This document shows positions 1 to 64,000 of a DNA stretch of 64,000 nucleotides, piece by piece (position 1 is the stretch's first letter; each line of letters begins with the position of its first letter). The stretch is taken from the NCBI GenBank assembly GCA_027605045.1, contig JAQFWX010000006.1, positions 868,001 through 932,000 on the forward strand, read 5' to 3'. The notes under the pieces are model-generated. The model was not told the origin of the DNA, searched no databases, and saw nothing but the letters and a program-made list of their open reading frames with translations. The DNA is from Phallus indusiatus. Taxonomy: Eukaryota > Basidiomycota > Agaricomycetes > Phallales > Phallaceae. The translations under genes and the position numbers were made by a program.

Positions 1-465
1 AAGTCTCAGTCAAGTTCAAGTCAAGTTCAGCTCAAGTCAAGTTTCGCCTCTAGTCTATTTCTACGCTCATATCTATATCTTTGGATTAACTCTGAGTGAG
101 GTCTCGGAGTATAAACTAGCGATTTTCATTTCAATTTTATTGTCGCTTCACTAACTCGCAGAAGGATAACTGTCATCATTGATTGTAGATCCTCCGTACT
201 AAGTCGCAACTCAAGTCTTTTGCCGACGCTTGTTCATTATATCACTTGCACATTTGCATACGATCTCTCCTAGTCGTTGCAGTTGTTGTTGGTGTTTTGT
301 CTGTGTTGGTTTCGATATCAGCGCATACATCCCTACATCCCCATTCCCCATCTACTCGTTCTCTCATTACCCGAAATCAGCACCAGGACCCGCTCCACGG
401 TAGACTAACGACCTCTATAATCAAATATCTCGTAGTTATTCCGATCACTTATAGCCGGCATACAC
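1..465. other. AT/low-complexity stretch without a supported gene
   Basis: The first 45 bases are a loose tandem of the hexamer-like unit TCAAGT/TCAAGTT. An open frame runs over 246-521 with a hydrophobic start followed by Ser/Thr/His-rich sequence, but it lacks a good ATG context, crosses the splice-like signals of the following gene and resembles nothing I recognise. It may be the 5' part of the DUF6532-like gene that follows. Confidence 0.4.
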
Positions 466-1356
466 TAAGCTATATTCATCGGATCGTTACACCGCGCCCA
501 TATCGCACGCACCCGCAATAAGTGGAAAAGCTTGGCGCAGGCTATTGTAAGTGGTCCTGCATATGATTTAGGCAATGACCCCGATGCTATCAAGGTGCGT
601 GCTTCTTGGCTATTGGAGGACACGCGGTGGGTATATGGTAGCATCGAGGGTGGCGAAGAAGGAACGAGAGTAAGTTATTGCTGACCTGTCTTGATCAATA
701 CTAACTCAGTTGGTAGGAACGGCGGCGACGGCCTTTCGGACATCCCACTATAGCCACCATCATTGTTGGGGCGGCTTATGAAGCCAAGGATGGTGTGGCA
801 CGTTTGTGCCCGGACAAGCTCAATCCCATTCCACTTTGCATGATTGCATTTACCGCAGTAACGGTAAGGCTCAATCGATTTAATAAAATCTGCTAATTAT
901 TCACTCCAGATCATGAATGCCCTCCACGAGTATGCACTGAATGACGGCCACAAAACTAGCGTCGACTTCGGGGCAACCAAATATGCAGAACACTATGCAA
1001 CTCTTTTGGATAATATCAAAGACGTCGCGAAACTGAAGCCTCAACAATGCCTTGAGCTTCGGCGAGAAATTCACGACCGAGGGGCGAACAAACTCGAGCG
1101 ACCATTCAGCAATTGTTTGCAGACTCAAAAATCCAAGTTCGTCATCGAAGACTCGGATGATGAAGATGGTGAGGCGCCGGATGGATTTGATAATGATGCC
1201 GGGTCTATAGGTATCAATGAGCGTTCTGAGGAACATTTGCCAGAGGAAGAGAGTGGAAGTGAACAGGAAGACATTAGCTTCCCAGATGATCAGGATGATG
1301 ACTTTGAAAGCCAGGATGAAGGAGGTCTAATCGGTGATAATATAGTTCAAATTTGA
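466..1356 (+). CDS. DUF6532-like protein, 5' end unresolved
   Basis: Three exons join in frame: about 466-669, 718-863 and 910-1356. Introns start GTAAG/GTAAGG and end TAG/CAG. The joined product begins near an RNKWKSLAQAI segment, passes through HPTIATIIVGAAYEA and IALAHEYA-like helices (here ALHEYALNDGHK at the start of the last exon), and ends in a strongly acidic tail. The order 'HP.I..ii', 'm.iAfta v..al.ey..G' and 'f....Y...Y...l' resembles the Agaricomycete DUF6532 domain, whose function is unknown. A stop lies just upstream in frame and no initiator ATG is seen, so the gene is either 5'-truncated, pseudogenised or has an upstream exon I cannot place. Confidence 0.4.
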
Positions 1357-1439
1357 TTGTATTGCTTGTATGTACTATGCAATGCAAAATAGCGTTGGAG
1401 CAATGGCTCGTCCTAAACAAACAATTAATCCTGAACGAA

Positions 1440-1560
1440 CGGGTAATTCTGAACCAGCAAATCCTCCTGAAGAAGCAAAGCATTTTGAACCAGTGAACCA
1501 TCTTGAACCAGCGAATCCTCCCGAATCAGCGAATCCTCCTGAATCAGCGAATCCTCCTGG
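1440..1560 (+). repeat. 18-nt minisatellite, coding-frame Glu-x-Ala-Asn-Pro-Pro repeat
   Basis: About five imperfect copies of an 18-nt unit (consensus GAATCAGCGAATCCTCCT) stand in a row. In one frame they encode ESANPP/EPANPP repeats inside an 88-codon open frame (1370-1636). It lies directly after the acidic tail of the DUF6532-like gene and could be an alternatively spliced extension of it or noncoding. Unit length is a multiple of three, so copy-number change keeps frame. Confidence 0.6.
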
Positions 1561-1705
1561 AGCACTGATGACTTATATACATCCGCTACTCCGTGGAGCC
1601 CTGAGGAGTGCCAAGGACACGGCAAGATCGGGCTAGGTGCTCCATGCCTCTCCCCAGGTCCAGACACTTCAGGAGGCGCTGGAGCACGCTTCCCAGATCA
1701 CTGAT

Positions 1706-2681
1706 GTAGTACTACCCGCTTTGCTGTCATTTATGGCGATAAGGCGGAATTTCGGGATTGCGAATCGGATGACGGAATAGGGGTAACATTTTTATTCCAC
1801 CCCTCCCATCCCTTTGATGCTGTTTCTGCCACCGAGAAACATCTGGTATGCACGTCAAAGAACGATGTCAATATATACGATCTAACAGGAGCAGGAGTGA
1901 GCCCGATATCGTTCTCGCGCGCCAGTGACACTGAATGGAGGGTATCCCTTAATGGGAAATATATGGTATGGATTGATACCGACAGAAACATACAAATCTT
2001 CGACATGGACACCCAATCCTTGCTCACCGTCCTGATAGCGGGCCTCTGTGCTCTAGCGGAACCCGAAGAGTTAGACCGACCAATCGATAACTTTTGGCTC
2101 TCCAATGACTCAAAATGTATTATAACAGAGTCCAGTATGGGGCTCTTAAATATTTGGGACATACAATCCGGGGTCACCAAAACAGTTTCATACCCGACGC
2201 ACTATATGGAGAGCATCGAAACCTTAATTTTGGGCAAAAGGATAATAGTAACTATAACCGGGGAACAATGTTGTGTCTGGGACTTGGATACGCTGGAGAT
2301 AATGTCCGCTCTGTATCGGTACGACGCTCTGTCTCCTGCCGCTAATCCCGGCATCGAGGGATAAGTTTAGGATCACTTATATCCAATGTCACTCACTCAG
2401 TCAGATATACACTCAGAATACCCGCATCCAACAAGTCGGAGATCTTGGAGTACGCATTAATGGCCTGGAAAAAGGCTTCGTTTGAGTGCAATACCTATGT
2501 CCAGACGTATGGATGGTGTTACAACCCTCGGAATGAGCCTATGTTTTGGGTTCCAAACAAGATGAGAAAGCGGTTCTGGCTTCCATGTATGGCGCATATG
2601 CCATATCAAGACTGTACAAAACTAAATTTCACGAACTTTGTACATGGTTCTGATTGGACAAAATGTAAATTGGCACAATGA
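1706..2681 (+). pseudogene. STAND WD40 C-terminal fragment
   Basis: The frame is open from about 1706 to an intron at 2362 (donor GTTTAGG-like region, acceptor CAG before 2419) and on to the terminal exon ending at 2681. It matches the last WD40 blades and tail of STAND gene A. The tail motifs FWVPNKMRKRFWLPCM and LNFTNFVHGSDWTKC are all kept. The NACHT, C2-like and most of the propeller are absent, and no start codon in good context is seen, so it is a 5'-truncated remnant. Relative to gene A it has a different indel in the blade before the SNDSKC motif. Confidence 0.8.
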
Positions 2682-2689
2682 ATCGGGAC

Positions 2690-3290
2690 TATTTAAATAG
2701 TCACGTCTGTGCTAAACACAGTTCCAACGTTCAAATCGGAGGAGTATATTCTCATATAAAAATTATTCCGGCTTTAAATCTGAGCGCAGAGGACTGATTT
2801 TGATGAAAACAGATTCATAAAAATTGAGCCCAAGATGGAGAGTCGAATCAGTATCTCAGAGGACTCCCGAACACGTCATGAGTTTGGCGTGTGGAATGAA
2901 TGATTTGTACCCAAATATTATGAACGGCTTTCATACTATTACCAGATCTTCAAGTTCGTTCCAACTTGATCACGTTGCTGATGACAAAGAACTTGGAAGT
3001 AAGAGGGATGCCCAACACGGAAAATGCGTAAAACAAACCCTAGACCCTAAATTTTTAAAAAATAAACTCCACAACGTAACAAAACATAGTCCAAGCTCCT
3101 ATAAATCGAACATGGCAGTGAGACATTGCGTCGTTACCCAAGTAAAGAGTGACGTCAGTCACATCAAGGTCACACTCAACGACTCGCTCTTGGATATTAT
3201 ACCCGCCATATACTCATGTCAATCATTCCTTGAGGGCGCAGCTTCAAATTTAAACACTCTTGATGTGTTTTATTGGCTGGACCCAAACTT
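2690..3290. other. Duplicated 3' flank, no supported gene
   Basis: This stretch aligns with the 3' flank of STAND gene A (about 13,560-14,170), sharing the segment 'gtctgtgctaaacacag' and the later 'ttcataaaaattgagccca' stretch. An open frame of 173 codons (2824-3345) runs across it into the MsrA pseudogene, but its counterpart in the other copy is not open, so it is unlikely to be a gene. Confidence 0.6.
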
Positions 3291-3299
3291 GTCAATAGA

Positions 3300-3715
3300 A
3301 CCTCAAATTGCTATCTTCGACTCTGGATGCAAGTTTTTGCCATAGGCATCATTACCAGATGTCAGACATAATGTCACTGCGCAGGCTTTTGGGGGAAAAG
3401 AATACATGTTTTTGAAGGTACTTCAAGGTCACCCTTCCTTCGAGGACAACGTCCGAGTATAACCTTCACTTCCGTTTTCCTTCTCTAGCAAGTTACCCTC
3501 CAAAAGAAAACAAGGGCATCATCAGCACCTCATGTGGTGTTTGACCATTTCATCGTCAACTACGTTGAATTAGTCGGTAAGCTTACACGATCTAAAAAAA
3601 GACCTCTTTTTCTCACATTAACCTAGAACTCTTCTACCGCTTTCACGATCCCACAATGTTTAAACATGAAGACAATGACGAAGGCAAAGACAACATTACC
3701 AAGAGAGATCTCCTT
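3300..3715 (+). pseudogene. MsrA pseudogene
   Basis: The sequence matches the enzymatic exons of the intact MsrA fusion at 15,459-15,950. The first active-site motif is changed (FDSGC instead of FGAGC), the exon after it reads FWGKEYMFLK, the following exon is internally deleted after 'IISTS' and the FF/YRFHDPT exon soon frameshifts. The Met-rich first exon is absent. Similarity then jumps directly into the HNHP gene, showing a fused deletion of roughly 800 bases. No functional reductase can be made from this copy. Confidence 0.8.
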
Positions 3716-3719
3716 CTCC

Positions 3720-5333
3720 AAATCCGCGTCCTATTACTTGGTTGTCCGCAGACGCAGCTATTCCCGTTGGTATCAGTCTTCAAACCGATCCGTCTGTAGG
3801 CACTTCCTCAGTACCAATCCCGTACACGTACTCGGAGATTTCTACGTACACTGATGTTGTATGCACTCCCGGAGATACGACTTCGCTAGTTCCTAGAAAG
3901 CGACTTCACTTTTCCAATACAGATGGAGATCGAGACGGAGATACAACTGCAACCGAAGTCATCCATGAATACCCTTCGGAAGAAAGCCACAATCCATTAC
4001 TGAAGCGCAATGGTACCAAACAAGCCATGTACTCCGCCGCAGGCTATATACAATTAACACACCAAACCTGGGTCCACAGAATTGAATATGTCAAAGAGAT
4101 TCTGCTCCATTGGCTTGTTCCCGCTTGGCGACTCGGTTGCTTGTCTTCTTGACCTTATCGGACAATCCAGTTGCTGGTGTATAGGATCAAGCGTACAACA
4201 AGGTCGGCCCTTATCGAGCAAAAGGTACGTATCTTTCTTCTTTCGAAAGCATGTTCCGTGTTTATCAATGAGTTCTCTTTATCAGTGCACAGACGCATGG
4301 TCGGGCGGAACAGGAGGTTCATTACCCAAGGCTACTACGGTTCCACCTCTTGGGCTCTTGGGCCCGCTGTGAAGTGTCAGAAAATGGCACATGATTGTCG
4401 AGGCGTTTTCCTTTGTTCTTGTGTTGATCCAGAGTTCTGGAAAGATTAAAATCGCGAAGATCGTGATAAAAACTCTGAGTATCCGCTTTTCGCGACTGGG
4501 AACGCGGGCGAGTAGTCTGGACGCTTGTCTGAACCGGATCGTAGCAGCTTTGAACGAGCTGTTAGGTACGTTGAAGAGGCCGGTATTGTACCTTTTGTGT
4601 TAGCGTTTCTAATTCTCATTTCGATTTCAGGTTTTACAATGCGATGGTCAAGGAGAGATGTTGGGGCGAAAATGGGAATTTCTCACGCAAACCGGAATAT
4701 AAGTCATACGATGATATCTTAAGTCATACACGCTTGTGGGACCGAGGCTCTAGTCAAAATCTGATCAAGGTTCAGGGCCCTCAGTTCTTTAAAAGCCAGC
4801 ATGCTGCTTGTATAGGCTGCTCTATGGTTCAAACGAGGGGCGCTTTTATCACGAAATACCATCAGACGTGGATCTTTCTCTGCTAATCAAACTATCCGCT
4901 ATGCGTCGAACTAATCTTTCAGATACGGTCGTCTTTATCCGGTCGTGTACTTTCACAGTTCCGCCGGCGCCGCGAACAGGGAACAGACAGAAATACTGTC
5001 GTACGTGACCCTATCTACACATGTCAACTGATACCAACTAGTATCTGTTTTTGTCTAGCTCGTATTCACGTAGAAAACGGCGATATATTCGAAGCCACTA
5101 TGTGGCAAGGTCCCTGTCCCTGTCCTGCAAAAATCACCATCATGTCGCCTATAGACCATGAGATTCGTAAAGCAGTGATTGTCCTCGCTGTCATCCCGCA
5201 CAACCATCCTTTCTGTCCTTGGGATAAACAGACGAGGAAAGCGAAAGCTGCGGAAAGAATGATGCATAATGGAAGCGAAGATGGTAGCGGTGATGTGGGT
5301 GGTGAAGGCGATTTTGACGATGAGGCTGCTTAA
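3720..5333 (+). pseudogene. HNHP zinc-protein pseudogene
   Basis: This is the decayed copy of the gene at 16,345-18,292. The segments ADAAIP, SVPIPYTYSE, KRNGTKQAMYSAAGYIQL, CTDAWSGGTGGSL and the terminal IPHNHPFCPWDK are all recognisable. A small deletion near 4120 shifts the frame and leads to a stop at 4152, and further shifts lie near 4440 and 4600. The last exon (about 5060-5333) remains open and ends with the same acidic DFDDEAA tail. Confidence 0.8.
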
Positions 5334-5860
5334 ACGGTCAATGTTCCGTTTCTCGCAGTAGAACTTGAAGAGGCACTGCAACGTTGTCATTGAGTCGGAT
5401 TTCACATCGTCCATCTTCCGTCTACGCGTCTACCTTGTTCATTCCAAGACATGGAGGAGGGGTATTAGTGGTGTCATCAAACGGCCATCGGTTTAACAAA
5501 TGCTTACCCGCAAAGGATTACTCTTTTTCAAAAAAATGGCCTTACCACTAAATCTCAAGCAACTACTAGACTGTTATCGTCTGGGATGATGCAATCAAGA
5601 CAACGTTCAAGAAATCGGTATAAATACTTTACAACCGCTGTATATAGATGTGGAGAGAGAATACAGAGCACAAGAAGGCATGTGGTCTGACCATTTTCTG
5701 CTCCTTGGAAAGTTATCGGCAAGTTATCGTCGCTTTGAGCAAGCTTCAGAATCAAGCGCCCAGCTGTCAGGTTATCACCTTGCTCCGCAAGGTCTTCTCC
5801 CTGTCAAAATGCGCAAAGGATACTTGCAGGCACGGATAGTTAGTATCCTGTCGGCTATTG
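5334..5860. other. Duplicated 3' flank of the HNHP gene
   Basis: It matches 18,293-18,850, including 'accttgttcattcca' and 'ccgctaaatg/accactaaatc tcaagcaactact'. Short open frames on both strands are not conserved between the two copies, so I see no supported gene here. Confidence 0.55.
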
Positions 5861-5869
5861 TTGTATCCT

Positions 5870-6560
5870 AGCGCTTATTCGGATTCTTCCGTTGTGTCAT
5901 TTCTCTTTCTTCAAGCTTCGACTTCAGCTCGCTCAGTTCGCATCTTTATTATGTGTGAACTCGTTGTGCGAATGAATCAATATATGTATTTATTCTCTAT
6001 TCTAGTTTACAGAACACTGATTATCAATTTCGCGTCTTCTCGTTCAAGTTTCAGCTCCTGTAATCTTCTATCCTCCTGTTCGAGGTAAGGATCTTGAGGT
6101 TGTCTGACCATTTCCATGTTGAGCTCCCGTAAAAGCCGAATAGTATGACGACCGGAACTGCCGAGTCACCGTTCGCTGTATGGAATGACCGTCGGCTTCC
6201 TGCAATTTGATTGTCATTTCTTCTTTGCAAGTAAAATTGGTATGACGCCGGGATTCAATAATCTAATCCATCAAGCTGAGTCGCTTGAGTTCGTTGGAGC
6301 TTCACCAAGATACAGAGTGACAAGTGTTCCAGTCCAACGTATGATGTCTTTGCTTCCCTCCTCCAGCTACGGGGATCTAGCACAATTTTTGTCACTTCTT
6401 GAGGACCGTTGGCTACGTCGATATCTGTATCAATACTTGCTGTCACCATGACTTTCATCTCAACCGCCAATTCAACAGAATTCTGCAGGTTACTCATGCC
6501 AGCCTTTTGACTTCAACCATTTTTCTTCTTTTTTAATGCAGTCCTCGACCATTTGTTGTA
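5870..6560 (-). pseudogene. Minus-strand coiled-coil gene remnant
   Basis: Read on the minus strand, three exon-like islands are rich in Glu/Lys/Leu heptads: IQQMVEDCIKKEEKWLKSKG (about 6490-6560), MEMVRQPQDPYLEQEDRRLQ followed by a KLERED stretch (about 6010-6120), and ELKSKLEERE (about 5890-5940). Splice-like GTAAC..CAG signals separate the first two. A further open frame (6255-6497) lies in between. I do not recognise the family, and no complete start-to-stop model could be made, so it may be a broken gene. Confidence 0.3.
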
Positions 6561-6599
6561 TCTTGACTGGCGCACATAAACAACGTCAGGTCACGATCC

Positions 6600-6800
6600 A
6601 TACTATGATGAAGGGAGAAACATGATGAAAATGGTCCATAAACTTTTTGCTGTAAGTCAAGATCGTTTGTTGCACGGTGACACTAAGTGGTTTGAACAGA
6701 AAGAGGTAATCATGACTCTAAAACATTTTCTTTCACTTGTTAACCTCCTACTTGAACAATCAGCCCGAAATCCTTGCAGCCCTGAGCCGACCTGTCAGGG
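6600..6800 (+). other. Exon-like island, unidentified
   Basis: Three short open pieces have good splice borders between them: one with DPYYDEGRNMMKMVHKLF, one with DRLLHGDTKWFEQKE, and one with PEILAALSRPV ending at a GTACGC donor (6799). After that the sequence becomes the pyrimidine-rich and GC-rich repeat island. This looks like the 5' or middle part of a gene cut by that insertion. I do not recognise the product. Confidence 0.25.
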
Positions 6801-6959
6801 TACGCTACCGCGTCCCCTCATTTTTCCTCGTTTATTATCATCGATATATATTTCCCTCTACTTTATTTATATTTCCCATATATTATCTCCACCCTCCGTT
6901 TGCTCCCTCTGTCTCTATTCCACTTTCTCTACTTGCGCGCGTCGCGCGCTCATACCCGG

Positions 6960-6980
6960 CGTGACGCCGTAGGCGTCACG
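6960..6980. repeat. Perfect 9-bp inverted repeat, 3-nt loop
   Basis: Arms CGTGACGCC and GGCGTCACG flank the loop GTA. It lies inside the GC-rich island. It could be a terminal-repeat piece or a cruciform. Confidence 0.7.
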
Positions 6981-7093
6981 ACGCTTATGTTCGGTTCGGG
7001 CGTCTGGCACTTAGCTGTGTCAGGGCCGCACGCCGCGCTATTGTTTTTTCATGTATATAGTCGCAGTCCCTAGAGTGAGGGTCCCTAAGCTTG

Positions 7094-7171
7094 TTCTCTT
7101 AGGATCCCCTCCCTCTAGGTGAGTAGTTAGCTCTCCCCCAATATATTTCTCTTAGGATCCCCTCCCTCTAG
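7094..7171. repeat. Direct repeat of 25 bases, 53-bp period
   Basis: The unit beginning TTCTCTTAGGATCCCC and ending CTCTAG occurs at 7094-7118 and again at 7147-7171; both are followed by GTGAG-like sequence and AGTAG. The pattern is typical of an LTR or a minisatellite seed. Confidence 0.7.
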
Positions 7172-7200
7172 TGTGAGCTGAGTAGCCCTAACACGACCCC

Positions 7201-8011
7201 TCCGATTTGACTATTGAGCATTGGCCAGTCTCAGCAGCGAACGAGGCTTTTCTTGAAGACATCAAGCTCACTCACGTTACCAATCCCGGCTAAAAACATC
7301 AACGGTGCATTGATTCCGCCTAATCTATATTGTCAAAGGTTATCCTTGGTTGAATGTCGTTCACTTTCCCATTGGTTCATGCAGACCGAAAGTGTTGACA
7401 CGTTCCATGCAAACTTGATGATCTGAGTTGCGACTTCATTTACACTATTTACCATAATTACATATGAGTCTATTTTAAATTGTTCCAAATTTTGCAAAAC
7501 CCTGGTCCCCCGCTGACTTCCCCTGGAAAGAAAAGAATCTTCACCGGTCTGAAGAAGGTTCCCCTTCTATGCCAAAGAGGATACGTCAAAAGTAAATGCT
7601 CGAAGAAAATTATAGATAGATTCATTAAAAGAATTTACATAAAGAAAATATGTTTTTGTTACAATATTGACAACATGCTTATTTTACTGTTACTTCTCAA
7701 ACGGAGCAAGGTGCCTCGCGGAGTTTACTCCGCGCGTTCTAGTCGGAACTGGCGCCTTCAATTTCAACACCGGTACCATAGGGTGCCATCCATGACAGAT
7801 CTAGAAGCTGATAGAAGTCGTGTCAAATCATAGGTTGGCTTAAAGGTGTAAGCTGGTGTAAGTTAAAAAAAGAGAAAGGTCACGAAACAACGAGGCAATA
7901 AGAATGAGCTAGAAATATAAGGTTCACACCCTCAAGTTGTTCTGGAACGAATCTTTCACCTCCACAAACCATCGCAGTGTTTCTTACTACAATTGTTCAA
8001 GTCTTTTTGTC
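7201..8011. other. Intergenic stretch before STAND gene A
   Basis: Two open frames (7214-7426, 7480-7833) are not recognisable. An 8-bp inverted repeat CGCGGAGT/ACTCCGCG with a TT loop lies at 7717-7734, similar in style to the hairpin at 6960. The AGTACT palindrome seen upstream of STAND genes B, C and D is not present in the 130 bases before gene A. Confidence 0.5.
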
Positions 8012-11000
8012 ATGGTCATCTCGACGGAAGGTATAAAAATATATGGTAATTTCGGAACGTCTCGTCTAAGGTTCCGGTTTTTCTCATTTGGGATAAAGAT
8101 GTTCGCTTGATCAAACCCCCATCCTTATCGAAACGTACTCCCAAGTTCCAAATAATGATCAAATGCGGTAGCGAAGAGAGAACAAGTACCAAGAGTGCGT
8201 TTAGCAAACGCGATCTCTGCGTAACCTGGAACGGCGAGGCTTTTGTGTTGTATGTATGTCAAATGCTACAATCTATTTCGATGTAGACCTTACATCACAA
8301 TGCAGTTTTGACAAGCTTACGGACGATATTATCCTCACTTTTACTATTTTCCGGGTCCGTCGATTTCCTTGGAACATCGCCATTAGCTCGTGTGAACACC
8401 GAGCCATTGATTTACTCAAGATGCAAAACAGCTCTGCCAGTGGTTAGTTCAATCATCAAAACCATCGCCGTTAGTCTGCTACTTACACATGATCTTAGGT
8501 TCATGTACATTAGATGTTACCGGAAACCGTCAATTGACATTCAAGATTGAGAAATCACTCAATGTCATGTCGGTACGGGAAACCGCAGGAAACCTACCGA
8601 ATCGGGAAATCTCAGCTGAGAATGCCAATTTAATCGTCTCCGCAACGCAGGCCTGCAATGATAATGAGGACGCCTTATCATCGTTTATCAATAAATTTCA
8701 AATTTTTGTAGGAATGGTAGATGATATCGCCGAGGTAAATTTCGTTGGAACACATCTTTATCTTCCTCCAAATGTTTCTTTAGATAAACCCCTATGTAAA
8801 AGTAGCATGGAGTATTTTGTCTATCATTCAGAAGGTAAGAAGCTCATTCTTTTGATCCTTCAAAATCATATATTAATTGTGTTTAGATGACTATCGCGAC
8901 AAAAAACCATTACGGCGACAAAATTCATCCGCTATGTGGAAAGTTGAATGACGTTTACGACTACATTACGGATGCGGGTCGACTACCTGAGCTAACTACG
9001 ACCCAGTCTAAAACGCTTTCTGCAGTGGTTCGTCAAACGACTGAATGCGCGTATTTTATACAAGCATACAGCACCGAAGGCACAGGTTGTGTATCATCTT
9101 CCAATGTCTTTTGATTGTGCAAGCGATTCTGATTCGAGAACCATAGTCAAAAACGTAATGAAAGGAATCAGCGGGAGTGTGGATTACAAAATCCAAGAAT
9201 TCAACGACAAATTTGACGGCCTCATGCAAGCCATGAGGGATATGGTCAATCTTGAAACGAACATTGTGACACTTCGTGTGCCTGAACACGTCGGTGAACT
9301 CGGTATGTCGATATAATCATATGCTATAATCAATCAAAGCTAATGATTTTTCACAAGCTGATTTGACCCTACTCAAAGATATGCACTATAACGGCACTTT
9401 CCCAGTGCCTTGGAAAAGATGCCTACCTGGAACGCGCAAAACACTGATCAATGATATATTGAGGTGTATCAGCGACGACAAATCGCCACAGATTCTGGTT
9501 GTGAGCGGACAAGCAGGAGTAGGGAAATCAGCAATAGCACATACCATCGCTGAAATGTTCAAAGAACAAAATCGACTCGGGTCCATGTTCTGTTTCGACA
9601 GGAGTCTCCCAAACAGGCGCAATTGTCTTTTCAGCACCATATCACGTGACTTGGCAAATGGCGATGCCTCGTGGCGAAGAGAATTGATCAAGACCGTCAA
9701 ACGGAACACTGCGATCCGGGAGACTGAGGATCCCAAAACACAGTTCAATGAATTTATCATCAAGCCTTCGAAGAATGTGACTACTATTGGACCCGTAGTT
9801 ATCGTCGTAGATGCATTAGACGAAAATGGAGATCGCGCTGAACGGGAGAAAATTCTGGAAATTCTCCTCCGCAGATGGACGGAGCTTCCGAAAAATTATC
9901 GCCTGATTGTCACCACTCGCCCCGAACAGGATATAGAAGCTCAATCTAAAAGATTAAATATTTCATGTAAACGCATGGGTGATATTGACGCGGAGGAAAC
10001 GCGTTCCGATATTAAAGCCTATGTCTCGAAGCGTCTTGCCTCAATTTCATCCATTCTGGACAACATAGACAGAAATTGGCGGGACGTATTAGCAATCCGC
10101 GCCGAAGGGCTTTTCCACTGGGCTCAGACAGCCTGCGCGTTCATTGATACCGGCGTTGAAACTCCTCCAGAGCTCATAAAGGAGAATTGGGAAACTTACA
10201 TTTCAAATAATTCCGACATGTCACTCTACGAACTATACCATCTGATTATCTCGAGTCAATCAGAATGCCGGTCCCCTAGCTTCAAAGAAATGTTCAAGAT
10301 AGTCGTGGGCGGTATTATAACGGCGCGGGTACCTCTCTCGATATACACGCTCCAAAATATCTTCAGTGATGATATTCAGGATATCAGGTCGATACTTTCC
10401 CCATTCAGTTCATTCTTTTCTGGCATTCACAACTCGTCCGAGTTCACTCCAGTACAACCCCTTCACACCTCGCTATTCGATTTTTTCAGGGCCGAAAAAT
10501 TCTTCGAGAGAAACCAACAAAATACCGAAAAGCTTAACGAGTTCTACATCAACACGTCAAATCAAAGTCAGATGACACTCGGTTGTGTCAAATTGATGAA
10601 TCGGATGCTCTGCTTCAATATCTGTCAGCTCGAGACATCACACCGGCGCAATCAGGATGTGCCCGATTTGGATTCGCGCGTCGAGAAAGCCATTCCGGTG
10701 CATCTGTCGTATTCATGTCGGTTCTGGACCTTTCACCTCCAGTCCTCGCCTGTTAATGTGGAGCTCATTCGTGAAGTCCGGAGATTGATGGACGATAATC
10801 TGTTGTATTATTTCGAGGTGCTTAGTCTGTTAAATGCGATTCCGCAAGGTTGCGTAGCAATGAGAGAATTAACGAAATGGTGTAAAGTGGGTGACTCTTT
10901 GCCTGTCACATATGCATAAATGACTGAATAAGGTGGTGGTAGGATGCAGTTCAAGATGACCTAGCTGAGGATGCGATGGATGCACAGGTGTTTGGAATTG

Positions 11001-13479
11001 ATTTTCAAAGCGTAATGACAACAAGCACGCCGCACCTCTATCTCTCCGCACTTCCCTTTACCCCTCGTGATTCATTTGTATCCAGAAGGTATCTTGAGAG
11101 GTATCCTGAGTTGTTCTCGCTCGATGTTGGCCAACCTGTCAGTTCTTCGCACCAAATTGTATTCACGCAAGACAATACACGGCGGATTGCCTTCTCCCCG
11201 AAAGGCAGGTATATGGCGACCAGCACGGTAGACATATTTGATGTATGGGACTACGAAACAGGGGAGAGGATGTTCTGTTCCAAAGATACCAGGTTCCCAC
11301 TAGCTTGCGACGTCGTGTTTTCCCCCAATGGTGAACTGGTTTACTGTTGCTTTGCGGGAGGTGATATCGTAACATGGAATATAACGACAAGGGAAATGGT
11401 AATACAGAAATACAAGGAGGTAGCGGATATTAGTATTCAGCGTTTTAATTGTTCCATTTCTTCGGACGGGTGCTTTGTTGCCTGGCACACGACAAAGGAA
11501 ACACTCCTTTCCGATCGAGAAAGTCGTCGGATCGTCAAACGCTTCGAGACAGGGTGTCTTTTCTCCGCGTTTTCACCCAACGGAAAATGGATTGCCCTTT
11601 ATGGCCACGGGGTGCACATATGGGATACTAGAAATCAAACGCAGCACTGTGTCATGCCCTGCTATCCTTGGGGAAAACCGGCACTCACTGACAATTACGT
11701 TGCTTTTCAAAAAGACAAAACCACGATAGAGATCTGGGATGTACAGAAAATCACCAAAGTCACTGAAATTCAACACGGAAAGGACATCACAGGCCTTTGC
11801 CTTTCCTCTGATGACCAATATCTCCTTGTTATCTCCGACAGCATGATCTCGAATTGGAGTGTGTCTACGGGAAAATTACTCAGTCGATCCTATGAAGACG
11901 AATCCATCGTAATAGAGTGTTTAGGGTTCTCACATGACTCCAAATTAATTGCGTTGCTCTATGGGTCAACACTCCACGTTCAAGAATGGGAAAGATTCAT
12001 AGAACAGGATCGCCGGCTCAACAATGGCATTGTGGAAGTGCACACAGCTTGGCTGCGGGGGTCGTATCTCATTCTTTCCGATGAGACTCGAAAGCACCTC
12101 CAAATTTCGGATGTCACGAAAACGAATACGATTATCTTTCAAACTGGATTTAAGGACTGCAATGTAGCTCTCAGTGTTTCACCTGATGAGGAAAACATGC
12201 GGGTGGCATACTTCACCAGTCGCGGACTCTGTCTCTGGAACAGCAAAGAAGGCGAGATCCTCGTAGACAGAACAGTCCGTTTAGTCACCGCACTTACGTG
12301 GTTGGACAACTATCTTATCTTTGGAGACAACAGAACCATCAAGATATGGGATCTTTGTACCCGCAGAATGAGATCGAGTCGTGGTCCAATAGACTTATCG
12401 TACGAATCCCTTCTCCCCGTGCGAGGCAGTACTACCCGCTTTGCTGTAATTTATGATGGTAAAGTGGAAGTTCGGGATTGCGAATCGGGTGACGGAGTAG
12501 GGGTAACATTTCCATTCCACTCCTCCTATCCCTTTGATACTGTTTTTGTGAACGAGAAACATCTCGTATGCACGTCAGAGAATGGTGTCGATATACACGA
12601 TCTAAAGGGAGCAAGAGTCAGCCCGATCCCATTCCTATGTGGTGTCACTCAATGGAGGGTATCCCTTAATGGGAAATATATGGTATGGATTGATACTGGC
12701 GGAAACATACAAATCTTGGACATGGACACGCAATCCTTGCTCACCGGCCCATCGTTCGAGGATCTCAGTTTCGTCTCTCGTGCACATCCCATCGGGTCGT
12801 TTCAGGAGCGTTCGGGAGACGACGAGATGGCGGGATGTGCTGAAGCGAAACCCAGAAAGTTAGACCGACGAGTCGATAACTTTTGGCTCTCCAATGACTC
12901 GAAATGTATTATAATACTGTCCAGTATGGATACTTTGGGGTCCATGTTCTTAGATATCTGGGACATACAATCCAGGGTCGCCAAAACGGTTTCATACCCG
13001 CTCCATTTGGGGAGTATCAAAACCCTAATTTTGGGCAAAGGGGTAATGGTAGCTATAACCCGTGAGCAATGTTATGTCTGGGACTCGGATACGCTGGAGA
13101 TAATGTCTACTCTGTATAACACTCCTTCGCCCGCCGCTGATAGTTCCGACATTGCTAGGTAAGTCTAGGTTCACTTATATTCAGTTGTGACTCACTGAGA
13201 TATACACGCAGAATACCCCCATCCACCAAGTCGGAGATCTTGGATTACGGATTAATGGCCTGGAAACAAGGTTCGCTTACGTGCACTTCCACTGTCCAGA
13301 CGGATGGATGGTGTAACAGCCCTCGAAATGAGGTTATGTTTTGGGTTCCAGGGAGGATGAGAAAGCGGCTCTGGCTTCCATGCATGGCACATATGCCATA
13401 CCAAGATTGTACAAAATTGAATTTCACAAACTTTGTACATGGTTCTGATTGGACAAAATGTAAATCGGGAAACAACTGA
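8012..13479 (+). CDS. STAND NACHT-WD40 protein, copy A (C2-like region frameshifted)
   Basis: This has the same exon plan as copy B. Exon 1 (TEGIKIY) is followed by a 53-nt intron and a C2-like exon. The helical region runs from 8500, the NACHT exon covers 9361-10890, the WD40 exon 10950-13158 and the tail exon 13212-13479. Walker A is GQAGVGKSAIAHT and Walker B region VVIVVDALDENGD; the propeller has many FSPxGxxxA...WD-like blades. NACHT and WD40 frames are joined by an intron (donor GTGACT at 10891, acceptor GCAG at 10949), so they form one protein. In the C2-like exon about 8235-8275 the frame shifts by a GTAT duplication plus one base compared with B and reaches TAG at 8274. Either the N terminus is lost or translation starts later. 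An in-frame insert of about 30 codons lies in the last blades (12,757-12,858). Probable role: NLR-like intracellular receptor. Confidence 0.8.
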
Positions 13480-14781
13480 CGTCCAAACATTATTCTCAAC
13501 GCATGTAGGTTTACATAATGAATCGGATGTATTTAAATTATATTACCGGAATTTACTTTCACATGTCTGTGCTAAACACAGTTCCAACGTTTAAGTCGGA
13601 GGAGTGTATTGTAATGAAAATTATTTCAGCTTCAAATCTGAGCACAGAGGACTGAAAACACATTCATAAAAATTGAGCCCAAGGCCCCAAAATGGAGAGT
13701 TAAATCAAAACGCATCAGTGGACACCCGAGCGCGTCATGAGTTTGGCGTTCGCCAGGCGGCGTGTGGAATGAATGATTTGTATCCAAATGTTCTGAAAAC
13801 GACTCCTATGAGTATTATCAGACTTTCGTTCTGTGAAGTTGATCAATTTGTTGATGACAAAGACTCGGGGAACTTGAAAAGTAAGAGGGATGCCTGACTT
13901 GGGCGCCTGACACGGAAAATGAGCAAAAAGGCATGTCGATTTATAGGAGTTTGGGCATCTGATATTAGATGTTTTGTTTAAGACTACGTTGTGGAGTCCT
14001 TTTTCAATTATTCCCATGGAACACGGTAAACGTTGTCCAAGTAAGAAGTGACGTCAGTCACATCAAGGTCACATTCGACAACGACTTTTTTGCTCTTAGA
14101 TATTGCTACTATATCTACCATATACACTATAAATCATGCTAATGATTCCTTGAGCACAGCTTCAAATTACAAGACTCTTGGTGCGTTTTAACGGCTGAAG
14201 ATCGACATGACAGCCCGGACATGCTCTTCAAGTTTCTGCTCAGCGAAGGCAAGCTCACGGTTCAGTATGAAGGTTTCAATTGCACTATATATGGAGAAAC
14301 TCGGACCTTTCGGAGGGAATCATCATCAAATTTGCAGGTGGATTGCGTTATCCGAAGTTGCGTAGGAGATCAATTTGTCCCACGACGACTTGCTCCGGGG
14401 CCGGACTCCCTCCATCCAGACTGGCTGCGGAGGATTGACTACATCAGTCAACAACCATTTCTATAGTTTTCTCTTGATTATCTGTATTGCTTTTTCGCAA
14501 CCTTGGCCTCCGTTGTCGGGCAGGATGATGATGATGTTGATGCAATGTAAGCACGTCATTTGTCTTGTTATGCGTTTAAAAGCCTTTCGAGGTTGATCGG
14601 TGCTAGCCATCAACTCAGCGTTTGGTTTCTTCCCTTTCTACTCAAGTCTCCTTTAATTATTGACTCTTCCCACTTCTACTTCTACTTTTACTTTTTCTGA
14701 TTTATCGTTTTAACATCCTGCTCTCCTCTTTGATCATCCAAACTCGTTGACCTTGACTTCATTCTTCAACTTTATTCCATA
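13480..14781. other. Intergenic stretch between STAND A and MsrA
   Basis: The first 700 bases match the 3' flank of the WD40 fragment at 2690-3300. The remaining part holds a 81-codon open frame (14,221-14,466) that I cannot identify. The last 150 bases are pyrimidine-rich (runs such as CTTCTACTTCTACTTTTACTTT), a common feature of core promoters in filamentous fungi, just before the MsrA ATG. Confidence 0.5.
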
Positions 14782-16156
14782 ATGCTCAGCAAACTCAGAT
14801 CCATTAAATCTTCGCTTCACTTGAAGCACTTCAGACACTCCAGCAAGGGCATGAAAGACGAAATGGCTATGGAGAAGAAAGAGCCGATGATGGATGATAT
14901 GTCCATGTCTACTGCCCCAAAGTCGGATGGCATGATGTCGCCGTCCGATATGTCTTCTGATATGTCTAACAAAGATATGTCAACGATGTCGTCAAAAGAT
15001 GGCATGATGATGGAGGGCGAAAACGCCATGACCAAAGGTCAAGATGGCGCGATGCCAATGAAGGACACCATGTCCAGTGGAATGATGAAGGATGGAATGA
15101 CGGAGACTATGGGAATGAAGGACAATATGATAAAAGATGGAATGAACGAATCCATGGCAATGAAGGACGATATGATGAAAAAAGACATGGCAATGGAGAC
15201 CGATACTATGAATAAAGCCGATATGACGATGGAGAATGGCACGATGAAGAAAGATGGTATGGCAATGGAAAGTGGCATGATGAAAAACGATAACATGGGA
15301 ATGGATCATATGTCCATGGACAAGAGTGCAGCCATGTCGAATGCCATGGATATGAAAAATATGGCTTCGGAAATGTCAGCTGACATGATGAAAAAACCAG
15401 GTAAAGCCAGTTTGCTCTTATCTGACGAAAGGAAGCTAAGCTTAAACTTTGTCAACAGAACCTCAAGTTGCCATCTTCGGCGCTGGATGTAAGTTTTCGC
15501 CATGGTCATCATTACCAGATGTCAAACCTGATCTCATTGCACAGGCTTCTGGGGGACAGAACACATGTTTTTGAAGGTACTTCAAAGTCACCCCTCTTTC
15601 CGCGACAACGTCCGAGTCTGACCTTTACTTGCGTTTTCCTTCTCTAGCATTACCCTCCGAAAGAGAACAAGGGTATCATCAGTACCTCTGTGGGAACCAT
15701 TAATGGTGTCGAAGATGTCACAAATCCATCAAAAGACACCATGAAAGGCGCAGGATCCGCTGAAGCCTGTCGTGTAGTATTTGATCCATCCATCGTCAGC
15801 TACGCCGAATTAGTCGGTAAGCTTATACGATCTATAAAAAAACTCTTTAATTCTCACATTACCTTAATCTAGAATTCTTCTACCGTTTTCATGATCCCAC
15901 AATGTTAAACCATCAAGGGAATGACAAAGGCAAAGACTACCGTTCAGCCATCTTCACTATCTCGGATGAACAGGTCGAGATTGCTCGACGTGTCTCTGCG
16001 GAAGTTCAAGCCAAGCATTTCGATCCGAAAGGACAAACAATCGTTACAAAGATTGAGACTGCCGGATCATGGCGCGAATCACCAGCTCATCATCAACAGT
16101 ATTTGTCCAAGAATCCGAATGGCTACCATTGTTATACCCACAAGTTGCATTGGTGA
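14782..16156 (+). CDS. msrA: Methionine-rich domain fused to peptide methionine sulfoxide reductase A
   Basis: Five exons (14782-15400, 15459-15488, 15545-15576, 15648-15816, 15873-16156) total 1134 nt and give a 377-residue protein. Residues 1-23 are basic and acid-free (LSKLRSIKSSLHLKHFRH), like a mitochondrial presequence. Residues 24-206 are a low-complexity domain of Met, Lys, Asp, Ser and Gly; I count 53 Met in 206 residues, in MxM, MM and MKDxM patterns. Residues 208-377 are MsrA: PQVAIFGAGCFWGTEHMFLK with the catalytic Cys codon split by an intron, AEACRVVFDPSIVSYAELVEFFYRFHDP, NDKGKDYRSAIF, HHQQYLSKNPNGYHCYTH. The enzyme reduces methionine-S-sulfoxide with thioredoxin as usual donor. 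A stand-alone fungal MsrA is about 170-200 residues, so the first half is extra. The fused domain could be an oxidisable methionine sink or a Cu(I)-binding Met cluster (inference). Confidence 0.88.
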
Positions 16157-16344
16157 TCTCGAAGCTTGTCGTCTGGGAGTCTAACGGACTTTGACAAATC
16201 TTTCTTTCTCAGCATGCTGTAATTTTACATCCACATCATTTGCTTAATTTATATGGAGCGTACATACACACAATACAAACTCACTTCTGCGTACTTGGTG
16301 GTATTTGGCTGATGATGACCTAATCACCGACTTCCTCAGTCGCG

Positions 16345-18292
16345 ATGAATGCACTGCCTGCCAATGTTAGCAGTTCTACTTCTTCACATCTCTCTCCTTC
16401 CGCTTCAACTTCAATCTCAACGTCGAGCCCGGGATCAGACTCACTCGAGCAACTTGTGCAAGCTGTAGGCGAAGAAGTTGTCAGAGCCTATCGTGATAAG
16501 GCAAGGATAAAGATAGTACTAGTCAACAGACCGTGTTCATTGATCTTTTTTTGCGACACAGTATATCCCATTCCAAGTTTTTCAAGCATGCCCAACTATT
16601 TATTCGTATGAAAATGCGCCAAAATGGTTGAATTTTGACAAGTTCGCTTATTTTGTGGCGCAATATTTTCAAGAGCGATCTCCTCCTCCAAGTCCGCATC
16701 CTATTACTTCGTCGTCCGCAGACGCAGCTATTCCCATTGGTATCAATCTTCAAACCGATCCGTCAGTGGGCAACTCCTCAGTACCAATCCCGTACACGTA
16801 CTCGGAGACCTCTCCGTACACTGATGCCGTATGCACTCCCGGAGACACGACTTCGTTAGTGCCCAGGAAGCGACCTCACTTCTCCAATATAGATGAAGAT
16901 AGAGATGCAACTGCAACCGAAGTCATACTCGATTATCGTCATCCAGAAGAAAGCCAGAACCCATTACTGAAGCGCAATAGTACCAAACAAGCCATGTACT
17001 CCGCCGCAGGCTATATACAACTAACACGCCAAAGTTGGGTCAACAGAATTGAATATTTCAAAGAGATTCCTCTCCATTGGCGTGTTCCCGCTTCAGGCGA
17101 CTCGGTTGCGTATCTCCTTGACCTATCGGACAATCCAGCCGCTCATGTGTCAGAGAGGACCAAGCGTACAACAATGTCTGCCCTTATCAAGCAAAAGGTA
17201 CGTTCTTCATCCGCTTCTGAAAGCATCTCATGTGTTTATTCAATGAACTCTCTTTCTCAGTGCACAGATGCATGGTCGGGCGGAACAGGAGGTTCATTAA
17301 CCAAAGCTACTACGGTTCCACTTCTAGGGCCCGGTGTGAAGTGTCAGAAAATGGCACATGATTGTCGAGGTGTTTTCCTTTGTTCTCGTGTCGATCCCGA
17401 GCTCTGGAAAGATTACAACCGCGAAGATCGTGATGAAAACTCCGAGTATCCGCTTTTCGCGACTGGGAATGCAGTTGACGGCGAGGAGCCCGGATGCTTG
17501 TCTGAATTGGATCGTAGCAGGTTTGAACGAGCTGTCAGGTACGTTGGAGATTCCTCTTGTGTCAGCGCTTCTAATTCTCATCTCGGTTTCAGGTTTTATA
17601 ATACAATGGTCAAAGAGAGATGTTTCGGTGAAAACGGGAATTGCTCAGGCAAACCGGAATATAAGTCATACGATGCTATTGTAGGTCATACAACCTCGTG
17701 TGACCAAGGCTCTAGTTTAGATCTGATGTTCAGGACCCTCAGTTTCCTAAAAGCCAGCATGCTGCTTGTATAAGCTGCTCTGCCAGCTTACCCTATGGTC
17801 CAAACGAGGGGCACTTTTATCACGAAATACCATCTGACGTGGATCATACTCTCCTAATCAAACTATTCGCTATGCGTCGAACCAATCTTTCAGATACGAT
17901 CGTATTTAACCGGTCGTGTACATTCACAGTTCCGCCACGGACAGGGAACAAACAGAAATACTGTCGTACGTGACCCTATCTACACATGTCGCCTGAAACC
18001 GACCAGTAGCTGCCTTTGTCTAGCTCATATTCACGTGGAAAACGGCGATATATTCGAAGCCACTATGTGGCAGCGTCCTTGTCCTGCAAAAATCACCATT
18101 ATGTCGCCTATAGACCATGAGATTCGTAAAGCGGTGATCGTGCCCGCTGTCATCCCACACAATCATCCTTTCTGTCCTTGGGATAAACGGACGAGGAAAG
18201 CGAAAGCTGCGGAAAGAATGATGCATAATGGAAGCGAAGATGGTAGCGGTGATATGGGTGCTGAAGGCGATTTTGACGACGAGGCTGCTTAA
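16345..18292 (+). CDS. HNHP-type zinc-binding protein of basidiomycete mobile-element style
   Basis: The start at 16345 gives a Ser-rich N terminus (SSSTSSHLSPSAS), then an acidic helix (LEQLVQAVGEEVVRAYRDK). Further exons give an SVPIPYTYSE segment, CTDAWSGGTGGSL, a Cys cluster CQKMAHDCRGVFLCS, then CISCSASLPYGPNEGHFYHE, QKYCPHIHVENGDIFEATMW and RKAVIVPAVIPHNHPFCPWDK. It ends in an acidic tail. Introns at 17196-17260, 17539-17593 and about 17684-17737 were set by frame closure. The Cys/His spacing and the HNHP motif resemble the GCM/WRKY-like N-terminal zinc module found in many Agaricomycete proteins linked to DNA transposons (from memory of the family). The usual long C-terminal part is missing. 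Function unknown; it may bind DNA. Start exon joining near 16510-16672 is uncertain. Confidence 0.55.
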
Positions 18293-19261
18293 ACGGACGA
18301 TGTTTCGGCGTACGTGGTGTTTATCTCGCATGCGCAGTAGAAGGTGGACTGCGGCGCTGTCATTTCACCTCCTCCATCTTCCGTCCACGCGTCCACCTTG
18401 TTCATTCCAATACATGAAGGAGGGATATAAATGGTATCATCAAAACGTCATCAAACTCTTGCCTGTCAAGAATTTGCTCTTTTTCAAGAAAATGACTTTA
18501 CCGCTAAATGTCGAGCAACTACTGTTATCTGGAATGATACAGTCGAGACGATGTTCAAGAAACTGGTATACCTTTACAACCACTGTACATAAACTTGGAA
18601 AAAGAGTCCAAAACATAACAAAGCTCTGTTGTCAGACCAGTTTCTGTTCATTTGAAAGTCATCGTCGCTCTGAGCTTGCTTTCAAGTTGAGCGACTCGCT
18701 GCAGAAAGTTTAAGCGCCCAGCTGTCAGACTCGCGTTATCGGAACTCCCAGACTCCAGGAAGTTGGAACTTCCGCTCAACATGTCGCCGAGCAAGTTGCA
18801 ACATGATTCAATAGGGTCGTTTCTTCGCTGATTTGGTCTCATCAACGTTTAACGTTGAGCAATATTGAATCTACGAATAAATTCACGGGATATTATGACG
18901 GCCAGAACTTGGTCTCAGAAAAATTCCCTGATCACCGAATAACTAGAAAATTATAGCATACTAATAGTAGTCTTTGAATTTTAAAATACCATCTAACGTT
19001 TCCGCGGAACACAACGGAACAGAAGGAAATTTGATACACTTAATTCATGATCGCGCCAAGATATCGTCATCATTATAGGCCAAACAGCTATTTCGATGTT
19101 CTTTTCGGGCAGCCTCAGTGTGAGCTTTTGTAAGGATGCAATTCTTTACCTCAGTGTCTGCGCCATTTCATTGATCATGACACATAACATACTCTGAATT
19201 AAATTATTTCTTCTTTGTTTCTTGTAACCCGCTGAAAATTACATCTTTTTCTTTTACATTT
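18293..19261. other. Intergenic stretch, duplicated then unique
   Basis: 18,293-18,850 matches 5340-5860. A minus-strand open frame at 18,648-18,845 has a short coiled coil (LQRVAQLESKLRA), and its counterpart in the other copy is shifted, so it is probably noncoding or decayed. From 18,850 to 19,261 I see no gene. Confidence 0.5.
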
Positions 19262-21307
19262 TTATTGAACGTATGCGCATAAACGTATCAGCGTATCCTG
19301 CGCCGCTTCCTTAAGGTCGGTCGGGATAAGATGGCGATTCAAATAGACAGCGGACAGGAAGATCAGACCGATCCCAAACATAATTTTCCCGAATTTGGTA
19401 GATTTTGGATTATACTGTATGACAAGCATAACTTTAGTAATTTATGTGAATCAAGTTATTAACGGCTCACGATATATGTCCAATCACTCCAGCGAGGAAA
19501 AACGGATCTCCACCAGAAATGAAACTGAGACCAGGGATATATAGTACTGTTCCAACCATCCACGACATAGAACTGGAAGAATCATTGCACGAATACGCTA
19601 TTATGTAAAAGTGCTAAAAAAGAAGACAAAAACGCACGCTTCGACATGAGTTTAACACCGTGTTGCGTGAGGCAGCTTGTAGTTGTGTAGCATAAACTTC
19701 CGTGGCGTCTTTCTTGACGTCCACGGAGAGCGCTTTGCGGGATAAAATGGGTCTGATGATCTTCAATGTGTAATTAACTGTGTTTTCTACAGCGATTAAT
19801 AGACTCGTGTGTCCTGTCGCTGTGTTCGGGCCGAACAGAAAGAAGAAATTTGGAACTATACCAAATACATTTCAGGAGAAAAGATTGCAAGAAATTGCTG
19901 TGAACCACCTACAGCCAGAGACAGCCGTTGTGTTATACGCCATGGGTCCTCCAAATCTCTTCCAGTATTCGTGTAACGACTGACCACCACGACCGTATAT
20001 ATTTACGGTATTTAGACCACCAAGTCCGGTTTCGAATCCGTTCGCGAGAATAATAACGTCAGCGGGATAGACCTTCTCTCCTGTAGACACTCCTTCGGGA
20101 ACGATTTTTTGAATAGGATCTCTTGTGATAAACATGTTAGGAGAATGTAAGGCTGTCATATAGCCGCTATCTCTATCAAATATTCGTCTCTAATGGGAAA
20201 GAAAGATTCTCAGCACAAAGCTTTTCCCGAGATAGCCAATAACATACTTTACAGCCTATAGGATAATCAGGCACCAAAATGGAACGATATTTCTCGGGGG
20301 CGGCACTAAGAATGTATTTTTTCGAAACAGCTTCGCCCTCCTCTCGAAATTTTGCACCCTTTTTTGTTAACCGCAATATCTCTCCGAATATCTCGATTTT
20401 GTAACAGATGAATAGGCGAAATAGTCGATTTGCTAGGGGAATATTTTTAAGGCACCATCGAAACCCCGATGGAACCGGCTGATCACTGCCAGGAAACATC
20501 CATTGCGCAGACCGGAAGAACTGGGTCAGCGATTTTGTTTCATTTACGATGCAAGGGACAACTTGAGAGGCAGAACCTAAGGATTGTGAGGAAATAGCTT
20601 CCAAACATCGCAGAACTTTGGTTTCTTACACCCATTTCCAATAATGATTACGTCTTTATCTTTCAGGCTAACGTCCTTTCTCCAACGCGCGGTGTGGAAG
20701 ATTTCGCCCTTGAACGTCGATATACCATCAATATTAGCCGGTTTAGGAACCACAAGCTGTCCGACAGCCGAATAGAGGATTCGACACTCGTGGATAAATT
20801 TCTTGTCCCCTTTCAGGTCTTTGAGTTCGACGCTCCATATTTGTCGGGTTTCGTCCCATGTGGCGGATAGCCATTCGACCGAGAATGTCATTTTTGGACG
20901 GAGGTTGTATTTGTCGACAACACGATCAAGGTAATCTTTAATTTCTTTTCCGTTGGTGAGGCCTCGAGTCCATTCCATATTTGGCTCGCATGAAAGCGAG
21001 TATAATCCAGCATGAATATCACTTCAAGTGGGTAAGAAGTATTAATTAATACTTTAAGAAAGGGTTACAAATCACCATGCAACTCCTATTGAACAACAAT
21101 GAGATGTAGAGTCGGGAAATAAGGTCAAACAAACTAACCTGGGTATTGGTTGGCATACCAGGTTCCAGCAACGGAGGGATTGCGGTCATAAAAGTGTATA
21201 TCGTCAAACCCAAGCGTCCGTTTCAATTGGACACCAAGACAGATTCCAGAAAACCCAAGACCAATACAAACAATCTCGGTATACTTCGTGTCGCCTTTGG
21301 TAGCCAT
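19262..21307 (-). CDS. Flavin-containing (Baeyer-Villiger-type) monooxygenase
   Basis: ATG at 21307 on the minus strand opens with the Rossmann FAD motif IVCIGLGFSGICLG, then FYDRNPSVAGTWYANQYPG and VACDIHAGLYSLS. The middle exon carries FKGEIFHTARW, which fits the FxGxxxHxxxW fingerprint of FMO/BVMO enzymes although the next residue is Arg rather than Pro/Asp. The NADPH-binding GNGCSASQVVP follows, then ADVIILANGFET, FFFLFGPNTATGHTS, and a last exon with a hydrophobic segment (MFGIGLIFLSAVYL) that could anchor the protein. Introns of 50-60 nt are removed at GTTAG, GTGATT, GTAAGA, GTATG and GTAGG donors. The junction into the last exon near 19,470 could not be phased. It probably oxidises ketones or soft nucleophiles with NADPH and O2; substrate unknown. 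Confidence 0.88.
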
Positions 21308-22224
21308 GGTAAAAAGGGTGGAATGCGCTGAAACTCTCCACGCGAAGCTGCTTGAATCAAAAAAATGACAACCTGCCAGCTTTATACGATGAATGCGCTT
21401 CGGAAATTCATTTCCCGTTAGCGAATCCGATCAAATCGTGCTTCGTTGTCCCGAAGATACCGCTGTCAATTGATTGGTTTCGACGTATAATCATGTGGAT
21501 TTTGGGTCGACGATGACACAGACAGGCCATACAAATCAGCGAAAGAAGAAGACCAAGCATATGTAGCTTTATCATCAAGGAGCTAAGAGTACCGCAAGAA
21601 GACGAAGAGTCTGGCTGAGTCTGGTGTTTCTTGAAATGAGTTTCACGTCGTTCCTGGCATGGAAAAAGCCTTAGGAAGGTTTGGCGGCGCACTTGGCGGC
21701 AATACTTTAACTATTTGAGGGCAGGTTTTGATTTGTGAATTGCTGTGCATTTTTCAATTTAGGGATTTGGGAATTTAACTCAGCGATCTAATTGGAGGAC
21801 GGCATACGATAAATGTCGATGAGAAGTAATTTGAAAGCGATATTGACAGTCAGTCAATGTAATTGCGGCGCAGGCTGAGCCGCGCAGTTAAAAATTTCTC
21901 AGCCAGTAATTTCCGTGGTCGAATCAAATTGAAGATAAGGTTATAAACGAGCGAACGCTCCATAAGTATATATTAGCCGATGAGCGTAATTCGGGGACTG
22001 TGTCCAATAGTAGTATGAGAGAGGTTGAACTAGTGAAAGTAGATTTTGGGTTGTCGAACCTGTGACGTGCGTGACTGACTATCTCGGCAAAATCCGCAAC
22101 TGACTAAGCTCGAGACAAAGCGGCCGGGCCGACAAACCGCCAGTGCAGTGGGAGCAAGAAGTGTGGATCGGAATGCATGTCGGGCAATCTCTTCGTTCCC
22201 AACGTGCTAACAATCTAAACGGAA
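21308..22224. promoter_or_regulatory. Shared divergent upstream region of FMO and FAH genes
   Basis: The monooxygenase and the FAH-fold gene start 917 bases apart and point away from each other. A 94-codon minus-strand open frame (21,408-21,692) has no recognisable family. No TATA box stands out for either gene. Co-regulation is an inference from the arrangement only. Confidence 0.4.
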
Positions 22225-23489
22225 ATGTCGACTATCATTCACCATCGCTTTCTACGCTATCGAATCTCCTCAACTAAGCAACCGCTCGTTGGACTAGTAG
22301 ATGGCAGCGAGTCCACGGTGACCGCCATATTGAATCCCTCCACAGGACTGCCCTATTCGGAGCTATATGATCTCATAGAGGAATATCCAAATCTAGAAGC
22401 TACTCACCAATTTGAATTAATAAAGGGCAGTGAAAGGAGCATTGATAGTGTGGAAAAACTGGCGCCTTTTACGGGAAGAGATATTTTGTGCATTGGAAAA
22501 AACTGCAAGTTACCCTTACATGTGGTGTACCTGTTCCTAACAGTTCGATGATTATTCATTTACAGACGTCGGTCACGCGAGGGAATTTAATCAAAGTGGA
22601 TTCGACGCCTCCGACAAAAACGATCAGCCTTCTTATCCTGTATTCTTCACAAAACGAGCAACTTCCATCATTCCAAGCGAGCATCCTATTTATCTCCATC
22701 CGGAGGCTACAAATTCCGTCGATTATGAAGGCGAATTGGGAATTATTATCGGTCATGGAGGAGGACGAATTGCAAAAGAAGAGGCTTGGAGACATGTCTG
22801 GTAAATTTCCTAATCCTGTACCTCGATGAATGCCGCTAGACCAATTTTTCTAATTACTTTTGTTTATAGGGGCGCTGTCATCATCAATGATGTATGAATA
22901 ATATGTTTTATTTGTTTTTCTTTCACCAATTAATTATTAAAAAATGAGTAGGTAACGGCTCGCGATCGTCAACGTGATCATAAACAGTTTTTCATAGGGA
23001 AGTCTCTCGATACTTTTTGTCCAATGGTAAGTTTTTCATTGAATACCCACTAGTCATATAATATATTTTACAAGGGACCCTACGTTGTACCTTCTTCCTC
23101 CCTCAACTTCAAAGAGTTGCATCTGACCACCAAGGTCAATGGTGCAGTCCGTCAATCGCAAAACACTTCTGAATTAATTTTCGATGTTCCAACTTTGATT
23201 GAGACAGCGAGTTTAGGGATAACACTTCAGCCCGGGGATATAATCGCGACAGGAACACCTTGTAAGTCATTTTGCGGCCAGGTCCTTTACACAAAATGTC
23301 TTGACGACTCTTTTTTATTTAGTTGGTACTGGAATGGCCACTTCTACTTATCTGAAAGAGGGAGATCTTGTAGAAGTGTCCATTCCGCCGCTGGGTACGC
23401 TCAGTTCATCAGTCAGCTTATTACCTCCCACTACAATCGCCATCCGAACCAAGACCTCTGCGACGTCTTTGGATGATTTTGGACTATGA
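22225..23489 (+). CDS. Fumarylacetoacetate hydrolase family protein (FAHD1/acylpyruvase-like)
   Basis: Six exons (22225-22504, 22566-22800, 22870-22891, 22952-23026, 23075-23261, 23323-23489) give 966 nt, 321 residues. The first intron is GC-AG (T|GCAAGT, 22505-22565); splicing it restores IGKNYVGHAREF, the family's conserved start of the catalytic domain. Further motifs are PVFFTKRATS, DYEGELGIIIGHGG (metal-binding E-x-E and surrounding), NDVTARDRQRDHKQFFIGKS, FCPMGPYVV, LQPGDIIATGTP and YLKEGDLVEVSI. These belong to the FAH fold, Mg-dependent enzymes that cut or decarboxylate 2-oxo or acylpyruvate compounds in the cytosol or mitochondria. Exact substrate cannot be told. The N-terminal 90 residues are the usual FAHD-like cap. 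It is divergent from the monooxygenase. Confidence 0.92.
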
Positions 23490-25102
23490 ATGCTATTGTA
23501 CGAATTTTGTAGTACTTGAGCAAAAAATGCATGGTTGAATGGTCACCTAACAGTTTTTTTCCGGTCAACGTATTCGCGATGATGGGAGGAGGTCTCATTC
23601 ATTATCGATTATGATGCCTTGCATTACTATCAGGTAATCTCCAGTATGGTAGCCGTCCATTAATCCAGCTATGCATTTATTAATGAATTGGAAGAATGTA
23701 CAGCATCTGAGGTCACTAATCACGTTAAACGACTCCAACTAGAATGATGTAGTAATTGATATGATGCTTAACGTGATGCAATAATCCCCTGTGTCGGCAA
23801 AGAACCACAGTCTTCCATGTCGATGTACAGTGTTTCCTCCGCAGTGATGATATAAAGCTGCCTAGGGCTTCACAATACTCCAAACCTCAGCAGACACCTC
23901 CTAGCCCATGGAAGATCAGACCAATGCCCTACGAAGCTGTTGCATTTACAGGTGATAATAAACGTAAGTGCCCAAGTCGGACCGTCGTTCAAAACAGCCA
24001 CTGATACATAACCAACAGAGCTATAGAAGCGAACTTGGCATTCAATCAGTCTTTTCAGTTCAATGGAAGATATACAGAGAAGGGGTATCCCTAGTTATTC
24101 CGTCGTTGGGACCAAACACATCTCCTGAAGGGCCCCTGACTTCCCGAACGTATTTCCTCAATCAGTGTCTCGTCGACAAACGCCTCTGCAACGAGACCTC
24201 AAGCATTCGAGCCTCGTTTTCCATTAGCCTCCGAATCGAGAGGTTTGAGGGCAATGTCAAACCCGTATTCATAACACAAGCGTGTAGTACATATGGATTC
24301 GCATCCATAGTCGACCTGCCTCCTTCATTACGGTTTGCAGGAGATGAGATAGAGAGCAACAGCAAATTCGCCTGTGGATAACATTTATGTGTAAGGATTG
24401 ATGATTTATGCAAGGTAAGAGTACTGGAGCCTGCTGAAACATCATATGATATATCAAGATTAATGAAAGTGACATGAAACGGCCATGCAGCACAGTATGC
24501 CGGAGGCTGATTTCTTCGGTGAAATACGCCGCGTTGTACGAGAAGCAGTGTCGGCCATGTGTCCTCAGCAAGTTATAGAGACAGTGAAGGTTGACTACAA
24601 GCCAAATGTGATTCCCTAGACCGGTATTCTTTACCACGTGGCAGGAAATAACATGAAGACGACAGGTGTTAGGGAAAAGCCGCCGCTGGGTCGACTTTAT
24701 ACATTCCCGTTTCGAGAAAACTAAACATGAGACTCCATGACGCAAAAAGCAAGTCGTATTTGGTCTGAAGGATGGATTTGAAACAATAATGCATTCAACG
24801 ATGCAGCAGCGGTTCAGTTCAAGTCCAGAATTAATGATTCCGCATTTTTTTGGGGGAAGATAGGAAAGATCGAATCTCGAATAGCTTCAAGCTGCTGTTT
24901 TCTTACTTCTCAATCACAGAATTTTGAATGCTAAAAAATCCTATAAGAAGGAGAAGATGATGGTTGATGGACGAGACGACGAATCCGCTTCCACCGTTCC
25001 TGCGTGTGACAAACGCGTAACAACATTGTTCGAAACCTCCCCGCCTCCAGGCATATACATATAAAGTTCATAAGGAGAACAGGGCGATGCACATTGGGCA
25101 AA
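23490..25102. other. Long intergenic stretch, no supported gene
   Basis: An open frame on the plus strand (23,968-24,381, 137 codons) and one on the minus strand (24,269-24,745, 158 codons) overlap. Neither shows a recognisable motif or clear splice context, and I cannot support either. A TATAAA box at 25,061-25,066 precedes the RING gene by about 37 bases. Confidence 0.5.
25061..25066 (+). promoter_or_regulatory. TATA box of RING gene
   Basis: TATAAA stands 37 bases before the ATG at 25103, in the context CATATACATATAAAGTT. Confidence 0.5.
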
Positions 25103-27343
25103 ATGCTCATTGCACACTCATCTTCTACTTGTGATGTCTGTTACGACACTTATTCAGAAGGTATATCATACCATTGCATTCCTTGTGGTGAGTTTGTCTC
25201 CATTTGTTGAGAAGATTTTACCACAACTGATCTTTTCTTTCTCTCTTTCTTTATTCTAGGCCATGTTTTTTGTTTATCATGTTTGATTGCTACGAGTCCA
25301 TCACGATGTCCTTTATGCCGCCAAGATTTCTCTGTTCATACTATGCGGAAGATTCATCTTGATTTACCATCTTCTCGGGATCATTTTGCTCGGGCGTTGG
25401 AAATGAAACTTGTTCAGACTTCTCCGGACATGACGCTCGCCGAAAGTCTAAGTCTGTTTCAGGAAGTCCAAGATTGGTTGGACGAACAACCTGACGAGGA
25501 GGTACCGTCCTTTCTTTGTGCGCCACACGAATTGACCGTCACTGATCTTGCCCCTCAAACACAGTATTTAGTTCTAAGAGCATTTGCAGCTGTTTTATGC
25601 GGATTTCACGAAATGAAGGATAAATTATCTACTACTGAACGTAACTTTGAACAATTCAGGGCTGAAGCTACTGAAAAAGAAGAGGAATTACGACGCTCTC
25701 TGGAAGAGGCGCGGAATACTAGTGATTTACACATCAATGACTATAAGAGGTATGTTGTCATAAACAACGGCATCTTTACTTATCAACACATCTGACGTAC
25801 ATGTCTTTTCCTAGCAAGGTATTTTTACCAGCCCTTGACGTTCAGGGACCCTCGTTACTAATCACCATACATGCAGTATCGGGAGACTAAAGCAGCCCTT
25901 ACTCAACTAGAAACAGAGGCCGAGTTACTCCAATCCCAATTGGACCAATACAAAGAACGTGAAAAGCAGAATCAGTCCACGTTAGATGCCGTTCGGAACC
26001 TTTATCAGACGGCCAAGATGGAGCTTATGACGATCCGAGACGAGTGCACCGAACTCCGCACCCATGCCACAAAATACCAAGAGGCGGAGCAAAAACGAAT
26101 TGCGGAGTATCGAGACTACTATAGCAAGATTGAGACTCACATCCAGACTCAAGTTCAAGCCCAAGTTCAGGCTCAGACGCAGTCGCTCGTCAAAGCAGTC
26201 GAAGCTCGGGCTCATTCTCGACGCCAGTCTAATCCTTTGCCACCACCTCCCAAGCAGGTGGAGATCCCATTCATCAAATATATGGCAAAGAGCACTGCCG
26301 CTCGTAGAGCCAGTAACACCTTATCCGAGATGGAGGAAGAGAGACGGCACAGTCGCGCTGCAAGTCCGAATAGTCCAAGTAAGGCTTCTTCGTCTAACCA
26401 ACAATCCGAAAGTGACCCAATGTCATCGGTGTTTGTTCCTACATTAGCCGCTGCGTATCCATCGAGAAGACTTCTTCAGAACACCAGTGACGCAAGGAAT
26501 GGTCATTCGGAAGTCACGACCTTGGTGTTCAAGCCACCAAAGCGCGTCCCACTTTGGGGAGATACTCGCGCTGAATCCAATAATGCGCCTACCTCTTGGC
26601 AAGTACCATCAGCATCGGAGCGTCACGCGGACGTGTCCCGCGAGACACCTCGCCGCCTTCGTTCTTCTCAGGAACCAACGGGCCTTGTTTCTGAAGATGA
26701 ACAGTCAGACTCAAATCCAAATACAACTTTAACCATCGCACCTACCCCCACTCAGGCTGTTGCGGCTCGTTCAGCAAAGGCCAACACTCTACCTTCTTAT
26801 CTTACATACGATGAATACGTATCTTACGAGGACCCTCCTTACGTTGAAAAGTATCCAGGCTGGGGAGGCGCCGGGTTTGTATCTCCATTCGCATATACCC
26901 AACCTACGCCCGCCCAGGAGGTAGCTTCTCCTACAGGAGCATCCCGTCCCCTCTCAAAACCATCCGATCAAACGCCTACACAATCGCCCAGACGAGTCTC
27001 TTCGCCTCCAGTCCTTCCTTCATCGACGAGAGACGCTCAAGATGTGAGACGAACAAGACTGAGAACACAATCACAACTGCAGTCGCAGGCGCAGCCTCAC
27101 CCTCAGCATTATCAATACAGCGTTGAAGATGCTCCAGAAGGAGCCTATGAGCATCATTACTACAACCGTCGACATCATTTTGCTCCGCCGCCGCCAACCG
27201 TTGTGCGGTTCAGATTCCGAGAACCGTCATCGCGCGATTCTGAAGAAGAGGCTGGCTATGAATATGATGGTCAGCAGCAGGCGTATTCGGGTTACAAGTA
27301 CCCAAATACGCGCCGGATTGTCGTAGAGGAAGTCGAGAATTAG
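25103..27343 (+). CDS. RING-finger protein with coiled coil and long disordered C terminus
   Basis: Exon 1 (25103-25187) and exon 2 (25260-25749) join to give a C3HC4 RING: CDVCYDTYSE, CIPCGHVFCLSC, CPLCRQDF, all within the first 60 residues. A coiled coil follows (KDKLSTTERNFEQFRAEATE and, after the next introns, ALTQLETEAELLQSQLDQYK). Exon 4 (25877-27343) then encodes about 490 residues, ending in Ser/Pro/Gln-rich disordered sequence with PPPP tracts and several Tyr/His-rich patches. The frame only closes if a 4-nt microexon CAAG (25815-25818) is used, giving 2046 nt, 681 residues. RING plus coiled coil suggests an E3 ubiquitin ligase; no substrate can be inferred. Confidence 0.85.
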
Positions 27344-28267
27344 GGATGTCAACATTATTCGTATCATTCGTGAACCATTGTCGCATTGCTGTGCTATTGT
27401 TTTTTTTCCTCATTTCCTCATTTCTTCATATCTTGTATAACACGACATCTTATTGCTGGATTTGGATTCTGTTACATACATATTCTTGTGGAAGCTGGAG
27501 GCTTTGTACTACCTTTTATATTGGCGCTGATGCAGCCATTTAACAGCTCTCTCCTTCAGTCAGAGTACCTGCCGATCTTTAACGCTGATTTTAGTAGATC
27601 TTTGATCGTCTTGCTCAATTTAATTAGAAAGCGATCCACAGTGACTCAGTTTTTCGCTTTTTTTGAATATCTGAGTCAATTCAATGACGCCTAAGGTGAT
27701 GTTTAACCAGACAGAATTACAGGAATCTCTTCCGCTGATCCCTTTAGGTATCTAATTCTTTCGCGTTTCGCGCGACCGCTGCCCTCTAATAGTTACTTTT
27801 CAGTCTTCAAACCGAGGCACGGTCCGGACTACTTTGCAACTTTCCGCCTCATATGTTTCTCTGTCAATTTCTCCACAAACTCTATGCCAAAATAACCTCT
27901 GCTATGCAAACCAACCATTCTAGGCGAGAAGCCGTCAACTGAAGAACGAATCACTGGTGAATTCCCACCATCACGAAGCGAAACTAACGGCCGATGTCTC
28001 CTTCAGTCATAACGTGCACGGGGCTGCGCCTTGAATCATATGGATGTACCACATTGTCTGTCTTCCTTTCAACTGTGGATAAGCACGGTCCTGGTCTCTC
28101 CTGGCACTTCAACAGATCAGCATCATCAATGTGATTGAGGCGAGATTGATTTTTCGAGTTGCGGAGATGTTGCATTGCCAACCAAAATCATGATCAATCA
28201 ATTCTTTCCCATAAACGCGAGTGTTATATAAGAAAGCTACGAAAGGTCAGCTGCGTTGTGTTTAACG
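27344..28267. other. Intergenic stretch, no supported gene
   Basis: Short hydrophobic open frames at 27,346-27,694 are T-rich and look like 3' UTR sequence. A TTATATAAG box near 28,224-28,232 stands about 36 bases before the P450 ATG. Confidence 0.5.
28224..28232 (+). promoter_or_regulatory. TATA box of P450 gene
   Basis: TTATATAAG sits about 36-44 bases upstream of the ATG at 28268. Confidence 0.5.
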
Positions 28268-30837
28268 ATGACTAGCACCATGACTTCCCCAACCGCACTC
28301 GGCGTTACAACGCTGCTCTTATCCACATTCATAGCTGTCTACTTCGCGAAACGTAGTGGTCAGGGCTACAATGCTTCAACCGTCCCCGTAGAATCTGTGA
28401 GTAAACTACGGGGTCCACCTTCGCCATCCTGGCTTGCAGGTAAAACAGATCTGGCTTGTCTGTGCCCAAAGTGATTTTACGAACGACGATCAGGGCACTT
28501 CTCCAAATTCCTCACAGGCGAAAATGCGGAGGATGAGCATAAGAGTTTGATTGGACGATTTGGACTGGCTTGTAAAATCAAATTTTTCTTCAATGTAAAG
28601 ACATTATATTTGGTTACCTTATCATTAGGCTCACAATGAATTTAGAAAGATGCTCTTTATTTGGCTGATCCTAAAGTCAGTACTGTAACATCGAATCCTT
28701 GTTAAGTTTGAGCACTCAGGGTTTTGATAAGGGTCTACAATATGTTTTGAACACATCTGGCTATAATTTCCATAAGCGACAGAACGCTAGGGTTAGCAGA
28801 TTGCTTATAGGAAGCAATATTCTCGGTGTTGAAGGTTCTTATTGCTTGTTCTTCGGTCATCGCTTTCTTCAATACAATGATCATTAGGTGATGAACATGC
28901 TCGACAACGCAGGATGCTCCTTCCGAGCTTCTCACAATCACACATGCATGAAATTGTACCTGCGTTTACCCATGTCACGTCCAAAGTAAATGGATATTTT
29001 CCAGGGTTTTCAAATGATGATCTTGACGGTTTTTTTTGCAGGCTGTTGAACAGTGGAAGGATCTCGTGGCAGCCAAGCAAGGCAAGGGGGTTGATGTTGA
29101 TTTAAACGTGTGGCTCTCTCGCATTACACTGGATGCACTCGGACAAGGTATTTTTTATTTTTAAGTTGTATGTTCAACTTCTCAAGCTATGTCGTTAAGC
29201 TGTTCTTTCTTACGATTTCGGCGCATTAACGGATAAACCAAGTGAATACGTGATGGCATTCCGCGGTCTTTTGTCAGTCCAAACTTACCAAACCTTTCCA
29301 TATAAATGTATTGAAAATATAATTTTAGTGTCGACATGTTTAAAGACCGCTCGAACCTTCAGCTGGTTATGCAAGCCTTGCTCGGCCGGCTACCAGATTT
29401 CGTGGGGCGCATCTTGTTGAGCCTTTCTATTAAAGGAATGAGCCGATTTGAGGATTTTATGGCGGTATCATCGAAAATATGTAGCTCCATAATTCTCAGA
29501 GAAAAAGAAGCGGTCAGTCTGGGTAAACCGCCAAGCAAGGACCTTTTGAGTATTCTAGGTAAATTCCCATCAGACGTCGTGAGCTTATTTTTTGAAAATA
29601 TGAACAATCCAGTTCGTGCAAACATGAACCTAGATCCCAAAAATCAGGTGTCAGATGATGAAATGCTGTCTCAAATAAAGTATGACTTCAACCCGGTGCT
29701 GTTTTGTTAATCATATTATAGTTGTGTTGACGGCGTTTTAATCACAGTACATTCGCTATTGCCGGTCATGACACTACGTCATCTATGCTGCAATGGGTTT
29801 TCTATGAACTCTCCCGTCATCCTGAGGCACAAGCCAAAATTAGAGAAGAAATTAGGTCTGTCAAAGAAGCAAGAGGTGTGCAAGAGCTTGGTCCTTCGGA
29901 ACTGGAATCATTGCAATATACCACAGCTGTCTTGAAGTGGGTTGATTTCATGCTGTTATTGATTTGAGAAACTTGATTTGTCGACTTGGTACAGAGAAAC
30001 TCTTAGATTTGATCCTATCGCCATGTTAACTGTGCGCCATGCGGACCGGGACGATATAATTCCGCTAGCTTATCCAGTCAAAACGGCCTCCGGAAAGGAA
30101 GTCAATGCTGTCCATGTGAAACGAGGACAACAAGTTTTGATTTCATTTTACGGCTACAATTTCGTTAAGGATCTTTGGGGACCGGACGCGGATGTGTGGA
30201 ATCCGGACAGATTCCTTCGTGAAAGTGAAACCGAGCGCTCCAAGCGTACTTTAGGCGTATATGCTCATTTGTAAGGATTATTGTTTATACACTTCCAATA
30301 CTGACTGCAATCTTCAAGAGCGACGTTTAGTAGTGGGGTGCATGCCTGTATTGGGTAAGCTCATATTATTGCCACTTGATTTCAGTGCGTGTTAACCTAG
30401 CGTATTTAGGTGGCGTTTCGCGTATGTTTCACAATCGAGGTTAAGGGAGATTTTATTTCATTCACTCATGTCATTTTAGCCTTTTAGAAATGCTGGCCAT
30501 CATGACGGGTCTGCTGGAACATTTTGAATTTGCTCCAACCGCCTCGAATCCAACTATCTTGAAAAAGGTGGCTACGACTGTATACCCCAGTGTCAAAGGG
30601 GAAGACGATAGGAAGGCACAAATGCCCCTTTTATCAGACCCGTCTCATAAAAACTGTATGTCTATTTATACAACCCGACTCCTATTGGCGTGTACACGTT
30701 TACTCAGCCCGGAATTTAGGGACCGTCTCGTAAATGTTTTCATGTGTAAATACTGTGCGCACTGCTTCAATACGATTCCAAAACTGCTTGTATTGCTGCG
30801 TGTTGTTGATCACGACGTCATAGTCGCGACCGGATAA
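28268..30837 (+). CDS. Cytochrome P450 monooxygenase
   Basis: The N terminus has an ER anchor ([18 protein letters not shown]) and then the proline-rich hinge LRGPPSPSW. Exons continue through [29 protein letters not shown] (the C-helix WxxxRr region), the I helix [12 protein letters not shown], the K helix ETLR (about 30,000), NPDRFLRE and the heme loop [15 protein letters not shown], which fits FxxGxxxCxG and needs two small introns (about 30,272-30,324 and 30,350-30,410). All core motifs are present and no frame break was found. At least ten exons. The family number cannot be assigned. The C terminus after MPLL (about 30,630) is uncertain: the open frame runs 60 codons further in sequence unlike a P450, so an intron or earlier end is possible. 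Confidence 0.88.
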
Positions 30838-31391
30838 TTTGGTCGTGTTCTAGCCCATGAACAAGCCCATGAACACGCCGTATTTTGGATTAAGCGTGAT
30901 TGGTGGTTAGGGGAATCTTTTAGAAATCACCTGTCCCCTAACCACGCAATCAAGTTTCTTCTCTCCTAAATTAGAAAACATTTGTTCAACCTTGAGCGCT
31001 TCCTTGAGAACTACTAGTGGCCACGCCCGAGTCAGGGAAGAAGAGTCACCTAAATAGTCCTAGTGTTTTTTTTCGTTCTTGACCTTTTAGTTGCACAACA
31101 ATTTTGCCTTTCAAAACCAGAATTTACTGATTCACTGAACTATGAGCTCAAGCATGTGCGTTTTCTGCCAATAAATTCCAACTTGAATTTGCTGATTACT
31201 AATCCGGTTCAAGACGAGGGGATCGTACCCGAGCTGACCGTCGTTATACCGGCTCGTCAACATCGTCGGAAGATGTTCATTCTATTCCACAACATCATCG
31301 AACATCATCAAGTAGAAGTAGTAGACAAAGAGATAATCAAGACAGAGAGACAACTGATGGAGACGGTCTAAATCATCCTCACCCTCCTGAA
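30838..31391. other. Intergenic stretch or unrecognised 5' exon of the DUF6535-like gene
   Basis: An Arg/Ser/His-rich frame open from about 31,198 to 31,470 leads in frame into the next gene and could be its disordered N terminus; a TAA just upstream means an earlier exon would be needed. 'agcccatgaacaagcccatgaacacgcc' near 30,853 is a short direct repeat (12-nt unit twice). Confidence 0.4.
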
Positions 31392-34336
31392 ATGACACGA
31401 GGTCTTTCAAGAGGCAAAACGCTAGGGATCAGGAAATCGCTTCCTCTATCAGAGAAGGGACAAGCAAATGGTGAGATCATTGCACGACTGTCATTGCGTA
31501 CGCATCATTGAGTTTATTAATTATAGGATTCAGTCGGTTTGATTACGAACAAAAGTACCCAGAGGATCTGGCTGGCGAAGAAGCCAGCGAGTATGCAAGG
31601 GTATGGCTGACATATCTCGATGAGACCGAACAATACGACCGCGATAAAATAGATGGGTGGAAGGATACTATTGATGTACTCATGGTCCTGGTACGAAAAA
31701 CTTTGCTCTAAAAACATGTGTTCCGATCAAGCTAATCAGGCCTTTAGGCGGGTTTATTCTCTGCTGTCGTAACAACACTCGTAGTTCAAAGCTCTCAAAA
31801 TCTTCAAACAGACTACCTTCAAGTCTCGGCGTTCCTTCTTTTTGAATCTGTTCAAATACAGCGCGCTATTGCCACCGGGGTTCCTGTTCAATCCGTCCCC
31901 GTTTCTCCCATCAACCCAACCTCTCAATTCAAGCCTTCCGTTACTGACTCGGTTGTCAACGGTTTATGGTTTACAAGTCTTGCCCTGGCACTCTCGACAG
32001 CTCTTCTCGCTGTGTTGACCAAACAATGGTTATACCAATATACCTCGCTCACCTTCGGAACGCCAAGAGAACGGTGTCGTCTAAGACAGTTTCGTTTCCA
32101 AGGACTGGAAATTTGGAAGGTTGCCCTTATTATAGAACTTCTTCCAGTTCTTATACATATCGCGTTGGCCCTATTCCTAGCAGGCTTGGTCATCTTCCTT
32201 ATACCCTTGAAGCTAGAAGTCGCCTGGGCTATCGGTGTTATAACAGGCATAACATATGCATGTTACATTTTATCGGTTTTAATTCCTATTTGGGATCCAC
32301 AATGCCCATACACAATTCCCTTGACGATATACCTTCGAGATTCATGGAAATCACTTCGATACGGTTGGCATTGGCTCATGGACTTTGGCCTCTCTTATGA
32401 AACACGCGGACGCAAAGTCTATACGATAGTCATAGGAGATACAGCAAAGCTGTTCAAAACCCTTTACCCTGCTGCACGTCAATTTTACAAGTCCTGTTTA
32501 GATATCTGCTCTAACATCTTACGACACTCGAAAAAAGTCAAATCATTGATCAAATCTCGTCTTCGCCTACGCTTTCAGTTCTCGCAAACAGATCTGTATC
32601 TCCGAAGTCATAGGGAGCATGAAGCAACCGTAGTCCGGCAGAACGGGAGCGTAGTCGATGCAGGGGCTATATCATGGCTCTACACCGTTTCCTCCAACCC
32701 AAGTGTACGGAGAATCACTACACAAGCTATCGGCGGTTTGCCTTACGGTATCAACGAACATATATGGATCGAAGATCGGGCGGTTTACCAATACATCGAC
32801 GAGTTCTCCGATTTACGGGACTTCTCAGCACCGCAAGTAAGCACGCTTCGCCGTCTAATTCAGTCGTGGTTGCACTACGAAAGCGATGAAGGCGATGATT
32901 TCATCTGGTTTCCCAGCACTCGCAAAGTAAGAGGCTACGAGCCTGATTTTGCCGATTTGTGCAATTTTCTTCGCTCGGATCCCGCGGGCACGCTTGTAGA
33001 ATGTTTGCAGGGCAATATGCAGGAAGTTTATCGGCCCTTGACTGTTTGGTCTTTTTTATTTCGAACTGCGGAACATCGAAGTGCCTTGGCTGTCGCACTT
33101 TTGACTTGGGCGCCAGGCGATAATTTGTTCACTTGGGACGACCGACGTGTAGTCCCCGTCCCGGGAAAAGAGCAGTTGACTTTATCAGAAACGTCGATTC
33201 GGCATCCACATATATTCGGAAGATGGGTTTTCAACTACCTTTGCAAATTTTTCGACGTTACAATGGACAAGAAACATTCGCGGTTCATTCATCTTGAGAA
33301 AGACTATTATATTCGATATTCACTATTCAAAACCATTTATCATGCTCTGAGCCGACCGACCTTAGAATCCGAATTCTCCAGATGGAATTCCTTCCTCATT
33401 AAAATTAGCTTGTTCTATCTCGTACGAAATTTTGAAACTTATGTTACGGCTCAAGAGTTCAATTTGGACGATTTTGGAGAATTATGCAAAGCCTTTGAGC
33501 AGGATGTTCTTTGGTCGGACGCGTTTTTCAATGATCAGGCGGTGGTTCCTCAAACCCGTGCTCGTGCCTTCCAGATCTACAATATTCTTCGGAAGGAACA
33601 CATGTCGGAACCTCTTCACGACAAAACAGTTCATTGCGCATACCATCATTTGGTCCAAGCTGATACGCCACGATGGGTTCCTGCATCGGAATCTTGTCAA
33701 ACAGCTCTACTTTTACTTTCAGCTCCAACTCTTCCGAAGTTTTGTAAATTCCTCTGTACCTCACAAGATCCGGAACTAGCTCTCGTTTTGTCCTACGCGA
33801 AACAGGGTTTCACACCCTCCCACTCGGAGAAGTTCGTTTCCGTATACAAAATCGCCTCCCGAAATCCTTCTTCTAAACTTTACCATATTCTTTATGATCC
33901 TGCCGTTCTCGAGGAGGTCTGCAAATGTATGTCAAGCCCCGAATGCTCTGGATATATCTACCGAATCGCGCGTCTAGACCCTTTGAATCCGAATTGGAAG
34001 TACTGTTATAGGCGACTTTTAATGTCCATTGAGGCCGCTTTAGAGACTTCCATGGGTCACGGTCGCGAGGATATTCCCCCGTTCTATCAAGCATATCGGA
34101 AAGAATGGTTCTTACTATATTCAGTCTGTCATCGCCTTCGTTCTATTCTGAAAATAGACCTTTCGGGAACTGAGTTCGCATTACGAGAGTTGACTAATAT
34201 TTTCCCTGAGCATAGTCCGGACAGGATTAACAAATTGAATGACTTGCTTCGTCAAAGAGAGGCAGTACGTTCTCATTTCCTACAAAATTTTTTTTTGATA
34301 TCTTACCGGATTTTCTGGATCATAGTTTTCGCATAG
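31392..34336 (+). CDS. DUF6535-domain membrane protein
   Basis: Exons of about 31392-31470, 31527-31690 and 31748-34336 join in frame. The domain reads ARVWLTYLDETEQYDRDKI, then DVLMVLAGLFSAVVTTLVV, then NGLWFTSLALALSTALLAVL and KQWLYQY, followed by two further hydrophobic segments (LIHIALALFLAGLVIFLI, AWAIGVITGITYACYILSVL). This is the Agaricomycete DUF6535 layout, a four-helix membrane domain of unknown function that is strongly expanded in mushrooms and relatives. About 650 residues of soluble, helix-rich sequence follow, with no recognised domain. The first exon could start further upstream (see previous entry). The end at 34336 follows a frame that changes character near 34,266, where a GTACGT donor suggests one more intron and a short acidic tail ending near 34,457. 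Confidence 0.75.
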
Positions 34337-34859
34337 GTTATCGCACGTTTTTGACGCTTTTGAGACAAGATTGATTAAAACTTTATACCCGGCCAACTGC
34401 TCGACAGATTCCAATGAGAAACCCGAAGATACCCCCGAGCAGGATATGGTATGATAGTGAAGTGGGAAACAGATGTAAATAGAGTTCGCTGTTTGGACAT
34501 TCAGTCATTTCTTGAAAACTTGTTGGTTCTAATATCCTGATCATTTGTGCGTTGCTTTTTGATTGAGGTTGTCAAAGGATACTTTTGTAGGTTAGAAAGA
34601 TAGATCTTTGTAGGATAATACTACCCTTATTGCTGATGTTGTTATCGTGATGTTTTCACTCAACCGTCGGATATAAACGGTCTCTGAACCGGATTTCGTG
34701 GTAGGTCCGTAATAAGAGTACATGGCTCTTAATTTAATGTTTTATTCAAATAGATATGTTTATATCGAGAAAAAGTCATAATTTGATACATTGACTGGTA
34801 AATAATTGCTTTGTCGGTTTCATTCACGAACACATTAGAGCTGGCATGGCGGTGGATCA
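34337..34859. other. Convergent 3' region
   Basis: The DUF6535-like gene and the F-box gene end towards each other here. Apart from a possible last exon of the former (34,339-34,457) I see no gene. Confidence 0.5.
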
Positions 34860-36440
34860 TCATCTTCTGATAGTATTTGATGCTTTATGCTGAATATTCA
34901 AAACCTTAGGAAGCGACGAATGAGGAATAACAACGACACGGACATTCTCTGATAACATCGGCAAGCAGGACCTGAAACATTTCCATACTTTGGGGGAAAA
35001 AACCAGGAATTTCACAGGGTATCCTCTTTCCCGCCGTGCCTTAGAATAAGCACTCAGGGTGGTCACGTAAGTGCCATTGAGTGGTTCTTCGAGCTGGATA
35101 ATTATTTGGCATAACAGGGGACAAGGAGGTTTTCCATCTTGTGTAGAGAATCCTAGTATGGATAAACATTGCAGAAACGCCTGGTCTTTGGGGCTGTAGC
35201 TCGGCATAGCTTTTTGCCTGAGACCCAGGTACTGAAGATTTACCATGTCAGAGAGAATTCTAAAAAACATCATCTTGACTGAGAACCTCTCCCACCATAA
35301 TAATTCGAGGTTAAGGTGAGTGATACGAGAAAAATCCACGGATTTCGCCAAAATATCACCCCATGTTCCAATCCGAAAAGCTGAGTCATAAAAACTGTAC
35401 GTTAGCTTATTTCCCTCGAGGTTATCGGAATCTCTAGGGACTGCATTATCGTCTGAAATGATGAACGGAGAGTGTTGAAATAGAACGTTGAGGTTTGTAA
35501 AATGGACTTGGGGCATAAGCTCCAACAAAGGCGGTGAATCCTCAAACGAATGGTCAGCCAGTACAGTAATGTTCCACTTAACGTTAGAGGGGAAAGTCAG
35601 ATACTCGTTAATAAATTTCATTAACTTGTGTGAGTTGTACGCTTGGAGCATGAGGCTTCGCAAATGTGGTAAATTGACAGGTTCTCGAGAAAGGGCTGGT
35701 AGCCAAGCTCTGTTAGTCACCATTTCGCGTTTGAGATAGATGCCAATCACTTCGAGAGAGGGCGAAGCCTCAAAAAACGCAAGCACGGTCCGAAAGTTCG
35801 CATTTTCATCGCACGATAAATGAAACTCAGACAGACGATTAAATAACGAGCTGTTAAACTGTGGATATGGCATGGAAACTTGATAATTCAAGCTTTTCAG
35901 GTTAGGTGCAGATCCTGAAAATAAATTCTTTAAGACTATCCGCTGAAAATAAGGACTAGCGCTGAAAGAAAAGGTTTGTAGCATCGGCGCAGGAGATCGA
36001 AGGGACGATAGGAGCTGCCCAATCGGTGGCGCACGGGATGTTGTTTGGTTTTCGATATACACGCGCAATGACTCGAATCGATCTATATTCTGAAAAATGA
36101 CGGAAAGCACGGCTGACAAGCCCTTGTACCTTAGTACGCGATCCTCTATGATAAGAGAAACGTTTAATGGAGCTGACTGAGATCGGGGAACCAACTCTTT
36201 AATACCACTGGGTTTGACGTCGGGAATTGATAAATCCGTCCACATCATCCGATCAGACAAGAGAGCACACCTCCATGCACGGCAAACACAAGACGCGGAC
36301 AAGGGCGGTGCGAGTCTTTGGATTGTCGAGAAATCTCCGCTGTGTGGGAGTGGTTTTAGCGTGTATGTATTGGCGTGAATGATTATTTGTCGAAAGACGT
36401 CATATGGAAGATTGTTGATTGAAGGTGGTTGAGAGCTCAT
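34860..36440 (-). CDS. F-box protein with LRR-like C-terminal region
   Basis: A single open frame of 526 residues. An F-box-like motif lies at residues 9-70: INNLPYDVFRQIIIHA and, after a 30-residue loop, SASCVCRAWRCALLSDRMMWTDL. The rest contains regularly spaced leucine/asparagine stretches (LKSLNYQVS, LSEFHLSC, LPHLRSLMLQAY, ITHLNLELLWW, NLQYLGLRQ) that resemble the irregular leucine-rich repeats of Agaricomycete F-box families. Such proteins connect substrates to the SCF ubiquitin ligase through Skp1. A TATATAA box lies about 100 bases upstream on the minus strand (36,538-36,545). Confidence 0.8.
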   Translation of the reverse strand: MSSQPPSINNLPYDVFRQIIIHANTYTLKPLPHSGDFSTIQRLAPPLSASCVCRAWRCALLSDRMMWTDLSIPDVKPSGIKELVPRSQSAPLNVSLIIEDRVLRYKGLSAVLSVIFQNIDRFESLRVYIENQTTSRAPPIGQLLSSLRSPAPMLQTFSFSASPYFQRIVLKNLFSGSAPNLKSLNYQVSMPYPQFNSSLFNRLSEFHLSCDENANFRTVLAFFEASPSLEVIGIYLKREMVTNRAWLPALSREPVNLPHLRSLMLQAYNSHKLMKFINEYLTFPSNVKWNITVLADHSFEDSPPLLELMPQVHFTNLNVLFQHSPFIISDDNAVPRDSDNLEGNKLTYSFYDSAFRIGTWGDILAKSVDFSRITHLNLELLWWERFSVKMMFFRILSDMVNLQYLGLRQKAMPSYSPKDQAFLQCLSILGFSTQDGKPPCPLLCQIIIQLEEPLNGTYVTTLSAYSKARRERGYPVKFLVFSPKVWKCFRSCLPMLSENVRVVVIPHSSLPKVLNIQHKASNTIRR

Positions 36441-37690
36441 TTTCTGAGTGGTCGGAGGGGGGAAATTAAGGCAAGTGGGAGTAAGGGTAAAGGATGAGGG
36501 AGAAATGAGGTTGTATTAGTGAAACGAGGCGTTCCATTATATATGAAAACCAACTCATGAGTCAAAATTGTTGGACAAAAATTAAAAAAGACAGGGTGTG
36601 GGAACGAGATACACTTCTTGCTCGAGGGTGGTGTCCGGACTCTGTTCTTGAGTGTGGTGTAATTGAATAATCCATATGACCTTGATACTATACATGAATT
36701 AGTAGAGCATGAACTGAAAACTCAAAGATCTTAATGTACCAACCAAGCTCGTGTTGATGTGTGAGTCCTTTAAGTCTCGAAAAGCCTAGCCCTATGCATT
36801 GAGAGTACTTCCCCTTTGTGGTTGATCTTGACTCGCTGCTCAGGTTTCCCTTGCGTTCTGGTCTTGAAGCCTTCGGACGTGCCGTCCTGGCTATATCTCG
36901 ATAATTTCAAACGGACAGTGAACTTTACTTTCGCCGTCCATCAAAAGGGCGGTCCAATGTTGAATGGACTCGAGATTGAGGTCCGTGGACATTGGACAAA
37001 GGGACAAAGGACGGTTGGTTATCGCAATTACGTAATACGAATGAATTATCGTCTTCTCACGGTCTCACCGGACGAGAAGATGGATGAGAATCTACATTTC
37101 GTCTGCCTGAGGGTTAAGACCTGTCTCCCAAGATACAGTAGACAGCTTTCGAATCTGATTAACTCTACGGTACAGAAAGCCTCAGGACGACATGTTAAGC
37201 TTTGGGGTATCGAGCGATATGGGCTTCAGTTTCTTCCTCGGCGTACTGGCTCGCTGAAGTGGACTTAACATGTTTCGGAACGAGGACAAGATATATGATA
37301 TTCGTGTCGATGCAGGTAGAAGAGCTGATTTCGCTGCTTGCGTGCGAAAGCGAGAGCATGGCCATATCACTATCGGGTATCGTTATGAAGCTCATGCAAA
37401 GTCACTGCTGGCAAGGTTTTGGTTTGAGGTGTGTTTTAAGGCGACAGCTGCAGTCAGGAAGGGATCAGATTATGAGAAAAACATGTTACAAAGCTGAGAA
37501 GTAACGTACGAATCACAAGTTACCTACCGGTTAAGGTGGTTAGACCTTGCTCTTAATAGACCAAACAGTTTCGAGCTGGTGCGTCAGACCATTCTGATAG
37601 TCCTCTTGGAGTGAACAAACAGGTCATCGAAAAAGAGCTGCTTGACGGTAGCGCAGGGTTGGTATCCATTACGGACTCGAACGAACGTTG
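36441..37690. other. Intergenic stretch with unidentified open frames
   Basis: A plus-strand frame (36,816-37,268, 150 codons) and an overlapping minus-strand frame (37,195-37,395) are the longest. The part from about 37,270 to 37,390 aligns with 47,210-47,300 and 55,290-55,390 of the repeated companion units, so it belongs to the array. I cannot assign a function. Confidence 0.4.
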
Positions 37691-37697
37691 TCGGTAT

Positions 37698-38440
37698 TTA
37701 CCTTGTATAGCCGTTTGCTGTCAGCCCGAATGCCGAAAAGCCGCCTCTTAAGGCGATTTCAGCATATCTATTTTCTGCTGTAAAGCCACAGAGAACAGAG
37801 AAACGTGTTATATGAATATCTGTGAGATAAAAAAGGTACAGAAGGAACAAACCCGTGATATTTGCGTGATATACAGTATGGTCGGCGGTCGCGCTCGAGT
37901 ACCTGATGACAAGGGCACGACGTTCTCTTAGAATGTATTTGGCGATGTAAATTTGACCCTCGTTGCAGCCTTTAGGTGATGGATTTTGGAACCAAAGACC
38001 CCTTTCGACTGAGAAACAAAAATACGTTCGCGATGAGCACTTGGGACGGTACGGGACGCATGCCTCGAAACGGCTTCGGCGAAACTGTTCGCGATCGCAC
38101 CAAATGAGCAAGAGATGTAATGTGAAACCTGAACGCGCTATTTGGGCTTATTTCCATGTGGTACGCCGATGGATTGCTTGAAGCTCGTCGAAGCGGTAGA
38201 AGACGGTACATTCATAGTCAGAATGATCTAATCGACAAATGTTGGAAAAGGTTTCACCAAATCCACCTATCTTTTTTAACGACAAATTGGAGGGATTCAT
38301 GCAGAGGAAATATAAGGGAATAATGTACACACTTCCTGGTATATTTCGCAAAAAGCCGCTGGCACTTATAACTTTGCGCACGACCAACCTGGGCCGAAGT
38401 CTGTTGATATCTAATGAATAGAATGAAAATATTAGCAAAA
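37698..38440 (-). CDS. Companion gene of the STAND array, best-kept copy, unrecognised
   Basis: On the minus strand the frame 38,111-37,698 reads through GCNEGQIYIAKYILRERRAL, RYSSATADHTVYHANIT, a GTTTGTTCC donor region, then AENRYAEIALRGGFSAFGL. Each of these pieces has an aligned counterpart in the units upstream of STAND C, the unit after C and the unit before D, where they are interrupted. An upstream minus-strand frame (38,438-38,148) with KKIGGFGETFSNICRLDHSD may be its first exon. I do not recognise the family. It lies head to head with STAND gene B. Low confidence in exon limits. Confidence 0.35.
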
Positions 38441-39309
38441 AACATAAGATAGGTAAAAAAACAGTGCGTTGGCTTACTTCTTCTTCGTTAAAGCGATCTG
38501 AGGAAACAAAAACAACGGGAGTTCGGGCTTTGTAAGCCGAACCGATGATCTGACCCGTTCAACGCGATTTGCACCACATCTCTGGCCCAATATCAGCCTG
38601 CCCTACCCGCTGTTGTTGTGCTCTGGGTTCATGCAGAATAACAGGAAGGATCCAATTCCAGGCTGGATTATGGATAGGCTGTTGCCGGGTCGGGGGAATG
38701 TGGGCAGCGTGCAGGATGCGGCGGCTGCCAGAATGCCATTGCATATGGGACCTTGAAGCTCGAAAGTGTTTACTAGTTCAATACAAAATTGCCGAATTCA
38801 GCGAAGAGCGTGTCGAGCGCATCATCAGGCGAATAAGGCGGCGATCAATTCGCGACACTTTCAGGCTTCTTATGTGCTGAGCAATGGCTCGGGACAGGAT
38901 AGGCAACTTTAATACGCCGTGTTACGAAGCTGAATATCGATCTTTCGAATAAGTATAGGCGAGACGCGCGTTATGGGAAACTAATTTCTTTGCTGTGAAA
39001 GACTGTGAGGGTCATCATCGCAATACGTTCTTGAAGGTTTGAGCAGCAAGTGAGGGCTGAGCGCTCTGAATCACGAGATCCTAAGACGTTCCTGGTCTTT
39101 ACGTATAGAAGCATGTCTTGACTTAAACCAATGAAGATAAGCAACGAAGCGGCAAGACAAGATAGCTGAGATCCATATCCGGCTCAAGGCGTCTTAAAGG
39201 CAACTTTCGCCCCACGGATATTGAATCTTGATTGCAGTGCGCGCAGTACTCAGTACTAGTAGCACGAATAGTCTGCTCATTACTTACAACTGTTCAACGG
39301 AATTTGGTT
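38441..39309. promoter_or_regulatory. Divergent upstream region of STAND gene B
   Basis: No supported gene; the short frame 38,569-38,880 is Cys/Arg-rich and not conserved in other units. The region ends with the palindromic motif described next. Confidence 0.4.
39244..39257. promoter_or_regulatory. AGTACT palindrome upstream of STAND B
   Basis: CAGTACTCAGTACT, two AGTACT palindromes one base apart, 53 bases before the ATG at 39310. The same motif stands at a similar distance before copies C and D. Confidence 0.55.
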
Positions 39310-42300
39310 ATGGCTGACTTGACGGGAGGTATAAAAATATATGGTACGTTTAAAATTTCTCATTCAAGTTTGGATTTATTTCATCCCTGATCCCTCTGGA
39401 TAAAGATATTTGCTTGATCAATCCCCCACCCTCCTCATGGAAAAGTAAACCCGAGTTCCAAATAAAGATTCAAAACGGAAACCAAGTGAGAAAGAGCACC
39501 AAACGTGCATCACAGAAAGCTGATAACAGCTATGTGGCCTGGGACGAGTCTTTCGTATTGTACGTTAAAACTCACGATCTCTTTCGATGTCATCTTACAT
39601 TACAATATAGTACCGGTAAACCTACTGAAGACACGCTCCTTATTTTTACCGTCATCCGGATCCGTCCATTCAAAGACGATAAAATTGGCCCGTGCGAAGG
39701 CCGGGTCACTGAGCTCCTCAAAATACAAGGTAGTTCTAGTCATAAAAAATCGTGGTTAGTCTAACATTCACGTAATTACAGATCCATGTAAATTAAACGT
39801 GGCTGGGAAATGCCACTTAACATTCAAGATTGAAAAATTATCCGACGTTGCTTCGGAAGCGGTAGAAGAAGCATCAGCGGTATTGGGGAGTCTACCGAAT
39901 CTGAAGGTCCTAGCTAAGGGGGCCGAATTAGTGACCTCTGCGGCGCAGGCTTACAGTGATAATGAGGCTACCTGGTCATCGTTTATCGGTAAATTCGAGG
40001 TTTTCGTAAAAGTAGTAGATGAAGTCTCCGAGGTAATTCCTTGATCAACCTTTTTTATCACCTTTTTCAGTTCTTTTTGTTAGATAAGCCCATATGTGAA
40101 GGTAGCGTGGAGTGTTCTGTCTGTTATTCCAAAGGTAAAAGCATTTCATTTTCTTATTGCCATACCGAGCTAAAATTTTTTTGGTAAGACGATCATCGCG
40201 AAAACGAATCGTGACGACAAGATTAAACAGTTATATGATACACTAGAGGACGTTTACGACTATATTACGAATGCGAAACGGCTATCTGAGCTTACCCAGA
40301 CCCAGTCTAAGACACTTTCCGCTGTGGTTCTGCAAACCACAGAATGCGCATATTTTATACGAGCATATTGTACCGAAGATACAGGTACTGTTCTCTTGAT
40401 ATTTTATAATTTTGCAATTTAGTCTGACGCTCGATCTTCAGTCAAGAACACATTGAAAGGAATCATCGGTAGTGCGGATGCCAAGATTCAAGCTTTCAAC
40501 GACAAACTAGACCGTCTCATGAATGCTATGAAGGATTCAATCAATCTTGAAACTGGCATTATAACACTTCGGGTGTCAGAGAAAATCATCGAACTAAGTA
40601 CGTCAATATATCGAGCCGGTATTATTCTCGATTCATGACCTTGTTTCACAAGATGAAATCACATGGCTCGAGGAAATTCCGTACGATTCGGGGGCCGGGT
40701 ATTTCCCACATAAAGAATGTCTACCAGGGACTCGACAAAAGCTGATCAATGAAATATTTGAATGGGCCAATGACGATTCATCGACACAAATACTTGTGCT
40801 TAGTGGGCAAGCTGGAATAGGAAAGTCTGCAATAGCACATACGGTCGCTAAACTGTTCAAAGAACAGAACCGACTTGGGTCCATGTTCTGTTTCAGCCAA
40901 GGTTTCGCTGGCCGGCGCAATTGTCTCTTTAGCACTATATCCCGCGACTTGGCGGACAGCGACATCATGTGGAGAAAGGAATTGGTGAATGTTATTAACA
41001 ACGACTCTGCGGTTAGGAAGAAGGAGGACGCCAGAACGCAATTTGACGAACTTATTATCAAGCCTTCCGAGACCGTGGCAACGATTGGACCCGTAGTTAT
41101 CGTCATAGATGCTTTGGACGAAAGTGGGGATCGTAGTGAACGCAAGGAGATTCTGGAAATCCTCCTTAATAGATGGACCGAGCTTCCGAAAAATTATCGT
41201 TTAATTGTTACCACTCGCCCAGAACAAGATGTCGAGGAGCAATGCCAGAAATCCGGTATTTTATGTAAGGAAATGGGCGATATTGACGCAGACGAAACGC
41301 GTCACGATATCGAAGCATATGCCTCGAAGCGTTTGGATTCAATATCATTGATACTGGGCAAGATAGATGAAGGTTGGCACAGTACACTAGCTGGGCACGC
41401 CCAAGGTCTTTTCCAGTGGGCCCAGACAGCTTGCGGGTTCATTGATAACAGCGTGAGGATTCCCGAACTCTTACAGAAGAATTGGGAAACCTGTGTGTCA
41501 AACTCGTCCTTGTCGTTGTATGCATTATATCGCGGGATCATTTCAAGCCAACCAGAATCTCAATACGAGTTTTTTCAAGAAAGGTTCAAGGCGATTGTAG
41601 GTGCAATCATCACGGCGCAGGAACCCCTTTCAATCCACGCGCTACAAAATATCTTTAAGGATGATATTCAAGATATCATATCGATACTCAGCCCGTTCGG
41701 TTCATTTTTTTCTGGCATTCATGACCCGTCGGGATCTACTCTGGTACGACCTCTCCATACGTCGTTATTCGACTTTTTCAAGGCCGAAAAAATCTACGAG
41801 AAAAACCAACAAAATGTTGAAAAAATAAACGAGTACTACATCGACACATCAAACCAAAGCCAGATGACGCTCGGTTGTCTCAAGGTGATGAATCGGATGC
41901 TATGCTTCAATATCTGTCGGCTTGAGACATCACACCTGCGCAATTGGAAGGTGCCTGATTTGGATTCACGTTGCGAGAAAGCCATTCCATTGCATCTGTC
42001 GTATTCATGTCGGTTTTGGACCTTCCATCTCCATTCCTCCCCTGTTAGCGGAAAACTTGTTCGTGAAATCCGGAAATTGATGGATGACAACCTGTTATAT
42101 TATTTTGAGGCGCTCAGTTTGTTATACGCGGTTGAGCATGGTTGCGTGGCAATGCGAGAGATAATGGATTGGTGTCAAGTAGGTGATTTTTCCTCTACCT
42201 GTTGCATATTTATTAACTAAATTAAATGGTAGGATGCAGATAGTAACTTGGCTGAGGACGCAATGGATGCACAGATGTTTGGGTTCGATTTTAAAGACGT

Positions 42301-44726
42301 TATGAAAATGAGCACACCGCATCTTTATCTTTCCGCACTTCCCTTTGCCCCTCGTGATTCATTCGTGTCCAGAAAGTATCTTGAGAGGTATCCTGGTCTG
42401 TTTACATTCGATGTTGGTCAACCTGTCGGCTCTTCACCCAAAATCAGATTTATGCACAAGAATTCCGATAGTCGGTTTTGCCAAAGGCTTGTCTTTTCTC
42501 CGAAAGGCAGATGTTACGCGACTGTATTCCCCTGCAGTTTGAATGTATGGAACTACATAACAGAGGAGGAGGTGAATTGTTGGGATACGGATCTCAAAGG
42601 TCACTTTGGTTCACGGAGCATCTGCCACACCGTCTTTTCCTCTGATGGCGAATCGGTTTACTGTTGTTGGGAGCACAGTGATATCTTGATATTGAATATA
42701 ATGGCAAAGGAAACTGCGATAGAGAGATATGAGGATATAGTCGGCGATGCCGTGTGTTACCATTGCACCATCTCGACGGATGGACGTTTTATAATCTGGT
42801 GCATGGAAGATGAAGCACTCCTACTCGATCGAGGAACTCGTCAGATTGTTAAACGGTTTGAAGAATGGTACTGTTTCTCTGCGATTTCCCCCCATGGTGA
42901 ATGGTTTGCCCTTGGTCGCAGCAGCAGTGATGTCAATGGGGTGTACATATGGAATACTAGAAACCAAACACAGCACTGTTTCATACCCTGTTTTCCTTTG
43001 GGAAATCGGAATCTGGTGCTCACTGACAGTTACTTCGCTTTTCAAGAAGACAACTTCACGATAGAGATCTGGGATGTGCGGTCAAACACTAAAGTCACCG
43101 AAATTCAGCGCAGGTCATATATCACAAGCTTCTGCATTTCCCCCGATGACCAATATATCCTTGTTACCATAGCCGGAATGTACTCAGTTTGGAGAGCGTC
43201 TACTGGAGAATTAATCAGTCAATCCTATGTAGATGATCTTGATCGCTGTTCAGGATTCTCACATGATTCCAAGATGATCGCATTGGGCACGCGGGATGGT
43301 ACACTCTACGTTCAACGATGGGATGAAAGTATAGAAATGACTCATCCAAACGGCAACGAAATTGAGAATGTATTTGAAAATTGGCTGCGGGGTTCATATC
43401 TTATTCTTCGGTATGCGACGGTGCTCGATGAGTATCGCCTCCAGATTTCGGATATTACAACAACAAACACGATAATTTTTGAAGCAGAACTTGGAGACTA
43501 CGGACCCGTCAGTATTTTTCCGGATGAGGAAAACGTGCGTGTGGCATACGTTACCAGTCGCCGCGGAATCTGTCTCTGGGACGACAAAGAAGGCGAAACC
43601 GTTGTAGACGGATCAGTCCGTTCAATCGCTGCACTCATGTGTTCGGACAACTTTTTGATTTCTGGACACGAAAAAACCATTAATATATGGGATAGCTGTA
43701 CCCGGCAATTGGTTCGCAATCCAATAGACTTGCCGTATGAACTAAAATCCCTTCTTCCTGTGCAAGGTAGTACCCGCTTTGCTGTCATATATGACGATCA
43801 GGTGGAACTTAGGGATTGCGAATCGGGCGACAGAGTAGGGGAAACATTTACATTTAATTCCTGTTCCCCGATTGCTGTTTCTGCCAACGGGAAACATCTC
43901 ATAGTACACACGTCCAAAGATGAGGTCAGGATTTTGGATCAAACGGGAGCAATATTGAACTCGATTCCATTCTCACACAGTGACACTAGATGGCGGCTAT
44001 CCCTGAATGGGAAATACCTGACATGGATTGATACTGGCAAAATCAAACTCTTTGATGTGGACACGGAAACATTGCTCACTGGCCCATCATTGGATCGACC
44101 GACCGAGGACTGTTGGATCTCCAATGACTCAAAATGTATCATAATAATGTCCAATGATCATTTGGGGTGCATTTTTCTAGATATCTGGGACATACAATCC
44201 AAAAACATGATCATCAAAACAATTCGATACCCGTGTTATCCAGATACAGTAACCCTAGATATGAGCAAAAAACGTCTGGTAGTTGTATCTCCATGGCCTC
44301 GGGAATGTTATGTCTGGGACCTGGATACATTAGAGATAATGTCTAATATTCGGCACAACTTCGCTCCTCCACTCACCCCCGATAATTCCGACGCTGAGAG
44401 GTAAGTTCAGTATCACTTACATTCAGTGTGGTTCACTCAAGGAAACCCTCAGACTATCGATATTGTACAAGACAGAGACATTGGAATACGCATTGATGGC
44501 TTGGAAAAAAGCTTCACTCTCTGCTTCTGCTAGTGTTCAGACAGATTACGACGGGTGGATTTTGAGTCCGCAGGATGAGCTTTTGTTTTGGGTTCCAGAA
44601 ACGATGAGAAAGAGACTCTGGATTCCATGCATGACGCATATGCCGTATCGAAACTTTACAAAACTAAATTTCACAAATTTCGTACATGGTTCTGATTGGA
44701 CGAAATGTAAATCCAGAAACACCTAA
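39310..44726 (+). CDS. STAND NLR-like protein, copy B: C2-like, helical, NACHT, WD40, conserved tail (intact)
   Basis: Nine exons (39310-39343, 39406-39729, 39782-40032, 40084-40134, 40189-40384, 40442-40597, 40653-42182, 42240-44400, 44453-44726) sum to 4977 nt, 1658 residues. Residues 1-120 look like a C2-type beta domain (PEFQIKIQNGNQ, WDESFVLYVKTHDLF, LLIFTVIRIRPF). Residues 120-290 are helical. NACHT starts near 300 with LVLSGQAGIGKSAIAHT (Walker A), GRRNCLFSTISRDLA, VVIVIDALDESGDR (Walker B), RLIVTTRPEQD (sensor 1) and a winged-helix-like part. From about 850 a long propeller of WD40-like blades follows (FSPKGR, FSSDGES, ISPDDQYILV, GFSHDSKMIA). The tail has LLFWVPETMRKRLWIPCM and NFTNFVHGSDWTKC. 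STAND ATPases switch on by ligand-driven oligomerisation; fungal ones act in heterokaryon incompatibility and non-self sensing. Confidence 0.87.
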
Positions 44727-45440
44727 AATCCAAACAGAATTTTTTCAATACATGTGGGTTGTGTATAAAAAGTTAAACATATGTTATCCCGAGATTTACT
44801 TTTAAATGTCTGTGCCGAACACTTCAACTTTCAGCTCAAAAAAGCATATTATAATCAATTTTATTCCGGCTTCAATTTGCGCTCAGATGACTGAAAGAAA
44901 AAGCACAAGCACAAGCGGCGAATGCGGGATTTTCATAAAATCGAAAATTCCCGAAATTGGATCTAAAAATTGAGTGGAATTAGCATTCGGCGGGCGATCG
45001 GCATTAAAGGACACCCAAGCGCGTCGTGCCATAATGGCGTCGCGATACGCCCGGGCCGGCCTTTGTGTAGGTAAGGCGAAAAAGAGCAGTTCGTCACGCA
45101 ACTTCCTGCTCGTTCAAGCTTCAAGTTTCGCGTCTGCCCATGCATCAATTTTAACCTAGGTGCCAATTTTAAGTGCTATGCGCCTGCATCACTGCTTTGT
45201 ACCATTGACATGTAATATAGCAAACAATAATTGGTCTTTTATCAATGAGCTGGTTACCTCCTTGAGGTTACGATAGCAAGAATAATTTACGGATGGCACG
45301 TGTACGACAAGTGAGAGATCTTGAGCACAGCAGTCAACAGAACTGTCGGACACATGAAGGTACAGTATGTGTAGGCGGAGGGCTGGTATAGATGGAACAA
45401 GAAGAACAAAATGAAGACAGGGAGTAACTAAGCCCAGTGT
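44727..45440. other. 3' flank of STAND B
   Basis: It aligns with the flanks of copies A and C in short patches. Small open frames on both strands are not supported. Confidence 0.5.
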
Positions 45441-48330
45441 TCAAGCTGAAACAAAAGGGGTCAAGAAACCATCACCCAGAAAGATTGAACCGGGGTAGGC
45501 CAGAGAATAATGAGCAGTTGTCAATATACAGTCACCCAAAGCTTGTGTACGAAACCTAGATGGCGATGAACGTGGAACCGGCGAAAGTAAGGATGGAGGA
45601 TGGGAATGTGGTCTGGCAAATTCATCAACATTCATCGGGCGCCATGTGGAATGAGCGATATATATCCGAGCGTCACGTAAAAAGGACCTGCATATTGGAT
45701 ATTCGTTCGTGGTCTGACTCGTTCGTTTAGGAAAAGATAATGGTCATCATATCCGTGGGAATACGAAAAGGAACTCTGCAGCTCGGTCTTGAACGTTGAA
45801 CATATGACATCAATTGGCCAAGCTCGTAGTCTCGAGAGCGCCATTTTCTTCAAAAAGCATGTACGTCCTTGGCCCTCCGTCCAACAACCTCCAACGACGC
45901 CCACACCCTCCTATGACGATACATGAGATTGTGTTTTTGTCTCACGCCATCTCCCAACAAGATTGACACTTCCATACGAGTAGCCATAGAATGTGTCTCG
46001 AGTCCTGTTCCGTCCTAAAGGAGAAAGGTGGTCAATTGGTCTTATGGTTCGTTTTTTAGCACGCGAGCACTTACGGCAGGCATACGTTTGAAGACTATAA
46101 CCCATCCCATGAACAAACTTTGATTTATCACGGAATGAGATGAGAACCCATGCGTTTGTAACGGTTCATCGAACTGCGGCTCGAGAGACGAAAAGAAGGT
46201 TACACTCTGCAGTGATAATGATATCCCAAGCATTGTGTCCCAACAACAACTCATCACTGTCCTCGTCATCCTACCCATCTTCCATAACAATTTAGGTTGA
46301 ACCTCCATCGTCCCACTTTCTAGATTGAAGGCTCTTTGTAACGTGGCAACCCTATTTTCGCTCCGCGACGCCTCGTCCGATAACACCCATAAGGACTAAA
46401 AGTCTCATATGAATTGTGACTAACTGGTGCCTTCATAATATTCAGATCATGCTATAAAGTCTCGGTATAAACAAGAAAACAAACAGCGATTACACCAAAA
46501 TCATTTGCGAGCCTCGTGTTACCGGGATCCACGCTCGCAGTGCACCTAGCCCTGTATCGTCATCCGGCACATTGCAATCTGGATTAGAGATGGAGGAATA
46601 ACGTTCTTTTAGACGAAGCTATAAAAGGCATTCGTTTAGTCAAAAGGAAGCGCACGCGAAGAAGGATAGGACGGAAAGAGTACCGCATGAGATCTATAGG
46701 GTCGAGATGAATTTGAGTTTTCAAATGCTTTTTGAAATTCCCATTATTCACTGCAATCATATTATTTCAGCCTAAACCGTTTGAAGATGAGCATACGATA
46801 CATACCGACCGGCCGTGTATTATCTGTGTCGACGCTGGTGCATGCGTAGACAACGCCCGCAGGATACAGATACAATATGAATGGATTGTGCATATATATA
46901 TCTACCGAATGACGCCGACACTTTGCACGAATAAAAGAGAGGAATGTCGTGTTTTTCGTCGGAAAGTGTTGTATGAGACGTCTGAAGGGATCGAGGGTTG
47001 TCTACCAATTACAGCAAACCGCGCTCGTCCTTGACGGTTGACTAACTGTGTGGTAAACAAAGCCTAGAAATGACTTGTTGGTTCGTCTCGCTTCTTTCCA
47101 GTGTTTGAGATAATCGACGTAAGCTTTGTCTTTTTCGTTGAAAGTTCATGTTACACAGGTTCATCGAGATGGGTTTGCTGACCGCAACGGGCACATTCAG
47201 AACGAGGGGAGAACATATAATTGACGTTGATGCGAAGAGAATAACCAGGTTCGTTTTTTGAACGTGTGACATCCTGTCTATAGCGGCGGAAGTGAGAATA
47301 TATGTATGACGTTGATCAAGGATACTTACCATCCACATTGGGGTATCGTTCTGAATGAACTTGATAATTAATTGGCAGAACCCGCCTTCTGGTTTGAATT
47401 TGAGTGATAGCATGTAGCGACAGTACTTCCGAAGTGACATCCGCGGCTGGGAAGGCATCTGCTTAAGTGAGAGAGACACTGAGTCACGTACTGGCCGAGA
47501 CGATCATTAGCGAGATGAAACGCAAGGTTTGTAAGCTGAGTATTGTTACCTATTCCAGTAGAATGGTGAGACCGTATGCGTTCGTTGAGTTTTGTTGAGC
47601 CGTGTGTAGTGAGGAATTCATCGTACAAAGTGTTCCGATTGTCCTATTCGAATGAACGGTTGTCATTTTATAAACAAAACAGCTGGGGTGACAACGCGTA
47701 CCTCAGTTTAGTCATTTGTGGTCCATCCGAATGCAAACTCGAGGACGATTTGCTCGAATATGCATCTTCTACTCCACAATGACAGGGTGAAGCGTCTTCA
47801 GTAAACTAAGTAAACCAAAGATAAGTGAGCATCCTAGAAGGAATAGGTACAGGGAAAGAACAAACCCAAGACATGCCGTCGTGCTTGAATATGATAGTAC
47901 AAGTCGACCGAATCAACAAGGAAGCGTTATGGGTGTAGTACTCTTCTAACATACTTGGCAATGTAATCTTGGCTACTGCTGCGTCTTCAGAGTAGCATAC
48001 GTATGATACATTTGATTATCCTCTCCCATAGATGCTAATCATGACGCGTTGGGGATGTGTTGAACTGAAGGGCGGAAGCCCACTACTGACTAGCGGGTTC
48101 ACGGTGATATCGATTAGACTTCAGGCTATGCTCCACTGCTTGATCCTTGGTAATGAATAGTGATGTTTGTCAATAGGATGCCAATGTGATACAGCGTGTA
48201 ACATACCTAGAGCATGAAATCCTCAAGCCAGTCAAAGAGTCTTCATTATCGCGGGTCAGCTTGAAATTTTTCGTGACCTTGTAGTGACATGCCGAACAGC
48301 CGAACTCGGTTCAACGGCAGGAACCTGTCT
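45441..48330 (-). pseudogene. Decayed companion unit between STAND B and C
   Basis: Minus-strand pieces match the units at 54,700-56,340, 59,770-60,430 and 37,200-38,220: SYSHGYDDHYLFLNERVRP (45,632-45,904), YGSVNLVGRW (45,911-46,105), RKYCRYMLSLKFKPEGGFC and MWMVSILDQRHTYILTSAAI (47,042-47,479), and AKITLPSMLE (about 47,950-47,990). Frames change between pieces, and about 800 bases (46,120-46,980) have no partner in the unit after copy C, which may be an insertion. Product unknown. Confidence 0.45.
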
Positions 48331-48495
48331 TTCGAATCAGCACCAATGGTGTTAACATTGGTCTATCAGTGACCAATAGAGATGTGGAAGCAACAAGGCA
48401 ACAAGGCAACAGCTGAGAGCTGAGAACTCGAGTTTGGCATAAGGCGCTATCAAGAGCAGCTTTTTACCAAGTTTTGATCGTGGTGCTCAGGACTC

Positions 48496-48508
48496 GGTAC
48501 TCAGTACT
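48496..48508. promoter_or_regulatory. AGTACT palindrome upstream of STAND C
   Basis: GGTACTCAGTACT, 55 bases before the ATG at 48563. It is the same arrangement as upstream of B and D. Just before it (48,385-48,430) are short direct repeats of ACAAGGCA and GCTGAGA. Confidence 0.5.
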
Positions 48509-48562
48509 TGCTCGCCCTGTAATCTGCCTTCCTTGTTTTTAATAGTTCGACGATATTTGGTC

Positions 48563-51500
48563 ATGACTCTTTCGACGGAAGGCATAAAAGTATCTGGTAA
48601 CGTCCAAATTTTGTCATCCGAGTTTTGTTTTATCTCATCCCTGATACCTCTGGATAAAGATGTTCGCTTGATTAATCCCCTGGCACCCTCCTTATGGAAA
48701 AGTCATCCCAAGTTTCAAATAAAGATTGAGAGCGGAAACCAAGCGAGAACGGGCACCGAGCGTGCATATAGGAAAGGTGATAACGATTGTGTGATCTGGG
48801 ATGAGTCCTTCATATTGTATGTTAAGACCCACGATCTGTTTAATGTTACCTCATGTAAAAATATAGTACCGGTGAACCTGAAAATACGCTACTGACGTTC
48901 ACCGTTATCCGGACCCATCGATTCAGACCAGATGATAGAATTGGCTCGTGCGAAGGCCGGGTCATTGAGCTCCTCGAGACACAAAGTGATTCTGATTATT
49001 GAAAACATTATCGTTAGTCTAACACGTAAGTTACATGATTACAGGTCCATGCAAATTAGACGTACATGGGAAATTTCAATTAACATTCAAGATTGAGAAA
49101 TCATCCGATGTGACTTCGGAAGCGGTAGAACAAGCATTAGTAGTGCTAGGGAATCTCGCAAATCTGGAGGTCCCAAGAAATGGGGACTCAGTCACCTCTG
49201 CGACCCAGGCTAGCAGTGATAATGAGGCTACGTGGTCATCGTTTATCGGCAAATTCGAGGTTTTGGTAAAAGTAGTAGATGAAGTCTCCGAGGTAATTCC
49301 TTGTTCAACCTTTTTTATTACATTTCTTAATTCTTTTCTTAGATAAGCCCATATGTGAAGGTAGCGTGGGGTGTTCTGTCTGTTATTCCAAAGGTAAAAA
49401 CATTTATTTTTCTCATTGACGTACCGAGCTAAATTTTGTTTCTAAGACGATCATTGCGAAAAAGAATCGCGACGACAAAATTAAACAGTTATATGATAAA
49501 TTGGAGGACGTTTACGATTACATTACGGATGCGAAACGGCTATCTGAGCTTACCCAGACCCAGTCCAAGACACTTTCCGCTGTGGTTCTGCAAACCACAG
49601 AATGCGCATATTTTATACGAGCATATTGTACCGAAGATACAGGTACTGTTCTCTTGATATCTTATAATTTTGCAATCAAGTCTGACGCTCGATCTTTAGT
49701 CAAGAACACATTGAAAGGAATCATCGGGAGTGCGGATGCCAAGATTCAAGCTTTCAACGACAAACTAGACCGTCTCATGAACGCTATGAAGGATTCAATC
49801 AATCTTGAAACCGGCATTGTAACACTTCGGGTGTCGGAGAAAATCATCGAACTAAGTACGTCAATATATCGAGCTGATATATTCTCGATCCATGACCTTG
49901 CTTCACAAGATGAAATTGCATGGCTCGAGGAAATTCCGTACGAGTCTGGGGCCGGGTATTTCCCACATAAAGAATGTCTACCGGGGACTCGACAAAAGCT
50001 GATCAATGAAATATTTGAATGGGCCAATGACGATTCATCGACACAAATACTTGTGCTTAGTGGGCAAGCTGGAATAGGAAAATCCGCAATAGCACATACC
50101 GTCGCTAAATTGTTCAAAGAACAGAACCGACTCGGGTCCATGTTCTGTTTCAGCCAAGGTTTCCCTGGGCGACGCAATCGTCTTTTTAGCACTATATCCC
50201 GCAACCTGGCTGATAGCGACATCATGTGGCGAAAAGAATTGGTAAAGGTTATTGGGACCGACTCCGATGTTCGGAAGAAGGAGGACGCCAGAACGCAATT
50301 TGACGAACTTATTATCAAGCCTTCGAGAAATGTGGCTACTATTGGACCCGTAGTGATCGTCGTGGATGCATTGGATGAAAGTGGGGATCGTAATGAACGT
50401 GGGGAAATTATGTATATCCTCCTCAATAGATGGACCGAGCTTCCGAAGAATTATCGTTTAATTGTTACCACTCGCCCAGAACAAGATATCGAGGAGCAAT
50501 GCCAAAAATCCGGTATTTCATGTAAACGGATGGGCGATATTGACGCAGACGAAACATGTAACGATATCGAAGCCTATGTTTCGAAGCGTTTGGAATCAAT
50601 ATCGTTGATTCTGGACAAGATAGACAAGGGCTGGCGCATTATACTAGCCAGGCGTGCTCAAGGTCTTTTTCAGTGGGCCCAGACAGCTTGCGGGTTCATT
50701 GATAACGGCGTGAAAATTCCCGAACTATTACAGAAGAATTGGGAAACCTGCGTGTCGAACTCGTCCTTGTCATTGTATGCATTATACGGCGAAATCATTT
50801 CAAATCAACCAGAATCTCGGTACGAATTTTTTCAAGAAAGGTTCAAGGCGATCGTAGGTGCAATCATCACGGCACGGGAACCGCTCTCAATCCATGCGCT
50901 ACAAAATATCTTTAAGGATGATATTCAAGATATCAGGTCGATACTCACCCCGTTCGGTTCATTCTTCTCCGGCATTCATGACCCGCCGGGATTGGCTCTG
51001 GTACGACCTCTCCATACGTCGTTATTCGACTTCTTTATGGCCGAAAAAATCTACGAGAAAAACCAACAAAATGGTGAAAAAATAAACGAGTACTACATTG
51101 ACACATCAAATCAAAGCCGGATGACGCTCGGTTGTCTCAAGGTGATGAATCGGATGCTGCGCTTCAATATCTGTCAGCTCGAGACATCACACCAGGACAG
51201 GTGGGATGTGCATGATTTGGATTCACGCGTCGAGAAAGCCATTCCGCTGCACCTGTCGTATTCGTGTCGTTTTTGGACCTGTCATCTCCGGTCTTCTCCT
51301 ATTAGCGATGAACTCATTCATGAAATCCGGATATTAATGGATGATCACTTGTTGTATTATTTTGAGGTGCTCAGTTTGCTGAATGTGATCGAGCGCGGTT
51401 GCGTGGCAATGCACGAGATAGCGGATTGGTGTCGAGTAAGTGATCTTTACCTGTTGCATATTTAAATTTAATAACCGAATGAAATGGTACTAGGATGCAG

Positions 51501-54028
51501 ATAGTGACCTGGCTGAGAATGCGATGGACGCATGGAAGTTTGGGTATGACTTTGATGGCGCAATGACAAGCACGCCACATGTTTATCTCTCCGCACTCCC
51601 CTTCGCCCCTCGTGATTCATTCGTATCCAGAAAGTATCTTGAAAGATATCCTGGACTGTTTACATTCGATGTTGGTCAACCTGTCAACTCTTCATTCAAA
51701 ATTAGATTCATGCCAAAAAATTTCGATATCTGGCGTTATGATCTGCTTGTCTTTTCTCAAAAAGGCAGCTACTACGCAACTGCTTCTATCCAAAAATTTG
51801 ATGTATGGAACTATGTAACAAGGAAGAGGGAGGTTTGTTGGGAGATGGATCAGACAGATCACTTCGGTTCAGGGAGAATTTGTAGCATCGTATTCTCTCC
51901 TGATGGAGAATCACTTTACTGTTGTCTTGAGCGCAGTGATATCCTGATATGGAATATGGTGACAAAGGAGAATGTGATAGAGAGATATGGGGATATAGTC
52001 GGTGCTGAGTGTCGTCATTGCACTATATCTTCGAACGGACACTTTATAGTTTTGCGGACACAAAAGGAAGTGCTCGTAGTCGAGCGAGGGGGTCGTCGGA
52101 TCACCAAACGATTTGAAGAGGAATACTATTTCTCCGCAATTTCCCCCAACGGAAACTGGATCGCCCTTTATAGCTACGCCAAACGTGAGGTGTACATATG
52201 GAATACTAGAGACCAAACGCAGCATATCGTGCCCTGCCATGATTGGTGGGATCTGGGACTCACACTCACGGACAGCTACATCGCCTTTCATAAAGACAAA
52301 ACTACAATAGAGATCAGGGGTTTACAAACAATCACTAAACTCATCGAAATTCAACACGAGTCAGTTATCACGAGCTTCTGCATTTCCCCCGATGACCAAT
52401 ATATCCTTGTTACCTCCGCCGCAATGTACTCGATTTTCAGTGTGTCTACGGGTGAATCAATCAGTCAATGCTATGTAGACAATCTTCATCGTTGTTCAGG
52501 ATTCTCGCATGATTCCAAGATGATCGCATTGTGCACACGAGATGGTACACTCCACATTCGAGAATGGAATGAATCTATATACAGGAACGACAATGAAATC
52601 GAGAAAGTGTACAAAATTTGGATATGCGGCTCATACCTTATTCTTCGATGTGATACGATACTCTATGACCATCGCCTCCGGATCTTGGATATTACAACAA
52701 CAAACGCGATTATCTTCGAAGTCAAAATTAAAGAAGATACACCCGTCGGTGTTTTTACTGATGAGGATGACGTGCGTGTGGTATACATTACCAGTGACTG
52801 CGAACTCTGTCTCTGGGACGACAAACGAGGCGGGATCGTTGTAGATGGATCAGCCCATTCAATCACTGCGCTCATATGTTCGGGCAACTTTTTGATTTTC
52901 GGACACCAAAAAACCATTAATATATGGGATATTTGTATCCGGCAATTGGTTCGCAATCCAATAGACTTGCCGTATGAACTAAAATCCCTTCTTCCCGTAC
53001 GAGCCTGTAGTACGCGCTTTGCCGTCAAATATGACGATCAAGTTGAAGTTAGGGATTGCGAGTCGGGTGAGAGAGTAGGGGAAACATTTACATTCAACTT
53101 GAACCGGTTCTTCAATTCCCCGATTGCTGTTTCTGCCACCAGGAAGCATCTTATATGCACGTCACAAGACGGCGCGGTCAGTATACTGGATCCAACGGGA
53201 GCAAAGTCAAGCTCGATTCCATTCTCATATGGTATGGACACTAGATTGCGGCTATCCCCGAATGGGAGATACCTGACCTGGATTTCGGAGACTGACCGGT
53301 ACCGCCGCGACGAATTTAAACTCTTCGATTTAAACACGGAAACATTGCTCACTGGCCCATCATTTGATCAACCGATTCATCAATTTTGGTTCTCCAATGA
53401 CTCAAAAAGTATTATAATAATGTCTTATGCGGATTTTTGGAAGTCCACCCGTAATAGTGAGTACATCCCAGACAATTGGAAGTACAACCTAGATATCTGG
53501 GACATACAATCCAAAAACACGATCATCAAAACAATTCGATACCCGTCTCTTCTGGAAACAGCAACCCTAGATTTGAGCAAAATGCGTCTGGCAGTTATAG
53601 CTACATGGCCTCGGCGATGTCATGTCTGTGACTTGGGTGTGTATGAGATGATGTCCTCTCTGTATAATTCTCCTCAACTCGCTGCCGATCATTCCGACAT
53701 TGACGAGTAAGTTTTCACTTTTATTCAACATTTTGCTTCACTGACAAGGACACTCAGACTATCGATATCGTCCAAGACGGAGACATTGGATTACGCATTA
53801 ATGGCTTGGAAAAAAGCTTCATTCCCTGTTTCTGTTGGGGTGGACACCAATGGATGGCTTTCAGGTCCGCAAGGTGAGCTTTTGTTTTGGGTTCCAGAAC
53901 ATCTTAGAGAGGGATTCTGGATTCCATGCATGACGCATTTGCCATATCAAACTGTCACAAAACTCAATTTCACGAATTTCGTACATGGTTCCGATTGGAC
54001 GAAATGTAAATCCGCCGGAAAGAACTAA
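48563..54028 (+). CDS. STAND NLR-like protein, copy C (C2-like domain broken)
   Basis: The exon plan equals that of copy B. Exon 1 is 34 nt and leads, after a 63-nt intron, into the C2-like exon (HPKFQIKIESGN, WDESFILYVKTHDLF). There, near 48,843-48,860, one base is missing relative to B and a TAA appears in the restored frame, so the domain cannot be read through as in B. From 49,045 onward all exons are open: helical region, NACHT (GQAGIGKSAIAHT; VVIVVDALDESGDR) to 51,438, WD40 from 51,500 to 53,708 and tail exon 53,758-54,028 with LLFWVPEHLREGFWIPCM and FTNFVHGSDWTKC. Identity to B is highest in NACHT and falls in the propeller. Either an N-terminally shortened protein or an early pseudogene. 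Confidence 0.8.
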
Positions 54029-54750
54029 AGTTCAGACAGAACCCTTAGTACATATATGTGAAATTTGTATAAATAATTGGATATTTGTGTTACTAGGATT
54101 TTCTATCACAAACGTCTGCGTTTAATTTTCAACACCGATTCGAAGTAATGTTATCAGTAATCGGTATCAAAGAACATTCAAACGCCTCGCGATATGCGTT
54201 ACGTGAGTAGAGAGGGTCCGAAAGGAGCATTCAATAGGTTTTGTTACATAACTTGCCGCTTATTGCAAAGTTCTGGTTCGCCTCTGCCCACCATAACCTG
54301 GATGCTCGTTTGAAATGCTATCCGCTGTATTACTGCACTGTCTTAGACTAATATAATATAATATAACCAATGATTTTCTATTAGCATGCTGATCATCTCC
54401 CTGAAATTTAGATGAGCAAGCATAGTTTACCGATGACAAGTGTTAGACAAAGTAAGTGACCCTGAGCAAAGCAATCAACGAAACGACCTATGAAGGTAGA
54501 GTGTGTGTCGGCGGAAGACTTTATGAATAGAAAGAAAAGAAAAAAACAAAGTGAAGAAAGCGAGTAACTAAGAAAGGGTTAGGAAATCATCATCAATTAA
54601 GACCCAGACAGATCAAACCGGTATAGGTCAGAGAATAATGCACTGTCGTGCCAATACAGTCGCCCAAAGCTTGTGTACGAAAACTAGGTGGCGAACATAG
54701 AAGCGGCGAAAACAAAGACAAGAATGTGGTCTAAAAATCCATCAACATTC
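54029..54750. other. 3' flank of STAND C
   Basis: The flank aligns patchily with 44,730-45,560 downstream of STAND B. I see no gene. Confidence 0.5.
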
Positions 54751-56340
54751 ACCCGGCTACGTGTAGAATACGACACGTACATACCCGAACGTCATGTTAA
54801 AGGACCGCATATCAGATCTTCGCTCGTCGTCTGCCAAACTCGTTCGTCAAGGAACAAGTAATGCCCATCATATCCGTGGGAACAATCGAAAGAGGACTCC
54901 ACAGCTTGGTCTTGAACATCTAACAGCTCGTCTTCTTGAGAACACCCTGAAAGCATTTATGTCCTAACTCCGTCCCAAAACCTTCAACAACGCCCACCCT
55001 CTCCCATCTCGACGAACGAAAGTGTGTTCCTGTCTCACGTCATCGAATCTCCCAACAAAATTGACAGATTGACACTACCATATAAGTAGTGTCTTTCATG
55101 GCAAGGTATTGTATGAGACTTGAGGATTGTCTGCCAATCAAGACTTTTGAGGTGACGCAGACCCGAAAGAACCGTTACTTCAGTGTTCGCGATCATCGAT
55201 GTACACATTGCCCTCTTCGTTTCGTCAGAAGTTAATGTATACCAGTTCATTTGGAATGGGCTTGCTGACCGCAACGCGTGTATTCAAAGCGAGAAAAGAA
55301 CATAAATATGGTGTTGACGTGGATACGAAGAGAAGAACCAGGTTCGTTTCTTGAACGTAAGACATCCCTATAGCAGTGGCAGTGAGAATATAGGTATGGC
55401 CTTGACCGAGAATACTGACCATCCACATCCACATAAGGTTATTGTTCTGAAGGCCTTCTTGATAAGCCATTCGTTCGAATCTGCCTTCTGGTTTATAGTC
55501 GTGTGATACCATGTGGCCACAGTACTTTCGAAAAGACATTCGCGGTTGGAAGGGGTCTGCTTAAGTAGGAGAGGCACTGAATCACGGGAGTTGAGACGAT
55601 AGCGAGACGAAACATACGGTTTGTAAACTGAGTATTGCATACTTTCGTTAAACCGAGTATGGGATTCGTGTCGTACCAGATTGGTCCGATTGCCCTATTC
55701 GAATGAGCTGCTATCATCTATCAATAAGACTCCGATAGAAAGTCGGGATGGCAGCGCCCATGTTGATCAAGGTCAAGTCATTATTGTCTTCCGAATGCAG
55801 ACTCTTAAGGACGATTTGCGTGCATACCGTATAGCGACAGTGTCTTCAATAAATTAAGATTAGATGAGAATATTTAGAGCGAGTAGGTACGAGAAATGAA
55901 CTAACCCATGATAAACCACTGTGATTGGATACGTGTACAAGCTCAAAGATAAAGATACGACCAGGCCAACCGGCCCCGGCCGCCAACGAAGAAGCATATG
56001 CGCATGCGAAGCACCCTTCTAACATATTCGGCGATATAATCTTGACAACCGTGACAATTTCTTTCATGAAAACGTATCATAAATTTGAAGATCCTTTCCA
56101 ATCTAAAACCAACTAAGACGCGTTAAGTATATATTCAACGACTGAAGGACAGGACTCACTCCCCGAAGTACCTACCAGCGGGTTCATGATGATTGAAATT
56201 CACCCTGGTAGTAAATACTCCAGATGTCATTAGGACGTATTATGGCGTAATACGGTACGTAACATATCTACGAATGAAATGCTTGAGCTAAGTAGTTGAA
56301 AGAGTTCTCATCATCAACAACGCGGGTCAAGCTTGAATTT
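54751..56340 (-). pseudogene. Decayed companion unit after STAND C
   Basis: Minus-strand islands correspond to those in the other units: GYDGHYLFLDERV-like sequence (about 54,830-54,880), YGSVNLSILLGD (55,035-55,110), FRKYCGHMVSHDYKPEGRFE and MWMVSILGQGHTYILTATAI (55,225-55,539), and VKIISPNMLEGCFACAYASS (55,846-56,067). Frames and stops differ between islands. The ordering is the same as in the unit between B and C, so both derive from one ancestral unit. Function unknown. Confidence 0.45.
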
Positions 56341-56580
56341 TCCCGTGACACTGTGTGACGTACCGAACTCGGCTCCTTTGCATGCATAGTATGCTACATA
56401 TCTAAAGCTCTACAAGACGCTCAATTGCTTTCATGTGTTGTCTATTTTGTATAATGTTTTCACAATCTTCCTATACTTACGGTACGGATACTGAACGGCG
56501 GTCATCGTGAAAAAAGCTTAATCCGTTTACGGTACGGCCCTCACCAGCGGATGATGATGTAGCGTTAGCACAAATGTTAT
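56341..56580. other. Short spacer without gene
   Basis: The unit similarity ends near 56,340. Nothing recognisable lies before the transporter fragment. Confidence 0.4.
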
Positions 56581-56582
56581 AG

Positions 56583-57390
56583 TATTCTATCTACAACTAT
56601 TTGCCGTTCTGCACGGAATAGACACGTGCTTTGCATTTTACTCAGTAAGCCATACTTTTCTCCGGGTAAATGCTACTAGGTAACTCAGCGAGAAGATCAC
56701 CATTTTAAATGCACCATCCTTTGTCGGTCGAATCTTTCCGAATTTTCTTGGTGATATTTACGGACCCATGAACAGTACGTGTTTTATATTAGATGCATCA
56801 TGCCAATTCACACAACTCATGTAGTTGTGGGCCCTACGGAAATATTTTGCGGCTTGATGATTTTCTTGATGTTCTCCGTTAAATCTATAGCAACTTTAGT
56901 GATTTTCGCAGTCTTATATGGGTTCGTTTCAGGAACAGGTAATTTGATAGTAGTTACTTAAATTTGTTCTTTTATAACTTGACTGATGATTGAACCTGCA
57001 GTTTTGGGTTTATCTATGGTTGCTGTTTCAGCCTTTGCTGATGAAATTAGCGAAGTCGGGTACATATACCTTATCCCATTTCGTTTGAGAGTAAATCTAC
57101 TAATTTGGCAAATATCACCAGCTTTCGCTGCGGAGTCGCGATGTTTTTTGAGAGTTCCACACTGCTAACGGGTACACCAGTAATGGGTGCTCTTCTTGCC
57201 GCACCACATTACACTTGGCATCGTCCCATCATATTTAGCGGGGTGAGTACTCTGGAATTGAAGCGAGGGGAATATGATTAACAATTAAATTGAAGAGCAC
57301 AGTCTTAGTTGGTTCCATCTGTTTGTTGATCTCGCGAGTGCAGTTGGCCAAGCGAAGAGGAAGGTGGCGTGTTTAAGAGATGTGAGAACT
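56583..57390 (+). pseudogene. MFS monocarboxylate-transporter-like fragment, N-terminal half missing
   Basis: Pieces in order: YLQLFAVLHGIDTCFAFYS, LNAPSFVGRIFPNFLGDIYG with PMN, then VVGPTEIFCGLMIFLMF and VIFAVLYGFVSGT, VLGLSMVAVSAFADEISEVG, RVGIAF-like sequence, ALTGTPVMGALLAAPHYTW with RPIIFSG, and VGSICLLISR. This is the C-terminal six-helix half of the MCT-type fungal MFS family (NA.S..GR..PN.L.D..GP.N and GTPI.GAL motifs). The frame changes between the first two pieces, and no N-terminal half is found upstream, so it is a truncated remnant. Confidence 0.65.
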
Positions 57391-57866
57391 AGGATCAATT
57401 TATGGAAACATACAAACATGATCAGGAAATCGCGACAGGCAAAAATATCTTCGTTTTTAATGTCTTAAGTTATTGGAGTAGGGCAAATTCGTTCAAAGCC
57501 GAGATATGTGTGTATAACTTGAAAAATTATTAAATACTTTCCTTATGGCAAGAATCCACACCCTCTCAGCAATCATTCCATTTCCAAACCTCACTTTTCA
57601 TTCCAAGGGAATCCGTATGCTCAAGCCGAGCCTGAAGGCTTCACCGGTATTGTACATATTGTGCGGATGAGATAATATCGCAAAACTCAAACATAAAATG
57701 AAAAACACTTCGCGGAAGTTCAATTCTTTCATTCCTTGGAAACATTATTTGGGAATCTCCTCAATCGTTTGCCGCCTTTGCGCTGTACATAGGCGCCGAC
57801 CAAAGAGCTTCGTTTGAGCAAGAAATCAATTGGTTGAATTGAGTATGGGTGTTACAAAATAATAAA
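57391..57866. other. Intergenic spacer
   Basis: AT-rich sequence; I see no gene or repeat here. Confidence 0.5.
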
Positions 57867-59336
57867 TCATAATTTGCTTTTCTGAGTTTTCTTTACATAC
57901 GCTGTACCCGCCCCCAATGACATCTAGGCCAAAACAGTTCACTAACAGAACTCGAGAAAGAAAGAAATTACTCGCCTTCCCGGAATTAAGGTTTTTGGTA
58001 GCGAATACCAATTCTGTCGTCCCATTGGGTCCTTCTCCCACTTCCCAAACTGACGTTTCCAGTTTGTCTAAAAAAGGTGATATCCATGTAAGCTGGAAGG
58101 GCTAAACCAAAATGGTACTGACCACCAAGTTTAACCGGACTCGTGAATCTACAGCCGTACGCTTTTAGAGAATTAGCGTCATTATCACCAACAGCGCCGA
58201 CGATCCCACGAGCAATAAAACCGTAGGTACATAAACCATGTAGTATCGGACCACCAAAACCGGCCTTGATTCCAATCGCAGGTTCTGCCAAAGATTCTTT
58301 TACAAGCGCTTTACAGGTTAGGAGGGTGCTTCCATACCTATATGTAAAGCATTATAATCTCCGCTTAACCTATATATGGCGGCTTGATTTTCAGGTATGG
58401 TTTGAGTGAAGACATAGGATGGTTTACGATCCTTGGGAATGGGTTTGGTTGGGGGTGGACCAGCAATCGCTTTGCTAAATGGTTTATTGAGCGCCTTTGC
58501 GCCTACATGAAAAGATGATGTCTGTAAAAGGTTTTGAGTGTATTTTTAAAGATAGTATGCGATGATAGTGCTGACAAACATCCTTGTGTACAATTCGCCC
58601 GAAGGTGATTTAATGGTGTTCTCTTGATCAATAATAATACCGGATTCTATTTATTGTCAGGAGCCGCTAGTGTAAAAAGACGATATGACTTACTATTTTC
58701 ATGAACACCCACAACTCTTCGTTTGAGTGTCCATCCTTCACCGCCTGTTAGAGGCAACGGCTTCAAAATTTGAATGTATTGTGAACCATGGACCTTTTTC
58801 CATTTCAGATAAAAAGTGATATAGTACAGTTATATAGTTACCACTCGGTCTGGATTGAATGCAGGTAATCCTTCAACGGGTTTACCTCGGTTACCAAACA
58901 TTTCGCGAAAATTTATTATATCCTGTTTGTCAACTTTATCAAACATAAGATTTTCGTGTACCTTGCGATAATAAATTTTGACTGACGTTTGAACGGAAGA
59001 ACTACGGGATACGTGGGAAATGCAGCAAAGTTCTTGTCTGACCAGCATATCACATTAGCGGGGGTTGTTCGCTCTTAATTTACAACCTCATACCCAGTTC
59101 TACGGGTATTTAACATTTAAAATCTGCGAAAAATACGTAGACCAAATACCGTATACAATATTCAAGTCGTCTTTAGTGGCTCCAATTCCTAGAGCGTACA
59201 ACAATAAATCACGTTGATTCCAAGAAACCTATGGTCGTAATTTAGCTCAGTTTCGGTTATTATAAATAATTGATTTTGCACGCACAGGAAGGTCTTCATA
59301 CTGATGCCCTACTGCTTTGCCTAGGTCAAACGACAT
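57867..59336 (-). CDS. Peroxisomal MaoC-type enoyl-CoA hydratase 2 with C-terminal SKL
   Basis: Exon 1 (59336-59286) encodes MSFDLGKAVGHQYEDLP. The next exons give VSWNQRDLLLYALGIGATKD, DKNFAAFPTYPVVLPFK, EGLPAFNPDRVV, VHGSQYIQILKPLPLTGGEG, SGIIIDQENTIKSPSGEL, KPIPKDRKPSYVFTQT with IYRLSGDYNALHI, GFGGPILHGLCTYGFIARGI, RFTSPVKL, VWEVGEGPNGTTELVFATK and TAYVKKTQKSKL. These match the hydratase-2 (double hot-dog) part of fungal peroxisomal multifunctional FOX2, including the catalytic D-x-N-x-L-H context and the PILHGL segment. The last intron is GC-AG (57924-57975). C-terminal SKL is a type 1 peroxisomal targeting signal. The enzyme hydrates trans-2-enoyl-CoA to (R)-3-hydroxyacyl-CoA in beta-oxidation. 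A TATATA box lies about 75 bases upstream. Confidence 0.88.
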
Positions 59337-59770
59337 GGAAGATGAGTTCAAGGGATGCGGGGATAGTCACACGCTCACGTGTTTTCGAACTCGGCAAGCG
59401 TCGTGCCCTATATAAGCGGTTTGAGCTGGGGTGCTTACTGAGCACTTTAGTTAGTTTACTTGGAGCAAGTACTCGTCAGCTTGATTTTGATTCATTGAAC
59501 AAATAGAGGGATCATACAACAAAAGAACACGGTATTTCTAGATAAGTTTTTACAATTGCAGGTTGTGCACTGCAGCCTGCAGAAAACCCATACAAACCTT
59601 CAGCTCCCAGCTCTCGCATAGCAAAAATCACTTCATCCAGAATTTTATGTGTATCCACGTTGGAGCATCTAATGATCAAAACTTCAGTTGTCAGTACTGA
59701 GTACTGACCGGGACCGGTGACTGGCCGTGCATTGACGCTGGTGCCAAAGTGTTCTGGTTGTTTGCTATTC
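59337..59770. other. Upstream region of the MaoC gene, with palindrome
   Basis: Contains the near-perfect palindrome GTCAGTACTGAGTACTGAC at 59,690-59,708. The 78-codon plus-strand frame 59,270-59,506 is antisense to exon 1 and is not supported. Confidence 0.5.
59690..59708. repeat. 19-bp palindrome carrying paired AGTACT
   Basis: GTCAGTACTGAGTACTGAC pairs with itself except at the centre base. It carries the same double AGTACT as the motifs upstream of STAND B, C and D but lies about 960 bases before D. Confidence 0.6.
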
Positions 59771-60515
59771 GAATAAATTATGATCAGGGTCTCAACCAAG
59801 AATTAGGATGGCAGCACAGACGTTGGTACAATCGTTCATTGTCCATAAAAATGCTGACTCGAGGCGATTTGCGTATACGTATGTTCTGCTGTACAACTTG
59901 AACGACAGAGAAGGACCTAACAAATCATATATAAGTGGACATCTCTGAGGCAAATAAGTGTGAGAAAAGGACAAACCCAGTTATATATCTCTGTGTTTAT
60001 ACCGTATATATTATTACCTTGGAAATAAAGACGCACCCAAATTAGGAAAGGTACGCAAAGCATGATCGGATTATCCTACCATATTCGGCGATGTAATCTT
60101 AATTACTACTTCAACTTCATAGAGAATATAATAATCTAGAAATAAATCTCAGTCGAAACTGATCAAGACGAGTTAGGGATATGTTGAGCTGAAGGGCAGA
60201 AACCCACCGCCGACCGTGGTAGCTAGGCTAACCAGCCTCCAGACTTCAGTGCTCGACCTTTGGTTATAAATTGACATTAATGCCGTTCGGATGCGTTTCA
60301 AAATATTGTTTGTTTGATACCAGACGTATAAATCTCCGAGTTAGTAAGTAGTAGTCAAAGAGAATTTTCATCGTGAATGTGATTGGAATCGGCTTGAAAT
60401 TTTCAGTGACGTCCCGTGACTGTAGTGACTTGCCGAGCGCCCGGAACCTTTTCCTCAATTTGTTGAACTTGAATGCGACGCTCATGCACATGCACACCAA
60501 AATGGCGAGTATCAA
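59771..60515 (-). pseudogene. Companion unit head-to-head with STAND D
   Basis: Minus-strand pieces match the other units: YANRLESAFLW with NVCAAI (59,792-59,880) and IKITSPNMVG (about 60,085). A first exon-like frame (60,515-60,264) starts with a hydrophobic segment MILAILVCMCMSVAF, then DVTENFKPIPITFTMKILFD. Only 154 bases separate its ATG from that of STAND D. Stops occur between the pieces, so the product, if any, cannot be given. Confidence 0.35.
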
Positions 60516-60529
60516 TTGAAATCAATCAA

Positions 60530-60553
60530 GCTTTCAAGCTTTCAAGCTCAAGG
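60530..60553. repeat. Short tandem TTTCAAGC repeat
   Basis: Three consecutive near-copies of an 8-9-nt unit in the shared promoter region between the companion unit and STAND D. Confidence 0.5.
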
Positions 60554-60601
60554 TTCAACCCCCCGAACAAGAAAAGCTTTTGCCTTCACAAACCTTGATC
60601 A

Positions 60602-60614
60602 CAGTACTCAGTGT
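60602..60614. promoter_or_regulatory. AGTACT half-palindrome upstream of STAND D
   Basis: CAGTACTCAGTGT, about 56 bases before the ATG at 60670, is the third example of the motif seen before B and C, here with a degenerate second half. Confidence 0.5.
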
Positions 60615-60669
60615 TCTCCCTGTATCGTGCTCCTCAGGCTTATAACAAGTGTCTTAACGAGAATCTCAC

Positions 60670-63600
60670 ATGACGGAAGGTATAAAAATATCTGGTAACT
60701 TGTAACTTCAGTCTTTGTTCAAAGATTTTCCGTTCATCTCACCCGGGACTCTTCTGAATAAAGATATTAATTTGTTTAATCCTCCAATTTCATGGGAAGG
60801 AAATTCCAAGCTCGTATTAGAAATCAAGTACAACAGCAAGGCGGCAACCACAATGCAAAGCGCAGTCGGGAAAAGAGATCAGGACAACAATCGTATAATC
60901 TGGGACGAGTCCTTCGTTTTGTATGTCAAAGATCATGATATTTCAACTTCCATCTTACATCTGCGATTTAGTGCCGGTGATATCACTGGCCACATTCTTC
61001 TGACTTTTACTGTCCGGAGTAAGCGAGCTCTAAAAAAGAATATCACAGTTGGCTCGTGCGAACACCAGGCCATTAACTTACTCGAAAAAAACAGTTCTGG
61101 TCAGTCATGTTACTGAAAACATTGGAAAACACTGTCGTTAGTCTTTTATTTACACGATTTCAGGTTTTTGCAAATTAGACGTCGTCGGAGAGTGTCATTT
61201 GACGTTCAACATCAGAAAAATACCTGCGCTTAACGTCGTTTCCGAAGTGATAGGAAAAGCATCGGCAGGATTAGGAAATTTACCGATTCTGGAAGCATCA
61301 GCCGAGGCTGCCAATGTTATCATTCCTGTGGCACAGTTCTACAATGATAATGAGAAGACCTGGTTGTCATTTCTTGACACATTCAAGGCTTTTATGAAAG
61401 TAATGGATAGTGTTTCCGAGGTAGCCCCGTCAGCAAGCATACCTCTACTCTTCTCTAAAACCTTTTTAGATAAATATATACGTGCAATCAGCGTGGAGTG
61501 TTCTATCTATTATTCCAAAGGTAAAAGCATGCTCTTTCTCTCTCAAACATATATAGACTGAGCTTGCAAGACTATTCTCGCGAAAAAAAATCGTGATGAC
61601 AAAGTTAAACAGTTATGCGAAAAGTTAAAGGACATCTACGAATATATCATTATGGACGCGGAACGACTTCGAGAGCTTATTACGACCCAGCCTACAACTC
61701 AGTCCACAAACATGAACTGGTCTACAGCCCGCTGGTCTACAATCCTTCCCACGCTGATACAACAAACCATTGAATGCGCACATTTTATCAAAGCATACGG
61801 TACGGAAAATACAGGTTGTGTTTCTCTCAAGGTCGTGGGGTCGTGCAATCAAGCCTGATTTTGAAATTCTAGCCAAAAACATAGTCAAGGCATTTGGCGG
61901 AGTATGGATGGCAAAATTCAAGCTTTCAACGACAAATTGGACCACCTGATCAAGGTGATGACGGATTCGGTCAATCTTGAAACTGGGATTATAACACTTC
62001 GCGTTTCTGAGAAGATCAGTGAACAAAGTATGTTAATCATTGAAGTTTGTATATTATTCTTCATCAATGACCTTGATTTCACAAGATGAATTGACATTGC
62101 TCGGAGATCTGCCCTACGACCCTGACGCTGGATTTTTCTCTAAGAAACGATGTTTCCCAGGGACTCGCCAGACGTTGATAAAGGAAATATTAGAATGGAT
62201 CAACAACGACTCGGACAACTTGCCACAAATTCTGGTACTGAGTGGACAAGCCGGAGTAGGAAAATCCTCAGTGGCGCATACCATCGCTGGAACATTTCAG
62301 AAACAGAACCGACTCGGATCCATGTTTTGTTTTAACAGGAGTTTCCCGGACCGGCGCAATTGTCTTTTTAGCACCATATCTCGTGACCTGGCTGACACTG
62401 ACACCCTCTGGCGAAACGAACTAGTGAAGGTTATCGATAAGTCTGCGGTTCGGAAAAAGAAGGATGTCGAAACGCAATTCGAGGAGCTGATACTTAAACC
62501 TTCGGAAAACGTGACGACTATTGGTTCTGTTGTTATCGTTGTGGACGCGTTGGATGAGAGTGGAGATCGTACTGAACGCGAGGAAGTTTTGGATATTCTC
62601 TTCAACAGATGGACGAAGCTTCCAAAAAATTATCGTATGGTTGTTACCACTCGCCCTGAACAGGACATCGAGGCTCAGTGTCAAAAATTCAATATCCCAT
62701 GTAAACGGATGGGTGATGTTGATGCAAAGGAAACACGTCGCGATATTAAAGCCTATTTGTCCAATCGTCTGGATTCAATATCATCAACTCTGGACGGCAT
62801 AGACGAAAATTGGCGCGACGTATTAACTAACCGTGCCGAAGGTCTTTTCCAATGGGCTCAGACAGCCTGCCAATTCATTAATCCCACTACGCAACGTTCA
62901 CAAATTATCAAGAAGAAATGGAAAATCTGTATCTCAGACTCGTCTTCATCATTATATGGACTTTATCGTCAAATCATCTCAAACCAGTCGGAAGCCGAGG
63001 ACGATGACTTTGTCGAAGATTTTAGGGCGATCGTAGGCGCGATTATAACTGCGCAGGAACCCTTATCTATAGATGCGCTACAAAATATCTTTGATGATAT
63101 TGAAGATATCAAGTCGATTCTCAATCCCTTTGGTTCTTTTTTCGTTGGCGTCCATGATTCGTCTACTCCAGTGCGACCTGTCCACACCTCTTTATTCGAT
63201 TTTTTCATCTCCAGAAAAATCGCTAAAGAAGACAACGAGTACTATATTGACACATTGAACCAAAGCCGGATCACGCTTGGTTGTCTTAAACTGATGAATC
63301 GGATGCTCTGCTTCAATATCTGTAGGCTTGAGACATCTCACCAGTTCAATGAAGATGTGCCTGATTTCGATTCACGGGTCAAGAAAGCCATTCCGCCGCA
63401 CTTGTCGTATTCGTGTCGGTTCTGGGCTTTTCATCTCCAGTGGTCAGCCCGTAGCGAGAAAATCATTCGCGAAGTCCGGGAATTAATGGATGACCATCTG
63501 ATGTATTATTTTGAGGCGCTCAGTTTGTTGAAAGCGGTTCAGCGTGGTCGTACGGCAATGCAAGAAATAGCGGATAGGTATAAAGTGGGTGATCTTTGAC

Positions 63601-64000
63601 CCGTCGCATATTCAATGGCTGAATCAAGTGGTAGGATGTAGACGGTGACCTGGTCGTGGATGCACTTGATGCATTGGGGTTTGCAACTGATTTTGGAGAC
63701 ATAATGATGACGAGCACACCCCATCTTTACATATCTGCACTTCCCTTCGCCCCTCGTGATTCATTTGTGTCTAGAAAGTACCTTGAGAAGTATCCTGGAT
63801 TAATTACGTTCAATGCTGGTCAACCTGTCGGCTCTTCGCGCAAAATGGGACTTAGGCTGGCACCTCCATTCACGTGGTTTGCCAGATCGTTCGCTTTTTG
63901 CCGCAAAGCCAACTATGTCGCATTTGCATCTGCTCAATATGAAGTCCGGATAATGAACTACATAACAAAAGAGCAGATTGTGACACAGGTACCCCGGGAA
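60670..64000 (+). CDS. STAND NLR-like protein, copy D (runs off the window)
   Basis: Exon 1 encodes MTEGIKIS, then a 69-nt intron. The C2-like exon is open to about 61,098 (LVLEIKYNSKAA, IIWDESFVLYVKDHD, HILLTFTVRSK, VGSCEHQAINLL) and is intact, unlike in A and C. Helical exons follow from 61,163 to about 61,990. NACHT begins at 62,088 with GQAGVGKSSVAHT, SFPDRRNCLFSTISRDLA, VVIVVDALDESGDR and RMVVTTRPEQD. An intron (donor after 63,593) leads into the propeller (TSTPHLYISALPFAPRDSFV), cut by the window end. Near 61,890-61,910 the frame matches the other copies only after a one-base shift, so that exon junction may be a frameshift or an unusual splice. Confidence 0.8.

Follow-up and report, generated by a model that had tools for sequence, protein, structure and literature searches.

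A methionine-dense repeat tail fused to an MsrA paralogue in the stinkhorn Phallus indusiatus, a possible tethered oxidant sink

Within a window of 64,000 nucleotides of Phallus indusiatus DNA (GC 43.9%), which is the whole stretch analyzed here, five exons on the forward strand at 14782-16156 join into a single reading frame of 1134 nt, stop included, that encodes a protein of 377 amino acids (Table 1). The frame starts at 14734, directly after a stop codon, and the ATG at 14782 is its first; all four introns have GT..AG borders. A preliminary description of this DNA had proposed such a joined gene with closing intron phases, in which about 206 residues with 53 methionines precede an MsrA domain. 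Both the joining and the count are borne out: residues 1-206 contain 53 methionines and the 171-residue MsrA part contains three.

Table 1. Coordinates of the fusion gene and its parts within the window
Feature	Position	Strand	Details
Exon 1	14782..15400	+	619 nt, ends in phase 1
Codons 1-23, basic acid-free leader	14782..14850	+	
Codons 24-206, Met-rich repeat tail	14851..15399	+	
Intron 1	15401..15458	+	58 nt
Exon 2, 30-nt micro-exon	15459..15488	+	Rest of Glu207 codon, PQVAIFGAG, first base of Cys217 codon
Intron 2, interrupts catalytic Cys217 codon	15489..15544	+	56 nt
Exon 3	15545..15576	+	32 nt; rest of Cys217, FWGTEHMFLK
Intron 3	15577..15647	+	71 nt
Exon 4	15648..15816	+	169 nt; divergent loop 244-264 plus Glu266
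Glu266 codon	15762..15764	+	Counterpart of general acid Glu94 of Neisseria MsrA
Intron 4	15817..15872	+	56 nt
Exon 5	15873..16156	+	Asp301, Tyr306 (15938-15940), resolving-type Cys370 (16130-16132), stop

Neighboring the fusion gene, at 9330-13162 (+), lie a NACHT-type stretch (NPHP3_N, PF24883) and then a WD40 beta-propeller stretch, a pair that resembles a fungal NLR-like (NWD) gene. Just 3' of the fusion gene, an open frame at 16544-17773 (+) has no Pfam match; this region is seemingly repeated at window positions 3691-5718, as judged from matches of about 83% between the 3691-5718 stretch and the contig C30 locus that carries a second copy of the fusion gene.

The protein has a counterpart in the public protein set 'lgn', which we take to be derived from Logan assemblies of public reads: P0001 is identical over 377 of 377 residues and occurs on three contigs, the longest of 2354 bases. 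An unspliced genomic form would run through intron 1 to a stop at 15492 and yield 236 residues; a search with residues 1-206, with length limits that covered 236 residues, returned only P0001. Given full-length identity on contigs of no more than 2354 bases, and no return of the 236-residue form, spliced cDNA is the simplest origin of P0001, and the fusion gene is probably transcribed and spliced as one mRNA, in agreement with the earlier claim that both parts belong to one gene. That the gene model is an artefact, with the two parts on different transcripts or with translation beginning further downstream so that the tail is omitted, appears highly improbable. The tail does contain 52 in-frame ATG codons, so leaky scanning could yield shorter forms; against an artefact stand the identical 377-residue protein on such short contigs, the position of intron 1, which matches that of the ordinary MsrA paralogue in the same genome, and a gene model from Clathrus that, by eye, joins the same exon-1 end to an MsrA part.

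The fusion gene was then compared among its copies in the genome (67.2 Mb, 206 contigs). The copy on C30, probably the other allele, is also 1134 nt long and shows no insertion or deletion relative to the window copy. Between the two, codons 24-206 differ by five silent and six amino acid changes (pN/pS 0.21), and the MsrA part differs by five silent changes and one amino acid change, the tail thus evolving faster than the enzyme in this two-copy comparison. No methionine of the window copy is lost from the C30 copy, whose residues 1-206 contain 56, three more than in the window copy. Few as these changes are, more of those in the tail are silent than neutrality predicts (binomial P 0.015), and the probability that none of 11 tail changes would strike a methionine codon is 0.025. 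This comparison of coding changes supports the view that the tail is coding sequence under constraint.

Searching the genome with the tail gave six matches, namely the window copy, the C30 copy and four truncated copies. The latter (C1, C78, C126 and C173; L012, L014, L021-L024) are very similar copies of the gene, are truncated at the 5' side so that they start near window position 15227, and contain internal stops; the C1 and C78 copies, which were examined in full, both carry exon indels, and on C126 the Met-rich piece lies about 9.6 kb from the MsrA piece, as if something had inserted. A third copy of the fusion gene (L010) is partial: it starts within the gene where contig C28 ends, and a 1-nt gap in its last exon may be a contig-end error. 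Ordinary MsrA was found at four places with the same score (C27, C78, C172 and C181), two of them near contig ends. MsrB matches were found at two places in the genome, one of which has, by eye and unspliced, a basic N-terminus.

The density of methionine in exon 1 is without parallel in the window: its densest 100 residues contain 30, and the next best of the 97 six-frame stop-free stretches of at least 100 codons contains seven. The tail (codons 24-206) comprises 52 methionines in 183 residues, a single histidine, no cysteine and no aromatic residue, and 57 of its 183 residues are charged (22 basic, 35 acidic). In comparison with 2000 shuffles of residues 24-206, MM is depleted (8 against a mean of 14.4), MxxM is strongly depleted (4 against 14.3, with none of the 2000 shuffles as low) and MxM is not enriched (12 against 14.4); conversely, MKDxM (5 against 0.2) and KDGM (4 against 0.1) are enriched. 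Thus, of the patterns that the preliminary description had stressed, MKDxM stands out, whereas MM and MxM do not, and the spacing of the methionines appears to be set by a repeat unit rather than by the classic Cu(I)-binding motifs. In the Met-rich array, Tandem Repeats Finder reported tandem units of 18-45 nt, degenerate in sequence, and to judge from them tandem repetition was likely the route by which the tail grew. The tail is predicted to be disordered (pLDDT about 50, with no helix or strand before residue 200). We set aside a helical tail, since the predicted structure has no secondary structure before residue 200.

The first 23 residues, MLSKLRSIKSSLHLKHFRHSSKG, are basic and free of acids as had been described (net charge +6, zero acidic residues). 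The mitochondrial location that had been suggested on this basis is less well supported, as the helical moment of the leader is reached by 973 of 2000 shuffles. By eye, the protein opens with MLSKLRSIKSSL, much as certain fungal MsrA leaders do (for example MLGRLKALRTSL in Clathrus), and the leader looks similar to the MLxRLxxLxxSL start found in a number of ordinary MsrA proteins from Agaricomycetes; no such likeness is seen in MLRDQLGIPGL, the leader with which the ordinary MsrA in the same genome begins.

Behind the tail lies the sole Pfam domain of the protein, PMSR (PF01625; residues 211-369, E 1.9e-42, 145.6 bits against a cut-off of 23.7), with an additional match to TIGR00401 (136.7 bits against a cut-off of 108.1). 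Both the MsrA domain and the catalytic GAGCFW motif reported earlier are therefore present. In the predicted structure, 128 residues, mostly of the MsrA domain, have a pLDDT of at least 90, and a dip at 241-270 spans the divergent loop. An MsrA fold is thus predicted, with its catalytic core kept. The alignment places Cys217, Phe218, Trp219, Glu266, Asp301, Tyr306 and Cys370 at the expected positions. In Neisseria MsrA, a published study names Glu94 as the general acid and Tyr82 or Tyr134 as the proton donor (PMC6210582); Tyr306 is the counterpart of Tyr134, and the counterpart of Tyr82 is Thr244. The fusion protein thus has the GCFW cysteine, the general-acid glutamate and a proton-donor tyrosine, the last as the Tyr134 counterpart. 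Its surroundings are less conventional. We aligned P0001 with 70 of 119 other proteins, drawn from the best 120 of 7553 MsrA matches (alignment A1). Among 57 columns with at least 90% conservation across the 70 relatives, 11 differ in the fusion, the Tyr82 counterpart among them; the corresponding numbers are six for the next worst relative and three for this genome's ordinary MsrA. By these columns the fusion does not belong with the ordinary fungal MsrA proteins. His357 is invariant in all 71 rows.

The ordinary MsrA of the same genome, 229 residues long as spliced here, has introns at places that correspond to those of the fusion, and the first intron is in phase 1 in both genes. Their first four exons measure 172, 27, 32 and 175 nt in the ordinary gene and 619, 30, 32 and 169 nt in the fusion. 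Because the intron places correspond, the Met-rich part looks, at the level of gene structure, like the leader exon of an MsrA duplicate, grown larger, and not like a second gene that became attached; conceivably, though, it came from a second gene whose end captured the same splice site.

Two trees bear on this duplication. The first was built without the Clathrus orthologue from 72 of the proteins P0002-P0083 (10 with odd lengths or inserts were omitted). It did not place the fusion, whose end branch is the longest (0.78), and it grouped the ordinary MsrA of this genome with that of Clathrus (97/98). AU tests on this tree did not reject the grouping of the fusion with both ordinary stinkhorn sequences (p-AU 0.495) or with the ordinary MsrA of its own genome (p-AU 0.184). 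In the second tree, of 44 chosen rows including the Clathrus orthologue, the fusion and that orthologue form a clade with 100/100 support, and a branch with 95/93.7 support separates this pair and the ordinary MsrA proteins of both species from the 40 others. The stem of the pair measures 0.75 changes per site and the tips 0.023 (Phallus) and 0.25 (Clathrus). By sequence, then, the fusion is a paralogue of ordinary fungal MsrA, and the trees depict a duplication within the stinkhorn lineage followed by rapid change and then, in Phallus at least, by conservation.

The orthologue, Clacol_006823 of Clathrus columnatus (P0121; among the best 120 of 985 matches), is 82% identical over 89% in a search with the 171-residue domain, and 133 of 168 residues aligned with the fusion are identical. 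Its model begins with MSKDMMDKPG, the counterpart of the exon-1 end MSADMMKKP, and then passes straight to FWG. Since a G codon fits the direct joining of exon 1 to exon 3, the 30-nt exon 2 was probably missed by the annotation; by eye, the ordinary Clathrus MsrA model (P0012) lacks the same stretch. The absence of the micro-exon with the catalytic cysteine from both Clathrus models (P0012 and P0121) is probably an annotation error. The Clathrus annotation came from ab initio predictors as run by Funannotate, in a paper that nowhere uses the word RNA-seq (PMC8830316). At the 11 columns where the fusion departs from its relatives, Clathrus has, by eye, the same state in seven (one of them the missing Cys) and another non-consensus letter in four, including Phe at 244, which also occurs in seven of the 70 relatives. 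Moreover, the Clacol_006823 model has Asp in place of His357 and no Cys at position 370, departures that may be gene-model errors or a true loss, so that activity may have been changed or lost in the Clathrus orthologue.

Outside the P. indusiatus genome, the Met-rich exon is visible as just nine residues, those in Clathrus. A search with residues 1-206, by a word-based method that is weak for low-complexity repeats, yielded among 76 candidates only the protein itself, and in 218 proteins (from the best 120 of 7553 and the best 120 of 985 matches) the densest 60 residues contain at most eight methionines, compared with 19 here. Among the matches listed, the Clathrus orthologue with its nine-residue exon end is thus the one sign of the fusion in another Agaricomycete. 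We found no Met-rich MsrA fusion in the titles and abstract openings of the literature searched.

The closest parallels are bacterial. Brucella encodes BcrX, a Met-rich protein of the MXKDX type, together with a putative Msr system, and the operon contributes to HOCl resistance (PMC8315932). For MrpX, the homologue in Azospira, a role as sacrificial scavenger is described (PMC8315932, PMC5748585). Oxidized Met-rich proteins were reduced in vitro by MsrA, MsrB or an MsrBA fusion (PMC3514235). As in the MrpX/BcrX systems with YedY1/MsrPQ, for which sacrificial oxidation and repair have been proposed, a Met-rich repeat is linked here to an Msr enzyme. However, whereas the bacterial systems are periplasmic and consist of separate proteins with a molybdenum MsrP, repeat and enzyme share one reading frame in the fusion, a single eukaryotic polypeptide with a thiol MsrA. 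TIGR02953 (MXKDX) did not match the whole fusion protein or residues 93-206 at E values up to 1, and convergence is therefore likely, the likeness being one of kind and not of membership. When prokaryote genomes were scanned with six peptide patterns taken from 114 tail residues, 10 matches resulted, one of which encodes a relative: a 96-residue protein of Oxalobacteraceae IMCC9480 (L025), with repeat units such as MKKDGM, that scores 79.8 bits with TIGR02953 (cut-off 41). Aligned with the tail, it scores 150, more than any of 1000 shuffles (maximum 108). The adjoining gene encodes a molybdopterin enzyme (PF00174, 99 bits); among NCBIfam models MsrP matches it best, though below the cut-off of that model (79.8 against 207); a b-type cytochrome, also below cut-off, lies beside the MXKDX gene as well. 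Further along the same locus (318-4252) are genes for an ECF sigma factor and an NrsF anti-sigma factor.

Among eukaryotic proteins, yeast Mxr1 (MsrA; 3pil) and ordinary fungal MsrA proteins share with the fusion the predicted fold, the GCFW catalytic cysteine and the C-terminal NPxGYxC cysteine, and the ordinary MsrA of this genome also shares its intron places; in contrast to the fusion, they have no Met-rich tail, and the fusion is changed at the 11 conserved columns. MsrA/MsrB fusions likewise have MsrA as one part, although there the partner is a second enzyme and not a substrate-like tail. In yeast Pbp1 (ataxin-2), a Met-rich low-complexity region is reset by Msr acting in trans (PMC8394241); this region is prion-like and not made of charged repeats.

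With nearly even chances, we consider that the protein acts as an oxidant sink that is tethered to its repair enzyme and can be recharged, the single-protein equivalent of the bacterial MXKDX/MrpX-Msr systems. MsrA repairs only the S form of methionine sulfoxide. In this reading, the leader exon of a stinkhorn-line MsrA duplicate would have grown by tandem repeats into a disordered, Met-dense tail, whose methionines would absorb oxidant and become methionine sulfoxide. The attached MsrA would reduce the S-sulfoxides at high local concentration, with thioredoxin as the electron donor, through attack by Cys217, acid catalysis by Glu266 and resolution by Cys370; a separate MsrB would handle the R-sulfoxides, and the location would perhaps be the mitochondria. 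We infer the oxidation of the tail, its self-repair, the electron donor, the location and the physiological role alike. The antioxidant sink put forward in the preliminary description thus stands as the best available reading and has a bacterial parallel, but the departures of the enzyme at 11 of 57 columns, and above all the absence of His357 and the resolving cysteine from the Clathrus model, which weighs most against it, speak on the other side, as do the restriction of MsrA to the S form, the faster evolution of the tail and the mere nine residues of a Met-rich exon visible in any other genome.

The same departures, together with the tandem repeats of the tail and the long stem branch (0.75), speak for a relaxed, diverging duplicate, whose tail is a repeat expansion of little function and whose MsrA is losing or changing its activity. 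We regard this as rather unlikely, since there is purifying selection between the two copies, clearest in the enzyme (one amino acid change against five silent), the core catalytic residues are retained, the Phallus tip branch extends just 0.023 beyond the stem, and the gene is probably transcribed and spliced. Less probable still is a redox sensor or condensate switch, in which the reduced tail would self-associate or bind partners, oxidation would dissolve this state and the attached MsrA would reset it; the Pbp1 precedent (PMC8394241) and the disordered, Met-rich, aromatic-free tail are in keeping with such a switch, but the high charge of the tail is unlike the prion-like Pbp1 region. The preliminary description had also raised copper binding. 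Classic Met motifs for Cu(I) are MxM and MxxM, and a buffer for copper(I) or silver(I), with the attached enzyme keeping the ligand methionines reduced, would be consistent with the dense methionines and the 12 occurrences of MxM. It is nevertheless very unlikely in view of the depletion of MxxM and MM, the lack of MxM enrichment and a tail with one histidine and no cysteine: the enriched MxM/MxxM spacing of Met-motif Cu(I) proteins is not found.

Returning to the oxidant sink, we more tentatively suggest a neofunctionalized stinkhorn MsrA that is both a sink and its own regenerator, in which the surroundings of the active site changed with the gain of the tail and which converged on the bacterial MXKDX/Msr systems. 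It has long been asked whether methionines truly serve eukaryotic cells as an antioxidant sink, and the question is hard because surface methionines are scattered over many proteins. A natural protein that gathers 52 methionines into one disordered tail, attached to the enzyme that repairs them, makes the idea testable through the deletion or alteration of a single tail. If true, the finding would represent convergence with bacterial hypochlorite-scavenging systems and would provide a ready-made Msr substrate and redox sensor.
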